Source of the DNA: a virus
DNA length: 42,829 nt
IMG/VR virus record: IMGVR_UViG_3300033553_000698
Coordinates: 1-42,829 of that record
Strand: one strand, 5' to 3'
Part shown: positions 1 through 42,829 of the stretch, in pieces
How the letters are laid out: each line of letters begins with the position of its first letter
Position numbering within the stretch: position 1 is the first letter of the stretch
Notes under the pieces: model-generated
The model's input: the letters and a program-made list of their open reading frames with translations, nothing else
Databases searched by the model: none
Told to the model about the DNA's origin: nothing
Position numbers and translations under genes: made by a program

Positions 1-141
1 AAAAAGCTGAAAGCCCAAGCAAATACGAATGTAAAATTACAGGTAAAATATCTCAAAAACCTGTAATTTATAAGCCTATATAAAAGTGTCCTATTTAAAG
101 CTATTGTATTAAAATAGGTTTGTAATGTGCTAAAGCATATT
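1..141 (+). repeat. Terminal direct repeat, left copy
   Basis: These bases are identical to 42689-42829. They contain the last codons and stop of the structural gene that starts at 42292 and the late promoter for the head protease. A repeat of exactly 141 bases equals the largest default k-mer of a common metagenome assembler, so it is best read as the overlap of a circular assembly and not as a biological terminal repeat. Confidence 0.95.
87..122 (+). promoter_or_regulatory. Phage late promoter, copy 1
   Basis: The box TGTCCTATTT at 87-96 is followed, 28 bases from its first base, by TAGGTTTG at 115-122, a perfect Bacteroidota -7 element (TAnnTTTG). The head protease gene starts 23 bases further on. 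A second copy at 42775-42810 is only the contig overlap. This copy is one of seven with the same spacing. Confidence 0.72.
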
Positions 142-145
142 ACAG

Positions 146-1264
146 ATGAAAAACAAAAACTACAAAGGTTTTTACAATATTGTTAAAAATGCAGCTTCCA
201 AAGAAGCCACTATTTACATTTACGGTGTAATTGGCGGTTACGACTGGGAAACCAATACTTACATAAATTCAGCAAGTGGGTTTGTTAAAGATTTTCAAGC
301 ACTTGAAAAAACTGCCGACACCATTCACGTTAAAATAAATTCACCGGGCGGAAGTATTAGTGAAGGACTTCCTATTTACAACGTTTTAAAAAATTCTGAA
401 AAAACTGTTTACACCTATGTAGATGGTATTGCCTATTCAATGGCTTCATTAATTGCTTTAGCCGGGAAAAAAGTTTACGGGTATCGCAACAGTATGTTTA
501 TGGTCCACAACGGTAGCACAATTGCTTGGGGAAACGCACAGGATATGCGCCAAACTGCTGATGAATTGGATAAATACGATTTGGCCCTTGGAACCATTAT
601 AGAAGATAAATTAAGTATTGATGCCGCTGAAGTGGCTAAAACTTATTTGAATTTTAAGGACAATTATTTTGTTGGTGATGAAGCGTTAACCGCTGGATTC
701 TTTGATGAAATTATTGAGGCCAAAAAAGCTGATGTACCGGAAGATTTAAAAAATATGTCGGCTACCGATATTTTAAATCATTACAGTAAAATGAATTTTA
801 CTGATTTTATTGAACCTAGTAACACCCAAAATTCCAACCAAAATATGAAAGAAATTAAGGCTCCTAGCATTCAAAGTGCTTTAGGATATGAAACTCCTTT
901 TCAGGCAACTGATGAAGGTGTTTTTATGCAAGAAAGTGAAATTAACACTTTAGAAACCGCTTTAACTTCTGCAACTGCCAACGCAACTACTTTACAAGGC
1001 GATTTGGATACAGTGAAAGCCACTGTAACCGATACTGCAACTGTAATTGATGCGGCGTTAGACAATGCAGAAATTGAGCACACTCCGGAAATGAGTTTAA
1101 GCGAAAAAATTACATTGCTAAACAACCAGCGAAATGAGTTTGCAAAAAAATCAAGCAAACAACCTACAGCTGTTATTAGTGATGGTGATGATGCTCCAGA
1201 TGGTGCGCCCGTGAAAAAAGTATATGCTCATAACGAGTATGCAAAACAACTGTTAAACCAATAA
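146..1264 (+). CDS. Head maturation protease, ClpP-like, with scaffold-like C-terminus
   Basis: Serine protease of the ClpP (S14) fold that should cleave scaffold and capsid precursors during prohead maturation. Residues 20-190 form the protease: NSPGG at 65-69, the nucleophile in AYSMAS (Ser98), His121 in MVHN, and a likely third residue Asp172 or Asp178. Residues 200-372 are Thr/Ala-rich and predicted helical, with no catalytic motif, and look like a fused scaffold, as in several HK97-like phages. The capsid gene follows after 14 bases. The ATG at 146 lies 23 bases after a late promoter. Function is sure as a family call; the scaffold role is inferred from position and composition. Confidence 0.88.
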   Translation: MKNKNYKGFYNIVKNAASKEATIYIYGVIGGYDWETNTYINSASGFVKDFQALEKTADTIHVKINSPGGSISEGLPIYNVLKNSEKTVYTYVDGIAYSMASLIALAGKKVYGYRNSMFMVHNGSTIAWGNAQDMRQTADELDKYDLALGTIIEDKLSIDAAEVAKTYLNFKDNYFVGDEALTAGFFDEIIEAKKADVPEDLKNMSATDILNHYSKMNFTDFIEPSNTQNSNQNMKEIKAPSIQSALGYETPFQATDEGVFMQESEINTLETALTSATANATTLQGDLDTVKATVTDTATVIDAALDNAEIEHTPEMSLSEKITLLNNQRNEFAKKSSKQPTAVISDGDDAPDGAPVKKVYAHNEYAKQLLNQ

Positions 1265-1278
1265 TTCAATTTTAAATT

Positions 1279-2295
1279 ATGCCAACAATAAGCGTAGCAA
1301 GTGTAAAAGCCGAATTAGATGACTACATTGACAATAACAAAGATGTTATTTCTGTAGGCGTTTATGCCGGTGAAGTGCAGTTAGATAAATACTGCAAAAA
1401 GATTTCCTCAGTAAAAGGAAAGTATCCTCAATTCCATAAAGTCTTGTCACGCGTTGTACAAGGTTTTAAAGCTGAATGGCAAGCATTGGGAGAAATGCAA
1501 TTTAGAGCGAAAGTTTTACAAAACTTCCGTCAAAAAGTAAACTTACCGATAATCGTAGATGAAATTTACGGTACCTGGTTAAGTGATTTGAAAATTGAGG
1601 GAAAAACTCCTGAAGAGCAACCAATTTCTAAATTAATCATTCAGGAATTACTAGAAAAAGTAATTGATGATTTAAGCGATTTGTCAATTATAGGAGATAC
1701 ATCGGCAGGTGTTGCTGATGGTAATTTTGGTTATTCCGTTAACGGAATTGGAAAAGTAATCAGCTTGGCTTTGGCCAATGTTGCAAATCCTGTTTACCGC
1801 ATTCCTTTAGATGCTATTGTACCTGCAAACATTTTAGATATGTTTAAGCAGTTTGAAAGAACGATACCTTCAAAAGTTCGCAAAAAAGTGAAACAAGTTT
1901 TTTGTTCGGACAATGTGAAGTTAATGTACGGCGATGCTGTTGTTGAAAAATATGGCGATCATACCAATTACAGTGAAGACAGAACCGGGAAAACCGAAAC
2001 TTACAAATTTGAAGTTGTTGGTTTAGAAGGGTTGCCAGATAATGTGATTTTTGCAACTGCCGATGGCAATATGCTAAAATTGATTGATGTAATTGACAAT
2101 CCGCCTACAATTATCGACACTCAAGTGCAAGATTATGTACTTAAAATCTTTATGGAATTCCATTTAGGTTATGATTTCGCAATAAATGAAATAGTATTTG
2201 TTGCCGACTTTAATGCTTTGGCAAAAGCAGGATTACAAAGCAATGCCTTAAACGCATTGTATTATGATGCTGAAAACTTACCATTAATAGTTTAG
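1279..2295 (+). CDS. Major capsid protein (probable)
   Basis: 338 aa, directly after the head protease, the usual place for the HK97-fold capsid protein. The N-terminal third is helical (residues 1-90) and the rest is mixed, which fits the fold, but there is no short diagnostic motif. The protein has a low cysteine count and no signal peptide or membrane segment. It is followed within 5 bases by a coiled-coil protein and then the probable tail tube, all without an internal promoter, so the four genes should be one late operon ending at the terminator at 3428. The call rests mainly on size and gene order. Confidence 0.75.
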   Translation: MPTISVASVKAELDDYIDNNKDVISVGVYAGEVQLDKYCKKISSVKGKYPQFHKVLSRVVQGFKAEWQALGEMQFRAKVLQNFRQKVNLPIIVDEIYGTWLSDLKIEGKTPEEQPISKLIIQELLEKVIDDLSDLSIIGDTSAGVADGNFGYSVNGIGKVISLALANVANPVYRIPLDAIVPANILDMFKQFERTIPSKVRKKVKQVFCSDNVKLMYGDAVVEKYGDHTNYSEDRTGKTETYKFEVVGLEGLPDNVIFATADGNMLKLIDVIDNPPTIIDTQVQDYVLKIFMEFHLGYDFAINEIVFVADFNALAKAGLQSNALNALYYDAENLPLIV

Positions 2296-2299
2296 TATT

Positions 2300-2797
2300 A
2301 TGGCAAAACAACCAGTAAAAACATCAGCAACTACGGTTGCTGATGTTTCACCAGAACAATTTCAAGCCAGAGTTTTAGAACTTGAAGGATTATTAGCTGA
2401 TGAAAAAACAGCTAAAGAAGAACTCGAGAAAGCTTTCAACGAATTACAAAATGAATTTATTGAAGTTTCAGGAGCCAAAGCTTCATTAGAAACCAATGTA
2501 ATTACTTTAAAAGTGGAATTAGAAGCTGTTAAAGAAGCATTGGAAACTTTAAAATCTGCTCCAGCAACAACTGAAGTAAATGATTTAGAAGTTGAAATTG
2601 AAGTTGAAGTTGAAGAAGAACTTCCGGTACATACTTTAACCGATGGCCGTAAATTTTCATTTATAAAAACAGCCCCAAAACACTTAAAAGTTTTAGATGT
2701 TATACATTCTCAGGCTGAATTGGTGAAGAATAAAGAAGCAATGGAATTCCTTATTTATGGAAATTCATTTTTTGTTGAACAAATAAATTCGAAATAA
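2300..2797 (+). CDS. Acidic coiled-coil structural-module protein, unknown
   Basis: 165 aa. Residues 15-90 are heptad-like and rich in Glu, Leu and Ala (a coiled coil), followed by a run of alternating Glu and Val near residues 95-108. The C-terminal 55 residues look globular (HTLTDGRKFSFIKTAPKHLK). It lies between the capsid and the probable tail tube genes, the position often held by a head-tail connector or a small head protein. No family was recognised. ATG 4 bases after the capsid stop; the next gene starts 1 base after its own stop, so translation is likely coupled. Confidence 0.6.
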   Translation: MAKQPVKTSATTVADVSPEQFQARVLELEGLLADEKTAKEELEKAFNELQNEFIEVSGAKASLETNVITLKVELEAVKEALETLKSAPATTEVNDLEVEIEVEVEEELPVHTLTDGRKFSFIKTAPKHLKVLDVIHSQAELVKNKEAMEFLIYGNSFFVEQINSK

Positions 2798-2798
2798 G

Positions 2799-3383
2799 AT
2801 GTTGTATGTACATGGTATTAAATTAGAAGAAGTAGGAGGAACATCTATTGAACCAACAGGCGGGTTTTCGCACGTTGATATTTTGATTGCTCCTACAAGA
2901 ACATTTACAAACATTGCCGGCATTAAGCCAATTGAAGGCGATGTTTTACTGGATCTTGCCACTAACGCAAAAGCTGCGGCAGAAATTACAACCGACCATA
3001 CATTTGCTGTTGGTTTTGGTTTTGCCAAGTTTAAAGCTGTGCAAGATAAAAACGGATTGGAAAGTGCAATGCTTGGTGAAAAAGGCGGTAAAGTTTTTGA
3101 AAACAAACTAACTGTTGTTGTTCGCGGAACTGATCCTGAAACTATTGGTGCTTTGCGTTTGTTGAAAAACGAACAATTAATAATTTTAGCCAGAGAAGCC
3201 GGAACCGGAAGATACCGACAAATTGGCCATTCTCGTTATGCTGCTGAATTAACTGAAGCCACGCCAAAAATTGCTCCTGAATATGAAGGAGAAAATGGTA
3301 TCGTATTTGTTTTTACTGATAAAAACGTTGTTGCGGCCCCAATTTACACCGGTGTAATTACCATGCAACCGGCTGTTGTATAA
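2799..3383 (+). CDS. Probable major tail tube protein
   Basis: 194 aa, beta-rich throughout, with no membrane segment. Residues 1-60 contain MLYVHGIKLEEVGGTSIEPT followed by short strands, and the C-terminus ends in IYTGVITMQPAV, a pattern common in tail tube proteins. It is the last gene of the capsid operon and is followed by an intrinsic terminator at 3428-3455. A decoration protein is the main alternative. Assignment is by composition, size and place, not by a diagnostic motif. Confidence 0.5.
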   Translation: MLYVHGIKLEEVGGTSIEPTGGFSHVDILIAPTRTFTNIAGIKPIEGDVLLDLATNAKAAAEITTDHTFAVGFGFAKFKAVQDKNGLESAMLGEKGGKVFENKLTVVVRGTDPETIGALRLLKNEQLIILAREAGTGRYRQIGHSRYAAELTEATPKIAPEYEGENGIVFVFTDKNVVAAPIYTGVITMQPAVV

Positions 3384-3427
3384 TTATTCGTGTTTTTTTT
3401 TGTTATTTTTATTTTTTTTGATTCCTT

Positions 3428-3455
3428 AAAAACCACTTTAACGAGTGGTTTTTTT
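3428..3455 (+). terminator. Intrinsic terminator after the head operon
   Basis: Stem AACCACT (3431-3437) and AGTGGTT (3444-3450) around a 6-base loop, with A-tract before and seven T after. The same CCACT/AGTGG stem is reused at 21463 and 22363. A late promoter box begins two bases after its T tract. Confidence 0.85.
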
Positions 3456-3456
3456 G

Positions 3457-3492
3457 TGTCCTAAAAATAACAATTGTTATTTATCACTTTTA
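3457..3492 (+). promoter_or_regulatory. Phage late promoter, copy 2
   Basis: TGTCCTAAAAA at 3457-3467 and CACTTTTA at 3485-3492, with the same 28-base offset as the other copies. An ACAATTGT palindrome lies between them. The gene starts only 4 bases after the -7 element, so the mRNA would have almost no leader. Confidence 0.65.
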
Positions 3493-3496
3493 CAGT

Positions 3497-4270
3497 ATGA
3501 CAGTAAATGAGTGGATTGCAAGTGGTGAAAATTATAAAATTGGTTTGGAACTTTACCGAGCCCTGCCAAACCATAACGCCAATTTTTTAAAAGCCTGGTC
3601 TCGAAAAGAAACGCCTCAAAACTTAATTAAGCTGCGTTACGAACTTCAAAAACAATTACAACCTACATTAAGTGTTTCAACATCTGAAATTATTGAAGAA
3701 AGTAAACCTATAGGTTTAGAAAAATACTACCGAAAACTTAGAATTAATGAATTGCCTATTGCTTTACATCCTATTTATATTCAGCAAAAAAACGATTTTT
3801 CCATTGCCTGTAGTTTAAAAATACAATTAAACGCCCTGGGCAATATTTTAGACTGCAATGGAAATATAGTTTTTGGGGCCGATGGCTTGCCAAAATTAAA
3901 ACCACAAACAAAAGATGATCAAGAAAAGGCTTTGCGTTTGTGCCTAAAAATTGAAAGTTTGTTTGATGCTGTTGACAAAACTTGGGGTGTTATTGATTAT
4001 TATCTGGAAAATAAAATAGTTCCTAAAATTACGGAAAACGATTTTTCTACCTTATCTGAAGGAAAATTAAGAGATAAAATAGTGTCGGTTCGCTCATCTA
4101 TTACACGCCAAAACCAACGATTGGCAATGCTTCGCCAAAAATTAACCTTTGCCATTGCCAAAAAATTTAAAATTAAATACGAACGAAATATTGCTAAATG
4201 CGATAATGCGCTTATGCAATTAAACCAGGACCTTATAAAACTTTTAGAAATTAGAGATCATGAAAAATAA
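3497..4270 (+). CDS. Unknown protein upstream of ParB-like gene
   Basis: 257 aa. The N-terminus (residues 1-60, MTVNEWIASGENYKIGLELY...) resembles the start of small proteins often found near terminase genes in Bacteroidota phages, and residues 140-250 are predicted long helices with many Lys, Arg and Gln, so nucleic-acid binding is possible. No catalytic motif is visible. It shares an operon with the ParB-like and glycosyltransferase genes (11-base overlap with the former), which hints at a common pathway. Its ATG lies 4 bases after a promoter -7 element. Confidence 0.6.
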   Translation: MTVNEWIASGENYKIGLELYRALPNHNANFLKAWSRKETPQNLIKLRYELQKQLQPTLSVSTSEIIEESKPIGLEKYYRKLRINELPIALHPIYIQQKNDFSIACSLKIQLNALGNILDCNGNIVFGADGLPKLKPQTKDDQEKALRLCLKIESLFDAVDKTWGVIDYYLENKIVPKITENDFSTLSEGKLRDKIVSVRSSITRQNQRLAMLRQKLTFAIAKKFKIKYERNIAKCDNALMQLNQDLIKLLEIRDHEK

Positions 4271-4919
4271 TTTACAGCCATTAGAATGGCACACTGAACA
4301 CCGAATTGTTAAAGATTTAATTCCTTATGAATTTAATCCTAGAGCAGTTTCAGAAGAAAAAAGACAAAAATTAATTGACAGTATTAAAAAATTCAATTTT
4401 GTTGAAATTCCTGTTATTAATTTAGACAATATTTTAATTGCCGGACATCAAAGAATTTTAGCCATGGTATTTTTAGATCGTGAAACCGAAACTGTTGATG
4501 TTAGGGTGCCAAACCGACAATTAACAGAATTGGAGTTGAAAGAATACAACCTGCGGTCCAATATTTCTATTGGAGATTGGGTTGATGATATGTTGAAAGA
4601 ACATTTTGATGATATTGATTTTGATGCTATTGGTTTGGGAATTGATGAAGGGTTACTTGAGATGTTGGATGAAGAAAAACAATTGACACAATTTGAGGAA
4701 AAATTTAATAAAATCCCGAATGAACCGGTTTATCCTATAGTGGCAAAATACAACGAAAAATATTCAGCTATTATAATTGTGGCCAAAAACATTACCGATT
4801 TAACTTTTTTGCAAACTGTTTTAGATTTAAGTAACGAAGCTTCATACAAAAGTGAGCGTATTGGGCAAACACACGTAATTGATGCTAAAAAATTTCAGGA
4901 GTTATGGGAAAAGAAATAA
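4260..4919 (+). CDS. ParB-like nuclease-domain protein
   Basis: 219 aa. Residues 15-110 are a ParB/sulfiredoxin-fold domain: LIPYEFNPR near 20-28 and GHQR at 62-65, the phosphate-binding motif of the family, followed by the usual helical stretch ELELKEYNLRSN. Residues 150-215 form a second small domain of unknown role. In phages such proteins are linked with DNA modification or nucleotide chemistry; here the next gene is a glycosyltransferase that overlaps it by 16 bases, which supports a joint pathway. There is no ParA and no partition site, so plasmid-type partition is unlikely. Domain call is firm; its substrate is not known. Confidence 0.82.
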   Translation: MKNNLQPLEWHTEHRIVKDLIPYEFNPRAVSEEKRQKLIDSIKKFNFVEIPVINLDNILIAGHQRILAMVFLDRETETVDVRVPNRQLTELELKEYNLRSNISIGDWVDDMLKEHFDDIDFDAIGLGIDEGLLEMLDEEKQLTQFEEKFNKIPNEPVYPIVAKYNEKYSAIIIVAKNITDLTFLQTVLDLSNEASYKSERIGQTHVIDAKKFQELWEKK

Positions 4920-5647
4920 AAATTGTAATTCCGTCACATTTAAGATTTGACCGGGTTAAAACACCAAAGGCAATAGCAAATTGTATTTTATGTGTTCCTG
5001 AAAGTCAGGCCGCTTTGTATAAAGAATACAATCCGGCTACAGAAGTTGTTGCGCATCCCGATAATATTATCGGTTTAACACCAAAAAGGCAATGGATTAT
5101 TGAGCATTTTGGCGATGTTTTTCAGGTTGATGATGATATGATGCAAATGAGCAGGGTTTATACAGGACTGGGAGAACCAACACGCATTCCAAAAAGAATT
5201 GCTTATGATTTGATTCAACAGGCCGGAAACATTGCCAATGACATGGGCGTGTACTTATTTGCGTTTTCCAAGTCACCAATGCCTACAGCTTTTAATCCAT
5301 TGCGCCCGGTTAAATTATCTGGTACCGTAATGGGCGGTGCGTTTGGTTTATTAAGTGGCTCAAAATTGCATTTTAAAACTGATCTAATTTTAACGGAAGA
5401 TTATTGGATAAGTGGTTTAAACGCTCACTTTCATAGAATGGCTTATATAGATGAACGTTTTACCTTTAAATTCAGTAATACATTTGCAAATAAAGGAGGT
5501 TGCGCCAGTTATAGAACTGTTGCAAAAGAATTGGAAGATACGCTAAAACTAAAGCATTATTTTGGTGATGCTGTTCAATTAAAAAAAGACACTCATTTAT
5601 CTAAAGTAAAAATAGAAGGCTCAAGGACGCTAAAAATACCTTACTAG
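4904..5647 (+). CDS. GT-A-type glycosyltransferase (TET-associated-like)
   Basis: 247 aa. The start KIVIPSHLR is the first strand of a GT-A fold; VDDDM at 75-79 is the DXD metal and nucleotide-sugar site; TEDYWIS at 164-170 supplies the probable catalytic acidic residues. The layout matches the phage TET-associated glycosyltransferase family, which adds sugars to modified bases. It sits in an operon with a ParB-like gene. No TET/JBP dioxygenase and no cytosine methylase or base hydroxymethylase was found in the genome, so the acceptor is unclear; it could be a host-supplied base, an adenine derivative or a protein. A strong terminator follows at 5673. Confidence 0.72.
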   Translation: MGKEIKIVIPSHLRFDRVKTPKAIANCILCVPESQAALYKEYNPATEVVAHPDNIIGLTPKRQWIIEHFGDVFQVDDDMMQMSRVYTGLGEPTRIPKRIAYDLIQQAGNIANDMGVYLFAFSKSPMPTAFNPLRPVKLSGTVMGGAFGLLSGSKLHFKTDLILTEDYWISGLNAHFHRMAYIDERFTFKFSNTFANKGGCASYRTVAKELEDTLKLKHYFGDAVQLKKDTHLSKVKIEGSRTLKIPY

Positions 5648-5672
5648 AAGAAGCTTTATGATAATTGATTTT

Positions 5673-5716
5673 CCTATAAATTTTAAGTATGTAACTTAAA
5701 GTTTATAGGTTTTTTT
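5673..5716 (+). terminator. Strong intrinsic terminator after glycosyltransferase
   Basis: A 16-pair stem: CCTATAAA (5673-5680) with TTTATAGG (5702-5709), one T-G pair, then TTTAAGT with ACTTAAA, 5-base loop ATGTA, and seven T after the stem. The T tract is also the start of the accessory promoter element. Confidence 0.88.
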
Positions 5717-5749
5717 ATTCTGTAAATCAAGGATACGTTTGTACTATAA
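5710..5749 (+). promoter_or_regulatory. Accessory promoter element, copy A
   Basis: A 40-base element that recurs at 6821-6860 with three differences. It holds TACGTTTG at 5734-5741, a perfect TAnnTTTG -7 element, preceded by CTGTAAATCAAGG and followed by GTACTATAA. It lacks the TGTCC box of the late promoters, so it should be read under other conditions. It precedes the gene at 5787. Confidence 0.65.
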
Positions 5750-5786
5750 ATATTTAATAATCATTTAATAATCAAAAGGTTAAATT

Positions 5787-6119
5787 ATGAAAGAACAAAC
5801 AGAATTCTTTAAAAAAGCAATCGAAAACAAGAGTAGTTTCGATTTAAAAGATTTATGGAACCACATGAGCCCACTCATAAAAGTTTGGAGTTGGGGAGTT
5901 GAAAAAATTCATTTCTTCGAAAACAAACTTTTAGGACTAAAAGTAAACGGCCATCACTTTACCGGAATTGTATGCATTACTTTAAACGGAAACGACACTT
6001 TTCATATTGATTACTGGCAAGATGGAGTTTTGCTGGATTCAAAAAATGAAATTTATGTAGATCAGTTAATTGATGTAATTGATAAAGATGTTGAATTTAT
6101 AAAATCTTATTCTTTTTAA
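5787..6119 (+). CDS. Hypothetical accessory protein
   Basis: 110 aa with no recognised domain. The N-terminal 40 residues are helical (QTEFFKKAIENKSSFDLKDLW), the rest looks like a small alpha/beta domain with Trp at four positions and a conserved-looking HHFTGIVCITLNGNDTFHIDYW segment. It is the first gene behind promoter element A and is followed after one base by the 50-aa gene. Its place in the accessory region, away from structural genes, suggests a host-takeover, defence or lysogeny role, but nothing in it proves this. Confidence 0.6.
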   Translation: MKEQTEFFKKAIENKSSFDLKDLWNHMSPLIKVWSWGVEKIHFFENKLLGLKVNGHHFTGIVCITLNGNDTFHIDYWQDGVLLDSKNEIYVDQLIDVIDKDVEFIKSYSF

Positions 6120-6120
6120 T

Positions 6121-6273
6121 ATGGAAAAATTAGTAGACGTAGTTTTTTATAGTTTTTACGAAAAAGTTACCGTAAAAAACTGTAAAGATTTAGAAGATGC
6201 CTGGACAAAAATAAAGGCTCAATTCGAAGTAAGTGAAATAACAATTTGGAAAACAGAAATCGTATGTCAGTAA
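6121..6273 (+). CDS. Hypothetical 50-aa protein
   Basis: A small reading frame that begins one base after the previous stop and overlaps the next gene by 10 bases, as expected for a coupled operon gene. It has one Cys near the middle and one near the end (CQ at the C-terminus). It has no recognised family. Confidence 0.55.
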   Translation: MEKLVDVVFYSFYEKVTVKNCKDLEDAWTKIKAQFEVSEITIWKTEIVCQ

Positions 6274-6818
6274 TACCGCCAACAATAAACGGGTACAATT
6301 ATTTTGAGGTTATCTCAACAATTCAAAAATCAATTAGAAGAGGAGATGAAGTAAACGCATTATTCTTTTCGGTAGAAGTTGTAATGAGTGGTAACGATGA
6401 AGCGCTATGGCGCCGATTAAAAGTAATTACAAGTGAAGATGTGGGTTTGGCTACCTTATCGGCCCCTGCAATAATTGAAAGTTTGCACAGTGCTTATAAA
6501 GAAGCTAAAAAGCAAAAGAAACCAAGTTACCCGGAACGTTTGATGATAACACACGCCGTTTTGTTTTTATGCCGGTCTAAAAAATCCAGATTAATAGACT
6601 GGGTTACTTGTACAATTTTCCCGGAGCATCCAAAAGAATTATTGCCAATACCGGATTATGCTTTTGATATGCACACTTCAAAAGGGAGAAAGTTAGGGAG
6701 AGATATACATCATTTTGCTGAAAACGGCTCGTACTTATCGAACCACAGAAAACAACCTTTAGAGGATGAATACAAACAAAAAGCAATTGAAATTTTAAGT
6801 AAAAAAAATAAGGAATAA
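6264..6818 (+). CDS. Stand-alone RarA/MgsA C-terminal domain protein
   Basis: 184 aa. Residues 12-118 match the C-terminal domain of the replication-associated clamp-loader-like ATPase RarA (MgsA): TIQKSIRRGDEVNALFF, then a short helix and RRLKVITSEDVGLA at 50-63, then AVLFLCRSKKSRLIDW at 98-113. In cellular RarA the first segment reads roughly ALHKSxRGSxPDAALYW and the second RRxxxxASEDxGxA. The AAA+ ATPase domain that normally precedes it is absent; there is no Walker A motif. A domain-only protein could bind RarA partners or RarA itself at forks and act as a competitor. ATG at 6264 is chosen over an upstream TTG. Overlaps the previous gene by 10 bases. Confidence 0.78.
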   Translation: MSVIPPTINGYNYFEVISTIQKSIRRGDEVNALFFSVEVVMSGNDEALWRRLKVITSEDVGLATLSAPAIIESLHSAYKEAKKQKKPSYPERLMITHAVLFLCRSKKSRLIDWVTCTIFPEHPKELLPIPDYAFDMHTSKGRKLGRDIHHFAENGSYLSNHRKQPLEDEYKQKAIEILSKKNKE

Positions 6819-6820
6819 TG

Positions 6821-6860
6821 TTTTTTTATTCTGTAAACCAAGGGTACGTTCGTACTATAA
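6821..6860 (+). promoter_or_regulatory. Accessory promoter element, copy B
   Basis: Second copy of the element at 5710, with CTGTAAACCAAGG, TACGTTCG at 6845-6852 and GTACTATAA. Three differences in 40 bases. It precedes the gene at 6884. Confidence 0.63.
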
Positions 6861-6883
6861 TAATCATTTAAAAATTAAAAATT

Positions 6884-7399
6884 ATGCAAAAATTAACACA
6901 AATTCAAGAAGTAATTACAAAACAAGTAGCAGATGTAAATTGCGAATATGTTATTGTAAGAAAAGGAAATTTTATTGTCACTGATAAAAGGATGATGATA
7001 ATCCAGCCCCTAAGTTTATTTTCTATTCCGGAAGAGCAAATTAAAATAGCTGAAGGAAAATCGTTCAGCAAAGAATCTTTTAGGGAAATTCAAAAAGCAG
7101 ATGACATCATATTTGAAGAAGACGGGGTTTATTGCATTGGTAAAAACAATTCAGTAAAAAAGAAAGTTTATTACAACGCCTCTCCAGTAGATTTTAATTG
7201 GGAAAAATTAGTTTCATTGGCGACAAATCTTGAGCCTAGTGATGGTAATGGCATTACGCCTACTCAGTTTTCTAAATTGGCAAAAGGAATGCTTAAAATA
7301 TCAGACAGCTTGTTTGAAATTTATAAAGTGGCCAATACCAATTTAAAAGTAATTGTTGAGCCAAATTACAAAGGACAATTAGCTTTTTTAGCTTCCTAA
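6884..7399 (+). CDS. Hypothetical accessory protein
   Basis: 171 aa with alternating short strands and helices: YVIVRKGNFIVTDKRMMIIQP near 23-43 and NLKVIVEPNYKGQLAFLA at the end. The final stretch has a faint likeness to the last strand of sliding-clamp-like phage proteins, but this is weak and I do not assign it. It is a single-gene unit: promoter element B before it, a 9-pair hairpin after it at 7408. Confidence 0.6.
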   Translation: MQKLTQIQEVITKQVADVNCEYVIVRKGNFIVTDKRMMIIQPLSLFSIPEEQIKIAEGKSFSKESFREIQKADDIIFEEDGVYCIGKNNSVKKKVYYNASPVDFNWEKLVSLATNLEPSDGNGITPTQFSKLAKGMLKISDSLFEIYKVANTNLKVIVEPNYKGQLAFLAS

Positions 7400-7407
7400 A
7401 TAAATAA

Positions 7408-7431
7408 GGGAGGCTAAACAAATAGCCTCCC
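7408..7431 (+). terminator. Hairpin terminator
   Basis: GGGAGGCTA and TAGCCTCCC around a 6-base loop, 9 perfect pairs. The downstream tract is AT-rich but not a clean T run, so termination may be partial. Confidence 0.62.
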
Positions 7432-7475
7432 TAAATAATAATTTGATAAATAAATTTAATAAAAAATACAATACC

Positions 7476-7877
7476 ATGAGAAATATAGAATTTTTACCAG
7501 GAACAACAATTAACCAATTAGGAACCGTTGAGAGATTACATTTTACAGACTTATTTGAAGCATATTATGTGATAAACGAAAATAAATTTAGTGTGAATGA
7601 TATTCAGGATGAGATTTTTAAATCAAAAGAAGATCTAGTTAACAGGTTGCTTATTTTGTTAGATATTAACCCAAATATTGCTTTTAAGTTTTTAACGAAA
7701 ATTATGTTGAAAACAAAAAACATTCCTTTAATAAATGTATTGAACTCCAAACATATTGAGTTGAAATCTACTTTAAACGGAACCGATTTTAATTTCAATT
7801 CTTACCGGGATTACAATTTAATTAAACGAATATTAAAAAGCTTTCTATTTACCTACTACACTAAAAAAATAGATTAA
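7476..7877 (+). CDS. Hypothetical accessory protein
   Basis: 133 aa from the ATG at 7476; an in-frame TTG lies 33 bases upstream. The protein is helical, with many Asn, Ile and Lys residues (FKFLTKIMLKTKNIPLINVLNSKHIELKS in several pieces between 70 and 100). No family recognised. An intrinsic terminator follows six bases after the stop. Confidence 0.58.
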   Translation: MRNIEFLPGTTINQLGTVERLHFTDLFEAYYVINENKFSVNDIQDEIFKSKEDLVNRLLILLDINPNIAFKFLTKIMLKTKNIPLINVLNSKHIELKSTLNGTDFNFNSYRDYNLIKRILKSFLFTYYTKKID

Positions 7878-7882
7878 TTATA

Positions 7883-7908
7883 AAAGCCTCAAATGAGGCT
7901 TTTTTTTT
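7883..7908 (+). terminator. Intrinsic terminator before structured RNA
   Basis: AAAGCCTC and GAGGCTTT with loop AAAT, then a run of nine or ten T. It ends the preceding unit and isolates the RNA element that follows. Confidence 0.9.
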
Positions 7909-7915
7909 ATCTTAG
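7908..7915 (+). promoter_or_regulatory. Candidate host-type -7 element for the structured RNA
   Basis: TATCTTAG fits the Bacteroidota -7 pattern TAnnTTTG with one mismatch. Transcription would begin five to seven bases on, at about 7920, which is the first base of the long stem. No good TTTG -33 element was seen, so this is moderate. Confidence 0.4.
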
Positions 7916-7919
7916 CAAC

Positions 7920-8027
7920 GCGAAACATTTTAATGAGTACAAAAGGCAGGAAGATTCCACCCACGTAGGTACAGGTTTTTCCTGTATTTTGTCTTTTGTA
8001 CAAAATGTTTCGCCACCTTACGTGGGT
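7920..8027 (+). ncRNA. Structured, possibly pseudoknotted RNA element
   Basis: Three nested stems are visible: GCGAAACATTTT (7920-7931) with AAAATGTTTCGC (8002-8013), 12 pairs; GTACAAAAG (7937-7945) with CTTTTGTAC (7993-8001), 9 pairs; CAGGAA (7947-7952) with TTCCTG (7979-7984), 6 pairs. The apical loop carries ACCCACGTAGGT (7959-7970), which is complementary to ACCTTACGTGGGT (8015-8027) apart from one extra T. That gives either a pseudoknot or a rival hairpin followed by CTTTT. The element is the leader of the gene at 8046. It could be a riboregulator, a free small RNA or a DNA-level recombination site; it matches no RNA family known to me. Confidence 0.68.
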
Positions 8028-8045
8028 CTTTTAAAACAGAATCTT

Positions 8046-8324
8046 ATGTTAGACACTACTCCTCAAATTACCCAATTCTTAAAAGAGAATTTTAAGCCTT
8101 CTAACTTACTCGAGGCTACTCACAAAATAACTACACACCAGCTGTTAAATTTGCTATTTAATGTGTTTCCAAAAGGTTCTGTCGATGATTATGATTTATA
8201 TCAAATTTTAATATCTTTACAGTACACGCCATTTAGAAATACAATTGAAATTAAAAATTTAGAAACCGAGGAAATAATTAACGAATTATCTTTAGTTTGG
8301 TGTTTGGAAGAATTAGGAACTTAA
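8046..8324 (+). CDS. Hypothetical 92-aa protein behind the structured leader
   Basis: 92 aa from ATG 8046. An upstream extension of the frame starts inside the terminator at 7893 and crosses the RNA stems, so it is not credible as the start. The protein is helical with a Thr- and Leu-rich first half (TPQITQFLKENFKPSNLLEA in part) and an acidic end. No family was recognised. It begins the run of four tightly spaced small genes up to 9278, and its expression should depend on the RNA element before it. Confidence 0.6.
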   Translation: MLDTTPQITQFLKENFKPSNLLEATHKITTHQLLNLLFNVFPKGSVDDYDLYQILISLQYTPFRNTIEIKNLETEEIINELSLVWCLEELGT

Positions 8325-8334
8325 TTTAAAAATA

Positions 8335-8571
8335 ATGAAACCAGCAGAAAAGGCAAAAAAATTAGTATATGAGTTTTATAAACTTACATTACCAAAAAAT
8401 AATTTAGAAAGAATATTAGTTGATGAAAATTTAGCAAAAGAATCAGCATTGATTTGTGTAAATGAAATAATAGGTTTAGGATTTTTAACTAATGGAACTG
8501 ACCATGAAAGAATACAAGAAAGCCAAGTTTATTATTGGAAGGAAGTAATTAAAGAAATTGAAAAACTTTAG
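8335..8571 (+). CDS. Small conserved phage protein
   Basis: 78 aa. AKKLVYEFYKL near the start, AKESALICVNEIIG in the middle and YYWKEVIKEIEKL at the end form a three-helix pattern that recurs in many Bacteroidota phages and prophages, where it is always of unknown function. Spacing of 10 bases from the previous gene and 3 to the next shows one operon. Confidence 0.68.
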   Translation: MKPAEKAKKLVYEFYKLTLPKNNLERILVDENLAKESALICVNEIIGLGFLTNGTDHERIQESQVYYWKEVIKEIEKL

Positions 8572-8574
8572 GAT

Positions 8575-8991
8575 ATGGGAAATGTAAATTTTAGTATTGA
8601 ATATTCTATAGACAGCATTGGTTTTATTCTTAATCAAGTAAATATGGCAATTGAAGAAGTCTATGAACTTGGTTTTAGACATGAAGAAATCAAAATTTCT
8701 ATGCCAACTTACTTTAAAGAAATGTTAGTAGAGTACAATCGAAGGGAATTTAATAATTTCATTACTTCTGATCATATGCTCTTTGGCTGCAAAATAGTAC
8801 CTGCTTATGAAAATAAAATTGTGATTTTTCACGAAGATATGCCAAAGCTTAATGATAAAATATATAAGGTTATCCCTTTAATTGTTTCAACTGAAAAATC
8901 TAAAAAACTTGGTGGATACTCAATTAAGTTTGATACTTTAGAAGATAACGAAAAACATTTCTATACAGGAACTATTTCAACAGAAGAATAA
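8575..8991 (+). CDS. Hypothetical accessory protein
   Basis: 138 aa, alpha/beta. Residues 60-85 read FITSDHMLFGCKIVPAYENK, a Cys-containing strand and turn of the kind seen in small phage proteins of unknown role, followed by IVIFHEDMPK. No catalytic motif. Three bases after the previous stop, two before the next start. Confidence 0.6.
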   Translation: MGNVNFSIEYSIDSIGFILNQVNMAIEEVYELGFRHEEIKISMPTYFKEMLVEYNRREFNNFITSDHMLFGCKIVPAYENKIVIFHEDMPKLNDKIYKVIPLIVSTEKSKKLGGYSIKFDTLEDNEKHFYTGTISTEE

Positions 8992-8993
8992 TT

Positions 8994-9278
8994 ATGGAAA
9001 AATCATTTAATCACAAATTAACCTTTTCAAACGGAGGTATAATTTTTAGTTGTTTTGTTGAAGAAAAAGATTTTTTTAAAGCCAATTCACCAATACCGGA
9101 ACAACTAGTTATTAGGTCATTTTCTGAAATTTTAATTGATGCCGATAATGCCGAAACACAAAAAGATTTAGAATTCTATTATCATGAATTTATGATGAAT
9201 AGAAAAAAGTATCCTTTAATTTATAAACGCTTCGCTGAAGAGCATTTTAACAAACTTTCTTTAAAATTCACAAAGTAA
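8994..9278 (+). CDS. Hypothetical 94-aa protein
   Basis: Last gene of the accessory run. N-terminal strands (NHKLTFSNGGIIFSCFVEE) and a helical C-terminal half rich in Tyr, Phe and Lys. No family recognised. A late promoter for the terminase operon starts 17 bases after its stop. Confidence 0.58.
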   Translation: MEKSFNHKLTFSNGGIIFSCFVEEKDFFKANSPIPEQLVIRSFSEILIDADNAETQKDLEFYYHEFMMNRKKYPLIYKRFAEEHFNKLSLKFTK

Positions 9279-9294
9279 CTACGCCCTTTTTTTC

Positions 9295-9330
9295 TGTCCT
9301 ATTTTAAGGGTTTGACAATTGTCATTTTTA
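9295..9330 (+). promoter_or_regulatory. Phage late promoter, copy 3 (terminase operon)
   Basis: TGTCCTATTTT at 9295-9305 and CATTTTTA at 9323-9330 with the fixed 28-base offset. A GACAATTGTC palindrome lies at the spacer end, like the ACAATTGT at copy 2. Confidence 0.66.
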
Positions 9331-9349
9331 CAGTACTAAAAATGAAACT

Positions 9350-9949
9350 ATGTCTAACCTACCGCAAATTAACCTAAACGACACAACGTTTGATAAAATT
9401 TGGGCTTACTATAAACACCCCGGTAATATTGTTTTAACCGACAAACAGAAAGAAATTAAAGAACGTTGGTTGTCTCTTTTTTCGCTTCGTTTAAACTTCC
9501 ATTCTCGCCTACAGGCAATTAACGCTTATATTGAGCAATGGAAACAAAAAGATGTTGAAATTAGTCTTTCCCAAGCTTACAAAGATTATTCGGCTGCTGA
9601 AAGGTTGTTCGGTGATATACATAAAGCCGACAGGCAAGCCAGCTTGGTTATTTTAGCCGAATATGCCCATAAAAACTTACTGCTTGCTTTTAAACAGAAA
9701 AATTCTTTAGCAATTTCTGCGGCACTTACCAAATTAGAAAAATACTTAGAAATTGATAGAGTTGACGCTATTAATTTCAATCCGGCCAAATTAGAAGACA
9801 AACCCGATAAGTACAGCGTGCCAAAAATAGTGATGGAAGCAATTGCCGAACATTTTGGAACAGGCAGTATTGATTTCAACAATTTTGAAATTGAGGATAT
9901 TGAATCTGAAGAAATAGAGGAAACGGAAGATGAAGAAACGGAAGATTAG
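9350..9949 (+). CDS. Probable terminase small subunit
   Basis: 199 aa just upstream of and overlapping the large terminase by 20 bases. It begins with a helical region (TFDKIWAYYKHPG, then LTDKQKEIKERWLSLFSLRL) in place of a classic HTH, then a helical middle of about 80 residues suited to oligomerisation, and a very acidic tail (EIEDIESEEIEETEDEE). Small terminases vary widely and this call is mostly by gene order. The role would be to recognise the packaging site and to feed DNA to the motor. Confidence 0.62.
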   Translation: MSNLPQINLNDTTFDKIWAYYKHPGNIVLTDKQKEIKERWLSLFSLRLNFHSRLQAINAYIEQWKQKDVEISLSQAYKDYSAAERLFGDIHKADRQASLVILAEYAHKNLLLAFKQKNSLAISAALTKLEKYLEIDRVDAINFNPAKLEDKPDKYSVPKIVMEAIAEHFGTGSIDFNNFEIEDIESEEIEETEDEETED

Positions 9950-11462
9950 TAAGTATCGTGAAATTGTGCTGAATGCCATTCAATTAATGGCTTTTTTAGC
10001 TGTTACAGTTTTTGGGAAAACGAAGATATTTCTTGAATGGGGGCGTGGAACCGGTAAGTCTTTTATCCTTGCCTTTTTTATGAAGAAAATGGTAAAGCAA
10101 ATGCCAGGAGCGGCATTTTCTTTGGTTGGCTGTACATATCAGCAAATATTGGCAAAAACATTGCCCAGCACAAAAGAAGGATTGGAAGTTTTAGGAATTT
10201 ATCAGGATGTTGATTATGTAGTTGGAAAATGCGGTGATAAATATGGTTTTGCTATGCCAATTCAATCACCGGATAGTTGGAAAAATATCATTCATTTTTC
10301 AAATGGATGTATATTTCAATTGGTAGGTTTAGACAATCCTAACAGTGGTAGGGGTTTGAATATCTTTGGATTTTTAAATGATGAAGCAGGATTATCTGAT
10401 GAAGTAAGGTTGTACAACAATGTTAAAACTACAAATAGAGCAAAGTCTAAAAGGTTTCCAAAAGCTACATTGCTTGGTTGTGAAATTTATGCTTCATCAA
10501 CTCCCTTAACCAAAAAAGGCCGTTGGTTTACCGATATGGAAGCCAAGATTAAAAACAAGGAATTAAAACGATCTGAAAAATACATTTATTTAAAGGCATC
10601 TGCATTAATAAATAAAATGAATTTGCGGCCTGAATGGTTCGACGAAATGAAGGATGAAGCGCCTTCAGACTTAATATACAATGCGGAAATATTAAACATC
10701 AGGCCCAAAGAAATATTGAACGGTTTTTATCCGCAATTTTCACCAAAGAATTTATATACAGATTATAATAACGATTATTTAGTTCCTTTAACAGAGGACT
10801 ATTCTAAGAGTGATTTGAATTGTAAACAGGATAACGATATTGATAAAGGCAAACGTTTGATATTGTCTATTGACTGGGGGCTATTCTTATCGGCTGTAAT
10901 CTCTCAGGACCTACAGACAGAATACAAAGTATTGAACGAATTCTTTAAGGAATCACCGGACATTATAGATGATTTAATCAATGAATTCTGTGACTATTAC
11001 GAGCCGCTGCCTAAAGAACAAAAACGATTGTATTTATACTATGGACACGATGGTAACAGACAGCGAGATAAAAGCAAGGAGACTTACGGTGATGAAGTTG
11101 TGCGCTTATTAAAAGGACGTGGATGGAATGTTGTAGACAAGTCTAAAGGAAAGCCTGCCGCACCTCATAACAGTAAGTACACGCTTATAAATTTGATGTT
11201 TAAGGCAGTATCTAAACGCTACAAACCTATCTCGATTAACGAACATAATTGTAAGAATCTTATTATCTCGCTCGAACGTGCTGAGGCCACTGACGGCAAG
11301 AATGGTATTGAAAAAATTAAGAAGGATGAAAAGAACGCGTCGATGAATCAGCAACATACCACTCACTTCTCTGATGCCTTTGATATTCCTATCTATGCTT
11401 TATTCAAACAATTATTGAAAGGAGACAAAGAACACTTCGATTTACACCCTCAAAAGGACTGA
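9930..11462 (+). CDS. terL: Terminase large subunit
   Basis: 510 aa packaging ATPase and nuclease. Walker A is WGRGTGKS (37-44); Walker B is GFLNDEAG with Asp151 and Glu152; the coupling motif is ASSTP at 188-192. The RNase H-like nuclease has Asp315 in ILSIDWG, Asp374 in YYGHDGN and Asp482/Asp485 in HFSDAFDIP. All key residues are present. It overlaps the small subunit gene, and 289 non-coding bases follow. The active-site set supports headful or cos cutting; the sequence alone does not say which. Confidence 0.95.
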   Translation: MKKRKISKYREIVLNAIQLMAFLAVTVFGKTKIFLEWGRGTGKSFILAFFMKKMVKQMPGAAFSLVGCTYQQILAKTLPSTKEGLEVLGIYQDVDYVVGKCGDKYGFAMPIQSPDSWKNIIHFSNGCIFQLVGLDNPNSGRGLNIFGFLNDEAGLSDEVRLYNNVKTTNRAKSKRFPKATLLGCEIYASSTPLTKKGRWFTDMEAKIKNKELKRSEKYIYLKASALINKMNLRPEWFDEMKDEAPSDLIYNAEILNIRPKEILNGFYPQFSPKNLYTDYNNDYLVPLTEDYSKSDLNCKQDNDIDKGKRLILSIDWGLFLSAVISQDLQTEYKVLNEFFKESPDIIDDLINEFCDYYEPLPKEQKRLYLYYGHDGNRQRDKSKETYGDEVVRLLKGRGWNVVDKSKGKPAAPHNSKYTLINLMFKAVSKRYKPISINEHNCKNLIISLERAEATDGKNGIEKIKKDEKNASMNQQHTTHFSDAFDIPIYALFKQLLKGDKEHFDLHPQKD

Positions 11463-11711
11463 TTTTCATATATCACTAATTTTTAAAAACAACAATTGTC
11501 AATTTTCAAAGGTGGGTGCGTGCCACATAGGAACAAAATAAGATTTTTCAGGGGGTTTTTTTCATTCAAAAAACTAATTACCAAATATTTAGCATTTTAA
11601 AAATGAGAATTTACACTACAAAATAATCATTTTAATATACTAAAGTATCTTTTCATTAACTCAAAACTGATTATTTCATTAAAAAAACAAAAGTTTTTCT
11701 CATTTTTTTTC
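11463..11711. other. Non-coding stretch after the terminase
   Basis: About 250 bases without a convincing gene. It has an ACAATTGTCA motif near 11492, a small GTGG/CCAC hairpin near 11510-11526 and a G-run with a T-run near 11556 (GGGGG then seven T), which may end transcription. A cos or pac site could lie here since terminase recognition sites are often near these genes, but I see no proof. Confidence 0.4.
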
Positions 11712-11747
11712 TGTCCTATTTTATGGCTACTCACAATAATACTTTAG
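11712..11747 (+). promoter_or_regulatory. Phage late promoter, copy 4 (portal and tail operon)
   Basis: TGTCCTATTTT at 11712-11722 and TACTTTAG at 11740-11747. The next gene starts 4 bases after the -7 element, so a leaderless or nearly leaderless mRNA is expected. Its -7 element is the same as in copy 5. Confidence 0.7.
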
Positions 11748-11751
11748 CTGT

Positions 11752-12090
11752 ATGGATACGGTAACATTAAGCGAGTGTTTAGAAATAATTAATATAAAAG
11801 ATAAGGCTGGAAAACCTTATCCATTCAATATTGATGTTTACTCACTTAATAAAAATTCAAAGTCTGGAGGGATTTTAAAAAGATATGAAAATGTGAAGTT
11901 GTACTCAAGAAAAAAAGGAAATAAATCTTTAGGCGCTTTAACTATTTCAGCTTCAACAATGGAAAAATCAAAAAGAAACCCTCAGCATATTAAAAACCGC
12001 ACTCGAAATATTGAATTTACTAATGGAGATATAAAAACTATCCATGTTAGATTAATTGATAGTGTTAACGGTAAAAAAATGGTTTACTAA
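11752..12090 (+). CDS. Hypothetical protein before the portal
   Basis: 112 aa, basic, beta-rich: residues 1-30 (TLSECLEIINIKDKAGKPYP) and a C-terminal strand pair. It has no known motif. It abuts the portal gene with no gap (portal ATG begins at the next base) and starts behind a late promoter, so it is a late protein of the head-packaging unit, maybe a small neck or portal accessory factor. Confidence 0.6.
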   Translation: MDTVTLSECLEIINIKDKAGKPYPFNIDVYSLNKNSKSGGILKRYENVKLYSRKKGNKSLGALTISASTMEKSKRNPQHIKNRTRNIEFTNGDIKTIHVRLIDSVNGKKMVY

Positions 12091-13455
12091 ATGAAAGAAA
12101 ACTTTGGAGATATAGGCATTATAGGCAACGGAAAAATAAAAGCTGTTGTAAGATTAAACCGTTCGGCTACAAATAGCACTTCAAAAGTTGTTGAGCCTAC
12201 AAAAGTTGTTGTTCATACCGAAACTAAAAAAGGTGTCATCGCTTCTTGGGGCACCAACAACAAACATCCGCAGGAACTTTTAGAATCCATTAGGAAAAAT
12301 GCCGCCACAACTTCAGGACTAAGCGCTGTTAGTCACAACCATTACGGCGGTGGCTTTTTATTATTTGAAGAAACATTTGTCGATGATGGAAACGGAAGTA
12401 CCAAAAGACAATTAATTCAAAAATCAATTAGGCAATATCCTGCAATAGATGCTTTTTTTAAACTAAGCAATATGAAACGGTTTCATAAAGAAACTGTTGT
12501 TGATTTAGAATATTTCGCCATTGGATTTCCAGAATACGTATTGTCAAACGATTATAACCTAATCAGTAAAGTAAAACGACAAAAAACAGCACATTGCCGT
12601 TTTGAGGTAATGGATGAAAAAGGTTTAATAAAAAACGTTTGGATTTCCACTAAATGGCATAAATCAGTCGATTTAGATTCTGTTTATGCCAATGATGTCC
12701 GCTTTATTTCACCCGACTGGAGCCCTGAAGAAGTTAAAGAATATTGCAAAAAATATAAAATTAAAAATTTCATTCGTCCAATATTCTATGCAATGTTGGA
12801 TGAAAGCTACTACCCAATTGCCACATGGCATTCCGCATATTACAGCAAATGGATTGACGTTGCAAACTCAATTCCTGAATTTAAAAAAGCATTGTTTGAA
12901 AATCAAATGAACATCAAATTTCATATTGAAATTGATGAAGAATATTTTCAAAATAAATACAAAGAAACTTGGGATGATTTTACTGATGACGAAAAAGAAA
13001 AAAAGAGACAATTATTTGTGCTTTTTATAGATGACAATTTAAGAGGTAACGCCAACGCCGCTACTTCTATTTGGTCAATGATCTATAAAGATGATGAAGG
13101 TAAACCAATATCCGGTTTAAAAATTACTGCAATTGATGACAAGTTAAAAGATGGTGCATTTTTGCCCGACGGTAAAGTGGCCGACGAGCAAATATTTTTG
13201 GCAATTGGTATAGATGCAACCGTATTAAGTGCCGGAACTCCCGGTATGGGTGCCGGTAGCGGAAGCGACAAAAGAGTTGCTTGGAATATCCTTTCAGCAC
13301 GTAGCAAACCAAAAAGAGAAACAACGCTCGAAGTTTTTGAATTTATTCAGCAATATAACAACTGGCCGCCTGAATTATTGGGCGCTTTTGAAGATACCCA
13401 ATTGCAAACATTAGACATTAACCCAACAGGTTCAAAAAAAGCTGCAAACGTATGA
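12091..13455 (+). CDS. Portal protein
   Basis: 454 aa, the DNA channel through which the terminase loads the head. It has the usual size and place (one gene after the large terminase) and a typical C-terminal part: AIGIDATVLSAGTPGMG followed by a Gly/Ser loop (GAGSGSDKRVAW) and a long helix RSKPKRETTLEVFEFIQQYN. N-terminal residues 60-120 contain NKHPQELLESIRKNAATTSG, typical of portal proteins of Bacteroidota phages. The final four bases overlap the next gene. Confidence 0.8.
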   Translation: MKENFGDIGIIGNGKIKAVVRLNRSATNSTSKVVEPTKVVVHTETKKGVIASWGTNNKHPQELLESIRKNAATTSGLSAVSHNHYGGGFLLFEETFVDDGNGSTKRQLIQKSIRQYPAIDAFFKLSNMKRFHKETVVDLEYFAIGFPEYVLSNDYNLISKVKRQKTAHCRFEVMDEKGLIKNVWISTKWHKSVDLDSVYANDVRFISPDWSPEEVKEYCKKYKIKNFIRPIFYAMLDESYYPIATWHSAYYSKWIDVANSIPEFKKALFENQMNIKFHIEIDEEYFQNKYKETWDDFTDDEKEKKRQLFVLFIDDNLRGNANAATSIWSMIYKDDEGKPISGLKITAIDDKLKDGAFLPDGKVADEQIFLAIGIDATVLSAGTPGMGAGSGSDKRVAWNILSARSKPKRETTLEVFEFIQQYNNWPPELLGAFEDTQLQTLDINPTGSKKAANV

Positions 13456-14396
13456 TCACAAAAACAATTACCGACATAACAAATTATGCCACTGTAGCCA
13501 GTAGTTTCACTTTTGAGAAGTTGAAACCCCATTTAAAGAGAGTTGCAACAAATGACATCTCTAAAAACATTAGTGATGCCGAATACACAAGGCTCGAAGC
13601 TTATGCCGATGCCGATGCCGTTGTTGTAAAAGCAATTGAAATAATAAAAGATGCCGAAATTAATTTAGCCTTGTTCAATTTTTTGCCGGTTGGTTCCATC
13701 CAAATTAATAGCGGTGGGGTTTCTGTTATAATTCCACAGGGTCAAACAGATGCAAATGAAAAAGATTTACGCGATGCTTTGCGCTATCATAAAAAATGCG
13801 GATTGCAAGCACTCGACCGCCTGCTTATGTTGTTTGAAGAAAACGAAGATAAATTTGCATTATGGAAAGCCTCAAAACAATACACAAAGTTTAAAAATCT
13901 CCTGGTTAATTCAACAGCAATTTTTAATGACAGCTATAATATTTTCGAAAGTCGCCAAACATTTTTATCCTTAGTGTCAGAAATTGAAACGGTTGAGTAC
14001 GAATTTATAATGCCTAGCATTACAAATGCCACTTTAACGCATTTAAAAACTACCGCCAGCAACGATGAAATTTTTAACCACGTAAAAAAATTAATTCAAA
14101 AATCTATCATTTTTTTCACAGTTTCCAAAACCTTGGGAAGTGGCTTGTATTACCAATCGGCCACAGGTTTCGAGTTACGATTCGATGTTCTGGACTACGA
14201 ACGCAAATTTGGAGATTCAAAAGAAATTTCATCACATATAAAAGCGCAAAAAAAACAAAAAGAAACCGAGGCAATACAGTTTTTAAAAATGGCAGTTGGT
14301 TTAATAAGAGCCAATCCATTGCTTTTTGCTTATGTAGCACCAACAATTGTTGAGCGCAATCCATTTATAGCAGGTAAATCAATTGTAGCATTATGA
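13452..14396 (+). CDS. Head-tail module protein (DUF6712-like)
   Basis: 314 aa, helical. It starts within the portal stop (ATGA overlap). Residues 25-75 have FEKLKPHLKRVA and DAEYTRLEAYADADAVVVKAI, and residues 95-130 DALRYHKKCGLQALDRLL, a layout I associate with the DUF6712 family of Bacteroidota phages; the C-terminus ends PTIVERNPFIAGKSIVAL. Place and size suit a head-tail connector or neck protein. The family name is from memory of the pattern and should be checked. Confidence 0.6.
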   Translation: MITKTITDITNYATVASSFTFEKLKPHLKRVATNDISKNISDAEYTRLEAYADADAVVVKAIEIIKDAEINLALFNFLPVGSIQINSGGVSVIIPQGQTDANEKDLRDALRYHKKCGLQALDRLLMLFEENEDKFALWKASKQYTKFKNLLVNSTAIFNDSYNIFESRQTFLSLVSEIETVEYEFIMPSITNATLTHLKTTASNDEIFNHVKKLIQKSIIFFTVSKTLGSGLYYQSATGFELRFDVLDYERKFGDSKEISSHIKAQKKQKETEAIQFLKMAVGLIRANPLLFAYVAPTIVERNPFIAGKSIVAL

Positions 14397-14500
14397 TAAC
14401 GGTGTACGCAAATATGGAATTAACAGTATTAAATAATTACAATGAATTATTTAATGAATTATTGCCGCATGATATTCCTATAACATTTATTAACATCTAG
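14393..14500 (+). CDS. Small 35-aa protein
   Basis: Begins in an ATGA overlap with the previous stop and ends two bases before the fibre gene, so it fills the gap exactly as a real gene would. It contains repeated Asn/Glu/Leu (NNYNELFNELLP). No family; it may be a translational link. Confidence 0.5.
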   Translation: MITVYANMELTVLNNYNELFNELLPHDIPITFINI

Positions 14501-14502
14501 TT

Positions 14503-17265
14503 ATGCAATTTCCTATAAATACAGGTCCAAAAGAAGATCATCCTAATAGAGTTGCGGCACTTGTTGGCGTCGACCCAAAATATTACTATAAAGCCGAAGA
14601 ATTAAAGCTTTACGAAAATGCCATTAACGAATTATACAATTTATTAGGTACGGCAAACAGCGCAGGCAATAGAGTTATTTCCTATACCATTGAATGGATT
14701 CCCGGAACCTACACTTACAAAATAACCGTCCGCAAATACATATTCAACGGCGTACTGCACACAAACACTATTTATGCTGAAAGAACATTCGGCGCTTCCG
14801 ACCTAGTTTACAACAGGTTCGACAGCTTTTTAATCGATGCCGATGAACAAATAATTGTATGGCCGGGCGATGCTGTAGAATTCCCTTACCCAAAAGAGTT
14901 TGATCTTGACACCTATGTATTAATAAATTTTTTCCGAGTTGATGCCAACACAACGGCGCCAACTGGCCAAAGTGAAATCTTGGTTTTTAACGAAGGCACT
15001 GGCGCACCAAATGAATGGGCTATCAATTATTTAAGCGGAACCTTAAGCACCGAGCATCCTAGCCTTGACTTAAAATCTATAAAACTCGTAAACAAACAAG
15101 CGGTACTGGCCACTTCGCCAGTTCCGTATGAAGGCCGTTTTTTAAAAGACTTATTAATTGATGTTACTTGTTTTACGGCGGCCGCAAATAACCGCTTGCG
15201 CTTTTCTTTTTGGATTGCCGATACCATGCGCGTGGGTGAAGTTTACGTAACGCATGGCACTTTTAATTTCGATGCCTTTTTAGTTGGCGTACCACAAACC
15301 ATTGTAATACCGGGCAGCGCTTTTGTAAATGGCGGCACCTGGGGAAATTTCCAATACGACAGCCTTTGGATGAATAATGATAAAACGGGCACAATCGTTT
15401 ATCTCGATAACGTAAGAATTCAACAAACCGATAGCGAAGCAATTTCCGGGACAAACCATACGCATTCTAACTTAAGCGTTTTAGAGCAAATTACACTTGA
15501 AATGCTTAATAGTATTGCAGCAGCCGCAAATTATACTATTGACATTGTAGCAAATCAATTAAAATTATACAAAGATGCCGTTGAAGTAGGCAGCAAAGAT
15601 TTATCAATTTATTTAGATGATACAAATTTAGCACGTTTAACAAGCGGTGTTTTAAACCCTGCAACAGGTATTGCAACTTTTACACGCGATGATGCCAGTA
15701 CATTTACTTTAGATTTATCTAATTTATTAGATAACCAAACGGCTGCGGAAGTTTCTGTTGACAGCGCAGCCTTCACTGGCAATTTAGCAGTTACTGACAA
15801 TACCGTGCAAAAAGTTGCTGAAAAAGTAAATACGTTGGTTATAAGTGGCCCGGGTGGCACTGGCGATATGGTTTTAGCCGATGTACAAACAGTAAGTGGG
15901 CTTAAAACTTTTTTAGCTGGTAAGTTTGGTTTAAGAAACGTTGCCAATACTTTTACTTCATTTTTTACCAACGCAAATACAGCAGCAAGGACTTATACTT
16001 TGCCAAACAAGGACGGCACTGTTGCAATGACTTCTGACATAGTTGTTCAAATGAGTGGTGTAGTAAATTACTTGGTAAAATTTGGAACTGCTACGACTGG
16101 AGTTGTGAGTAGATTATGGGATACTGGATTCAAGTTAGGAATTGGCACAGCGGTTTCACCATCTATGGATATTACATTAGGAAATCAAGGTCATAGAGAA
16201 ATTGGGGTTGAAGTTTCTTCTAGTTCTATTATTGGTAAAAATCTAACAATTACTGCGGGGAAAGCAATAAATTATTTATTAGATAGCGATTTAATTAGTG
16301 TAGGAGAGCCTCAAATACTTAGTGGGTGGGGTTGTTGTCTAGATATGACGGATAATATAATATTCAATTATTTTACTTCCGGTAATTTGCCGAGACAAAT
16401 ACCTAGTGGTACTCAGGATGTTGTATTAAAAGGGGGCCAAACCTATTGTTTTGAAATAGCTTATGGCTTCGATAACACTGCTTTTTATATAAAACAAGGA
16501 ACAAACGCTTTATGGGTTAATAGCACCGTAAAATCATTTATTGGCGGTGGTATTTTTGCTTCCCGATTTTCAAACATACTTTACATGTCTATTGGCGGTA
16601 GTATTTCATATAGTTTAGACAATGGCAACTCATTTACTGCAATTCAAGCAATAACTTTTGGTGTTAATGGATTATGCGAAAATACATTAGGTGATGTCTA
16701 TGGATTAAGTGGAGGGTATTTATGGAAGAGAACTAATGGCGTAGGATTATTTGTTAATACTGGTATTTTACTTGCTGGGTCATACATCACTTGCACTAGA
16801 AATAATACAATATTTACAGCAACTTCAACAAATGTATATAAATTAGATGATGGCTCCCCAACATACTCTTTATATAAAAGTTTTACATCCATTAGCCTGT
16901 TTGGTTTATGTTCGGATAGTGCTAGTAGATTATTTTTTGCTTGTGGGGGATCTGGGACTGCAAAACAGTACTTAATGTACACAGAGGCGCTTGGCACAGA
17001 TAACTTAGATGGTGGTACTTTAAAATTAAAAGCTGGTACTGGAAAAGGAACAGGCAAGAGTAGATACCAAATTGTTACTGGTCAAAAAACAGTTAGTGGA
17101 ACAGATATGCAAGTTGAAATAGTACGAGTTGAGATTGATGAAGATGGAAATTATACAAGAATTGGCACGCCAGTTTACGCAGATAATGCAAGTGCCTTAG
17201 CTGGTGGTTTAACTGCTGGTATGGAGTACAGAACGGCAACTGGAATAAAAATGGAAGTTTATTAA
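14503..17265 (+). CDS. Tail fibre / receptor-binding protein
   Basis: 920 aa. The N-terminal 330 residues are beta-rich and should attach to the tail tip; a THTHSN-like His motif (GTNHTHSNLSV near 317-327) is common in phage fibres; the middle has TYTLPNKDGTVAMTSD near 503-518, a hallmark of fibre repeats in Bacteroidota phages; the C-terminal part (residues 560-900) is Gly-, Ser- and Asn-rich, with beta-propeller-like or beta-helix strands, and probably binds the host surface. It is the longest gene of the packaging-proximal unit and is followed by a 120-aa helper. Codon use shifts toward more AT-rich third positions after about 16040, which may mark an exchanged host-range domain. Confidence 0.75.
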   Translation: MQFPINTGPKEDHPNRVAALVGVDPKYYYKAEELKLYENAINELYNLLGTANSAGNRVISYTIEWIPGTYTYKITVRKYIFNGVLHTNTIYAERTFGASDLVYNRFDSFLIDADEQIIVWPGDAVEFPYPKEFDLDTYVLINFFRVDANTTAPTGQSEILVFNEGTGAPNEWAINYLSGTLSTEHPSLDLKSIKLVNKQAVLATSPVPYEGRFLKDLLIDVTCFTAAANNRLRFSFWIADTMRVGEVYVTHGTFNFDAFLVGVPQTIVIPGSAFVNGGTWGNFQYDSLWMNNDKTGTIVYLDNVRIQQTDSEAISGTNHTHSNLSVLEQITLEMLNSIAAAANYTIDIVANQLKLYKDAVEVGSKDLSIYLDDTNLARLTSGVLNPATGIATFTRDDASTFTLDLSNLLDNQTAAEVSVDSAAFTGNLAVTDNTVQKVAEKVNTLVISGPGGTGDMVLADVQTVSGLKTFLAGKFGLRNVANTFTSFFTNANTAARTYTLPNKDGTVAMTSDIVVQMSGVVNYLVKFGTATTGVVSRLWDTGFKLGIGTAVSPSMDITLGNQGHREIGVEVSSSSIIGKNLTITAGKAINYLLDSDLISVGEPQILSGWGCCLDMTDNIIFNYFTSGNLPRQIPSGTQDVVLKGGQTYCFEIAYGFDNTAFYIKQGTNALWVNSTVKSFIGGGIFASRFSNILYMSIGGSISYSLDNGNSFTAIQAITFGVNGLCENTLGDVYGLSGGYLWKRTNGVGLFVNTGILLAGSYITCTRNNTIFTATSTNVYKLDDGSPTYSLYKSFTSISLFGLCSDSASRLFFACGGSGTAKQYLMYTEALGTDNLDGGTLKLKAGTGKGTGKSRYQIVTGQKTVSGTDMQVEIVRVEIDEDGNYTRIGTPVYADNASALAGGLTAGMEYRTATGIKMEVY

Positions 17266-17276
17266 TAAATAAAATT

Positions 17277-17639
17277 ATGATACAAACAAAACAACCAATT
17301 GTTTACGGCGACAGAGGCGACAAAACAGCCGTTATTAAAATAGTAATTCATAGTTATTCAGCAACCCCAAATGGCATTACTTATTTGGTAAATGACTACG
17401 CTGTTAAAAATGGTATTGAAGAAATTATTAGCGCAAAAGAAGTCACTTATAGCAACGAACAAATCGACAATCTTAGTGCTTATATAGATTCTCAAAATGA
17501 TTTTTCCGCACTTACAAAAACGCAAAAAGAATGGGCAAAAATTAAAATTGGTTTAATGTTAGATACCCAAACTAATTTATTGGAAACTGGCAAAACCATT
17601 TATAAATTAACCCCACAAGATTGGGAATTTAGCATATAA
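17277..17639 (+). CDS. Fibre-associated small protein
   Basis: 120 aa right after the fibre gene. It is alpha/beta with YSNEQIDNLSAYIDSQNDF near 58-77 and no catalytic site. Similar small proteins follow fibre genes and act as chaperones or tip parts; this is inferred from position. Its stop overlaps the next start (TAATG). Confidence 0.55.
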   Translation: MIQTKQPIVYGDRGDKTAVIKIVIHSYSATPNGITYLVNDYAVKNGIEEIISAKEVTYSNEQIDNLSAYIDSQNDFSALTKTQKEWAKIKIGLMLDTQTNLLETGKTIYKLTPQDWEFSI

Positions 17640-17962
17640 TGGGCGCACTATTATTCATAATCGCATACATACTGTATTTGCCATTAACAGTGATAAATTA
17701 CTGCTATGTAGCCAACAAAAAAGGATATTTTAAAAGTAGCGCAGTTAGTTTAGACAAATTTGCCAACAGAGAATTTCGCACACTTTGGAATAAAAAATTA
17801 AGAACAGAGTTTGGTTATCATTTTGGCTATAATGAAGAAACAATAAGCAGCGCACTCGGTAAAAATGAACAGTTAGGAACACTTACAAAAACAGGAAAAC
17901 GCTTGGTTTGGTTGTTAAATAAATTAGATAAAAATCATTGTATAAAAAGTATAAAAATATGA
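17639..17962 (+). CDS. Membrane-anchored protein of the lysis region
   Basis: 107 aa with an N-terminal transmembrane helix (residues 2-25, GALLFIIAYILYLPLTVINY) and a basic soluble part with RTLWNKKLRTEFGYHFG. It lies at the head of the lysis cluster. No enzyme motif. It may be an accessory lysis or membrane-targeted protein. Confidence 0.6.
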   Translation: MGALLFIIAYILYLPLTVINYCYVANKKGYFKSSAVSLDKFANREFRTLWNKKLRTEFGYHFGYNEETISSALGKNEQLGTLTKTGKRLVWLLNKLDKNHCIKSIKI

Positions 17963-18141
17963 AAAATTTTGTAGTTAAAAATTGGAAAACCACAGCAAGC
18001 GGCATATTGATATTTGTCATTTTAGGTGTGTATTTGTTAAATAAAATAACTATTGAGCAGTTTATGACAGCAACATCATTTTTAGTTAGTGTTGGTTTTA
18101 TTGCATCAAAAGATGGTGATAAAACAGGAATTAATAAATAA
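17959..18141 (+). CDS. Holin-like small membrane protein
   Basis: 60 aa from ATG 17959 (ATGA-type overlap with the previous stop). One transmembrane helix, GILIFVILGVYLL at about 13-25, then a second hydrophobic patch FMTATSFLVSVGFIAS at about 35-50, and a charged end. Size, topology and place among lysis genes suit a holin or holin partner. Confidence 0.58.
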   Translation: MKNFVVKNWKTTASGILIFVILGVYLLNKITIEQFMTATSFLVSVGFIASKDGDKTGINK

Positions 18142-18145
18142 AGCT

Positions 18146-18442
18146 ATGAACGCAGACGAAATAACCCGGTTTAATAAAATGGAAAAAACAGTTGAAAGCA
18201 TCCAAACTGATGTTTCTGAAATAAAACTTGCCTTATTGGGAAATCCTTTAAGTGGCGATAATGGCTTAACAGGTCGTATCACAATGCTATCGGCGCAATT
18301 GACAATTTTAGAAAGTCAGGTTAAAATACTGCAAGAAGAAAAAACAAAAAATACTGTTTATGTGAAATTAATAAACTGGTTGTTAGCCACAATTGCCGCT
18401 GCTTTTATTATGTGGATTTTCACAATGTTAAAAAATAGTTAG
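18146..18442 (+). CDS. Coiled-coil holin-type protein (XhlA-like topology)
   Basis: 98 aa from ATG 18146. Residues 3-70 form a coiled coil (ITRFNKMEKTVESIQTDVSE, later LTILESQVKILQEEK), and residues 73-93 a single C-terminal transmembrane helix (INWLLATIAAAFIMWIFTML). This is the layout of XhlA-type haemolysin/holin partners. The next gene, a DUF5675 protein, starts 2 bases on. Confidence 0.62.
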   Translation: MNADEITRFNKMEKTVESIQTDVSEIKLALLGNPLSGDNGLTGRITMLSAQLTILESQVKILQEEKTKNTVYVKLINWLLATIAAAFIMWIFTMLKNS

Positions 18443-18444
18443 AA

Positions 18445-18885
18445 ATGAACAAACCAATTATTAAAATTCATCGCATTAACCAGGATAAAAACCAAACATT
18501 GGGAACTTGTACAGTTTTGGACCATAACAATAAATTGGTATTTACTTCTTTAGCCTTAGAACGTGGCTGGCAAAATAATGCTAATCGCGTGAGTTGTTAT
18601 CCTGCCGGTGTTTACACTTGTAAACTTGAATATTCCGACCGCTTTAAAAAAATGTTGTGGGAAGTTAAAGAGGTATTTGGAAGAAGTGAATGTAAGTTTC
18701 ACGCAGCCAATTATTGGGCACAATTAGAAGGTTGCACCGCTTTGGGTTTGCGCCTGCGCGATTTAAACAAAGACAATTACGATGACATTACCAATAGCGC
18801 AGATACAATGGCCGAATTTCATTTGGCTTTATCAGCTTACACCGAAGCCGTTTTAGTGGTAACAACAGAACCAAACGTAAAATAA
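18445..18885 (+). CDS. DUF5675 family protein, probable lysis enzyme
   Basis: 146 aa. Residues 35-60 (TSLALERGWQNNANRVSCYP, AGVYTC) and 72-97 (FGRSECKFHAANYWAQLEGC, then TALGLRL) carry the conserved CYPAGVY and RSECxxHxxN...GC elements of DUF5675, a single-domain family seen in lysis cassettes and prophages of Gram-negative bacteria. It lies between holin-like and spanin-like genes, so a cell-wall activity is likely although no lysozyme or amidase motif is present. It is the only endolysin candidate in the genome. Confidence 0.72.
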   Translation: MNKPIIKIHRINQDKNQTLGTCTVLDHNNKLVFTSLALERGWQNNANRVSCYPAGVYTCKLEYSDRFKKMLWEVKEVFGRSECKFHAANYWAQLEGCTALGLRLRDLNKDNYDDITNSADTMAEFHLALSAYTEAVLVVTTEPNVK

Positions 18886-18906
18886 TTAACTTATAAGTGA
18901 ATTAAT

Positions 18907-19512
18907 ATGAATTTCATCAACGATTTCAGCAAAGCGGATAAAATACTATTTAAAGCAGCAATATTGGCAATTTTACTATTTGCAATTTTCTCGTTGTCTT
19001 CCTGCGGAAGCAAAAAAAAGCAATTGGAAAAAACAAAGTCAGAAATTGAAATAAAACGCAAATTGGATAGTGTCAACACTTCCAAAGTTTTCACCGAAAA
19101 AAAGAAAGTTGAAGAAGCTACATCCAGCGAAACCGAAAAAGAAGAAATCATTGAATACAACGGCAAAGCTGGTGATAGCTTAAAAGTCATCAAAATAGGT
19201 GAAACTGGCAAAATACTTTCAGCAACCATTTATACCGGAACCGGCAAAGCCATAATAAATAACAAAAGAAAAACTACCCAAACTAAAAACACCAACAGCG
19301 AAGCTTCCAAAAAAACAGCGGACAGTAATGTGTCCGTAAACTTGGAAGAAACCAAAAAAGAAAGTGCCAAAATCCTAAAAAAAGACAACAAAACAACCGG
19401 ACCATCATTTTCATTTTATGTGTGGCTAACTGCCATTATAGCAATCGTTGCCGGTGGCTGGTGGTTGAATAGGAAGTTTAGTTTAATTGCGAAAATTAGG
19501 AACTTAATTTAA
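18907..19512 (+). CDS. Probable unimolecular spanin (lipoprotein with C-terminal TM)
   Basis: 201 aa. The N-terminus is a lipoprotein signal: charged start, hydrophobic helix 16-31, lipobox LSSC with Cys33. Residues 36-160 are highly charged, rich in Lys, Glu and Thr, and predicted to be extended or coiled. Residues 167-186 (FYVWLTAIIAIVAGGWWL) form a transmembrane helix with a basic inside tail. An outer-membrane lipid anchor at one end and an inner-membrane helix at the other is the signature of a u-spanin, which fuses the two membranes in the last step of lysis. It follows the DUF5675 gene by 21 bases. Confidence 0.72.
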   Translation: MNFINDFSKADKILFKAAILAILLFAIFSLSSCGSKKKQLEKTKSEIEIKRKLDSVNTSKVFTEKKKVEEATSSETEKEEIIEYNGKAGDSLKVIKIGETGKILSATIYTGTGKAIINNKRKTTQTKNTNSEASKKTADSNVSVNLEETKKESAKILKKDNKTTGPSFSFYVWLTAIIAIVAGGWWLNRKFSLIAKIRNLI

Positions 19513-19519
19513 AAATACT

Positions 19520-19657
19520 ATGGGCACATTTAATCGACTTATCAAAACCATTGAAAAAAATGCAGTTGACAACAAAGCCTTAATTCCTAACGTATCACTT
19601 TGGGCAAAATTTTGGCGCAAAGAAAAAGAACGTGAGGTAAAAATTCGTAAAAAATGA
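19520..19657 (+). CDS. Small basic 45-aa protein
   Basis: Short frame filling the gap between the spanin and the next gene, with which it shares an ATGA overlap. Basic C-terminus (FWRKEKEREVKIRKK) and no membrane segment. No family recognised. Confidence 0.52.
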   Translation: MGTFNRLIKTIEKNAVDNKALIPNVSLWAKFWRKEKEREVKIRKK

Positions 19658-20460
19658 AAATAAAATTTAACATCCCAATTAACTGGAATAGGTTAACCGA
19701 TAATCAGCTGTTAAAAGTGGCCGATTTATTTTTTTCGCCAAAAGAAGCCTTTTTATTTGATTTTACTTTGTTAAAAATTATGGCCAACCACAAATGGTAC
19801 AAACCATGGTTAATTGGCAAAATTATATTATTGTTTAAAAATGTGCCGCTAACTAAAATTAAAGAATACTATGGTTTTATTTATGAATCTCAAAATTTAA
19901 CCAGGTTTATTCCTTCAGTAAAAATTAAAACGAATTGGTATAAAAATTCCATTAAATATTATGCGCCGGCTGATAGGTTAACCAATTTAAGTATTGGGGA
20001 GTTTTCACTTTGTGAAGATTTATACCTTGGTTATTTGCGTAATTGTAAAAATACCGATGCAAACTACGGCCAAAGCTATTTAATTTATCTATTTGCAGTT
20101 TTGTACATTGAAAAAGGTTTATCAAAACGCCCTGTATTTCAAAAAGAAAATTTAGAAAACTATGTGTCTGCCGTTCAAAATGTTCCTAAAAAATATGTGT
20201 ACGCTTGTCTTTTAAGTTATAAAGGTTGCAGGGATGCCATTACAACAAACCCAAAATACAAACATATTTTCCCAAATAAAAAAGCCGACCCAAATACCGT
20301 TTTAAAAATTCCGGCTTCAAGTGGTTTTTCTGATATTATTTTAAGTTTTTCGGGCAAACTTTTTGGCGATTATGATAAAACGTTCACAACCAATTTGTAT
20401 ACCTTTTTAGATGGCTATGAAATTGCATTAAAAAATATTCCTAAAGAAACCAAAAAATGA
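19654..20460 (+). CDS. Unknown tail-module protein
   Basis: 268 aa, helical with many aromatic residues. It starts KIKFNIPINWNRLTDNQLLK, which is like other small tail or tail-assembly proteins of Bacteroidota phages. It ends in an ATGA overlap with the next gene, so the two are coupled. No slippery sequence for a chaperone-type frameshift was noticed at the junction. Tail assembly chaperone is a possible role, by place upstream of the tape measure. Confidence 0.55.
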   Translation: MKIKFNIPINWNRLTDNQLLKVADLFFSPKEAFLFDFTLLKIMANHKWYKPWLIGKIILLFKNVPLTKIKEYYGFIYESQNLTRFIPSVKIKTNWYKNSIKYYAPADRLTNLSIGEFSLCEDLYLGYLRNCKNTDANYGQSYLIYLFAVLYIEKGLSKRPVFQKENLENYVSAVQNVPKKYVYACLLSYKGCRDAITTNPKYKHIFPNKKADPNTVLKIPASSGFSDIILSFSGKLFGDYDKTFTTNLYTFLDGYEIALKNIPKETKK

Positions 20461-20969
20461 CACAGCTAACCTTCAATGATGTTATCAATAAATTAAAAGA
20501 ATTGGGAGATTCTCACGTTGATGTAAAAACAAATTACCGATGGAACCTTAAAGAGTTCGACGGCAATGTAAGGGATAACACCGTTTTTACGTTAATGACT
20601 TATGAAAGTCCGCAATTGGTGCCCAGCAACACCGAAAGTAATTTGTTGTTAAATTATATGTGTGCTTTCAATATTTTAGGAATGGAAGGTGTAGATACTT
20701 CAGATGTTACCGATGAAGCTGCACAAAATTTAGTGCTAAACCATTGTTTAAACATCGCCATTGAAATAGCACGAAAAATTATTGAGTTTTCAGCAATACC
20801 ATTTTTGGCAAATAATGCAAAAAACGACTGGTATTCTATTTTAAACAAACTTTCATTTTCATTCACAAAAATTGGCCCGGTAACAACCGGCTATTTATAT
20901 GGCTATAGATGCGAGTTTATGCTAAATCCTAAATTCATTTTAGAAGTTGACCCAGCAAAATGGGAATAA
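20457..20969 (+). CDS. Unknown tail-module protein
   Basis: 170 aa with a mixed fold and the segments ELGDSHVDVKTNYRW near 15-29 and TTGYLYGYRCEFMLNPKF near 142-159. No motif. It is the last gene before the secreted-protein cassette, and with its partner it probably serves tail assembly or completion. Confidence 0.55.
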   Translation: MTQLTFNDVINKLKELGDSHVDVKTNYRWNLKEFDGNVRDNTVFTLMTYESPQLVPSNTESNLLLNYMCAFNILGMEGVDTSDVTDEAAQNLVLNHCLNIAIEIARKIIEFSAIPFLANNAKNDWYSILNKLSFSFTKIGPVTTGYLYGYRCEFMLNPKFILEVDPAKWE

Positions 20970-20978
20970 TTTTAAAAC

Positions 20979-21014
20979 TGTCCTATTTTAATTTTTAGCG
21001 GTGTAATACTTTAG
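20979..21014 (+). promoter_or_regulatory. Phage late promoter, copy 5
   Basis: TGTCCTATTTT at 20979-20989 and TACTTTAG at 21007-21014; 30 bases of leader before the gene at 21045. It drives a signal-peptide protein, so this moron is under phage late control. Confidence 0.7.
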
Positions 21015-21044
21015 TCATCACTTTAAATAAGTAATTATATAAAT

Positions 21045-21443
21045 ATGAAAAAAATCATTTTATTCCTTTCGGTCGGTATGTTGCTCTTATGCTCAACTAC
21101 CGCTATGGCTTTTGTCGATGTTGGCCATAAGAACGTTCAAAAAATCGAAATTTCTAAAGCAACACCAGTTTTAGAACAAATGGCAATTGTAAATCTTGAA
21201 GCATTTATGGTGAATACCGCCTTTGATGTTGGTTGGTGCCAAAATTCAATTTTAACTAAAAGTGTTATTCAAAATGTTGCTGTTATGCCTGTTCAAAAAA
21301 AGCTGCAACCCAATTATTTAGAAATTTATGATTCGCAATTTTTACATAATTATGCAAACAATTACAAGCTAAAAAGCACTGCTAAAATTCATTTTTACCA
21401 GAGTTACCCCTATAAGCAACCTACACCCTTTCTCTATACATAG
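21045..21443 (+). CDS. Secreted protein, unknown (moron candidate)
   Basis: 132 aa with a clear signal peptide: KK, hydrophobic core IILFLSVGMLLLCSTT, cleavage after AMA (near residue 22). The mature part is short, polar and rich in Gln, Lys and Asn, with a single Cys near residue 65. It sits between tail genes but is not a tail protein by its signal peptide. It has its own late promoter and terminator. Superinfection exclusion or envelope change are possible roles; none is proven. Confidence 0.62.
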   Translation: MKKIILFLSVGMLLLCSTTAMAFVDVGHKNVQKIEISKATPVLEQMAIVNLEAFMVNTAFDVGWCQNSILTKSVIQNVAVMPVQKKLQPNYLEIYDSQFLHNYANNYKLKSTAKIHFYQSYPYKQPTPFLYT

Positions 21444-21462
21444 TGCCATTACTTGGATTTTT

Positions 21463-21491
21463 AAAAACCACTCAATCGAGTGGTTTTTTTT
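21463..21491 (+). terminator. Intrinsic terminator, moron cassette left
   Basis: CCACTC, loop AATC, GAGTGG, with five A before and about eight T after. Nearly identical to the hairpin at 22363. Confidence 0.9.
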
Positions 21492-21505
21492 GTTGAAGAA
21501 TTTGG

Positions 21506-21513
21506 TATATTTA
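21506..21513 (+). promoter_or_regulatory. Host-type -7 element
   Basis: TATATTTA, preceded by TTTGG, fits TAnnTTTG with one mismatch. It lies 27 bases before the small gene at 21540. A canonical -33 element at the right distance was not found. Confidence 0.4.
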
Positions 21514-21539
21514 TACTATTGAAAATTTAAAAAAATGAT

Positions 21540-21683
21540 ATGAAAAAATTATTTCCTTTATTTATACTTATTGTTGACCCATCAGAAATTAAACCTCCTT
21601 CAGAAGGTTCAATTTTGGTTATTGTGATAGTTTCTTTAGTTGGTATTTTAATTTTATTCTTTGCTTCTTCAAAGAAAAAATAA
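21540..21683 (+). CDS. Small membrane protein, 47 aa
   Basis: A short frame with one transmembrane helix (ILVIVIVSLVGILILFFAS, about residues 25-43) between a polar N-terminus containing DPSEIKPPSEG and a Lys tail. It lies alone between a terminator and the DUF4468 gene, with a host-type -7 element upstream. Unknown role. Confidence 0.55.
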   Translation: MKKLFPLFILIVDPSEIKPPSEGSILVIVIVSLVGILILFFASSKKK

Positions 21684-21688
21684 TTTGA

Positions 21689-21696
21689 TACCTTTA
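21689..21696 (+). promoter_or_regulatory. Host-type -7 element of the DUF4468 gene
   Basis: TACCTTTA preceded by TTTGA, the same layout as the element at 21506. It lies 27 bases before the gene at 21724. Its presence suggests that the host polymerase can express the gene in the prophage state. Confidence 0.42.
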
Positions 21697-21723
21697 CACA
21701 GTTGTAAAATTTAAAAAATTATT

Positions 21724-22341
21724 ATGAAAAAATTGCTGCTTATTTTACTTGTAATTCCTTTTATTTCTTATTCTCAAATAAATTTAGACACTATAAATAA
21801 GAAGTTTTCCTATTCTAATGTTTATGAAATAAATAAAACTAAAAAACAGCTTCACCAAAATGCTATGGAATGGATTGCCATAAATTTTAAGGATGCAAAT
21901 GAAGTTGTTAAATTAAATACCGATGATAAAATTATTTCTAAAGGTTATTTTGATGTTTCATATTTAAATTCGGGTTACCAATTAACAAATAAGGTATTTT
22001 TTATTTTAGAAATTTCATTTAAAGAAAATAAATATAAATTAGAAATTCATACGTTGAAATTTAACATAGATGGTATTGAAAGTCCTGTTGATTGGCACTT
22101 TTATAATTTTGAATACAGTTTCTATTTAAAAACAATGCAAAAATTAAGTGATGAAGCCAATACTAAATATCTCAAAAAATATTACGCAAAATTATTGGCC
22201 GATCAACCTAAAATGATTGAAAATTTTGAAACTCAAAAAGCATTATCTCTAAGTTTTACAAATGCACTTTCATTAGAACTGGATGACACCGCTAATGATT
22301 TGTTTAATTATATTGCTAAAAAATCAGAAGATAGCTGGTAA
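21724..22341 (+). CDS. Secreted DUF4468 protein (moron candidate)
   Basis: 205 aa with a signal peptide (KKLLLILLVIPFISYSQ, cut near residue 18). Residues 25-125 match DUF4468, a small TBP-like fold common in Bacteroidota secreted proteins: NAMEWIAINFKDANEVVKL, then KIISKGYFDV and a strand pair FFILEISFKENKYKLEIHTLKF in two pieces. The C-terminal 70 residues are helical. It is the largest gene of a cassette flanked by near-identical terminators at 21463 and 22363. Likely lysogenic conversion or envelope modification; function unproven. Confidence 0.72.
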   Translation: MKKLLLILLVIPFISYSQINLDTINKKFSYSNVYEINKTKKQLHQNAMEWIAINFKDANEVVKLNTDDKIISKGYFDVSYLNSGYQLTNKVFFILEISFKENKYKLEIHTLKFNIDGIESPVDWHFYNFEYSFYLKTMQKLSDEANTKYLKKYYAKLLADQPKMIENFETQKALSLSFTNALSLELDDTANDLFNYIAKKSEDSW

Positions 22342-22362
22342 AAAAACATTCCATATAATTTT

Positions 22363-22393
22363 AAAAAACCACTCAATCGAGTGGTTTTTTTTT
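22363..22393 (+). terminator. Intrinsic terminator, moron cassette right
   Basis: CCACTC, loop AATC, GAGTGG, then nine T. The stem and loop are the same as at 21463. The next late promoter box begins in its T tract. Confidence 0.9.
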
Positions 22394-22428
22394 GTCCTAT
22401 TTTTAGCTGTGCGCCACAAGTAACTTGC
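22393..22428 (+). promoter_or_regulatory. Phage late promoter, copy 6 (tape measure operon)
   Basis: TGTCCTATTTTT at 22393-22404 and TAACTTGC at 22421-22428, 7 bases before the start codon at 22436. The -7 element is the weakest of the set but its position is exact. Confidence 0.62.
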
Positions 22429-22435
22429 AGTTATT

Positions 22436-22798
22436 ATGGCAAACGAAAATCTAACTTCAATAGAAAAACAAATCGGCGATAAGTACGCTGGTTTACTGCA
22501 AGGCGCTATTCGTTTCGCTATTCAGCAAGAATCAGCTTCATTTTCAACATTGGCATTAAGAACCAAAGTTGTTGCCAAAATAAAAGATGGCCACTTACAA
22601 CGCTTGGTTTTAGAATCTCCAAAACACTCTTTTATACATCATTACGGTTTTGAAGGAATCCGATCCAACAGGCGAAAATTAAGTTTAGAAACTAGAAATC
22701 ACTTATCAGATTTAAAGCAAATAGCCATTTTAAATGGTTTGGCCAACGAAATAGGCAATTTAAGAGCCGACGAAGTAACTGCAACAATAAATTTCTAA
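22436..22798 (+). CDS. Small tail protein before the tape measure
   Basis: 120 aa. Helical N-terminus (LTSIEKQIGDKYAGLLQGAI) and a mixed C-terminal half with SPKHSFIHHYGFEGIR, typical of small tail completion proteins. It is 4 bases from the tape measure start. Behind the late promoter at 22393 with a very short leader. Confidence 0.58.
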   Translation: MANENLTSIEKQIGDKYAGLLQGAIRFAIQQESASFSTLALRTKVVAKIKDGHLQRLVLESPKHSFIHHYGFEGIRSNRRKLSLETRNHLSDLKQIAILNGLANEIGNLRADEVTATINF

Positions 22799-22802
22799 AG
22801 CA

Positions 22803-25739
22803 ATGGCAGAGGAAGATATTAAAAGAAAAATATCCATTTGGATAAACGACAAAGAAGTTAATGACAGCCTTGGAGGAATTGGGCGTGAAATTGGCAAGTT
22901 AAAACGTGAAATAAAAGAAGCTACAGACCCAGCCGACAGGGCGCGGTTAAATAAACAATTAATCGAAACCAAAAAACGATATGCCGATATTAATACCGAA
23001 ATTAATGGCACAAATGGTTTTTTAGACAAAATGAAAGCCAAACTCGGCCCCATCGCTTCGGGGTTTTTGGCTGCTTTTTCTATAGGCGCACTTGTTACCG
23101 GCGCAATGGCCGCATTAAGAGGCGCTACCAAAACAATTAACGATTTTGAACAAGGAATTGCCGATTTAAAAGCGATTACCGGTGCAACTGGCGATGATTT
23201 AGAATACTTAAAAAAACAGGCAATAGATTTAGGCGCAAAAACAAAAGGCGGCGCTATTGCTGTTGTTGAAGCCTACAAATTAATAGCATCTGCCAAACCT
23301 GAATTATTAGAAGATGTAAAAGCATTAAATGCCGTTACGGAAGCTACACTTATCCTGGCGCAAGCCTCCGGAATGGAATTGCCAAAAGCGGCAACCGCTT
23401 TAACGGATGCGATGAATCAATATGGCGTTGATGCCAAAGAAGCAATTCCTTTTGTAGATGCTTTGGCGGCTGGTGCTAAATATGGTTCCGCCGAAATTGA
23501 AAATGAAACGGAATCTTTATTGAAATTTGGTGCCGTTGCCCGTACTTCAAATGTAAATATTAAAGAAAGCGTTGGCCTAATTCAATTAATGGCCGAAAAT
23601 GGTGAAAAAGGCGCTGAAGCTGGTACCAAATTAAGAAACATCCTTTTAAAAATTTCTGCTCCGGATGCACTTCCTAAAGAAGCACAGGCAATTTTCAAGG
23701 AATTGGGAATTGATATGGAATTTTTAAAAGATAAATCCATTCCTGTTCAGCAAAAATTAGAAGCTTTAAAACCATTATTGCAAGATAACGCCAATATTGT
23801 AAAAGTTTTTGGAATTGAAAATGCCACAGCTGCTTTAAATGTTCTTGGTCATACCGACAGACTTGCCGAACTGACTTCTAAAATGGGCGAAGTTGGTGTT
23901 GCTTCAGAACAAGCCGCCATTAAAATGGATACTGTTCAGGGTAAATCTGACCTTTTAGCCAGTAAATATGATAGTTTAATACTATCCGTAAGTACTGGAG
24001 GTGGAGCGGTTTCAAACTTCTTTAAATTCTGGATTGATGGCGCTTCAAGTGCATTAGATGGTTTAACCAGGCTAAATTCGTCATGGGATGAGTTGTATGA
24101 AAAAGCTGCTGGTGAAGGCTCTGCAAAAGGAGTTAAATCATTTGCCGAAAGGTTTAACAATTTAGCTGGCACAGGTAATGATGCGGAAGTGGCAAAATCA
24201 GTAAAAGAAGCTGCTAGAAATACGCTTTTTGCCCTAAAAGAATCTTATAAGGAAAATCAAACTAAAATTGATGAATACAACCCATGGGCACATTTTTCAG
24301 GATTGCCAGAAAGGGATTTAAAGGTTAGAAAAGAGGAATTAACCAAAGAAATTGCTTCTTATGAATCTATTATTGCTGAAGCAAATAATAAAATTAACGC
24401 TTTTGAAAACCCAAATTTAGGTTCAGGCACTCCAACAACACCGGGAACACCAAAAACGCCAACAGGGACAAAAAGTGAAGACCCAAAAATAAAAGCCGCC
24501 AAAGATGCCCAGGACAAACTGACCGAATTAGAAAATAAATATGAAAAAGAAAAATTACAGCGACTAGCCGTAACCAATGAAGCAAAAGCACAATTGGCAC
24601 GCGATGAAGCTATTAATGCTGCCATAGCTTTAGGCGCAAAAAAAGAATTATTAGACAACATTGAAGCTGAACATAAAATTAAAATTGACGAAGGCAAACT
24701 AAAAGATGAAGAAATTGAATTACTAAGGCTTGCCGATTTTGAAGCCCGAAAAAAGGAACTTTTAAATGAAATTGCCATAGCTAAAGAAGAAGAAGACCTT
24801 GCTGCTGAACTATTAAAAGCCGAACTAGACTATGAAAAACAAGCGTTAGAATTAGAAAATCTCAAATTAACACTTGAAGAAAAAGCCGAACTTGAAAAGT
24901 TAATTGAAATTTCAAAAGGTATTGCCCTTCAAAAAATAAAAGACAAATTTCAAAAAGAAGAGTTAAAAAAATCAGAAGATATTGCCAAAGCTAAAAAGCA
25001 ATTAAATGATGATATTATAAATGGCGCCATTGATTTAGCCGGTAGAGAAACCCGAGTTGGTCAAGGACTTTTGGCTATCAAAGGTATGCTGGCCGCTAAA
25101 GAAATGCTTATTCAATTGGGTGTTTTCCAATCTAAAGCGGCTGTTGCCGTTGGTGAAGCAACTTTAGCAACAGGTGTTGGTGCTGCCAATACGGCTAAGG
25201 TTGGATTTCCTCAAAACGTTCCGTTATTAATAGCTTTTGCCGCCCAAGCTGTTGGTATAATTTCAGCAATTAAAGGAGCAATTGGCGCTTCAAAATCTGC
25301 AAAAACACCTTCTTTTTATAATGGTGGCTATACCGGTAACCAAGCCATTGGGTATGACCAATATGGCAAAGTAGTTGGTGACGTTCATGAAGAAGAATGG
25401 GTAGGCCCTAAAATAATGACACAAAACCCAAAGTATGCCGCAAACTTCGCTTATTTAGAAGCCGAAAGGCAAAGGATAACACGTGGTTATTTTAATGGTG
25501 GGAGCGTAAGTTCCGTTGCCAATTCTGCACCTTCATTTGTTGCTGAAACTTCAAGTGCTCCAGCAACAAATTATGATCAAAATTTGATTAATATTTTGCA
25601 AAGAGCATCCGTAGTTTTAGAAAAAATAGAAAGTAACGGCATTTTGGCTGTTGTTTCCAACAAAGATTATAAGTCTATGAAATTGCTTCAGGAAGGCATT
25701 AACGATTACAATGATTTAAGAAACACAAATAAAGTATAA
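22803..25739 (+). CDS. Tail tape measure protein
   Basis: 978 aa, sets tail length and is ejected ahead of DNA. Residues 10-75 are coiled coil; 75-105 are a hydrophobic segment (LGPIASGFLAAFSIGALVTG); residues 110-320 match the TP901 tape measure core (FEQGIADLKAITGATGDDLEYLKK, in two parts, then AVVEAYKLIASAKPELLEDV). 540-740 is a long charged coiled coil rich in Glu, Lys and Leu; 795-845 contains two further hydrophobic segments, including PLLIAFAAQAVGIISAIKGA. The C-terminus has Gly/Asn-rich loops. Near 1,000 residues predict a tail of about 150 nm at the usual 1.5 angstrom per residue. Its stop overlaps the next start. Confidence 0.92.
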   Translation: MAEEDIKRKISIWINDKEVNDSLGGIGREIGKLKREIKEATDPADRARLNKQLIETKKRYADINTEINGTNGFLDKMKAKLGPIASGFLAAFSIGALVTGAMAALRGATKTINDFEQGIADLKAITGATGDDLEYLKKQAIDLGAKTKGGAIAVVEAYKLIASAKPELLEDVKALNAVTEATLILAQASGMELPKAATALTDAMNQYGVDAKEAIPFVDALAAGAKYGSAEIENETESLLKFGAVARTSNVNIKESVGLIQLMAENGEKGAEAGTKLRNILLKISAPDALPKEAQAIFKELGIDMEFLKDKSIPVQQKLEALKPLLQDNANIVKVFGIENATAALNVLGHTDRLAELTSKMGEVGVASEQAAIKMDTVQGKSDLLASKYDSLILSVSTGGGAVSNFFKFWIDGASSALDGLTRLNSSWDELYEKAAGEGSAKGVKSFAERFNNLAGTGNDAEVAKSVKEAARNTLFALKESYKENQTKIDEYNPWAHFSGLPERDLKVRKEELTKEIASYESIIAEANNKINAFENPNLGSGTPTTPGTPKTPTGTKSEDPKIKAAKDAQDKLTELENKYEKEKLQRLAVTNEAKAQLARDEAINAAIALGAKKELLDNIEAEHKIKIDEGKLKDEEIELLRLADFEARKKELLNEIAIAKEEEDLAAELLKAELDYEKQALELENLKLTLEEKAELEKLIEISKGIALQKIKDKFQKEELKKSEDIAKAKKQLNDDIINGAIDLAGRETRVGQGLLAIKGMLAAKEMLIQLGVFQSKAAVAVGEATLATGVGAANTAKVGFPQNVPLLIAFAAQAVGIISAIKGAIGASKSAKTPSFYNGGYTGNQAIGYDQYGKVVGDVHEEEWVGPKIMTQNPKYAANFAYLEAERQRITRGYFNGGSVSSVANSAPSFVAETSSAPATNYDQNLINILQRASVVLEKIESNGILAVVSNKDYKSMKLLQEGINDYNDLRNTNKV

Positions 25740-26794
25740 TGAGTTTTATTCCATACAATACCGCCGATTTTGCTTTTACGCTTGATGATTCTAAGTTTTT
25801 AGACATTTCAACCCTAAATGAAAACACTTATTTTACGTTGCAATTGGTTATTAAATACTATGATTTTTACGATGCCGTTCAACAAACTGAAACCTTAAAT
25901 TACAAACTACCGCTTTTTAATAAAAAACGCATTTTTAGTGTTGGAGAAATTATTCACAGAAATTTAAGCAGTATTTCAAGTTTAAATTCTCAACAATTGC
26001 AGTATAAAACGGCCTTGGTTGATATTACGATTAAAGAATATGATTTTTTGGATCCAGAAACGGTTATTTCTTCTGAAGAAATGCTGGCAATTAAATTTAT
26101 TGCAGGGCCGTTACCTGTTTTAATTGATGCAAATAAAGCATTATTATCGGTAAATGCCAATGCCTCAAGATTTACGCCTTTAGGCTACGTTTCTGTAAAT
26201 TTTTTATTGCCGGTTGGCGATTATACTTTTGAAATTTCAAAAAATGGTGTTGTTGTATTTTCAGAAATTATAAGTGCCACAATTACCGACAATGTTTATA
26301 CCAAAACCTTAAAAGTTTCATTGTACAACGCATTACCGGGCGATATTTTCACAATGTCAATAAAAGACACTTTAATTTTAAAAACCATTGAAATTGTTGA
26401 TTATCAATTGTATTCAAATACTGTTTTGTTTGTGAATGAATTCAAATTATTGGAATCGTTGGAGTGTACCGGTGATTTTTCTTTTCCTGATGATTATGAT
26501 CAAATTACGCATAAATACAAACGTAATTTAATTGAGATTTTAGAAATAATCAGCACTAAAAAAGAAACCAACTTTCTGATAGATACGGGTTGGGTTTTAG
26601 AAACCGACGGTATAACAATTGACAGTTTGCTCATGGGCAAAAAAGCCTGGTTATTAAAAGAGTCAAATAAAGTGGCTGAGTTGGTTCCGATTTCTAAAAA
26701 AAATACAGCCATTGACAGCAAAAGAGAATCTTTTCAATATGATTTAGAGTTTAAAATTAATTCAACTTACAATGCACAAAATTATATATTCTAG
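25739..26794 (+). CDS. Distal tail protein
   Basis: 351 aa, beta-rich, directly after the tape measure (TAATG overlap). N-terminal SFIPYNTADFAFTLDDSKF and later FLLPVGDYTFEISKNGVV are strand-rich like distal tail or hub proteins. It overlaps the next gene by 23 bases. The pair makes up the tail tip in the usual siphovirus order. No enzymatic motif. Confidence 0.6.
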   Translation: MSFIPYNTADFAFTLDDSKFLDISTLNENTYFTLQLVIKYYDFYDAVQQTETLNYKLPLFNKKRIFSVGEIIHRNLSSISSLNSQQLQYKTALVDITIKEYDFLDPETVISSEEMLAIKFIAGPLPVLIDANKALLSVNANASRFTPLGYVSVNFLLPVGDYTFEISKNGVVVFSEIISATITDNVYTKTLKVSLYNALPGDIFTMSIKDTLILKTIEIVDYQLYSNTVLFVNEFKLLESLECTGDFSFPDDYDQITHKYKRNLIEILEIISTKKETNFLIDTGWVLETDGITIDSLLMGKKAWLLKESNKVAELVPISKKNTAIDSKRESFQYDLEFKINSTYNAQNYIF

Positions 26795-28580
26795 TTTTGA
26801 ATTAGATTTAACTCCTTTTGAAATTACAACGGTTGAAGAAAATCATTGGTTTAGCGACCAGTTTTTTACAAAATATTCTTTTCCTTTTGACATTAAATTA
26901 ATTGAAGCATTAATTAAAGTTTTCGGGAATTTATTGGATGATAACAATGTGGTGTTAGAAACTTATTTTGAGGTTTTATATGTCGAAGGCAATAAGATTG
27001 AAACTGCTGTTTTAGAAATAAATTCTCAAAAAGGATTAATTCTAAATGCAAAAATTCGTTACGGTTTTGATGAATTACCAAACTGGGATAAAAAGTTAGC
27101 GGAACTGCCTTTGGAAGTAACGGCAATTGCAGATATTTATGCACACGCTAAAACCATTATTCCGCAAACTTGGCCAGCCGTAAATTACAACTATCCGCAA
27201 ATTCATACCGATAAATACGATACAACAGATGTTACCTGGTCAACGTTTCAAAAAATAATTAACAACTATAAAGCCGGTGAATTTTTGGTGAATACTTATT
27301 TGGTAGAAGATTTTGCCAATCGCAATATTATACAGCCATTTCCTTACGATTTACATATTTTAACGGCTGGTTTTTTAGATGCCGGCTATACTTTAAAAGG
27401 CGATGTAACAACCGATGAAATATTTAAAAAGCGTTGCTTGGTTTCCGATATTGATTATTTTGAAGTGCGTGGAAATATTGTTGATTTTATCGTACTTAAG
27501 TCGGAGCACTCAGAAATAGTAGATCAGCAGTATGCTGCTTATAATAATACGTATACGGATATCTTACCTTCAAATACTTATAGAATTACAGGTACGGCAA
27601 CTTGTTATACACATTATAATCCTTTGGGAAATAGGGCTTCCTTTGTTTCAATAAAATATAATGGGACTCAAATACTTTATGCTTTTACAAGTTTGTTATG
27701 GGGAACACCTCCAAAGGTTGTATTTAATGTTGATCGTACATTTCAATCTAATTCAGACATTAGCGCTCAGTTATTATTATTTGAAGCAGGAGGTTCTTAT
27801 GATGCCAGAACAGGAACAATTTTCGATCTAAAAATAGAAAGGGTTTTAGAAAATGCGCCTTCTGAAATACGTTTAAATAATGAAGTTAATTTAAAAAATG
27901 TGGTGCCGGATATGACTTTTGGAAAATATGTTTCCATATTAAAAAACTGGTCAAATATTGATTTAGACATTATTGGAAAAGATATTTACATGAATTTTAT
28001 TGAAAATGAAATTAACTATAATGATGCGGAAGATTTAAGCAATTTTGAAGTTTTAGAACCTAGTAAAAAATTTAACAATGATGTTTCCTTTTTACTAAAA
28101 TTTGCCGATGTAGATTCTGAAGCGTATAAATATGATGTAATTTTTCAAAACAAAGCCGGATTTGAAGCATCAGACAAAAATGTAAACAAACAAACCAATA
28201 CAATCACTATTGATGCCCTGCCATTGCCTCAAAAATATGCGGAAGGTGTGGAAACTGCCTTTGCTTTTGACCATAGTGGAAATAATAAAATATATACAGT
28301 GCTTTACGATGGTTTAAATGCTGAAGGTTTAAATTTAACTGATGACATTACGCCGCTTCTAATTCCTACGGTACATCATAACCATTATAAAAAATGGTTT
28401 AATTTTAGAATTAATGCCATTAATTATGACTGGACATTTAAAATGTTTTCAGAAAAACTACAAAAGATAAAAAAGAAAGTTTGGGCTTATGGCCGTTATC
28501 TTATAGTGAAAAGCATTAGTAAAACCCAAATAGACGAAGATTTATACGAAGTAGATATTGAAACCGATAGTATGCCTTAA
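26772..28580 (+). CDS. Tail tip / baseplate hub protein
   Basis: 602 aa. Beta-rich over its length, with an N-terminal part (KIIYSSFELDLTPFEITTVE) and a C-terminal part (DALPLPQKYAEGVETAFAFD near 479-498, then KMFSEKLQKIKKKVWAYGRY near 556-575) typical of large hub proteins of Bacteroidota siphophages. It is the last plus-strand late gene; its stop overlaps the integrase stop on the other strand. Function by place and size. Confidence 0.65.
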   Translation: MHKIIYSSFELDLTPFEITTVEENHWFSDQFFTKYSFPFDIKLIEALIKVFGNLLDDNNVVLETYFEVLYVEGNKIETAVLEINSQKGLILNAKIRYGFDELPNWDKKLAELPLEVTAIADIYAHAKTIIPQTWPAVNYNYPQIHTDKYDTTDVTWSTFQKIINNYKAGEFLVNTYLVEDFANRNIIQPFPYDLHILTAGFLDAGYTLKGDVTTDEIFKKRCLVSDIDYFEVRGNIVDFIVLKSEHSEIVDQQYAAYNNTYTDILPSNTYRITGTATCYTHYNPLGNRASFVSIKYNGTQILYAFTSLLWGTPPKVVFNVDRTFQSNSDISAQLLLFEAGGSYDARTGTIFDLKIERVLENAPSEIRLNNEVNLKNVVPDMTFGKYVSILKNWSNIDLDIIGKDIYMNFIENEINYNDAEDLSNFEVLEPSKKFNNDVSFLLKFADVDSEAYKYDVIFQNKAGFEASDKNVNKQTNTITIDALPLPQKYAEGVETAFAFDHSGNNKIYTVLYDGLNAEGLNLTDDITPLLIPTVHHNHYKKWFNFRINAINYDWTFKMFSEKLQKIKKKVWAYGRYLIVKSISKTQIDEDLYEVDIETDSMP

Positions 28581-29749
28581 TTCAAAAATTTAACTGTTGA
28601 TTTCTGTATATTTTTATCGGCTACTTTCAAATCTTTCGGCGTATAAGTGTCAGTTTGCGCAGAACTGTAATGCCTTGCCTGATCTCTAACCGAAATTAAA
28701 GGAACACCGGCACGCAATAAATCGGTAATGCCACTATCTTTTAAACTGTACCAATGAATGTTTTTATTAATTGAAAGTAATAATCTCATTTTTGCCCAGC
28801 CTTTCGTAATTTTATCCGGATGAATTTTTAAAGGACCAGGACGAAAGTTATCAGATGAAAATAAATAATCGCTTTGGGTTGCAGTTTTTAAATGCTCAAT
28901 TAAAAACGGAATCATTTCATTCGGAATTGTAATAGATTGATTTTTTCTATTTTTAGAATCTTCAGAGTCAATCCAAATAGTAGAGTTTATTAAAGAAATG
29001 CTCGATACTCTTAGTTTTGTAATTTCTGTCCGTCTAATTAAGCAGTAATAACACGCCATACACAAAGTGAGAAAATGGATATTGTTCTTTTCCCAATAAT
29101 CGAAAATGATTTTTCTTAAATTTTCAGGAATTAAAACGCGTTTTTTTTCCTTTTTATTGATTTTGCTAAATACCGTTGCCGGATTGGCTGTGATATATTT
29201 TTTTTCAAGTAAAAAAGTACTCAAAGTACCCAAAAAAGAAAGGTAGTTATCTCGAGTTCTTGCCGAAACGCCATTTTCATACCTAGCATTATCAAGGTAA
29301 GCCCCAATAAAATCGACGTCAAATTTATAGGCTAATATATCCTGTTGCTTGGTTTCTATTAAATAATTTTCGAGAATATTAATTTGAGATTTGTACGTTT
29401 TAAAAGTATCCCACCGTAAATTGTCATCATCATACTCAGTTTTAACACGTTTAATATAAATTTTAAGCGTATCGGAAAATTTTGTCAGTTCCTTGGTTCC
29501 TTTATTGGCGTAAAAAGGATTCCAGCCACTTTCTAAACGCTTATTAATTTCCAAAATCATTCTTTTGGCTAATTTTCTACGCTCAATGAGGCTTTTTAAT
29601 GGTTTAACCCTTGGATGTTTTCTCTCTAATTTCTCGGTAATCGGATTTTTCACGTAGTAAACTATTCGCCAAACCTTATTCTCGTGGAGTTCCGCAGGAA
29701 AATAGTCAATAAATACTGTTGCTTTTTGTGAATTTTGAAGTTTAGACAT
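28577..29749 (-). CDS. int: Tyrosine-type site-specific integrase
   Basis: 390 aa tyrosine recombinase. Residues 90-185 form the SAM-like core-binding domain (FSDTLKIYIKRVKTEYDDDN near 91-110). The catalytic domain has Arg in CLIRRTE (239/240), SLKDSG at 335-340 where Lys337 takes the place of the usual second Arg, as in many Bacteroidota phage integrases, His360 in ARHYSS and Tyr369 in TDTYTP. N-terminal residues 10-60 are an arm-binding-like domain. It lies next to attP at 29867, and its gene runs convergently into the tail hub gene. It catalyses integration into a tRNA gene. Confidence 0.9.
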   Translation of the reverse strand: MSKLQNSQKATVFIDYFPAELHENKVWRIVYYVKNPITEKLERKHPRVKPLKSLIERRKLAKRMILEINKRLESGWNPFYANKGTKELTKFSDTLKIYIKRVKTEYDDDNLRWDTFKTYKSQINILENYLIETKQQDILAYKFDVDFIGAYLDNARYENGVSARTRDNYLSFLGTLSTFLLEKKYITANPATVFSKINKKEKKRVLIPENLRKIIFDYWEKNNIHFLTLCMACYYCLIRRTEITKLRVSSISLINSTIWIDSEDSKNRKNQSITIPNEMIPFLIEHLKTATQSDYLFSSDNFRPGPLKIHPDKITKGWAKMRLLLSINKNIHWYSLKDSGITDLLRAGVPLISVRDQARHYSSAQTDTYTPKDLKVADKNIQKSTVKFLN

Positions 29750-29791
29750 TTTTTTTTTACATCTGAATTGTCAGTTGTAAAATATTAATAA

Positions 29792-29815
29792 TCTATTTGA
29801 ACCAAATTTGAACCA
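29792..29815. repeat. attP arm-type repeat, left
   Basis: TCTATTTGAACCAAATTTGA and four more bases; a near copy is at 29953-29975. Each contains TTTGAACC twice. They flank the tRNA-derived core and are good candidates for integrase arm sites. Confidence 0.6.
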
Positions 29816-29831
29816 CTTTTTTATAAGAAAA

Positions 29832-29854
29832 CCTATAAACTCAATGTTTATAGG
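29832..29854 (-). terminator. Hairpin after the tRNA 3' end in attP
   Basis: CCTATAAAC and GTTTATAGG around a 5-base loop. On the minus strand a T-rich run follows. In the lysogen it would end transcription of the rebuilt host tRNA gene. Confidence 0.6.
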
Positions 29855-29866
29855 CTTTCGTTAAAG

Positions 29867-29890
29867 TGCGGGCGGAGAGACTCGAACTCT
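29867..29890 (-). other. attP: attP core: 3' end of a host tRNA gene
   Basis: On the minus strand this reads AGAGTTCGAGTCTCTCCGCC and then CGCA: T-loop TTCGAGT with the 3' side of the T stem, then seven acceptor bases and a discriminator A. No other part of a tRNA is present. Such fragments restore a host tRNA gene on integration, and the integrase gene lies 117 bases away. The tRNA isotype cannot be told. Confidence 0.82.
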
Positions 29891-29952
29891 TTAAGGCCTA
29901 TTTTTAAATTTTAATTCATTGATAATCAATATTAAAAACTGTGTTATTTTTT

Positions 29953-29975
29953 TCTATTTGAACCAATTTTGAACC
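29953..29975. repeat. attP arm-type repeat, right
   Basis: TCTATTTGAACCAATTTTGA and three more bases, 161 bases from the left copy and on the other side of the core. Two TTTGAACC units. Confidence 0.6.
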
Positions 29976-29987
29976 GGTTTAAAACTC

Positions 29988-30077
29988 TTAATTGTCTTGT
30001 TTATCAAACCACTCAGACAAATCAGTATTTTCATTTTCTGTAATTTCAATTTCAATTGTTAAATCTTTATTTTTCAT
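29988..30077 (-). CDS. Acidic 29-aa peptide
   Basis: ATG at 30077-30075 to TAA at 29988. Sequence is very acidic (TIEIEITENENTDLSEWFD). It lies between the repressor and attP on the same strand as both, so it might be in the repressor transcript. Short; may be a real small protein or chance. Confidence 0.4.
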   Translation of the reverse strand: MKNKDLTIEIEITENENTDLSEWFDKQDN

Positions 30078-30116
30078 AACAATCAAATTTTTAAATGTTT
30101 GTTTTTATAAACCACC

Positions 30117-30494
30117 CTAAGCAGTTTTCCCATTTTTTAAACCAAGCAAATTTTTAAAATCTTGCTTGTCTTGTTTTAGTTCTTCGTTTTGGATTTCAAG
30201 CAGTTTTATGCGTTTTTCCTTTTCAATACACATTTTACAAGTTGTTACATAGTTTTCTTCGTCCTCTGCCAAAACGTCTAAATGCCGTTTTTGCTCAATT
30301 CCTGTGATTAACCAGTATAAATCTACATCGGGAAAAATAGACATGTATTTGTCTATTGCATCAGAATTAATACTCCTTTTTAATGCATCTGGTTTAAAAT
30401 TTGAATAAGTCATGCCAATTTTTTCAGGTAATTTTGTTACAGTAATTCCCTTGTTTTCAGCGTACTGAATCATTCTTGATTTAATAGTAGACAT
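30117..30494 (-). CDS. CI-like phage repressor
   Basis: 125 aa. The N-terminal 65 residues are an XRE-type HTH (IQYAENKGITVTKLPEKIGM, later SINSDAIDKYMSIFPDVDLYWLITG, a form common in Bacteroidota phage repressors). The C-terminal 40 residues are a coiled coil (EKEKRIKLLEIQNEELKQDK) and probably dimerise; no LexA-type peptidase is present, so induction is not by classic RecA-driven self-cleavage. It is divergent from a Cro-like gene, with operators between; one operator overlaps its own start codon. Confidence 0.82.
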   Translation of the reverse strand: MSTIKSRMIQYAENKGITVTKLPEKIGMTYSNFKPDALKRSINSDAIDKYMSIFPDVDLYWLITGIEQKRHLDVLAEDEENYVTTCKMCIEKEKRIKLLEIQNEELKQDKQDFKNLLGLKNGKTA

Positions 30495-30504
30495 TTTTTT
30501 GTCT
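30489..30504. promoter_or_regulatory. Operator O1 of the lysis-lysogeny switch
   Basis: AGAC, 8 bases, GTCT. Its left half covers the repressor start codon (complement 30492-30494), so binding here would block the repressor's own expression. Centre to centre 31 bases from O2, about three helical turns. Confidence 0.68.
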
Positions 30505-30509
30505 TTTTA

Positions 30510-30542
30510 TTTGTTTTATAGACTTTTTTATGTCTATATTTG
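30510..30542 (+). promoter_or_regulatory. Early rightward promoter
   Basis: TTTG at 30510-30513 and TATATTTG at 30535-30542, a canonical Bacteroidota -33/-7 pair with a 21-base spacer. O2 lies within it. It should drive the Cro-like gene and early operon. Confidence 0.68.
30519..30536. promoter_or_regulatory. Operator O2 of the lysis-lysogeny switch
   Basis: TAGAC, 8 bases, GTCTA. It occupies the spacer of the rightward promoter and touches the -7 element, so repressor bound here would shut off the early operon. Confidence 0.72.
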
Positions 30543-30612
30543 TTATTAGTAAAATGTTTATTACTGTTAGCAAGTTAATAATTATAAAACCAATTACAAA
30601 ACATAGTTTTCT

Positions 30613-30867
30613 ATGATTTCAAAAACTGAAAAATTAAAGTATAAAGCAATTTTAGGTCATCGGTATGTTGCCAAAATTACTGTTGTTCTAAATGAAACAA
30701 ATGAAACGGATACGTCTGGCAAACCCTATTCTAGTGGTATGATTCGTCAGGTGTTCAATGGGTTCTCTGAAAACATAGTGGTTGAATCGGCTATTATTGA
30801 AGCTGTTAAGCGACAAAAAAAATACCTAGCCGACTACGAAAAGAAAAAATCAACTATTCTAAAATAG
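30613..30867 (+). CDS. Cro-like early regulator
   Basis: 84 aa. Residues 10-55 could form a compact HTH (LGHRYVAKITVVLNETNETD then SSGMIRQVFNGFSEN), followed by a basic helix. It is the first gene rightward of the switch, divergent from the repressor. The size and place are those of Cro. The HTH call is moderate since the turn is irregular. Confidence 0.62.
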   Translation: MISKTEKLKYKAILGHRYVAKITVVLNETNETDTSGKPYSSGMIRQVFNGFSENIVVESAIIEAVKRQKKYLADYEKKKSTILK

Positions 30868-30888
30868 ATAAAAGCATTTAAAATCTTT

Positions 30889-30913
30889 GGTAGTTAGGAG
30901 GGTTAAAACTACC
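30889..30913 (+). promoter_or_regulatory. Upstream hairpin of a possible attenuator
   Basis: GGTAGTT and AACTACC, seven pairs, before the terminator hairpin. AAAACTAC at 30905-30912 can instead pair with GTAGTTTT at 30960-30967, the 3' side and T tract of the terminator, so the two folds exclude each other. Confidence 0.45.
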
Positions 30914-30933
30914 ATCTTTTTCATAGCAATTTT

Positions 30934-30969
30934 CTACTCTCGTTAAGAGATTTTCGAGAGTAGTTTTTT
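30934..30969 (+). terminator. Intrinsic terminator between Cro-like gene and early operon
   Basis: CTACTCTCG (30934-30942), 12-base loop, CGAGAGTAG (30955-30963), then six T. Nine perfect pairs. Read-through or antitermination is needed to reach the early operon from the rightward promoter. Confidence 0.82.
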
Positions 30970-30985
30970 AAAACCAACAAACAAA

Positions 30986-31072
30986 ATGAAAAACGATTTA
31001 AAAGCATTTATCATAGCCATTTTACTAATAGCACTGGCTTTTTACATTCAAATCTCGCAAATTTTAAACTAA
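30986..31072 (+). CDS. 28-aa membrane peptide
   Basis: KNDLK then a hydrophobic stretch AFIIAILLIALAFYI (residues 7-21). One transmembrane helix. Its stop overlaps the next start. First gene past the terminator; perhaps a small membrane-acting early protein. Confidence 0.5.
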   Translation: MKNDLKAFIIAILLIALAFYIQISQILN

Positions 31073-31224
31073 TGAAACGCACCTTTTTATTTGCACGCAT
31101 TGCCGGGGTTATTTTCAACGGGTATTTATATTTCGGCCTTGGATTCGATTTTCTAAGCTGTCTTATTTCAACGCTAATAGTGTTTGCAATTACAACTCCT
31201 TCAAAAATATTAAAAAATGAATAA
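31072..31224 (+). CDS. 50-aa membrane protein
   Basis: Two short hydrophobic segments (residues 5-25 with ARIAGVIFNGYLYFGLG, and 27-41 with LSCLISTLIVFAI). It overlaps the next gene by 8 bases and the previous by 1. No family recognised. Confidence 0.52.
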   Translation: MKRTFLFARIAGVIFNGYLYFGLGFDFLSCLISTLIVFAITTPSKILKNE

Positions 31225-31483
31225 TATAAAATACCTTATTTCAATTTCAAGAGAGCATTTTGAAAATAATTTTCCGGATTGGAATGAATTAACCTATTCT
31301 GAACAAAGAGAAATTGCAGATAAAAGAGTACTAGAAATAAATTCTTTTTTAGCAGGTGTGAAAAATTCAAAAAGCCCTTTTAAACTTTATAAAATAACAG
31401 ATTCTAACAATATTGAACTGCACGGAATTAAAATATTAGCAGTTGAAGAAAATAAACCCGAAGCGGACACTCCAGGTTTATAA
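31217..31483 (+). CDS. Hypothetical early protein
   Basis: 88 aa. Residues 8-45 are helical (SREHFENNFPDWNELTYSEQ), the rest mixed, with a disordered end (EENKPEADTPGL). No family recognised. Confidence 0.55.
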   Translation: MNNIKYLISISREHFENNFPDWNELTYSEQREIADKRVLEINSFLAGVKNSKSPFKLYKITDSNNIELHGIKILAVEENKPEADTPGL

Positions 31484-31511
31484 AAATTACTAATCACTAA
31501 AATTTACAACT

Positions 31512-32105
31512 ATGATTAACAATTTCAACAAAAGTACCAATTATTTGCAACTAGACCAAATAGTTGCAGGCGTAATGCCAAACGATTCTAACATTGAATT
31601 TATCGGCGTAAAAAAAACGAAGCAGGTATTATGGCTTCAAAATGGAAGCAATCATTATTTTTCCGATTTGCCAATACAATATTTACAATTAATTAAAGAA
31701 GAATATTTAAAATGGCCCAATGCCGTTGCTTTTTTAAGCAAAATTACCAACTCGTTTCCAAGGCAATTAGAACTGTTCACTTACTATATGTTTGGTGCTT
31801 TAGATACTAGGCCCGACATCGCTAATGGAAAGTTGTCACTTTCGGAAAACTTTAGAGATACCAAAAATTGCCCTAGCCTACTTTGGAACTGTAAAAACAT
31901 AACAATTGATGGCTACGTGCTTGATCAAAGAGAACTGTTAATTACCGATATGTTTTTTGATGATGTTCCTGACAAAACAATCGCTTGGTCCTTAAACATT
32001 TCAGAATCTTACTTAAACGACATAAAACATAAAATGTACCGCAATACCGGTGTACAAACTAAAGTAGCCTATATGAGAAAAGCAGTTCAACAACAAGTAG
32101 TGTAG
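31512..32105 (+). CDS. LuxR-type HTH protein
   Basis: 197 aa. The last 60 residues match a LuxR/GerE-type HTH: RELLITDMFFDDVPDKTIAW, then LNISESYLNDIKHKMYRNTG. This has the layout of the family: a first helix with RE, the scaffold helix with IA, the recognition helix SESYLNDIKHKMY and a final helix. The N-terminal 135 residues are a domain of unknown fold. It lacks a kinase-receiver domain. It is the only clear DNA-binding regulator in the early operon and a candidate to activate the late promoters. Confidence 0.72.
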   Translation: MINNFNKSTNYLQLDQIVAGVMPNDSNIEFIGVKKTKQVLWLQNGSNHYFSDLPIQYLQLIKEEYLKWPNAVAFLSKITNSFPRQLELFTYYMFGALDTRPDIANGKLSLSENFRDTKNCPSLLWNCKNITIDGYVLDQRELLITDMFFDDVPDKTIAWSLNISESYLNDIKHKMYRNTGVQTKVAYMRKAVQQQVV

Positions 32106-32107
32106 TT

Positions 32108-32470
32108 ATGGCAAATCCAATTAACCAAAAAATAAACATCAGAATTAACGGTAAAACAACAGATGAATTAATGTCTGAAGCTGGTAAAAAAGGCAATGAA
32201 GCCGGAACCGAATTAAGAAATATGCTTTTAAAAACTTTCGGTTCAACTTATGAATACTTAAAACTTAAAAATATGTCAAAATTTCTTTTAACAATAAACC
32301 AATTACAAGAGCAATCAGATAAATATCAGGCACAATTAGCCGCTTTAGAAATAGATGACAGTTACATAGATTTTGAAGAAAACCGCACGCTTTTAAGAAA
32401 TTTTTATAAGGAAAAAATTTCTGAGTTTACTGCTGAAATAAACAAGTTTAAAGCGGTTGAAAATGTGTAA
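32108..32470 (+). CDS. Hypothetical early protein
   Basis: 120 aa, with an N-terminal basic strand-like part (NQKINIRINGKTTDELMSEA), reminiscent of a ribbon-helix-helix start, and a long helix pair beyond residue 55. It is directly after the LuxR-type gene and before a 63-aa gene. Confidence 0.55.
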   Translation: MANPINQKINIRINGKTTDELMSEAGKKGNEAGTELRNMLLKTFGSTYEYLKLKNMSKFLLTINQLQEQSDKYQAQLAALEIDDSYIDFEENRTLLRNFYKEKISEFTAEINKFKAVENV

Positions 32471-32654
32471 AAAACAACAAAATCGTAGGTATCAATTGCA
32501 TCAGTCCATTAAAAACAATTTTGAATATGATGTAAAAACGAAGCTTGTTAAACTTCCGCATAATTTTTCAGAAGACCAGTACTCTAAAAAAATAGTAAAC
32601 GCTTTAAAAGAACTTCAAAAAATGAATTACTCACTTCAAATTTCTATTTGTTAA
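32463..32654 (+). CDS. Small basic protein before the primase
   Basis: 63 aa from ATG 32463; a TTG two codons upstream is possible. Basic start CKKQQNRRYQLHQS and a helical end. Overlaps the previous gene by 8 bases and the primase start by one. Confidence 0.5.
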   Translation: MCKKQQNRRYQLHQSIKNNFEYDVKTKLVKLPHNFSEDQYSKKIVNALKELQKMNYSLQISIC

Positions 32655-35600
32655 TGTATACCAAAGAATCTATTGATAAAGTAAGAGATACCAATATAGT
32701 ACAAACAATAATGAAGTACGTTGAACTTAAAAAAAGCGGTTCGGGGTACGAGGGTTTTTCGCCATTTGTTGCTGAAAAAACACCAAGTTTTAAAGTTTCA
32801 CAATCCAAACAAATATTTAAATGCTTTAGTTCCGGTAAAGGCGGTGATGCCATATCCTTTATTGAAGCGCATGAGAAAGTTAATTTTTATGAAGCAATTG
32901 AAATAATTGCAAAAATTCATTCCATTTCTTTGGAACGTGTTCAGGAAACGGAAGTGGCCAAGCGCTCACGCATTGTAATTGAAACAATGGAAGAATTTTC
33001 CACAAAAGTAGCTTCAATTTATCGAAACAATTTTTTCACATTAGAACCAACGCACTGGGCAAAAGAAATGATTAATGTTGAGCGTGGTTTTAATGATGAA
33101 ATACAAATTGACTTTCAAATTGGTTATGGATTACTTGAAAATCAAATCACAAATTACAGTCAGGAAACTGGGAACTTTGAAAATGCCAAAAAATTAGGAT
33201 TGGTAAATACCAAAGAATCTGCAACCTACGATGTTTTTAAAAAACGTGTCATTTTCCCAATTCATAACCATAGAGGTAAAGTTGTTGGTTTTGGCGGCCG
33301 ACGCTCAAATGATGAAGCTGATGTAAATTATGCCAAATATTTAAATTCAAAAGAATCGGATATTTTCGATAAATCTTCCATATTATACGGTTTATGGCAA
33401 GCTAAAGAAGCTATTAACAGAAAAGGATTTGCCATTTTAACAGAAGGGTATACCGATGTTATTGCAATGCATCAGCATTTTTGCGACAATACCGTTGCAT
33501 CCATGGGGACGGCTTTAACCGAACAACACTTAAAATTATTGGGCAGATATTGCAAACACATTGTTGTTTTGCGTGATGCCGATAAGCCCGGACAAGCTGC
33601 TGCCGAAAAGGACCTAAATGCTGGATTAGATAATGGGTTTACTATAGATGTATGCAGTTTGCCACTGGGTGAAGATCCAGACAGTTTTTGCCGAAAAGAA
33701 AAGGATGTTGAAGCGTGGATTGATCAAAATAAAAAAGACGGAATTTATTGGATTACGGAATTGCTTTTTTCTGAAGAAAACATTGTACGTGATAATTATC
33801 AGCGTGAAGTTGATGACTTAAATGAATCGTTAAAAATTAATGTAAAAGCCTTAGAATCTGATATTGTTTCTGTTGATGATTTAGAAGATATCGCCGAAAT
33901 TAAACAGGCAAAACTTCATAATAAAACAGTTTTGGCCGATGTTGAACGCTTTAAAAAAGAACACCTTCAAGAAGTAAAAAATCTGGTGAAAATTGATGTT
34001 CGAAAAAAATCGGATGCGCTTAAAAAAATATGTGAAATACTTTTTAAAATTAAACGTGAAGCCGTAAGGTTCGAATATATTAAAGAAATTTCCAAAATTA
34101 CGGAATATACGCCCGGCACTATTAAACTTGAAATTAGCAATCTAGAAAAAGAAGCCACAGAAAAACGCATTAGCGATACCGGAAAATTTAAATCTTCAAA
34201 AAAGAACTTGCCAAAAGGTGCCGACCCTGAAGAATATAACGAGTTTGGTTTTGTAACTATTAATGGCGTGTATTATTTTGAAAATTCAACCGGTACATTT
34301 TTCCAAGGTTCAGACTTTGAATTTATACCATTGTACCACACATTAGGAATGCGCGAAAATAAACGTGTTGTTGAACTTGTAAACGATGCCGGCACGCGAA
34401 AACTGATAGATTTTGAATCAGGTTTATTGGCCGATTTTGGAAGGTTTAGAAAAGTGCTTTACAATTTAAACGGCTTTAGGTTTCAAATTGAAAACGGTTT
34501 TCGTACTGAGCATTTTGAACGATTTGTGTCTAGATTTAATAGGGAGTTTGAACTTGCCAAAGAAATGTTTTCAATGGGTTGGAATAAAAAAGGCTGTTGG
34601 TCATTTGCTAATGGAACTTACTACAAACAAAAATTTATTAAAGCAAATAAATACGGTGTTGTAAAATTAGAAGGGATTAATGCAAATGAAAATGAAGATT
34701 CTGACGAAGCTATTTACAATGATAAAATTGAAAATTATTATGCCCCGGCTTTTTCTGTAATGCATAAAAATAATGAAGAAGATGATGACCCTTATGAAAA
34801 TGACAGAAACTTTATTTTTAAGCAGTCTCCAGTTACCTTAATAGAATGGCAAAATCAAATGATTACCGTTTTTGGAGATAAAGCTAAAATTGGCATCATC
34901 TACATTTTTGCAACCATTTTTAGAGATTTGTTTATGGACAATTATAGGAATTTTCCAATTTTAGGATGCTTTGGCGAAAAAGATTCTGGAAAATCTACTT
35001 TTGGACTTATACTTCAGCAGTTTTTTTACTTCAATTCAAAAGCCTTAGATGTTTCCAGAGCGACCAACGTGGCTTTTACAAGAATAGTTTCTCGTTGCCA
35101 CAATACGGTTATTGCCTGCGATGAATATTCCGATAAAAACGTTGAGCCAAACATACAACAAGGTTTAATGGGTTCTTATGATGGTATGGGGCGGCCAAAA
35201 GGAATGAATACCGGTGATAAACGCACTGCGAATGATAAAATATATTCGTCGCTGGTTGTTATGGGCCAATGGCTTCCTGCAATTTTTGACAATGCTTTTG
35301 GTACCAGAATGGTTTCTTTAATTTTTCCAAGTCTAAAATATACAGCTGATGAAAAAGAAGAATTTTTGAAGTTAACAGGATGGATGGATGCGGGCGTTTC
35401 ATCTTTAATTTTTGATATTTTAGACCATCGTACTTATTTTGAAAAACAATTGCCAATTGTTTACAACCAAGTTACCAGAGATTTAAAGAAAGAATTTGAA
35501 AATAAAGATCATCAAAACCGAATTTTAGAAGGTGTTACAAAGTTGCTGGTTACTTATAAAATTTTAGCCGACAAAATTAATATGCCATTTACTGAAGCTG

Positions 35601-36121
35601 ATTTTACAGATATCTGTATCAAAATAATTATTGAAAACAGCGAGCAAATATCCGACAGTAATGGCGTGAGTGAATTCTGGAAAACATTGGAATGGCTGTA
35701 TGAACATGGCCGCTTGCGTGAAGGCTTGCAATTTAAAATTGAAAGCAAAGCATCGTTCAAAGTTACAATTGGTAAAGAAGAAGTTGATTATGACAATTAT
35801 GAAGGCAATGAAATTTTATTTCTTCGCTTGAGCAGTGCACATCAAGATTATGTAAAGGAAGCCAGTACACGCGATGGCGTTGATATTATTAATGAAACAA
35901 CCTTACGTAATTACTTTAAAAACAGAAGCTATTATATTGGTAAGAGTGAAGGAAAAAAATTCGAAGGTAAAAACACCACGAGTTATGTATTCAACTACAC
36001 AAAAATGAAGCTGGGCAATATTCTAAACCTAGATTCGCAAACAAAATCGGCTTCATCATTAGAACAATCCACAATAAATATGCCTAATGAACCGGCTGAA
36101 AAAGAAGATTTACCATTCTAA
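32654..36121 (+). CDS. Primase-helicase fusion protein
   Basis: 1156 aa, the phage's main replication protein. Residues 25-90 match the CHC2-type primase N-domain (GFSPFVAEKTPSFKVSQSK, then FKCFSSGKGGDAISF) but three of four zinc ligands are lost (Ser, Val and Ser in place of Cys, His and Cys), as in other Bacteroidota phages. The TOPRIM core has TEGYTDV (263-269) and LRDADKPG (307-313, Asp308 and Asp310). A middle region is variable. The C-terminal ATPase has Walker A GEKDSGKST (774-782) and Walker B IACDEYS (Asp823, Glu824), so it is a helicase or loader. No phage DNA polymerase is present; host polymerase would extend the primers. ATG 32654 is chosen over TTG 32648. Confidence 0.88.
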   Translation: MYTKESIDKVRDTNIVQTIMKYVELKKSGSGYEGFSPFVAEKTPSFKVSQSKQIFKCFSSGKGGDAISFIEAHEKVNFYEAIEIIAKIHSISLERVQETEVAKRSRIVIETMEEFSTKVASIYRNNFFTLEPTHWAKEMINVERGFNDEIQIDFQIGYGLLENQITNYSQETGNFENAKKLGLVNTKESATYDVFKKRVIFPIHNHRGKVVGFGGRRSNDEADVNYAKYLNSKESDIFDKSSILYGLWQAKEAINRKGFAILTEGYTDVIAMHQHFCDNTVASMGTALTEQHLKLLGRYCKHIVVLRDADKPGQAAAEKDLNAGLDNGFTIDVCSLPLGEDPDSFCRKEKDVEAWIDQNKKDGIYWITELLFSEENIVRDNYQREVDDLNESLKINVKALESDIVSVDDLEDIAEIKQAKLHNKTVLADVERFKKEHLQEVKNLVKIDVRKKSDALKKICEILFKIKREAVRFEYIKEISKITEYTPGTIKLEISNLEKEATEKRISDTGKFKSSKKNLPKGADPEEYNEFGFVTINGVYYFENSTGTFFQGSDFEFIPLYHTLGMRENKRVVELVNDAGTRKLIDFESGLLADFGRFRKVLYNLNGFRFQIENGFRTEHFERFVSRFNREFELAKEMFSMGWNKKGCWSFANGTYYKQKFIKANKYGVVKLEGINANENEDSDEAIYNDKIENYYAPAFSVMHKNNEEDDDPYENDRNFIFKQSPVTLIEWQNQMITVFGDKAKIGIIYIFATIFRDLFMDNYRNFPILGCFGEKDSGKSTFGLILQQFFYFNSKALDVSRATNVAFTRIVSRCHNTVIACDEYSDKNVEPNIQQGLMGSYDGMGRPKGMNTGDKRTANDKIYSSLVVMGQWLPAIFDNAFGTRMVSLIFPSLKYTADEKEEFLKLTGWMDAGVSSLIFDILDHRTYFEKQLPIVYNQVTRDLKKEFENKDHQNRILEGVTKLLVTYKILADKINMPFTEADFTDICIKIIIENSEQISDSNGVSEFWKTLEWLYEHGRLREGLQFKIESKASFKVTIGKEEVDYDNYEGNEILFLRLSSAHQDYVKEASTRDGVDIINETTLRNYFKNRSYYIGKSEGKKFEGKNTTSYVFNYTKMKLGNILNLDSQTKSASSLEQSTINMPNEPAEKEDLPF

Positions 36122-36133
36122 AATTTAACAATC

Positions 36134-36439
36134 ATGAGCGCAAAAGTTTTAAAAACAAATCCAATCACCGTAGAAATTGAACTGGTAATTGCCAAACCCG
36201 ATGATTTAAAAGAAATAGATTATTACAAAGATATGGGTGAAGGATTGCCAAAAGAAAAGGTAATGAAACGCCGCCTTGGCGTTCCTTATTGGCTTATAAA
36301 CTCTAAAGGCGAAGTTGAAGCCCATCCTTATATAATTCACAAAGAAACCGATGTAAAACAACTGTCCATGTATTTAAAAAATGAACAATTATTAATTGCT
36401 AAAAGCCGCTTTCAAACCAATCAAAAAAATGGTATTTGA
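36134..36439 (+). CDS. Hypothetical early protein
   Basis: 101 aa, alpha/beta, with LVIAKPDDLKEIDYYKDMGE near 18-37. It has no recognised motif. It overlaps the next gene by 11 bases. Place after the primase suggests a replication accessory role. Confidence 0.55.
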   Translation: MSAKVLKTNPITVEIELVIAKPDDLKEIDYYKDMGEGLPKEKVMKRRLGVPYWLINSKGEVEAHPYIIHKETDVKQLSMYLKNEQLLIAKSRFQTNQKNGI

Positions 36440-36842
36440 ATCGAAAAAAAGACCCGGAGGTTACTATATAAACGGCAAGTTTGTTTTTGCTGTTAATTGG
36501 GCCATATCAAAAGAAAATTTCACAGAAGAAGAACATAATGAATTTCAAGATTATTTGCTTGGAAAGTTGCTGAAAAAGATAGAATCAGACATTAACAAAT
36601 TGAATTTAGCAACCTATAATAATGTAAAAACAAACCTATATATGAGTTCAATAGTTAAAAGAGAAAAAACCGAAATTAAATACACCGCCAACTTTTTAGC
36701 CTGGTTAAAATCTGAACCAATAGAAGATCAGGATAACTATAGCCTTAAAGCATTATTTGAAATATACATCAATCAAATATGTTGGAATGAAATTGAAAAG
36801 GACCCGGAACTGGAAGCATCAGATTTAAAATTAAGAATGTAA
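36429..36842 (+). CDS. Hypothetical early protein
   Basis: 137 aa from ATG 36429; a TTG 33 bases upstream is less likely. Helical core (TEEEHNEFQDYLLGKLLKKI) with a basic N-terminus (KKRPGGYYINGKFVF). No family recognised. Confidence 0.55.
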   Translation: MVFESKKRPGGYYINGKFVFAVNWAISKENFTEEEHNEFQDYLLGKLLKKIESDINKLNLATYNNVKTNLYMSSIVKREKTEIKYTANFLAWLKSEPIEDQDNYSLKALFEIYINQICWNEIEKDPELEASDLKLRM

Positions 36843-36865
36843 AAAATTATAAAAAATAAAACAGA

Positions 36866-37153
36866 ATGGATAAAAATACAGTAGTAATAGATATTAAAAA
36901 ATATGATGAATTTAAGGAATTTGAAAAAATAGTAAAAAATGCTAAATTCATTTGCTATGATATGTTTTCATTTGAATATAAGGGCCTATCAGAAAGTGAA
37001 CTTGTAGACAGACTCTCCTCAAGAGTAGAATCGTTAAAAAGAGAAATAACGAGACTAAAATACCCAAAAGAAAAAACAACAACAGTAGAAGACATAAAAC
37101 AAATGGGGCTTTTTTCATTGATTAAGTGGCGATTTAATAACTCTAAAAAATGA
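36866..37153 (+). CDS. Hypothetical early protein
   Basis: 95 aa. A coiled-coil segment (ESELVDRLSSRVESLKREIT near 40-59) and a C-terminal basic helix. Its stop overlaps the next start (ATGA). Confidence 0.55.
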   Translation: MDKNTVVIDIKKYDEFKEFEKIVKNAKFICYDMFSFEYKGLSESELVDRLSSRVESLKREITRLKYPKEKTTTVEDIKQMGLFSLIKWRFNNSKK

Positions 37154-37575
37154 AAAAAACAGCACACGAATTTAAAGGCGGTTGGGGAAAAATAATTATT
37201 GAAGCCCCAACACAAAAAGCGGCCAAAAAGGCTTTGCAAAGTTTCAAATTGAAAATTCTCTATTTAACGGTACACAAACAAGCATTTGATGTGATGGTAA
37301 CGGGTGAAAAAACAAATGAATTCAGAAAATATACCAAATGGATTATTTCACGTCTTATAGACAAAAAAACGCTTAAACCAAAAGAATATGATGTTGTGAA
37401 GATTGTAAATGGTTACGGAAACTCCAGACCTTATTTTATAGCTGAATTTAAAGGGTTTTTCTATGCCGAATTATTTTCTGTCATTCATTATTCCAATGGA
37501 TTGCAAGTAAAACAAGAACCCGGTGATTTTGTGATAAAACTTGGTAAAATAACGGAAACAAAGCATTGTATTTAA
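37150..37575 (+). CDS. ASCH-domain protein
   Basis: 141 aa. Residues 38-139 match the ASCH (PUA-like) fold: LYLTVHKQAFDVMVTGEKTN, then EFRKY, YDVVKIVNGYGNSRPYFIAE and a final strand. The Gly-Glu-Lys-Thr-x-Glu-x-Arg motif (GEKTNEFRKY) is the family signature. ASCH proteins bind nucleic acids or modified nucleosides and some are nucleases. In phage early operons they may handle RNA or modified bases. It overlaps the previous gene by 4 bases. Confidence 0.8.
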   Translation: MKKTAHEFKGGWGKIIIEAPTQKAAKKALQSFKLKILYLTVHKQAFDVMVTGEKTNEFRKYTKWIISRLIDKKTLKPKEYDVVKIVNGYGNSRPYFIAEFKGFFYAELFSVIHYSNGLQVKQEPGDFVIKLGKITETKHCI

Positions 37576-37640
37576 CTCACTGATGAAAACACGGTGAAGC
37601 GCAGCGGAATCTGTTTTATGAGGGGTTGAATACAGTGCGA

Positions 37641-37686
37641 TTTGAAAAAACTTACTTAAAATGAATTGGAATCAAAAAAAAATTTT
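37641..37686 (+). repeat. Leader-like repeat, copy 1
   Basis: TTTGAAAAAACTTACTTAAA, then ATGAATTGGAATC and a run of nine A, then TTTTA. The embedded mini-frame starts at 37661 and codes MNWNQKKIL before TGA. A near copy is at 38148-38193. The ends of the two copies lead into real genes. Confidence 0.68.
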
Positions 37687-38151
37687 ATGAGCAAAAAGAT
37701 AAAAGAATTGAGTTTAAAAGAAATGTCAATTACTGGCGCTTATTTAGGTTCTTTAGTCACTAAAATATGTCCTGATCCTGGTTGCTCGGCTGTTTGGCAT
37801 AATTGCCCAAAGAAGCACACTCGCTGTAATGATTGCGGCGGTAATATTATGGCTATAAATGCTGAAACCTTTTGGGAAAAATTTGCTTTGGAATGGTTTC
37901 AATATGATTTTAAATCAGGAGAATTATTTCGCCCAGTTTCAAGTATGAAATCGGTCGATGTCGAACTTCCAAAACTTGACGTTCCTGTTTGGGCGCTGTG
38001 TGAGAAAGCTGATGGGAGCCAGTGTATAAAAAAGATTAGACGGATCAATATGCCTGAACTATTTTCTAAATGGCAGTGGTCAGGTGTAAACATCAAATCG
38101 TATTTCACACTCAAAGTTACAGACTGGATTCTTTGTGATGTCGTATTTTGA
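37687..38151 (+). CDS. Zinc-ribbon early protein
   Basis: 154 aa from ATG 37687. Cys28 and Cys33 in ICPDPGC, Cys41 in HNCPKK, and a Cys pair near 47-50 in RCNDCGG form a likely zinc site, with His39 and His44 near. The rest is soluble and has Trp at many places. Small zinc-ribbon proteins are common in this operon. The mini-frame MNWNQKKIL upstream could be a leader, or part of the gene by -1 slippage on nine A. Confidence 0.6.
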   Translation: MSKKIKELSLKEMSITGAYLGSLVTKICPDPGCSAVWHNCPKKHTRCNDCGGNIMAINAETFWEKFALEWFQYDFKSGELFRPVSSMKSVDVELPKLDVPVWALCEKADGSQCIKKIRRINMPELFSKWQWSGVNIKSYFTLKVTDWILCDVVF

Positions 38152-38193
38152 AAAAACAAACTTAAAATGAATTGGAATCAAAAAAAATTTTAA
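38148..38193 (+). repeat. Leader-like repeat, copy 2
   Basis: TTTGAAAAAACAAACTTAAA, then ATGAATTGGAATC and eight A. It overlaps the last codon and stop of the zinc-ribbon gene. The mini-frame at 38167 codes MNWNQKKF before TAA. It is followed 12 bases later by the gene at 38206. Confidence 0.68.
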
Positions 38194-38205
38194 AACTCAA
38201 TTACA

Positions 38206-38376
38206 ATGAAAAACATCTTAAATCTTTTAGACAAATATGAGAATAGACACGACGGTAATCTACATAAAATCATTAGTTTTTCTGATGGAAGTGGAATAAT
38301 AATTAATTGTGAAGTTGAAACTGAAATTTTTCAATTTGAAAACCAACAAGAGTTAGAAAAATTTTTAAAAAATTAA
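38206..38376 (+). CDS. 56-aa early protein
   Basis: Begins 12 bases after leader copy 2. A small alpha/beta domain with KIISFSDGSGIIINCEVETE near 21-40 and a helical end. It ends 6 bases before the adenine methylase. No family recognised. Confidence 0.55.
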   Translation: MKNILNLLDKYENRHDGNLHKIISFSDGSGIIINCEVETEIFQFENQQELEKFLKN

Positions 38377-38382
38377 CTTAAA

Positions 38383-39261
38383 ATGAGTGGTAATAAATCA
38401 AAAATAATAGCATTTAATTATTTCGGTGGAAAGTTCTCCTGGATAGAACACCTATATGAGAATTTTCCTGCTGAATTTATACACCTAGTTGATGTTTTTG
38501 GAGGGAGTCTTTCAGTTACTTTAAACTACGATGGTAATGTTATTAAAACTGCAAATGAGATAAATAGCAATATTACCAACTTTTTTCAAGTATTAAGAGA
38601 TCACGAAGGCGAGTTAATGCGCTTATTAGAATTAACGCCTTGCAGTAAAGAAGAATACAATAGATGTTGGGAGACACACCCTGATAAAATTGAAGCCGCG
38701 CGTAGATTTTATGTGAGATTGCGCCAATCATTTTTTAGTTTAGGTGCTTCTCGAAAAAATAAAGGATGGCACATGGCAAAAACGCAGGTTAACTGTGCAG
38801 GGGGTGAAACTGTAAGTAAATGGAATAACTCTTTACCAAAATTATATGCTGTGGCCAGAGAAATTAGAAAAAATATACAAATCACAAATTTAGATTTTTT
38901 AGACTGTATAGATAAGGTTGATTTTACTGGAGCATTTTTTTATTGTGATCCACCTTATCCATACGAAACAAGAGCATCTAAAAATGATTATGCTTATGAA
39001 TTCACAACCGAGCAACATTACCAGCTTGCAGAAAAGCTACATGCAATTAAAGGGAAAGCCATGATAAGCAGTTACAATTCCGATCTGTATGAAAAACTCT
39101 ACTGCGATTGGACCAAGATTGAACTCCCTATAAAAAATAATAATATTAGATCTGGCAAAGTTCAAGAAGTCATTTGGTTTAATTATCCTATTGAATTGAC
39201 TGTTAAGCATATTGAAATGGAAAAACAAAAATCAAAACAACAAATTTCATTAAATATTTAA
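38383..39261 (+). CDS. DNA adenine methylase (Dam-like, D12 class)
   Basis: 292 aa. The AdoMet site is FNYFGGKFSWIEHL (11-24) and VDVFGGSLS (36-44); the catalytic motif is YCDPPYP (187-193), the N6-adenine type. Other D12 landmarks such as ARRFYVRLRQSFF (about 106-118) and MISSYN near 227-232 are present. It should methylate adenine in a short site, most often to avoid host restriction. The sequence specificity cannot be read from the protein. No cognate restriction enzyme is seen. Confidence 0.9.
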   Translation: MSGNKSKIIAFNYFGGKFSWIEHLYENFPAEFIHLVDVFGGSLSVTLNYDGNVIKTANEINSNITNFFQVLRDHEGELMRLLELTPCSKEEYNRCWETHPDKIEAARRFYVRLRQSFFSLGASRKNKGWHMAKTQVNCAGGETVSKWNNSLPKLYAVAREIRKNIQITNLDFLDCIDKVDFTGAFFYCDPPYPYETRASKNDYAYEFTTEQHYQLAEKLHAIKGKAMISSYNSDLYEKLYCDWTKIELPIKNNNIRSGKVQEVIWFNYPIELTVKHIEMEKQKSKQQISLNI

Positions 39262-39270
39262 AACTATGTT

Positions 39271-39768
39271 ATGGAAATAATAGCGAAATGTAAAAAGTGC
39301 GGTTGTACCGAAAATGATTGTTCTAAATGTATAGAAGCACAAGGTAAACCCTGTTATTGGGTGACTAAAGACCTTTGCAGCAGATGTTTTACTTATGACA
39401 TTATTGTTAAACATGGGGCAAACTATTTAATTGCAAATCCAGATAATTACAAGCCTAATAAAGAAACTTTATACTTTGGTGAAACCAAAATTACACCAGG
39501 AACAAAAATTAGTAAAATTGGTATTAAAAGGAGAACCTCATTTTCAATAAAAGAAGATAGCTTTTTGCAGTACGAAGGAACCTTAAAAATTAGGGATGTA
39601 AAACATGTTATTTTTTCATCAAGTTGGCCAGATGATGAAAACTCGGTAATTTTTAGATATGCTTTTGCTATAGCCAATACCAATAAACCAACTTTTATGT
39701 ATTTAACCACAAAATCTATGATGGGTGGGGCGGATATAGATTGCACACACGTAGAACTTATAAAATAA
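39271..39768 (+). CDS. Cys-rich zinc-binding early protein
   Basis: 165 aa. The first 42 residues contain CKKCGCTENDCSKC, GKPCYW and LCSRC, a dense Cys pattern that is common at the start of phage early proteins of unknown function. The remainder is a beta-rich domain. It may bind DNA, RNA or zinc-dependent partners. Confidence 0.65.
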   Translation: MEIIAKCKKCGCTENDCSKCIEAQGKPCYWVTKDLCSRCFTYDIIVKHGANYLIANPDNYKPNKETLYFGETKITPGTKISKIGIKRRTSFSIKEDSFLQYEGTLKIRDVKHVIFSSSWPDDENSVIFRYAFAIANTNKPTFMYLTTKSMMGGADIDCTHVELIK

Positions 39769-39776
39769 TAATAATT

Positions 39777-40007
39777 ATGGTTATTGGATTATATACCTGC
39801 TCTTGTCATTTATTTGACAGCTATGAAGCTGCTGATGCGGCTAGAAAACAAAAACTACCAATTGGCACTCCTGTAAAAAATAGATGCACAGGAACCGTTG
39901 GAGTTGTTAATGAACTTTGTAGCCAAAAAGGTTGGGTTATTGTAAAGTATGGCCCATTGCCAAAAGACAATCATTTAGAACACGTTCAAAAACTTATAAA
40001 AAAATAA
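39777..40007 (+). CDS. Hypothetical early protein
   Basis: 76 aa from ATG 39777; an earlier in-frame ATG inside the previous gene is less likely. It holds a KNRCTGTVGVVNELCSQKGW segment, an SH3-like barrel pattern (a turn, GTV, and a strand VIVKYG). A small nucleic acid-binding or scaffold role is possible. Confidence 0.52.
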   Translation: MVIGLYTCSCHLFDSYEAADAARKQKLPIGTPVKNRCTGTVGVVNELCSQKGWVIVKYGPLPKDNHLEHVQKLIKK

Positions 40008-40009
40008 TC

Positions 40010-40207
40010 ATGCCACACACTCATACTTTTAAATTATTAGACGTAGAAAAAAGAAGAGATTCAGAAGCAAGATATTCTGACACCTATTTTAGAACAACAC
40101 GACTTTTTTGTGAAAAATGTGCTGAAATAAAAGAAGTAAAGGAATCTGTTACATTTAACATTAACGACGACGACCGCCCGGACTGGACATTTAACATTAA
40201 AAACTAG
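40010..40207 (+). CDS. Small protein with a C-x2-C site
   Basis: 65 aa from ATG 40010, two bases after the previous stop. HTHTF at the start and FCEKCAE at 33-39 suggest a metal site. Acidic end with DDDRPDW. Confidence 0.52.
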   Translation: MPHTHTFKLLDVEKRRDSEARYSDTYFRTTRLFCEKCAEIKEVKESVTFNINDDDRPDWTFNIKN

Positions 40208-40210
40208 ATT

Positions 40211-40402
40211 ATGCAAGTAAAAAACAATGATGGCAGCTATGGCGCCTTAGTTCCTTTTGATCAAGATGAAATGGAAACACTCCTTTCAAAGCCGGATACG
40301 GAAAGCGTGGAAGTATTTAAAGCTTCAGACAAACAAATTATAAAGCACAATAAATACAGTATTGGAAAACGCTTTAAAAAAGCACCCAGAATTAAAAAGT
40401 AG
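40211..40402 (+). CDS. Hypothetical 63-aa protein
   Basis: Acidic first half (DQDEMETLLSKPDTESVEVF) and basic end (KRFKKAPRIKK). No family recognised. Three bases from the previous stop. Confidence 0.5.
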   Translation: MQVKNNDGSYGALVPFDQDEMETLLSKPDTESVEVFKASDKQIIKHNKYSIGKRFKKAPRIKK

Positions 40403-40458
40403 ATTAAAGCGGTAGGGGAAAAGCTAATAGAGTACCTAAAATTTAAATTATAGTAAAA

Positions 40459-40863
40459 ATGAAAAAAGTAAAATTATTATTAGTATTTACAATGTTATTT
40501 AGTTTAACTTCTTGCTGGGATTTTAATAGGGAGCAAGATTATAAGGATGCCGAAAATAGAGGTAAATCTACTTTGATTGAAGCGGAAAGTTCTAAAAAGG
40601 CGATGATTGAACAGGCAAAAGCCGAAAATGAATCAGCCACACTACAAGCTGAAGCGAGAATAAAAATTGCCAAAGCGCAAGCGCAAGCCGAAATAGAAAG
40701 GGCTTATGGAGTAGCCAAAGCAAATGAGATAATTGGCAACTCATTAAAAGGAAATAGTGAATATTTAAAATATCTAATGATTCAAGGATTGAATAATGGT
40801 AAAGGTGAACGTATTTACATACCAACAGAAGCTGGATTACCAATTTTAGAAGCTAGAAAATGA
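40459..40863 (+). CDS. Prohibitin-like lipoprotein
   Basis: 134 aa. Lipoprotein signal with lipobox SLTSC (Cys19). Residues 30-90 are an Ala/Glu-rich coiled coil (EAESSKKAMIEQAKAENESA) and residues 88-134 match the end of SPFH/prohibitin proteins: AYGVAKANEIIGNSLKGNSE, YLKYLMIQGL and a final IYIPTEAGLPIL. The N-terminal SPFH domain itself is missing. It may bind and disturb host HflK/C-like or prohibitin-like complexes at the membrane, or work in superinfection exclusion. Overlaps the next gene by 4 bases. Confidence 0.7.
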   Translation: MKKVKLLLVFTMLFSLTSCWDFNREQDYKDAENRGKSTLIEAESSKKAMIEQAKAENESATLQAEARIKIAKAQAQAEIERAYGVAKANEIIGNSLKGNSEYLKYLMIQGLNNGKGERIYIPTEAGLPILEARK

Positions 40864-40955
40864 GATACACAATATTGTTTTTAATAGGAATACCGATAGT
40901 TATAGTTTTATGGTTTACCGTTGGAATATGGATTAGAGATTATTTTCGTAATTAA
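40860..40955 (+). CDS. 31-aa membrane peptide
   Basis: One transmembrane helix (ILFLIGIPIVIVLWFTVGIW, residues 5-24) and a basic tail with RDYFRN. Starts in an ATGA overlap with the lipoprotein gene, so the two are likely made together. Confidence 0.58.
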   Translation: MRYTILFLIGIPIVIVLWFTVGIWIRDYFRN

Positions 40956-40998
40956 ATTTTCAATCCAACAAACAAGCAACATTCCGTTGTAAAAAAAA

Positions 40999-41022
40999 AG
41001 ACTGCCGGTAGGCGGTCTTTTT
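40999..41022 (+). terminator. Terminator of the early operon
   Basis: AGACTGCC, loop GGTA, GGCGGTCT with one G-U pair, then five T. A-tract upstream. It ends the long early operon before the repeat region. Confidence 0.85.
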
Positions 41023-41160
41023 GCATATATTTTCTATTCACTACAATTTACAACTTTTGGGAATTTTTGTTTTTGGCTCGTCCCCCGTACCCCCTCAATA
41101 TAAAACATCGGGTAAAAGGTAATGAGCGAAATATAATTTTTTGGGAAAGACAAATGTTTT

Positions 41161-41182
41161 AGAACCTACTCACCTACTTTTA
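41161..41182. repeat. Outer inverted repeat, left arm
   Basis: AGAACCTACTCACCTACTTT and two more bases. Complementary to 41395-41419 except for a 3-base insertion there. Confidence 0.8.
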
Positions 41183-41264
41183 TATTAATACTATAGATAT
41201 TATTTATATAACATACTATATATTAAGATTTTAAATAAAAAAAACTCGGTAGGTGCTAGGTATA

Positions 41265-41287
41265 AAAAAGGTAGGTACTAGGTAGGT
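41265..41287. repeat. Inner inverted repeat, left arm
   Basis: Five A, then GGTAGGTACTAGGTAGGT. Perfect complement of the 23 bases at 41324-41346. Confidence 0.88.
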
Positions 41288-41323
41288 GCTTTAAAAAATC
41301 CGAAACCTACCTTTTTTACTGAA

Positions 41324-41346
41324 ACCTACCTAGTACCTACCTTTTT
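41324..41346. repeat. Inner inverted repeat, right arm
   Basis: ACCTACCTAGTACCTACC followed by five T. The 36-base interval between arms has one more CCTACCTTTTTT. Confidence 0.88.
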
Positions 41347-41394
41347 AAAATGGCTTTAATTTATTTATATAACTGATAATCAGTAATATTAGAT

Positions 41395-41419
41395 TAAAAG
41401 TAGGTGAGTAGGTGGTTCT
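41395..41419. repeat. Outer inverted repeat, right arm
   Basis: TAAAAGTAGGTGAGTAGGT, an inserted GGT and TTCT minus one base. Pairs with 41161-41182. Confidence 0.8.
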
Positions 41420-41450
41420 AATTCCTGAAAACTACCGGTCGGTTTAAAGA

Positions 41451-41486
41451 TGTCCTATTTATAAAAATGCCAGTGCATTACATTTG
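41451..41486 (+). promoter_or_regulatory. Phage late promoter, copy 7
   Basis: TGTCCTATTT at 41451-41460 and TACATTTG at 41479-41486, a perfect -7 element with the 28-base offset. The gene at 41507 starts 20 bases on. Confidence 0.74.
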
Positions 41487-41506
41487 ATTTACTAAATATT
41501 TTTAAA

Positions 41507-41719
41507 ATGGAAATTTCAGTATTAAGCGTTGGCGGTTCCAAAAAAAAACCAACTCAGGTTTATAAGCCTGTATCAAAAAAAGATTTGGAAGATCATTTAA
41601 CGCTCATTGAAAAATTGAAGCAAAAAAAGAAAGCCTTTAAAATTGTTGAAAACGGTGTTGAAAACAAATACTATTTTAACGGAAATAACTATATAATTAC
41701 CTCTAAAGTAGTTAAATAA
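41507..41719 (+). CDS. Hypothetical 70-aa protein
   Basis: First gene of the head operon, behind a late promoter. Basic, with VYKPVSKKDLEDHLTLIEKL near 19-38 (helix) and a C-terminal hairpin ENKYYFNGNNYIITSKVV. Possibly a small head or DNA-binding protein. No family recognised. Confidence 0.58.
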   Translation: MEISVLSVGGSKKKPTQVYKPVSKKDLEDHLTLIEKLKQKKKAFKIVENGVENKYYFNGNNYIITSKVVK

Positions 41720-41735
41720 GTATTATATTCGTCTA

Positions 41736-42230
41736 ATGGCTGCCGAACTAATTTACACAAAAGAACCACTACGAGTTAAAGTGCCAATGAAACCGTATGT
41801 GGTTAAATTCTTATTAAAAAAATTTGGGAAAACGCATAAAGCTTCTAAAAATTCGTGGCTAGGTTTAAATGCCATTGAATTGCTGAGTAAAGATTATTGC
41901 AAGCCAGTTAAATTAACAACCAACAGCTATTTTACCATTGTAATACCTTACTCGCTTTGCGTTCAAAACGGCCATTTTGTAGATTATACGAAGTTTCCGG
42001 AACTGGAGAAAAAATGCGAGAACATTTTCCGCAATTTTATGTATGATTTTATTCAAATTAATTCTGTAAATGCAGGCAGTGGCGGTGTAACCAGAAGCTT
42101 AAGAAATTTTTTGGCATTTTATAAAATAAATGAAGATGAATTGAAATTAGATTCGGTATATCGACAATATATGAGATATTTAGAAGAGCAAATGACAGAA
42201 TTAAAAACTGATAAAAAAAAAGCGTCGTAA
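41736..42230 (+). CDS. Unknown late protein, possibly DNA-binding
   Basis: 164 aa, basic, with LRVKVPMKPYVVKFLLKKFG near 12-31 and RSLRNFLAFYKINEDELKL, then a helix VYRQYMRYLEEQM near 140-152. The C-terminal layout could be HTH-like. It is 16 bases after the previous gene and close to the repeat region, so it might recognise it. No family recognised. Confidence 0.55.
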   Translation: MAAELIYTKEPLRVKVPMKPYVVKFLLKKFGKTHKASKNSWLGLNAIELLSKDYCKPVKLTTNSYFTIVIPYSLCVQNGHFVDYTKFPELEKKCENIFRNFMYDFIQINSVNAGSGGVTRSLRNFLAFYKINEDELKLDSVYRQYMRYLEEQMTELKTDKKKAS

Positions 42231-42291
42231 ATAATTAATCTTTAGTTAGTTAGTTTATGACTGAATTGTTTAAAATAAATAAGTGTCCTAA

Positions 42292-42771
42292 ATGAAAATA
42301 GTAAGTTTAATGCAAAGAGAACAAATAGGCGGTTTTCACAGCATAGAAGTAATTACGCTTGAGGATATTAATTTTTGTCCGCATATTTTAACTAATGAAA
42401 ACGCTTCCAGTTTTCAATATACCAAAGGTTATAATGATGCTGTTGAAATTATGCCGGTTGGTGAAACTTTGTCCGTTGGTTCTTCAACCACAAAAACAAC
42501 TTCCGGGAGATTATTTAATATTACAAGTGAATTTGAAGTGTTGTATTTAGATGCTGCCATTGACACAATTTTTAATAATTTTCAGCATAAAAAGGTAGTT
42601 GTAAAAGCAAATAAATACGACGGCACGTCTATATTATATGGAAGCGTTCGTTATCCGCTTACCTTTTTTTACGACATCACAAACTCTAAAAAAGCTGAAA
42701 GCCCAAGCAAATACGAATGTAAAATTACAGGTAAAATATCTCAAAAACCTGTAATTTATAAGCCTATATAA
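42292..42771 (+). CDS. Structural protein of the head module
   Basis: 159 aa, beta-rich. LMQREQIGGFHSIEVITLED at the start, then VGETLSVGSSTTKTTSGRLF, a domain of the type found in small head or tail proteins of Bacteroidota phages. It ends near the contig join; the stop is TAA at 42769-42771, identical to bases 81-83 in the overlap. The head protease follows past the join after a late promoter. Role inferred from place. Confidence 0.6.
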   Translation: MKIVSLMQREQIGGFHSIEVITLEDINFCPHILTNENASSFQYTKGYNDAVEIMPVGETLSVGSSTTKTTSGRLFNITSEFEVLYLDAAIDTIFNNFQHKKVVVKANKYDGTSILYGSVRYPLTFFYDITNSKKAESPSKYECKITGKISQKPVIYKPI

Positions 42772-42829
42772 AAGTGTCCTATTTAAAGCTATTGTATTAA
42801 AATAGGTTTGTAATGTGCTAAAGCATATT
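42689..42829 (+). repeat. Terminal direct repeat, right copy
   Basis: Identical to 1-141. Together they show that the contig is circular. Confidence 0.95.

Follow-up and report, generated by a model that had tools for sequence, protein, structure and literature searches.

A conserved structured RNA before a small gene of Bacteroidota phages, best read as a variant of the C4 kind of antisense leader

What is the strongly folded element that lies between a terminator and a small gene in a temperate phage genome, and on what does it act? The stretch of DNA analysed here (the window, 42,829 nucleotides) is the genome of a temperate Bacteroidota phage with head protease, terminase, tape measure, tyrosine integrase and primase genes, and its host group is marine flavobacteria. 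An earlier note had proposed, at 7908-8046, an undescribed structured RNA with pseudoknot-type pairing, transcribed from a host-type promoter and regulating the following 92-aa gene. We find a conserved structured RNA, previously undescribed, and read it most readily as a C4-type antisense leader in a variant form that belongs to Bacteroidota phages. Specifically, we give a probability of roughly 55% to the element being both the 5' leader of the 92-aa gene transcript and a C4-like antisense RNA unit. Elsewhere in the window (4904-5647) lies a gene for a TET-associated glycosyltransferase (PF20691, E 8e-15), which suggests DNA base hypermodification by this phage.

The element and its fold

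On recheck, the stems, pairings and coordinates of the element were all present, as were the terminator, the -7 element and the ATG (Table 1). The outer stem of 12 pairs and the small hairpin of 6 (7970-7975 with 7981-7986) stood as described, while the inner stem, given as 9 pairs, in fact has 12 with one G.U. The loop-to-tail pairing also holds (7959-7969 with 8017-8027, 11 bp including one G.U), but the supposed apical loop is a junction strand before a third hairpin rather than the tip of the nested stems. The outer stems are best read as target strands a1 and b1 paired with antisense segments a' and b', and the pseudoknot as the closing stem of a C4-like RNA. A second tail pairing, absent from the earlier note and forming the outer part of this closing stem, abuts the ATG; it recurs with different sequence in the relatives L045 (p = 0.003) and L004 (p = 0.006), and was not seen in L006, which was checked alongside them.

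Table 1. Features of the leader and its surroundings in the window
Feature	Position	Strand	Basis
Intrinsic terminator of upstream gene, AAAAGCCTCAAATGAGGCTTTTTTTTT	7883-7909	+	sequence
Bacteroidota-type promoter -7 element, TATCTTAG	7908-7915	+	sequence, consensus TAnnTTTG
a1, upstream strand GCGAAACATTTT, pairs with a' (8002-8013)	7920-7931	+	12 bp, perfect
b1, upstream strand GTACAAAAGGCA, pairs with b' (7990-8001)	7937-7948	+	12 bp including one G.U
Closing stem, outer part, AAGATTC, pairs with 8039-8045	7951-7957	+	complementarity, p = 0.016
Closing stem (C4-like), 5' strand; apical loop of the earlier note	7959-7970	+	duplex -19.1 kcal/mol
P2 hairpin, ACAGG TTTTT CCTGT	7971-7985	+	kept in 4 of 4 type 1 members
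P3 hairpin, would carry b' when the 5' strand is absent	7986-8006	+	predicted fold of 7949-8045
b' antisense segment, TGTCTTTTGTAC	7990-8001	+	pairing with b1
a' antisense segment, AAAATGTTTCGC	8002-8013	+	pairing with a1
Closing stem, 3' strand, ACCTTACGTGGGT	8015-8027	+	pairing, type 1 conservation
Outer closing stem, GAATCTT, directly 5' of the ATG	8039-8045	+	complementarity
92-aa gene, putatively controlled by the leader	8046-8324	+	ORF, orthologues, predicted fold

Folding against shuffled controls, proposed earlier as a check, bore the structure out: 7908-8046 has a minimum free energy of -41.7 kcal/mol (z = -4.7), and none of 200 dinucleotide shuffles went as low. No other 140-nt stretch on the + strand of the window is as stable as 7881-8020. 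The second most stable stretch on that strand, at 41221-41400, consists of direct and inverted repeats of AAAAAGGTAGGTACTAGGTAGGT. By itself, the combination of a stem with loop-to-tail pairing is only mildly unusual, as a 10-bp stem with such a pairing of -17 kcal/mol, which occurs a single time in the window, also turned up in 3 of 20 shuffled windows. Thus, conservation has to be the deciding evidence, and we judge the element real because its homologues are conserved and covary.

The consensus TAnnTTTG is that published for the -7 element of Bacteroidota-type promoters. A TAnnTTTG-like box lies 4-12 nt 5' of the first stem in all listed members, consistent with the host-type promoter proposed for the 5' end of the RNA, and transcription is predicted to start from about 7920. 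A terminator lies directly upstream of the RNA in L004, L006 and L054 as well, and none is found there in L045, L010 and L011. The idea that the outer pairing competes with a second terminator found no support: the hairpin before CTTTT has about 4 bp (-4.3 kcal/mol), and a later T-rich stretch forms no clear terminator.

Conservation in two RNA types

Relatives were found through their terminase and by pattern scans, and L045 through a protein profile of the 92-aa family. Four members carry what we call type 1: the window, L004 (whose locus is identical in a prophage of Polaribacter filamentus ATCC 700397, L017), L006 (the element of Tenacibaculum sp. MAR_2009_124, L025) and L045. In all four the RNA precedes the orthologous gene, shortly after a TAnnTTTG-like box and shortly before the ATG. 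Compensatory changes in homologues, the test that the earlier note had set for its pseudoknot-type RNA, were found in this type and in the second type described below. Across the type 1 alignment (A6), 95.9% of cells are paired and six pairs change on both sides, all of them in the inner stem b1:b', where six of nine counted pairs vary in this way; the covariation score was reached in 0 of 500 shuffles. P2 has added terminal base pairs in three of the four. The strand a1 is near-invariant across these members and L013, and the loop-to-tail pairing is retained in all four. As a1:a' and the tail pairing hardly vary, covariation neither supports nor refutes them, and the type 1 case rests on b1:b'.

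With the 5' strand removed, all type 1 RNAs are predicted to form a closing stem and the hairpins P2 and P3, which leaves TGTTTCGC, complementary to a1, as a free strand. For the window RNA this predicted three-helix fold has z = -5.7, and the free strand that links P3 with the closing stem would be the 3' part of a'. The complete leader is predicted to favour the a1b1 hairpin by about 12 kcal/mol.

Five further orthologues of the 92-aa gene (L010, L011, L046, L054 and L055) have another RNA of the same topology in the same place. This type 2 layout consists of an outer stem, a hairpin whose loop is always GUAA (GNRA class), and a tail pairing. A model of it found three extra copies before other small genes (L002 4985-5114, L010 20196-20327 and L079), and we call the five leaders before the orthologous gene type 2a. 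Covariation across the eight type 2 RNAs is strong: 94% of cells are paired, two-sided changes affect 18 of 30 pairs (40 cells), and 0 of 500 shuffles did as well. Although the alignment was fitted to a model without the tail (closing) stem, this stem is 97% paired with four two-sided pairs. Most type 2 RNAs without their 5' strand are likewise predicted to fold as a closing stem, two hairpins and a free strand. In type 2a, the strand GGCAGG has alternative partners in the inner strand or the tail, and L046 has changed GGCAGG and both partner sites consistently, a single event.

Three type 2 copies repeat their upstream strand at the beginning of the downstream ORF, where the repeat covers the start codon and first codons: the second RNAs of L002 (a 19-nt exact repeat) and L010, and the RNA of L079, with p = 0.000, 0.013 and 0.014, respectively. 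The second RNA of L010 is followed by a 73-aa ORF and then by a KilA-N protein (PF04383, 4.9e-16) that matches the PHROG anti-repressor Ant weakly. With C4-like RNA, ORF and KilA-N gene in a row, L010 20196-20944 looks like a complete operon of the P1 immI type, here in a phage of Bacteroidota. The peptides RQELGSGNARQ (L010 20219-20401) and RQEFGSSNARQ (L002 5006-5158) run in frame through the hairpin GGUAGC-GNRA-GCCC. This frame (RQE...) is broken in L045, L055 and others, and a conserved leader peptide was therefore rejected.

No Rfam model matched the window or five relatives at gathering score, and models of the C4 clan (CL00128) did not match the window RNA even at E 10. The earlier statement that no known family matches holds for the window by sequence, but its closest relatives point to the C4 clan. 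Matches by blastn of the element to phages and plasmids were at chance level, and the exact tail-loop pattern was not found in viral contigs. An R3 search across 326 Flavobacteriales genomes returned none, and an R2 match in G499 and an R1 match in G117 were terminator-like and were discarded. A recurrent block, TCCTATT...TGACAATTGCCA(C/T)TTTT(G/A), occurs near start codons before TerS or the preceding gene in L004, L007-L011 and L045, and is possibly a shared phage promoter or operator.

Gene partner, mechanism and alternatives

The 92-aa protein has orthologues in 10 other phages or prophages, and has no match in Pfam or PHROG and no significant match in the PDB. Its AlphaFold2 model (pLDDT 89.7) has a helix-strand-helix-helix-hairpin topology; Foldseek gave no significant match, and we read this order, together with weak Foldseek matches, as a probable winged helix. 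The type of RNA and the protein do not go together. The RNA of L045 is type 1, yet the L045 protein is nearest to those linked to type 2 (54-62% versus 40-49%; support 89/82), and the L002 protein, 88% identical to that of the window, comes without such a leader. Thus, exchange of the RNA is independent of its gene. Autoregulation by the encoded protein suits this pattern less well than a module of the immunity type does, although the pattern does not prove such a module. Upstream of its orthologue, L002 has a different 74-nt hairpin (5865-5938, GCATTGTATTTAAC/GTTAAATACATTGC). On inspection, the distant orthologues in L038-L041 had no such leader.

We propose that transcription would start near 7920 and read into the 92-aa gene, and that the leader would have two alternative folds: the long a1b1:a'b' hairpin and, after removal or displacement of the 5' strand, a C4-like three-helix RNA. 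In the second fold, the antisense segments and closing stem would prevent initiation of translation at the downstream ORF in cis. The RNA may also reach the transcript of a superinfecting relative in trans, in the way that C4 acts on icd/ant in P1 and P7. Translation control, trans action and a role in immunity are suggested by analogy with that system. To our knowledge, flavobacteria lack Shine-Dalgarno sequences. Translation in F. johnsoniae is tuned by mRNA structure, according to one report (PMC6847099). Where initiation depends on mRNA structure and not on a Shine-Dalgarno sequence, covering the start region is a plausible means of control. Predicted accessibility near the ATG is similar in the two alternative folds (0.45 versus 0.53), which leaves a cis effect on the window's own gene uncertain.

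A leader switch acting purely in cis is a less probable alternative. Here the 5' hairpin and a pseudoknot made of the closing stem and A:A' would form either jointly or as alternatives and so adjust how much of the 92-aa gene is translated. The signal would be the encoded protein, a metabolite, temperature or the phage cycle, with no action in trans. This switch would explain why every one of the nine type 1 and type 2 leaders identified through orthologues stands before a member of one gene family and in one orientation, why type 1 A:A' pairing comes within 0-4 nt of the ATG in the window, L004 and L045, and why L046 altered GGCAGG together with its inner-strand and tail partners; the predicted winged-helix topology of the protein is also in keeping with it. 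However, the mismatches of RNA and protein in L045 and L002 argue against tight co-evolution of protein and leader, and type 2 RNAs precede unrelated genes too. An element at L013 6083-6215, which combines the outer stem of type 1, GCGAAACATT, with a UUCG hairpin and a separate closing stem, is moreover divergent from the gene.

Lying opposite in strand to all neighbouring genes and sharing the same a1/a', this L013 element may be a free-standing C4-like RNA, and it is one reason to consider a stand-alone small RNA gene with host or phage targets elsewhere, for which the place before the 92-aa gene would be incidental. The RNA's own promoter and the T-rich stretch 3' of the closing stem also favour such a gene, and C4-derived free small RNAs exist in Acinetobacter (PMC5320573). 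We consider it improbable, since the gene that follows in cis is the same for nine leaders, gene starts in the window and the phages searched yielded no convincing trans target for type 1 or type 2a, and the model matches L013 only weakly (20 bits, E 0.043). The least probable reading, to which we attach very little weight, is a DNA element: a transposon end, attC-type recombination site, MITE or operator. The near-palindromic outer arms and the GCGAAACATT...AATGTTTCGC repeats common to many unrelated contigs recall such elements, and of the 15 genome contigs that showed the pattern of the outer stem, 13 were unrelated repeats or chance occurrences. Those contig repeats are without promoter, inner stem and tail pairing, whereas the phage copies are single, divergent in sequence, covary pair by pair including G.U as expected of RNA, and stand in the same place before the same gene; the match to transposon ends or attC sites that the earlier note had named as a refutation was accordingly not found.

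If the C4-like antisense leader is the correct reading, control of this kind would extend to another phylum, the Bacteroidota, and would offer a first handle on lysogeny control in these marine flavobacterial phages as well as a test case for antisense blocking of initiation where Shine-Dalgarno sites are lacking. It would also name a small family of winged-helix-like phage genes as the probable regulated partner of the RNA. More tentatively, Bacteroidota temperate phages may possess C4-type RNA immunity. The antisense RNA would then be a module that phages exchange independently of its target gene, and, in a phylum without Shine-Dalgarno sequences, its pairing with start codons would determine the specificity of superinfection.

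Comparison with known systems

The leaders of phage T4 gene 32 and of ribosomal proteins S4 and S15 contain pseudoknots used in autoregulation. They resemble the window RNA in having pseudoknot-type pairing 5' of a start codon, and differ in that here RNA type and protein phylogeny disagree and upstream copies of the target exist.

Each of the five type 2 RNAs that were tested has c4-2 (RF02944) as its best match among 4227 Rfam families, in the same register, with scores of 28.0, 24.5, 30.4, 29.2 and 21.5 bits (all below the gathering score of 41). Type 2 RNAs share with c4-2 the hairpin GGUAGC-GNRA-GCCC and the closing stem, but remain sub-threshold, and type 1, represented by the window, has no match. 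A model built from the eight type 2 RNAs misses P1 C4, so common descent with C4 is not shown and convergence is possible. For type 1, the link to C4 is an analogy of architecture and structure.

C4 antisense RNA, which is processed at its 5' side by RNase P and acts in trans on translation, controls lysogeny and immunity of phages P1 and P7 through icd/ant. As a control we used the deposited P1 annotation, in which the order is promoter, a1, b1, C4 RNA, a2, b2, icd (73 aa) and ant1; in its C4 RNA the loop of P3 contains b', and a' is the strand that joins P3 to the closing stem. Besides the E. coli phages P1 and P7, for which it was described, C4 RNA has been reported from Proteobacteria and phages (PMC2864571, PMC5320573), and its processing and its targeting through a' and b' have been characterized (PMC5320573).

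Several differences from P1/P7 C4 (RF01695) and c4-a1b1 (RF03163) stand out. The window RNA has no match to the sequence models, its host phylum is Bacteroidota, and spacing is much shorter, with a1b1 less than about 50 nt from the closing stem and pairing as a long hairpin. No a2b2 copy was found at the window's own ORF (p 0.997), and TGCGAAAC lies 5' of the ATG in L006. Targets in the relatives cover the start codon and first codons rather than a Shine-Dalgarno site. The likeness lies in arrangement. Nested complementarity of a1 and b1 with a' and b' is found in the window as in the P1 control, and the three-helix C4 fold is predicted for the window RNA, with the closing stem backed by type 2 covariation. 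Of a small ORF with an antirepressor gene behind it, the window has the ORF, and no antirepressor was recognized in the window. Additionally, the window shares with P1 and P7 a promoter, a1 followed by b1, the closing stem, P2, P3 with b', a' as the junction strand and a small downstream ORF, to which the type 2 relatives add a2b2 at the ORF and a KilA-N gene.
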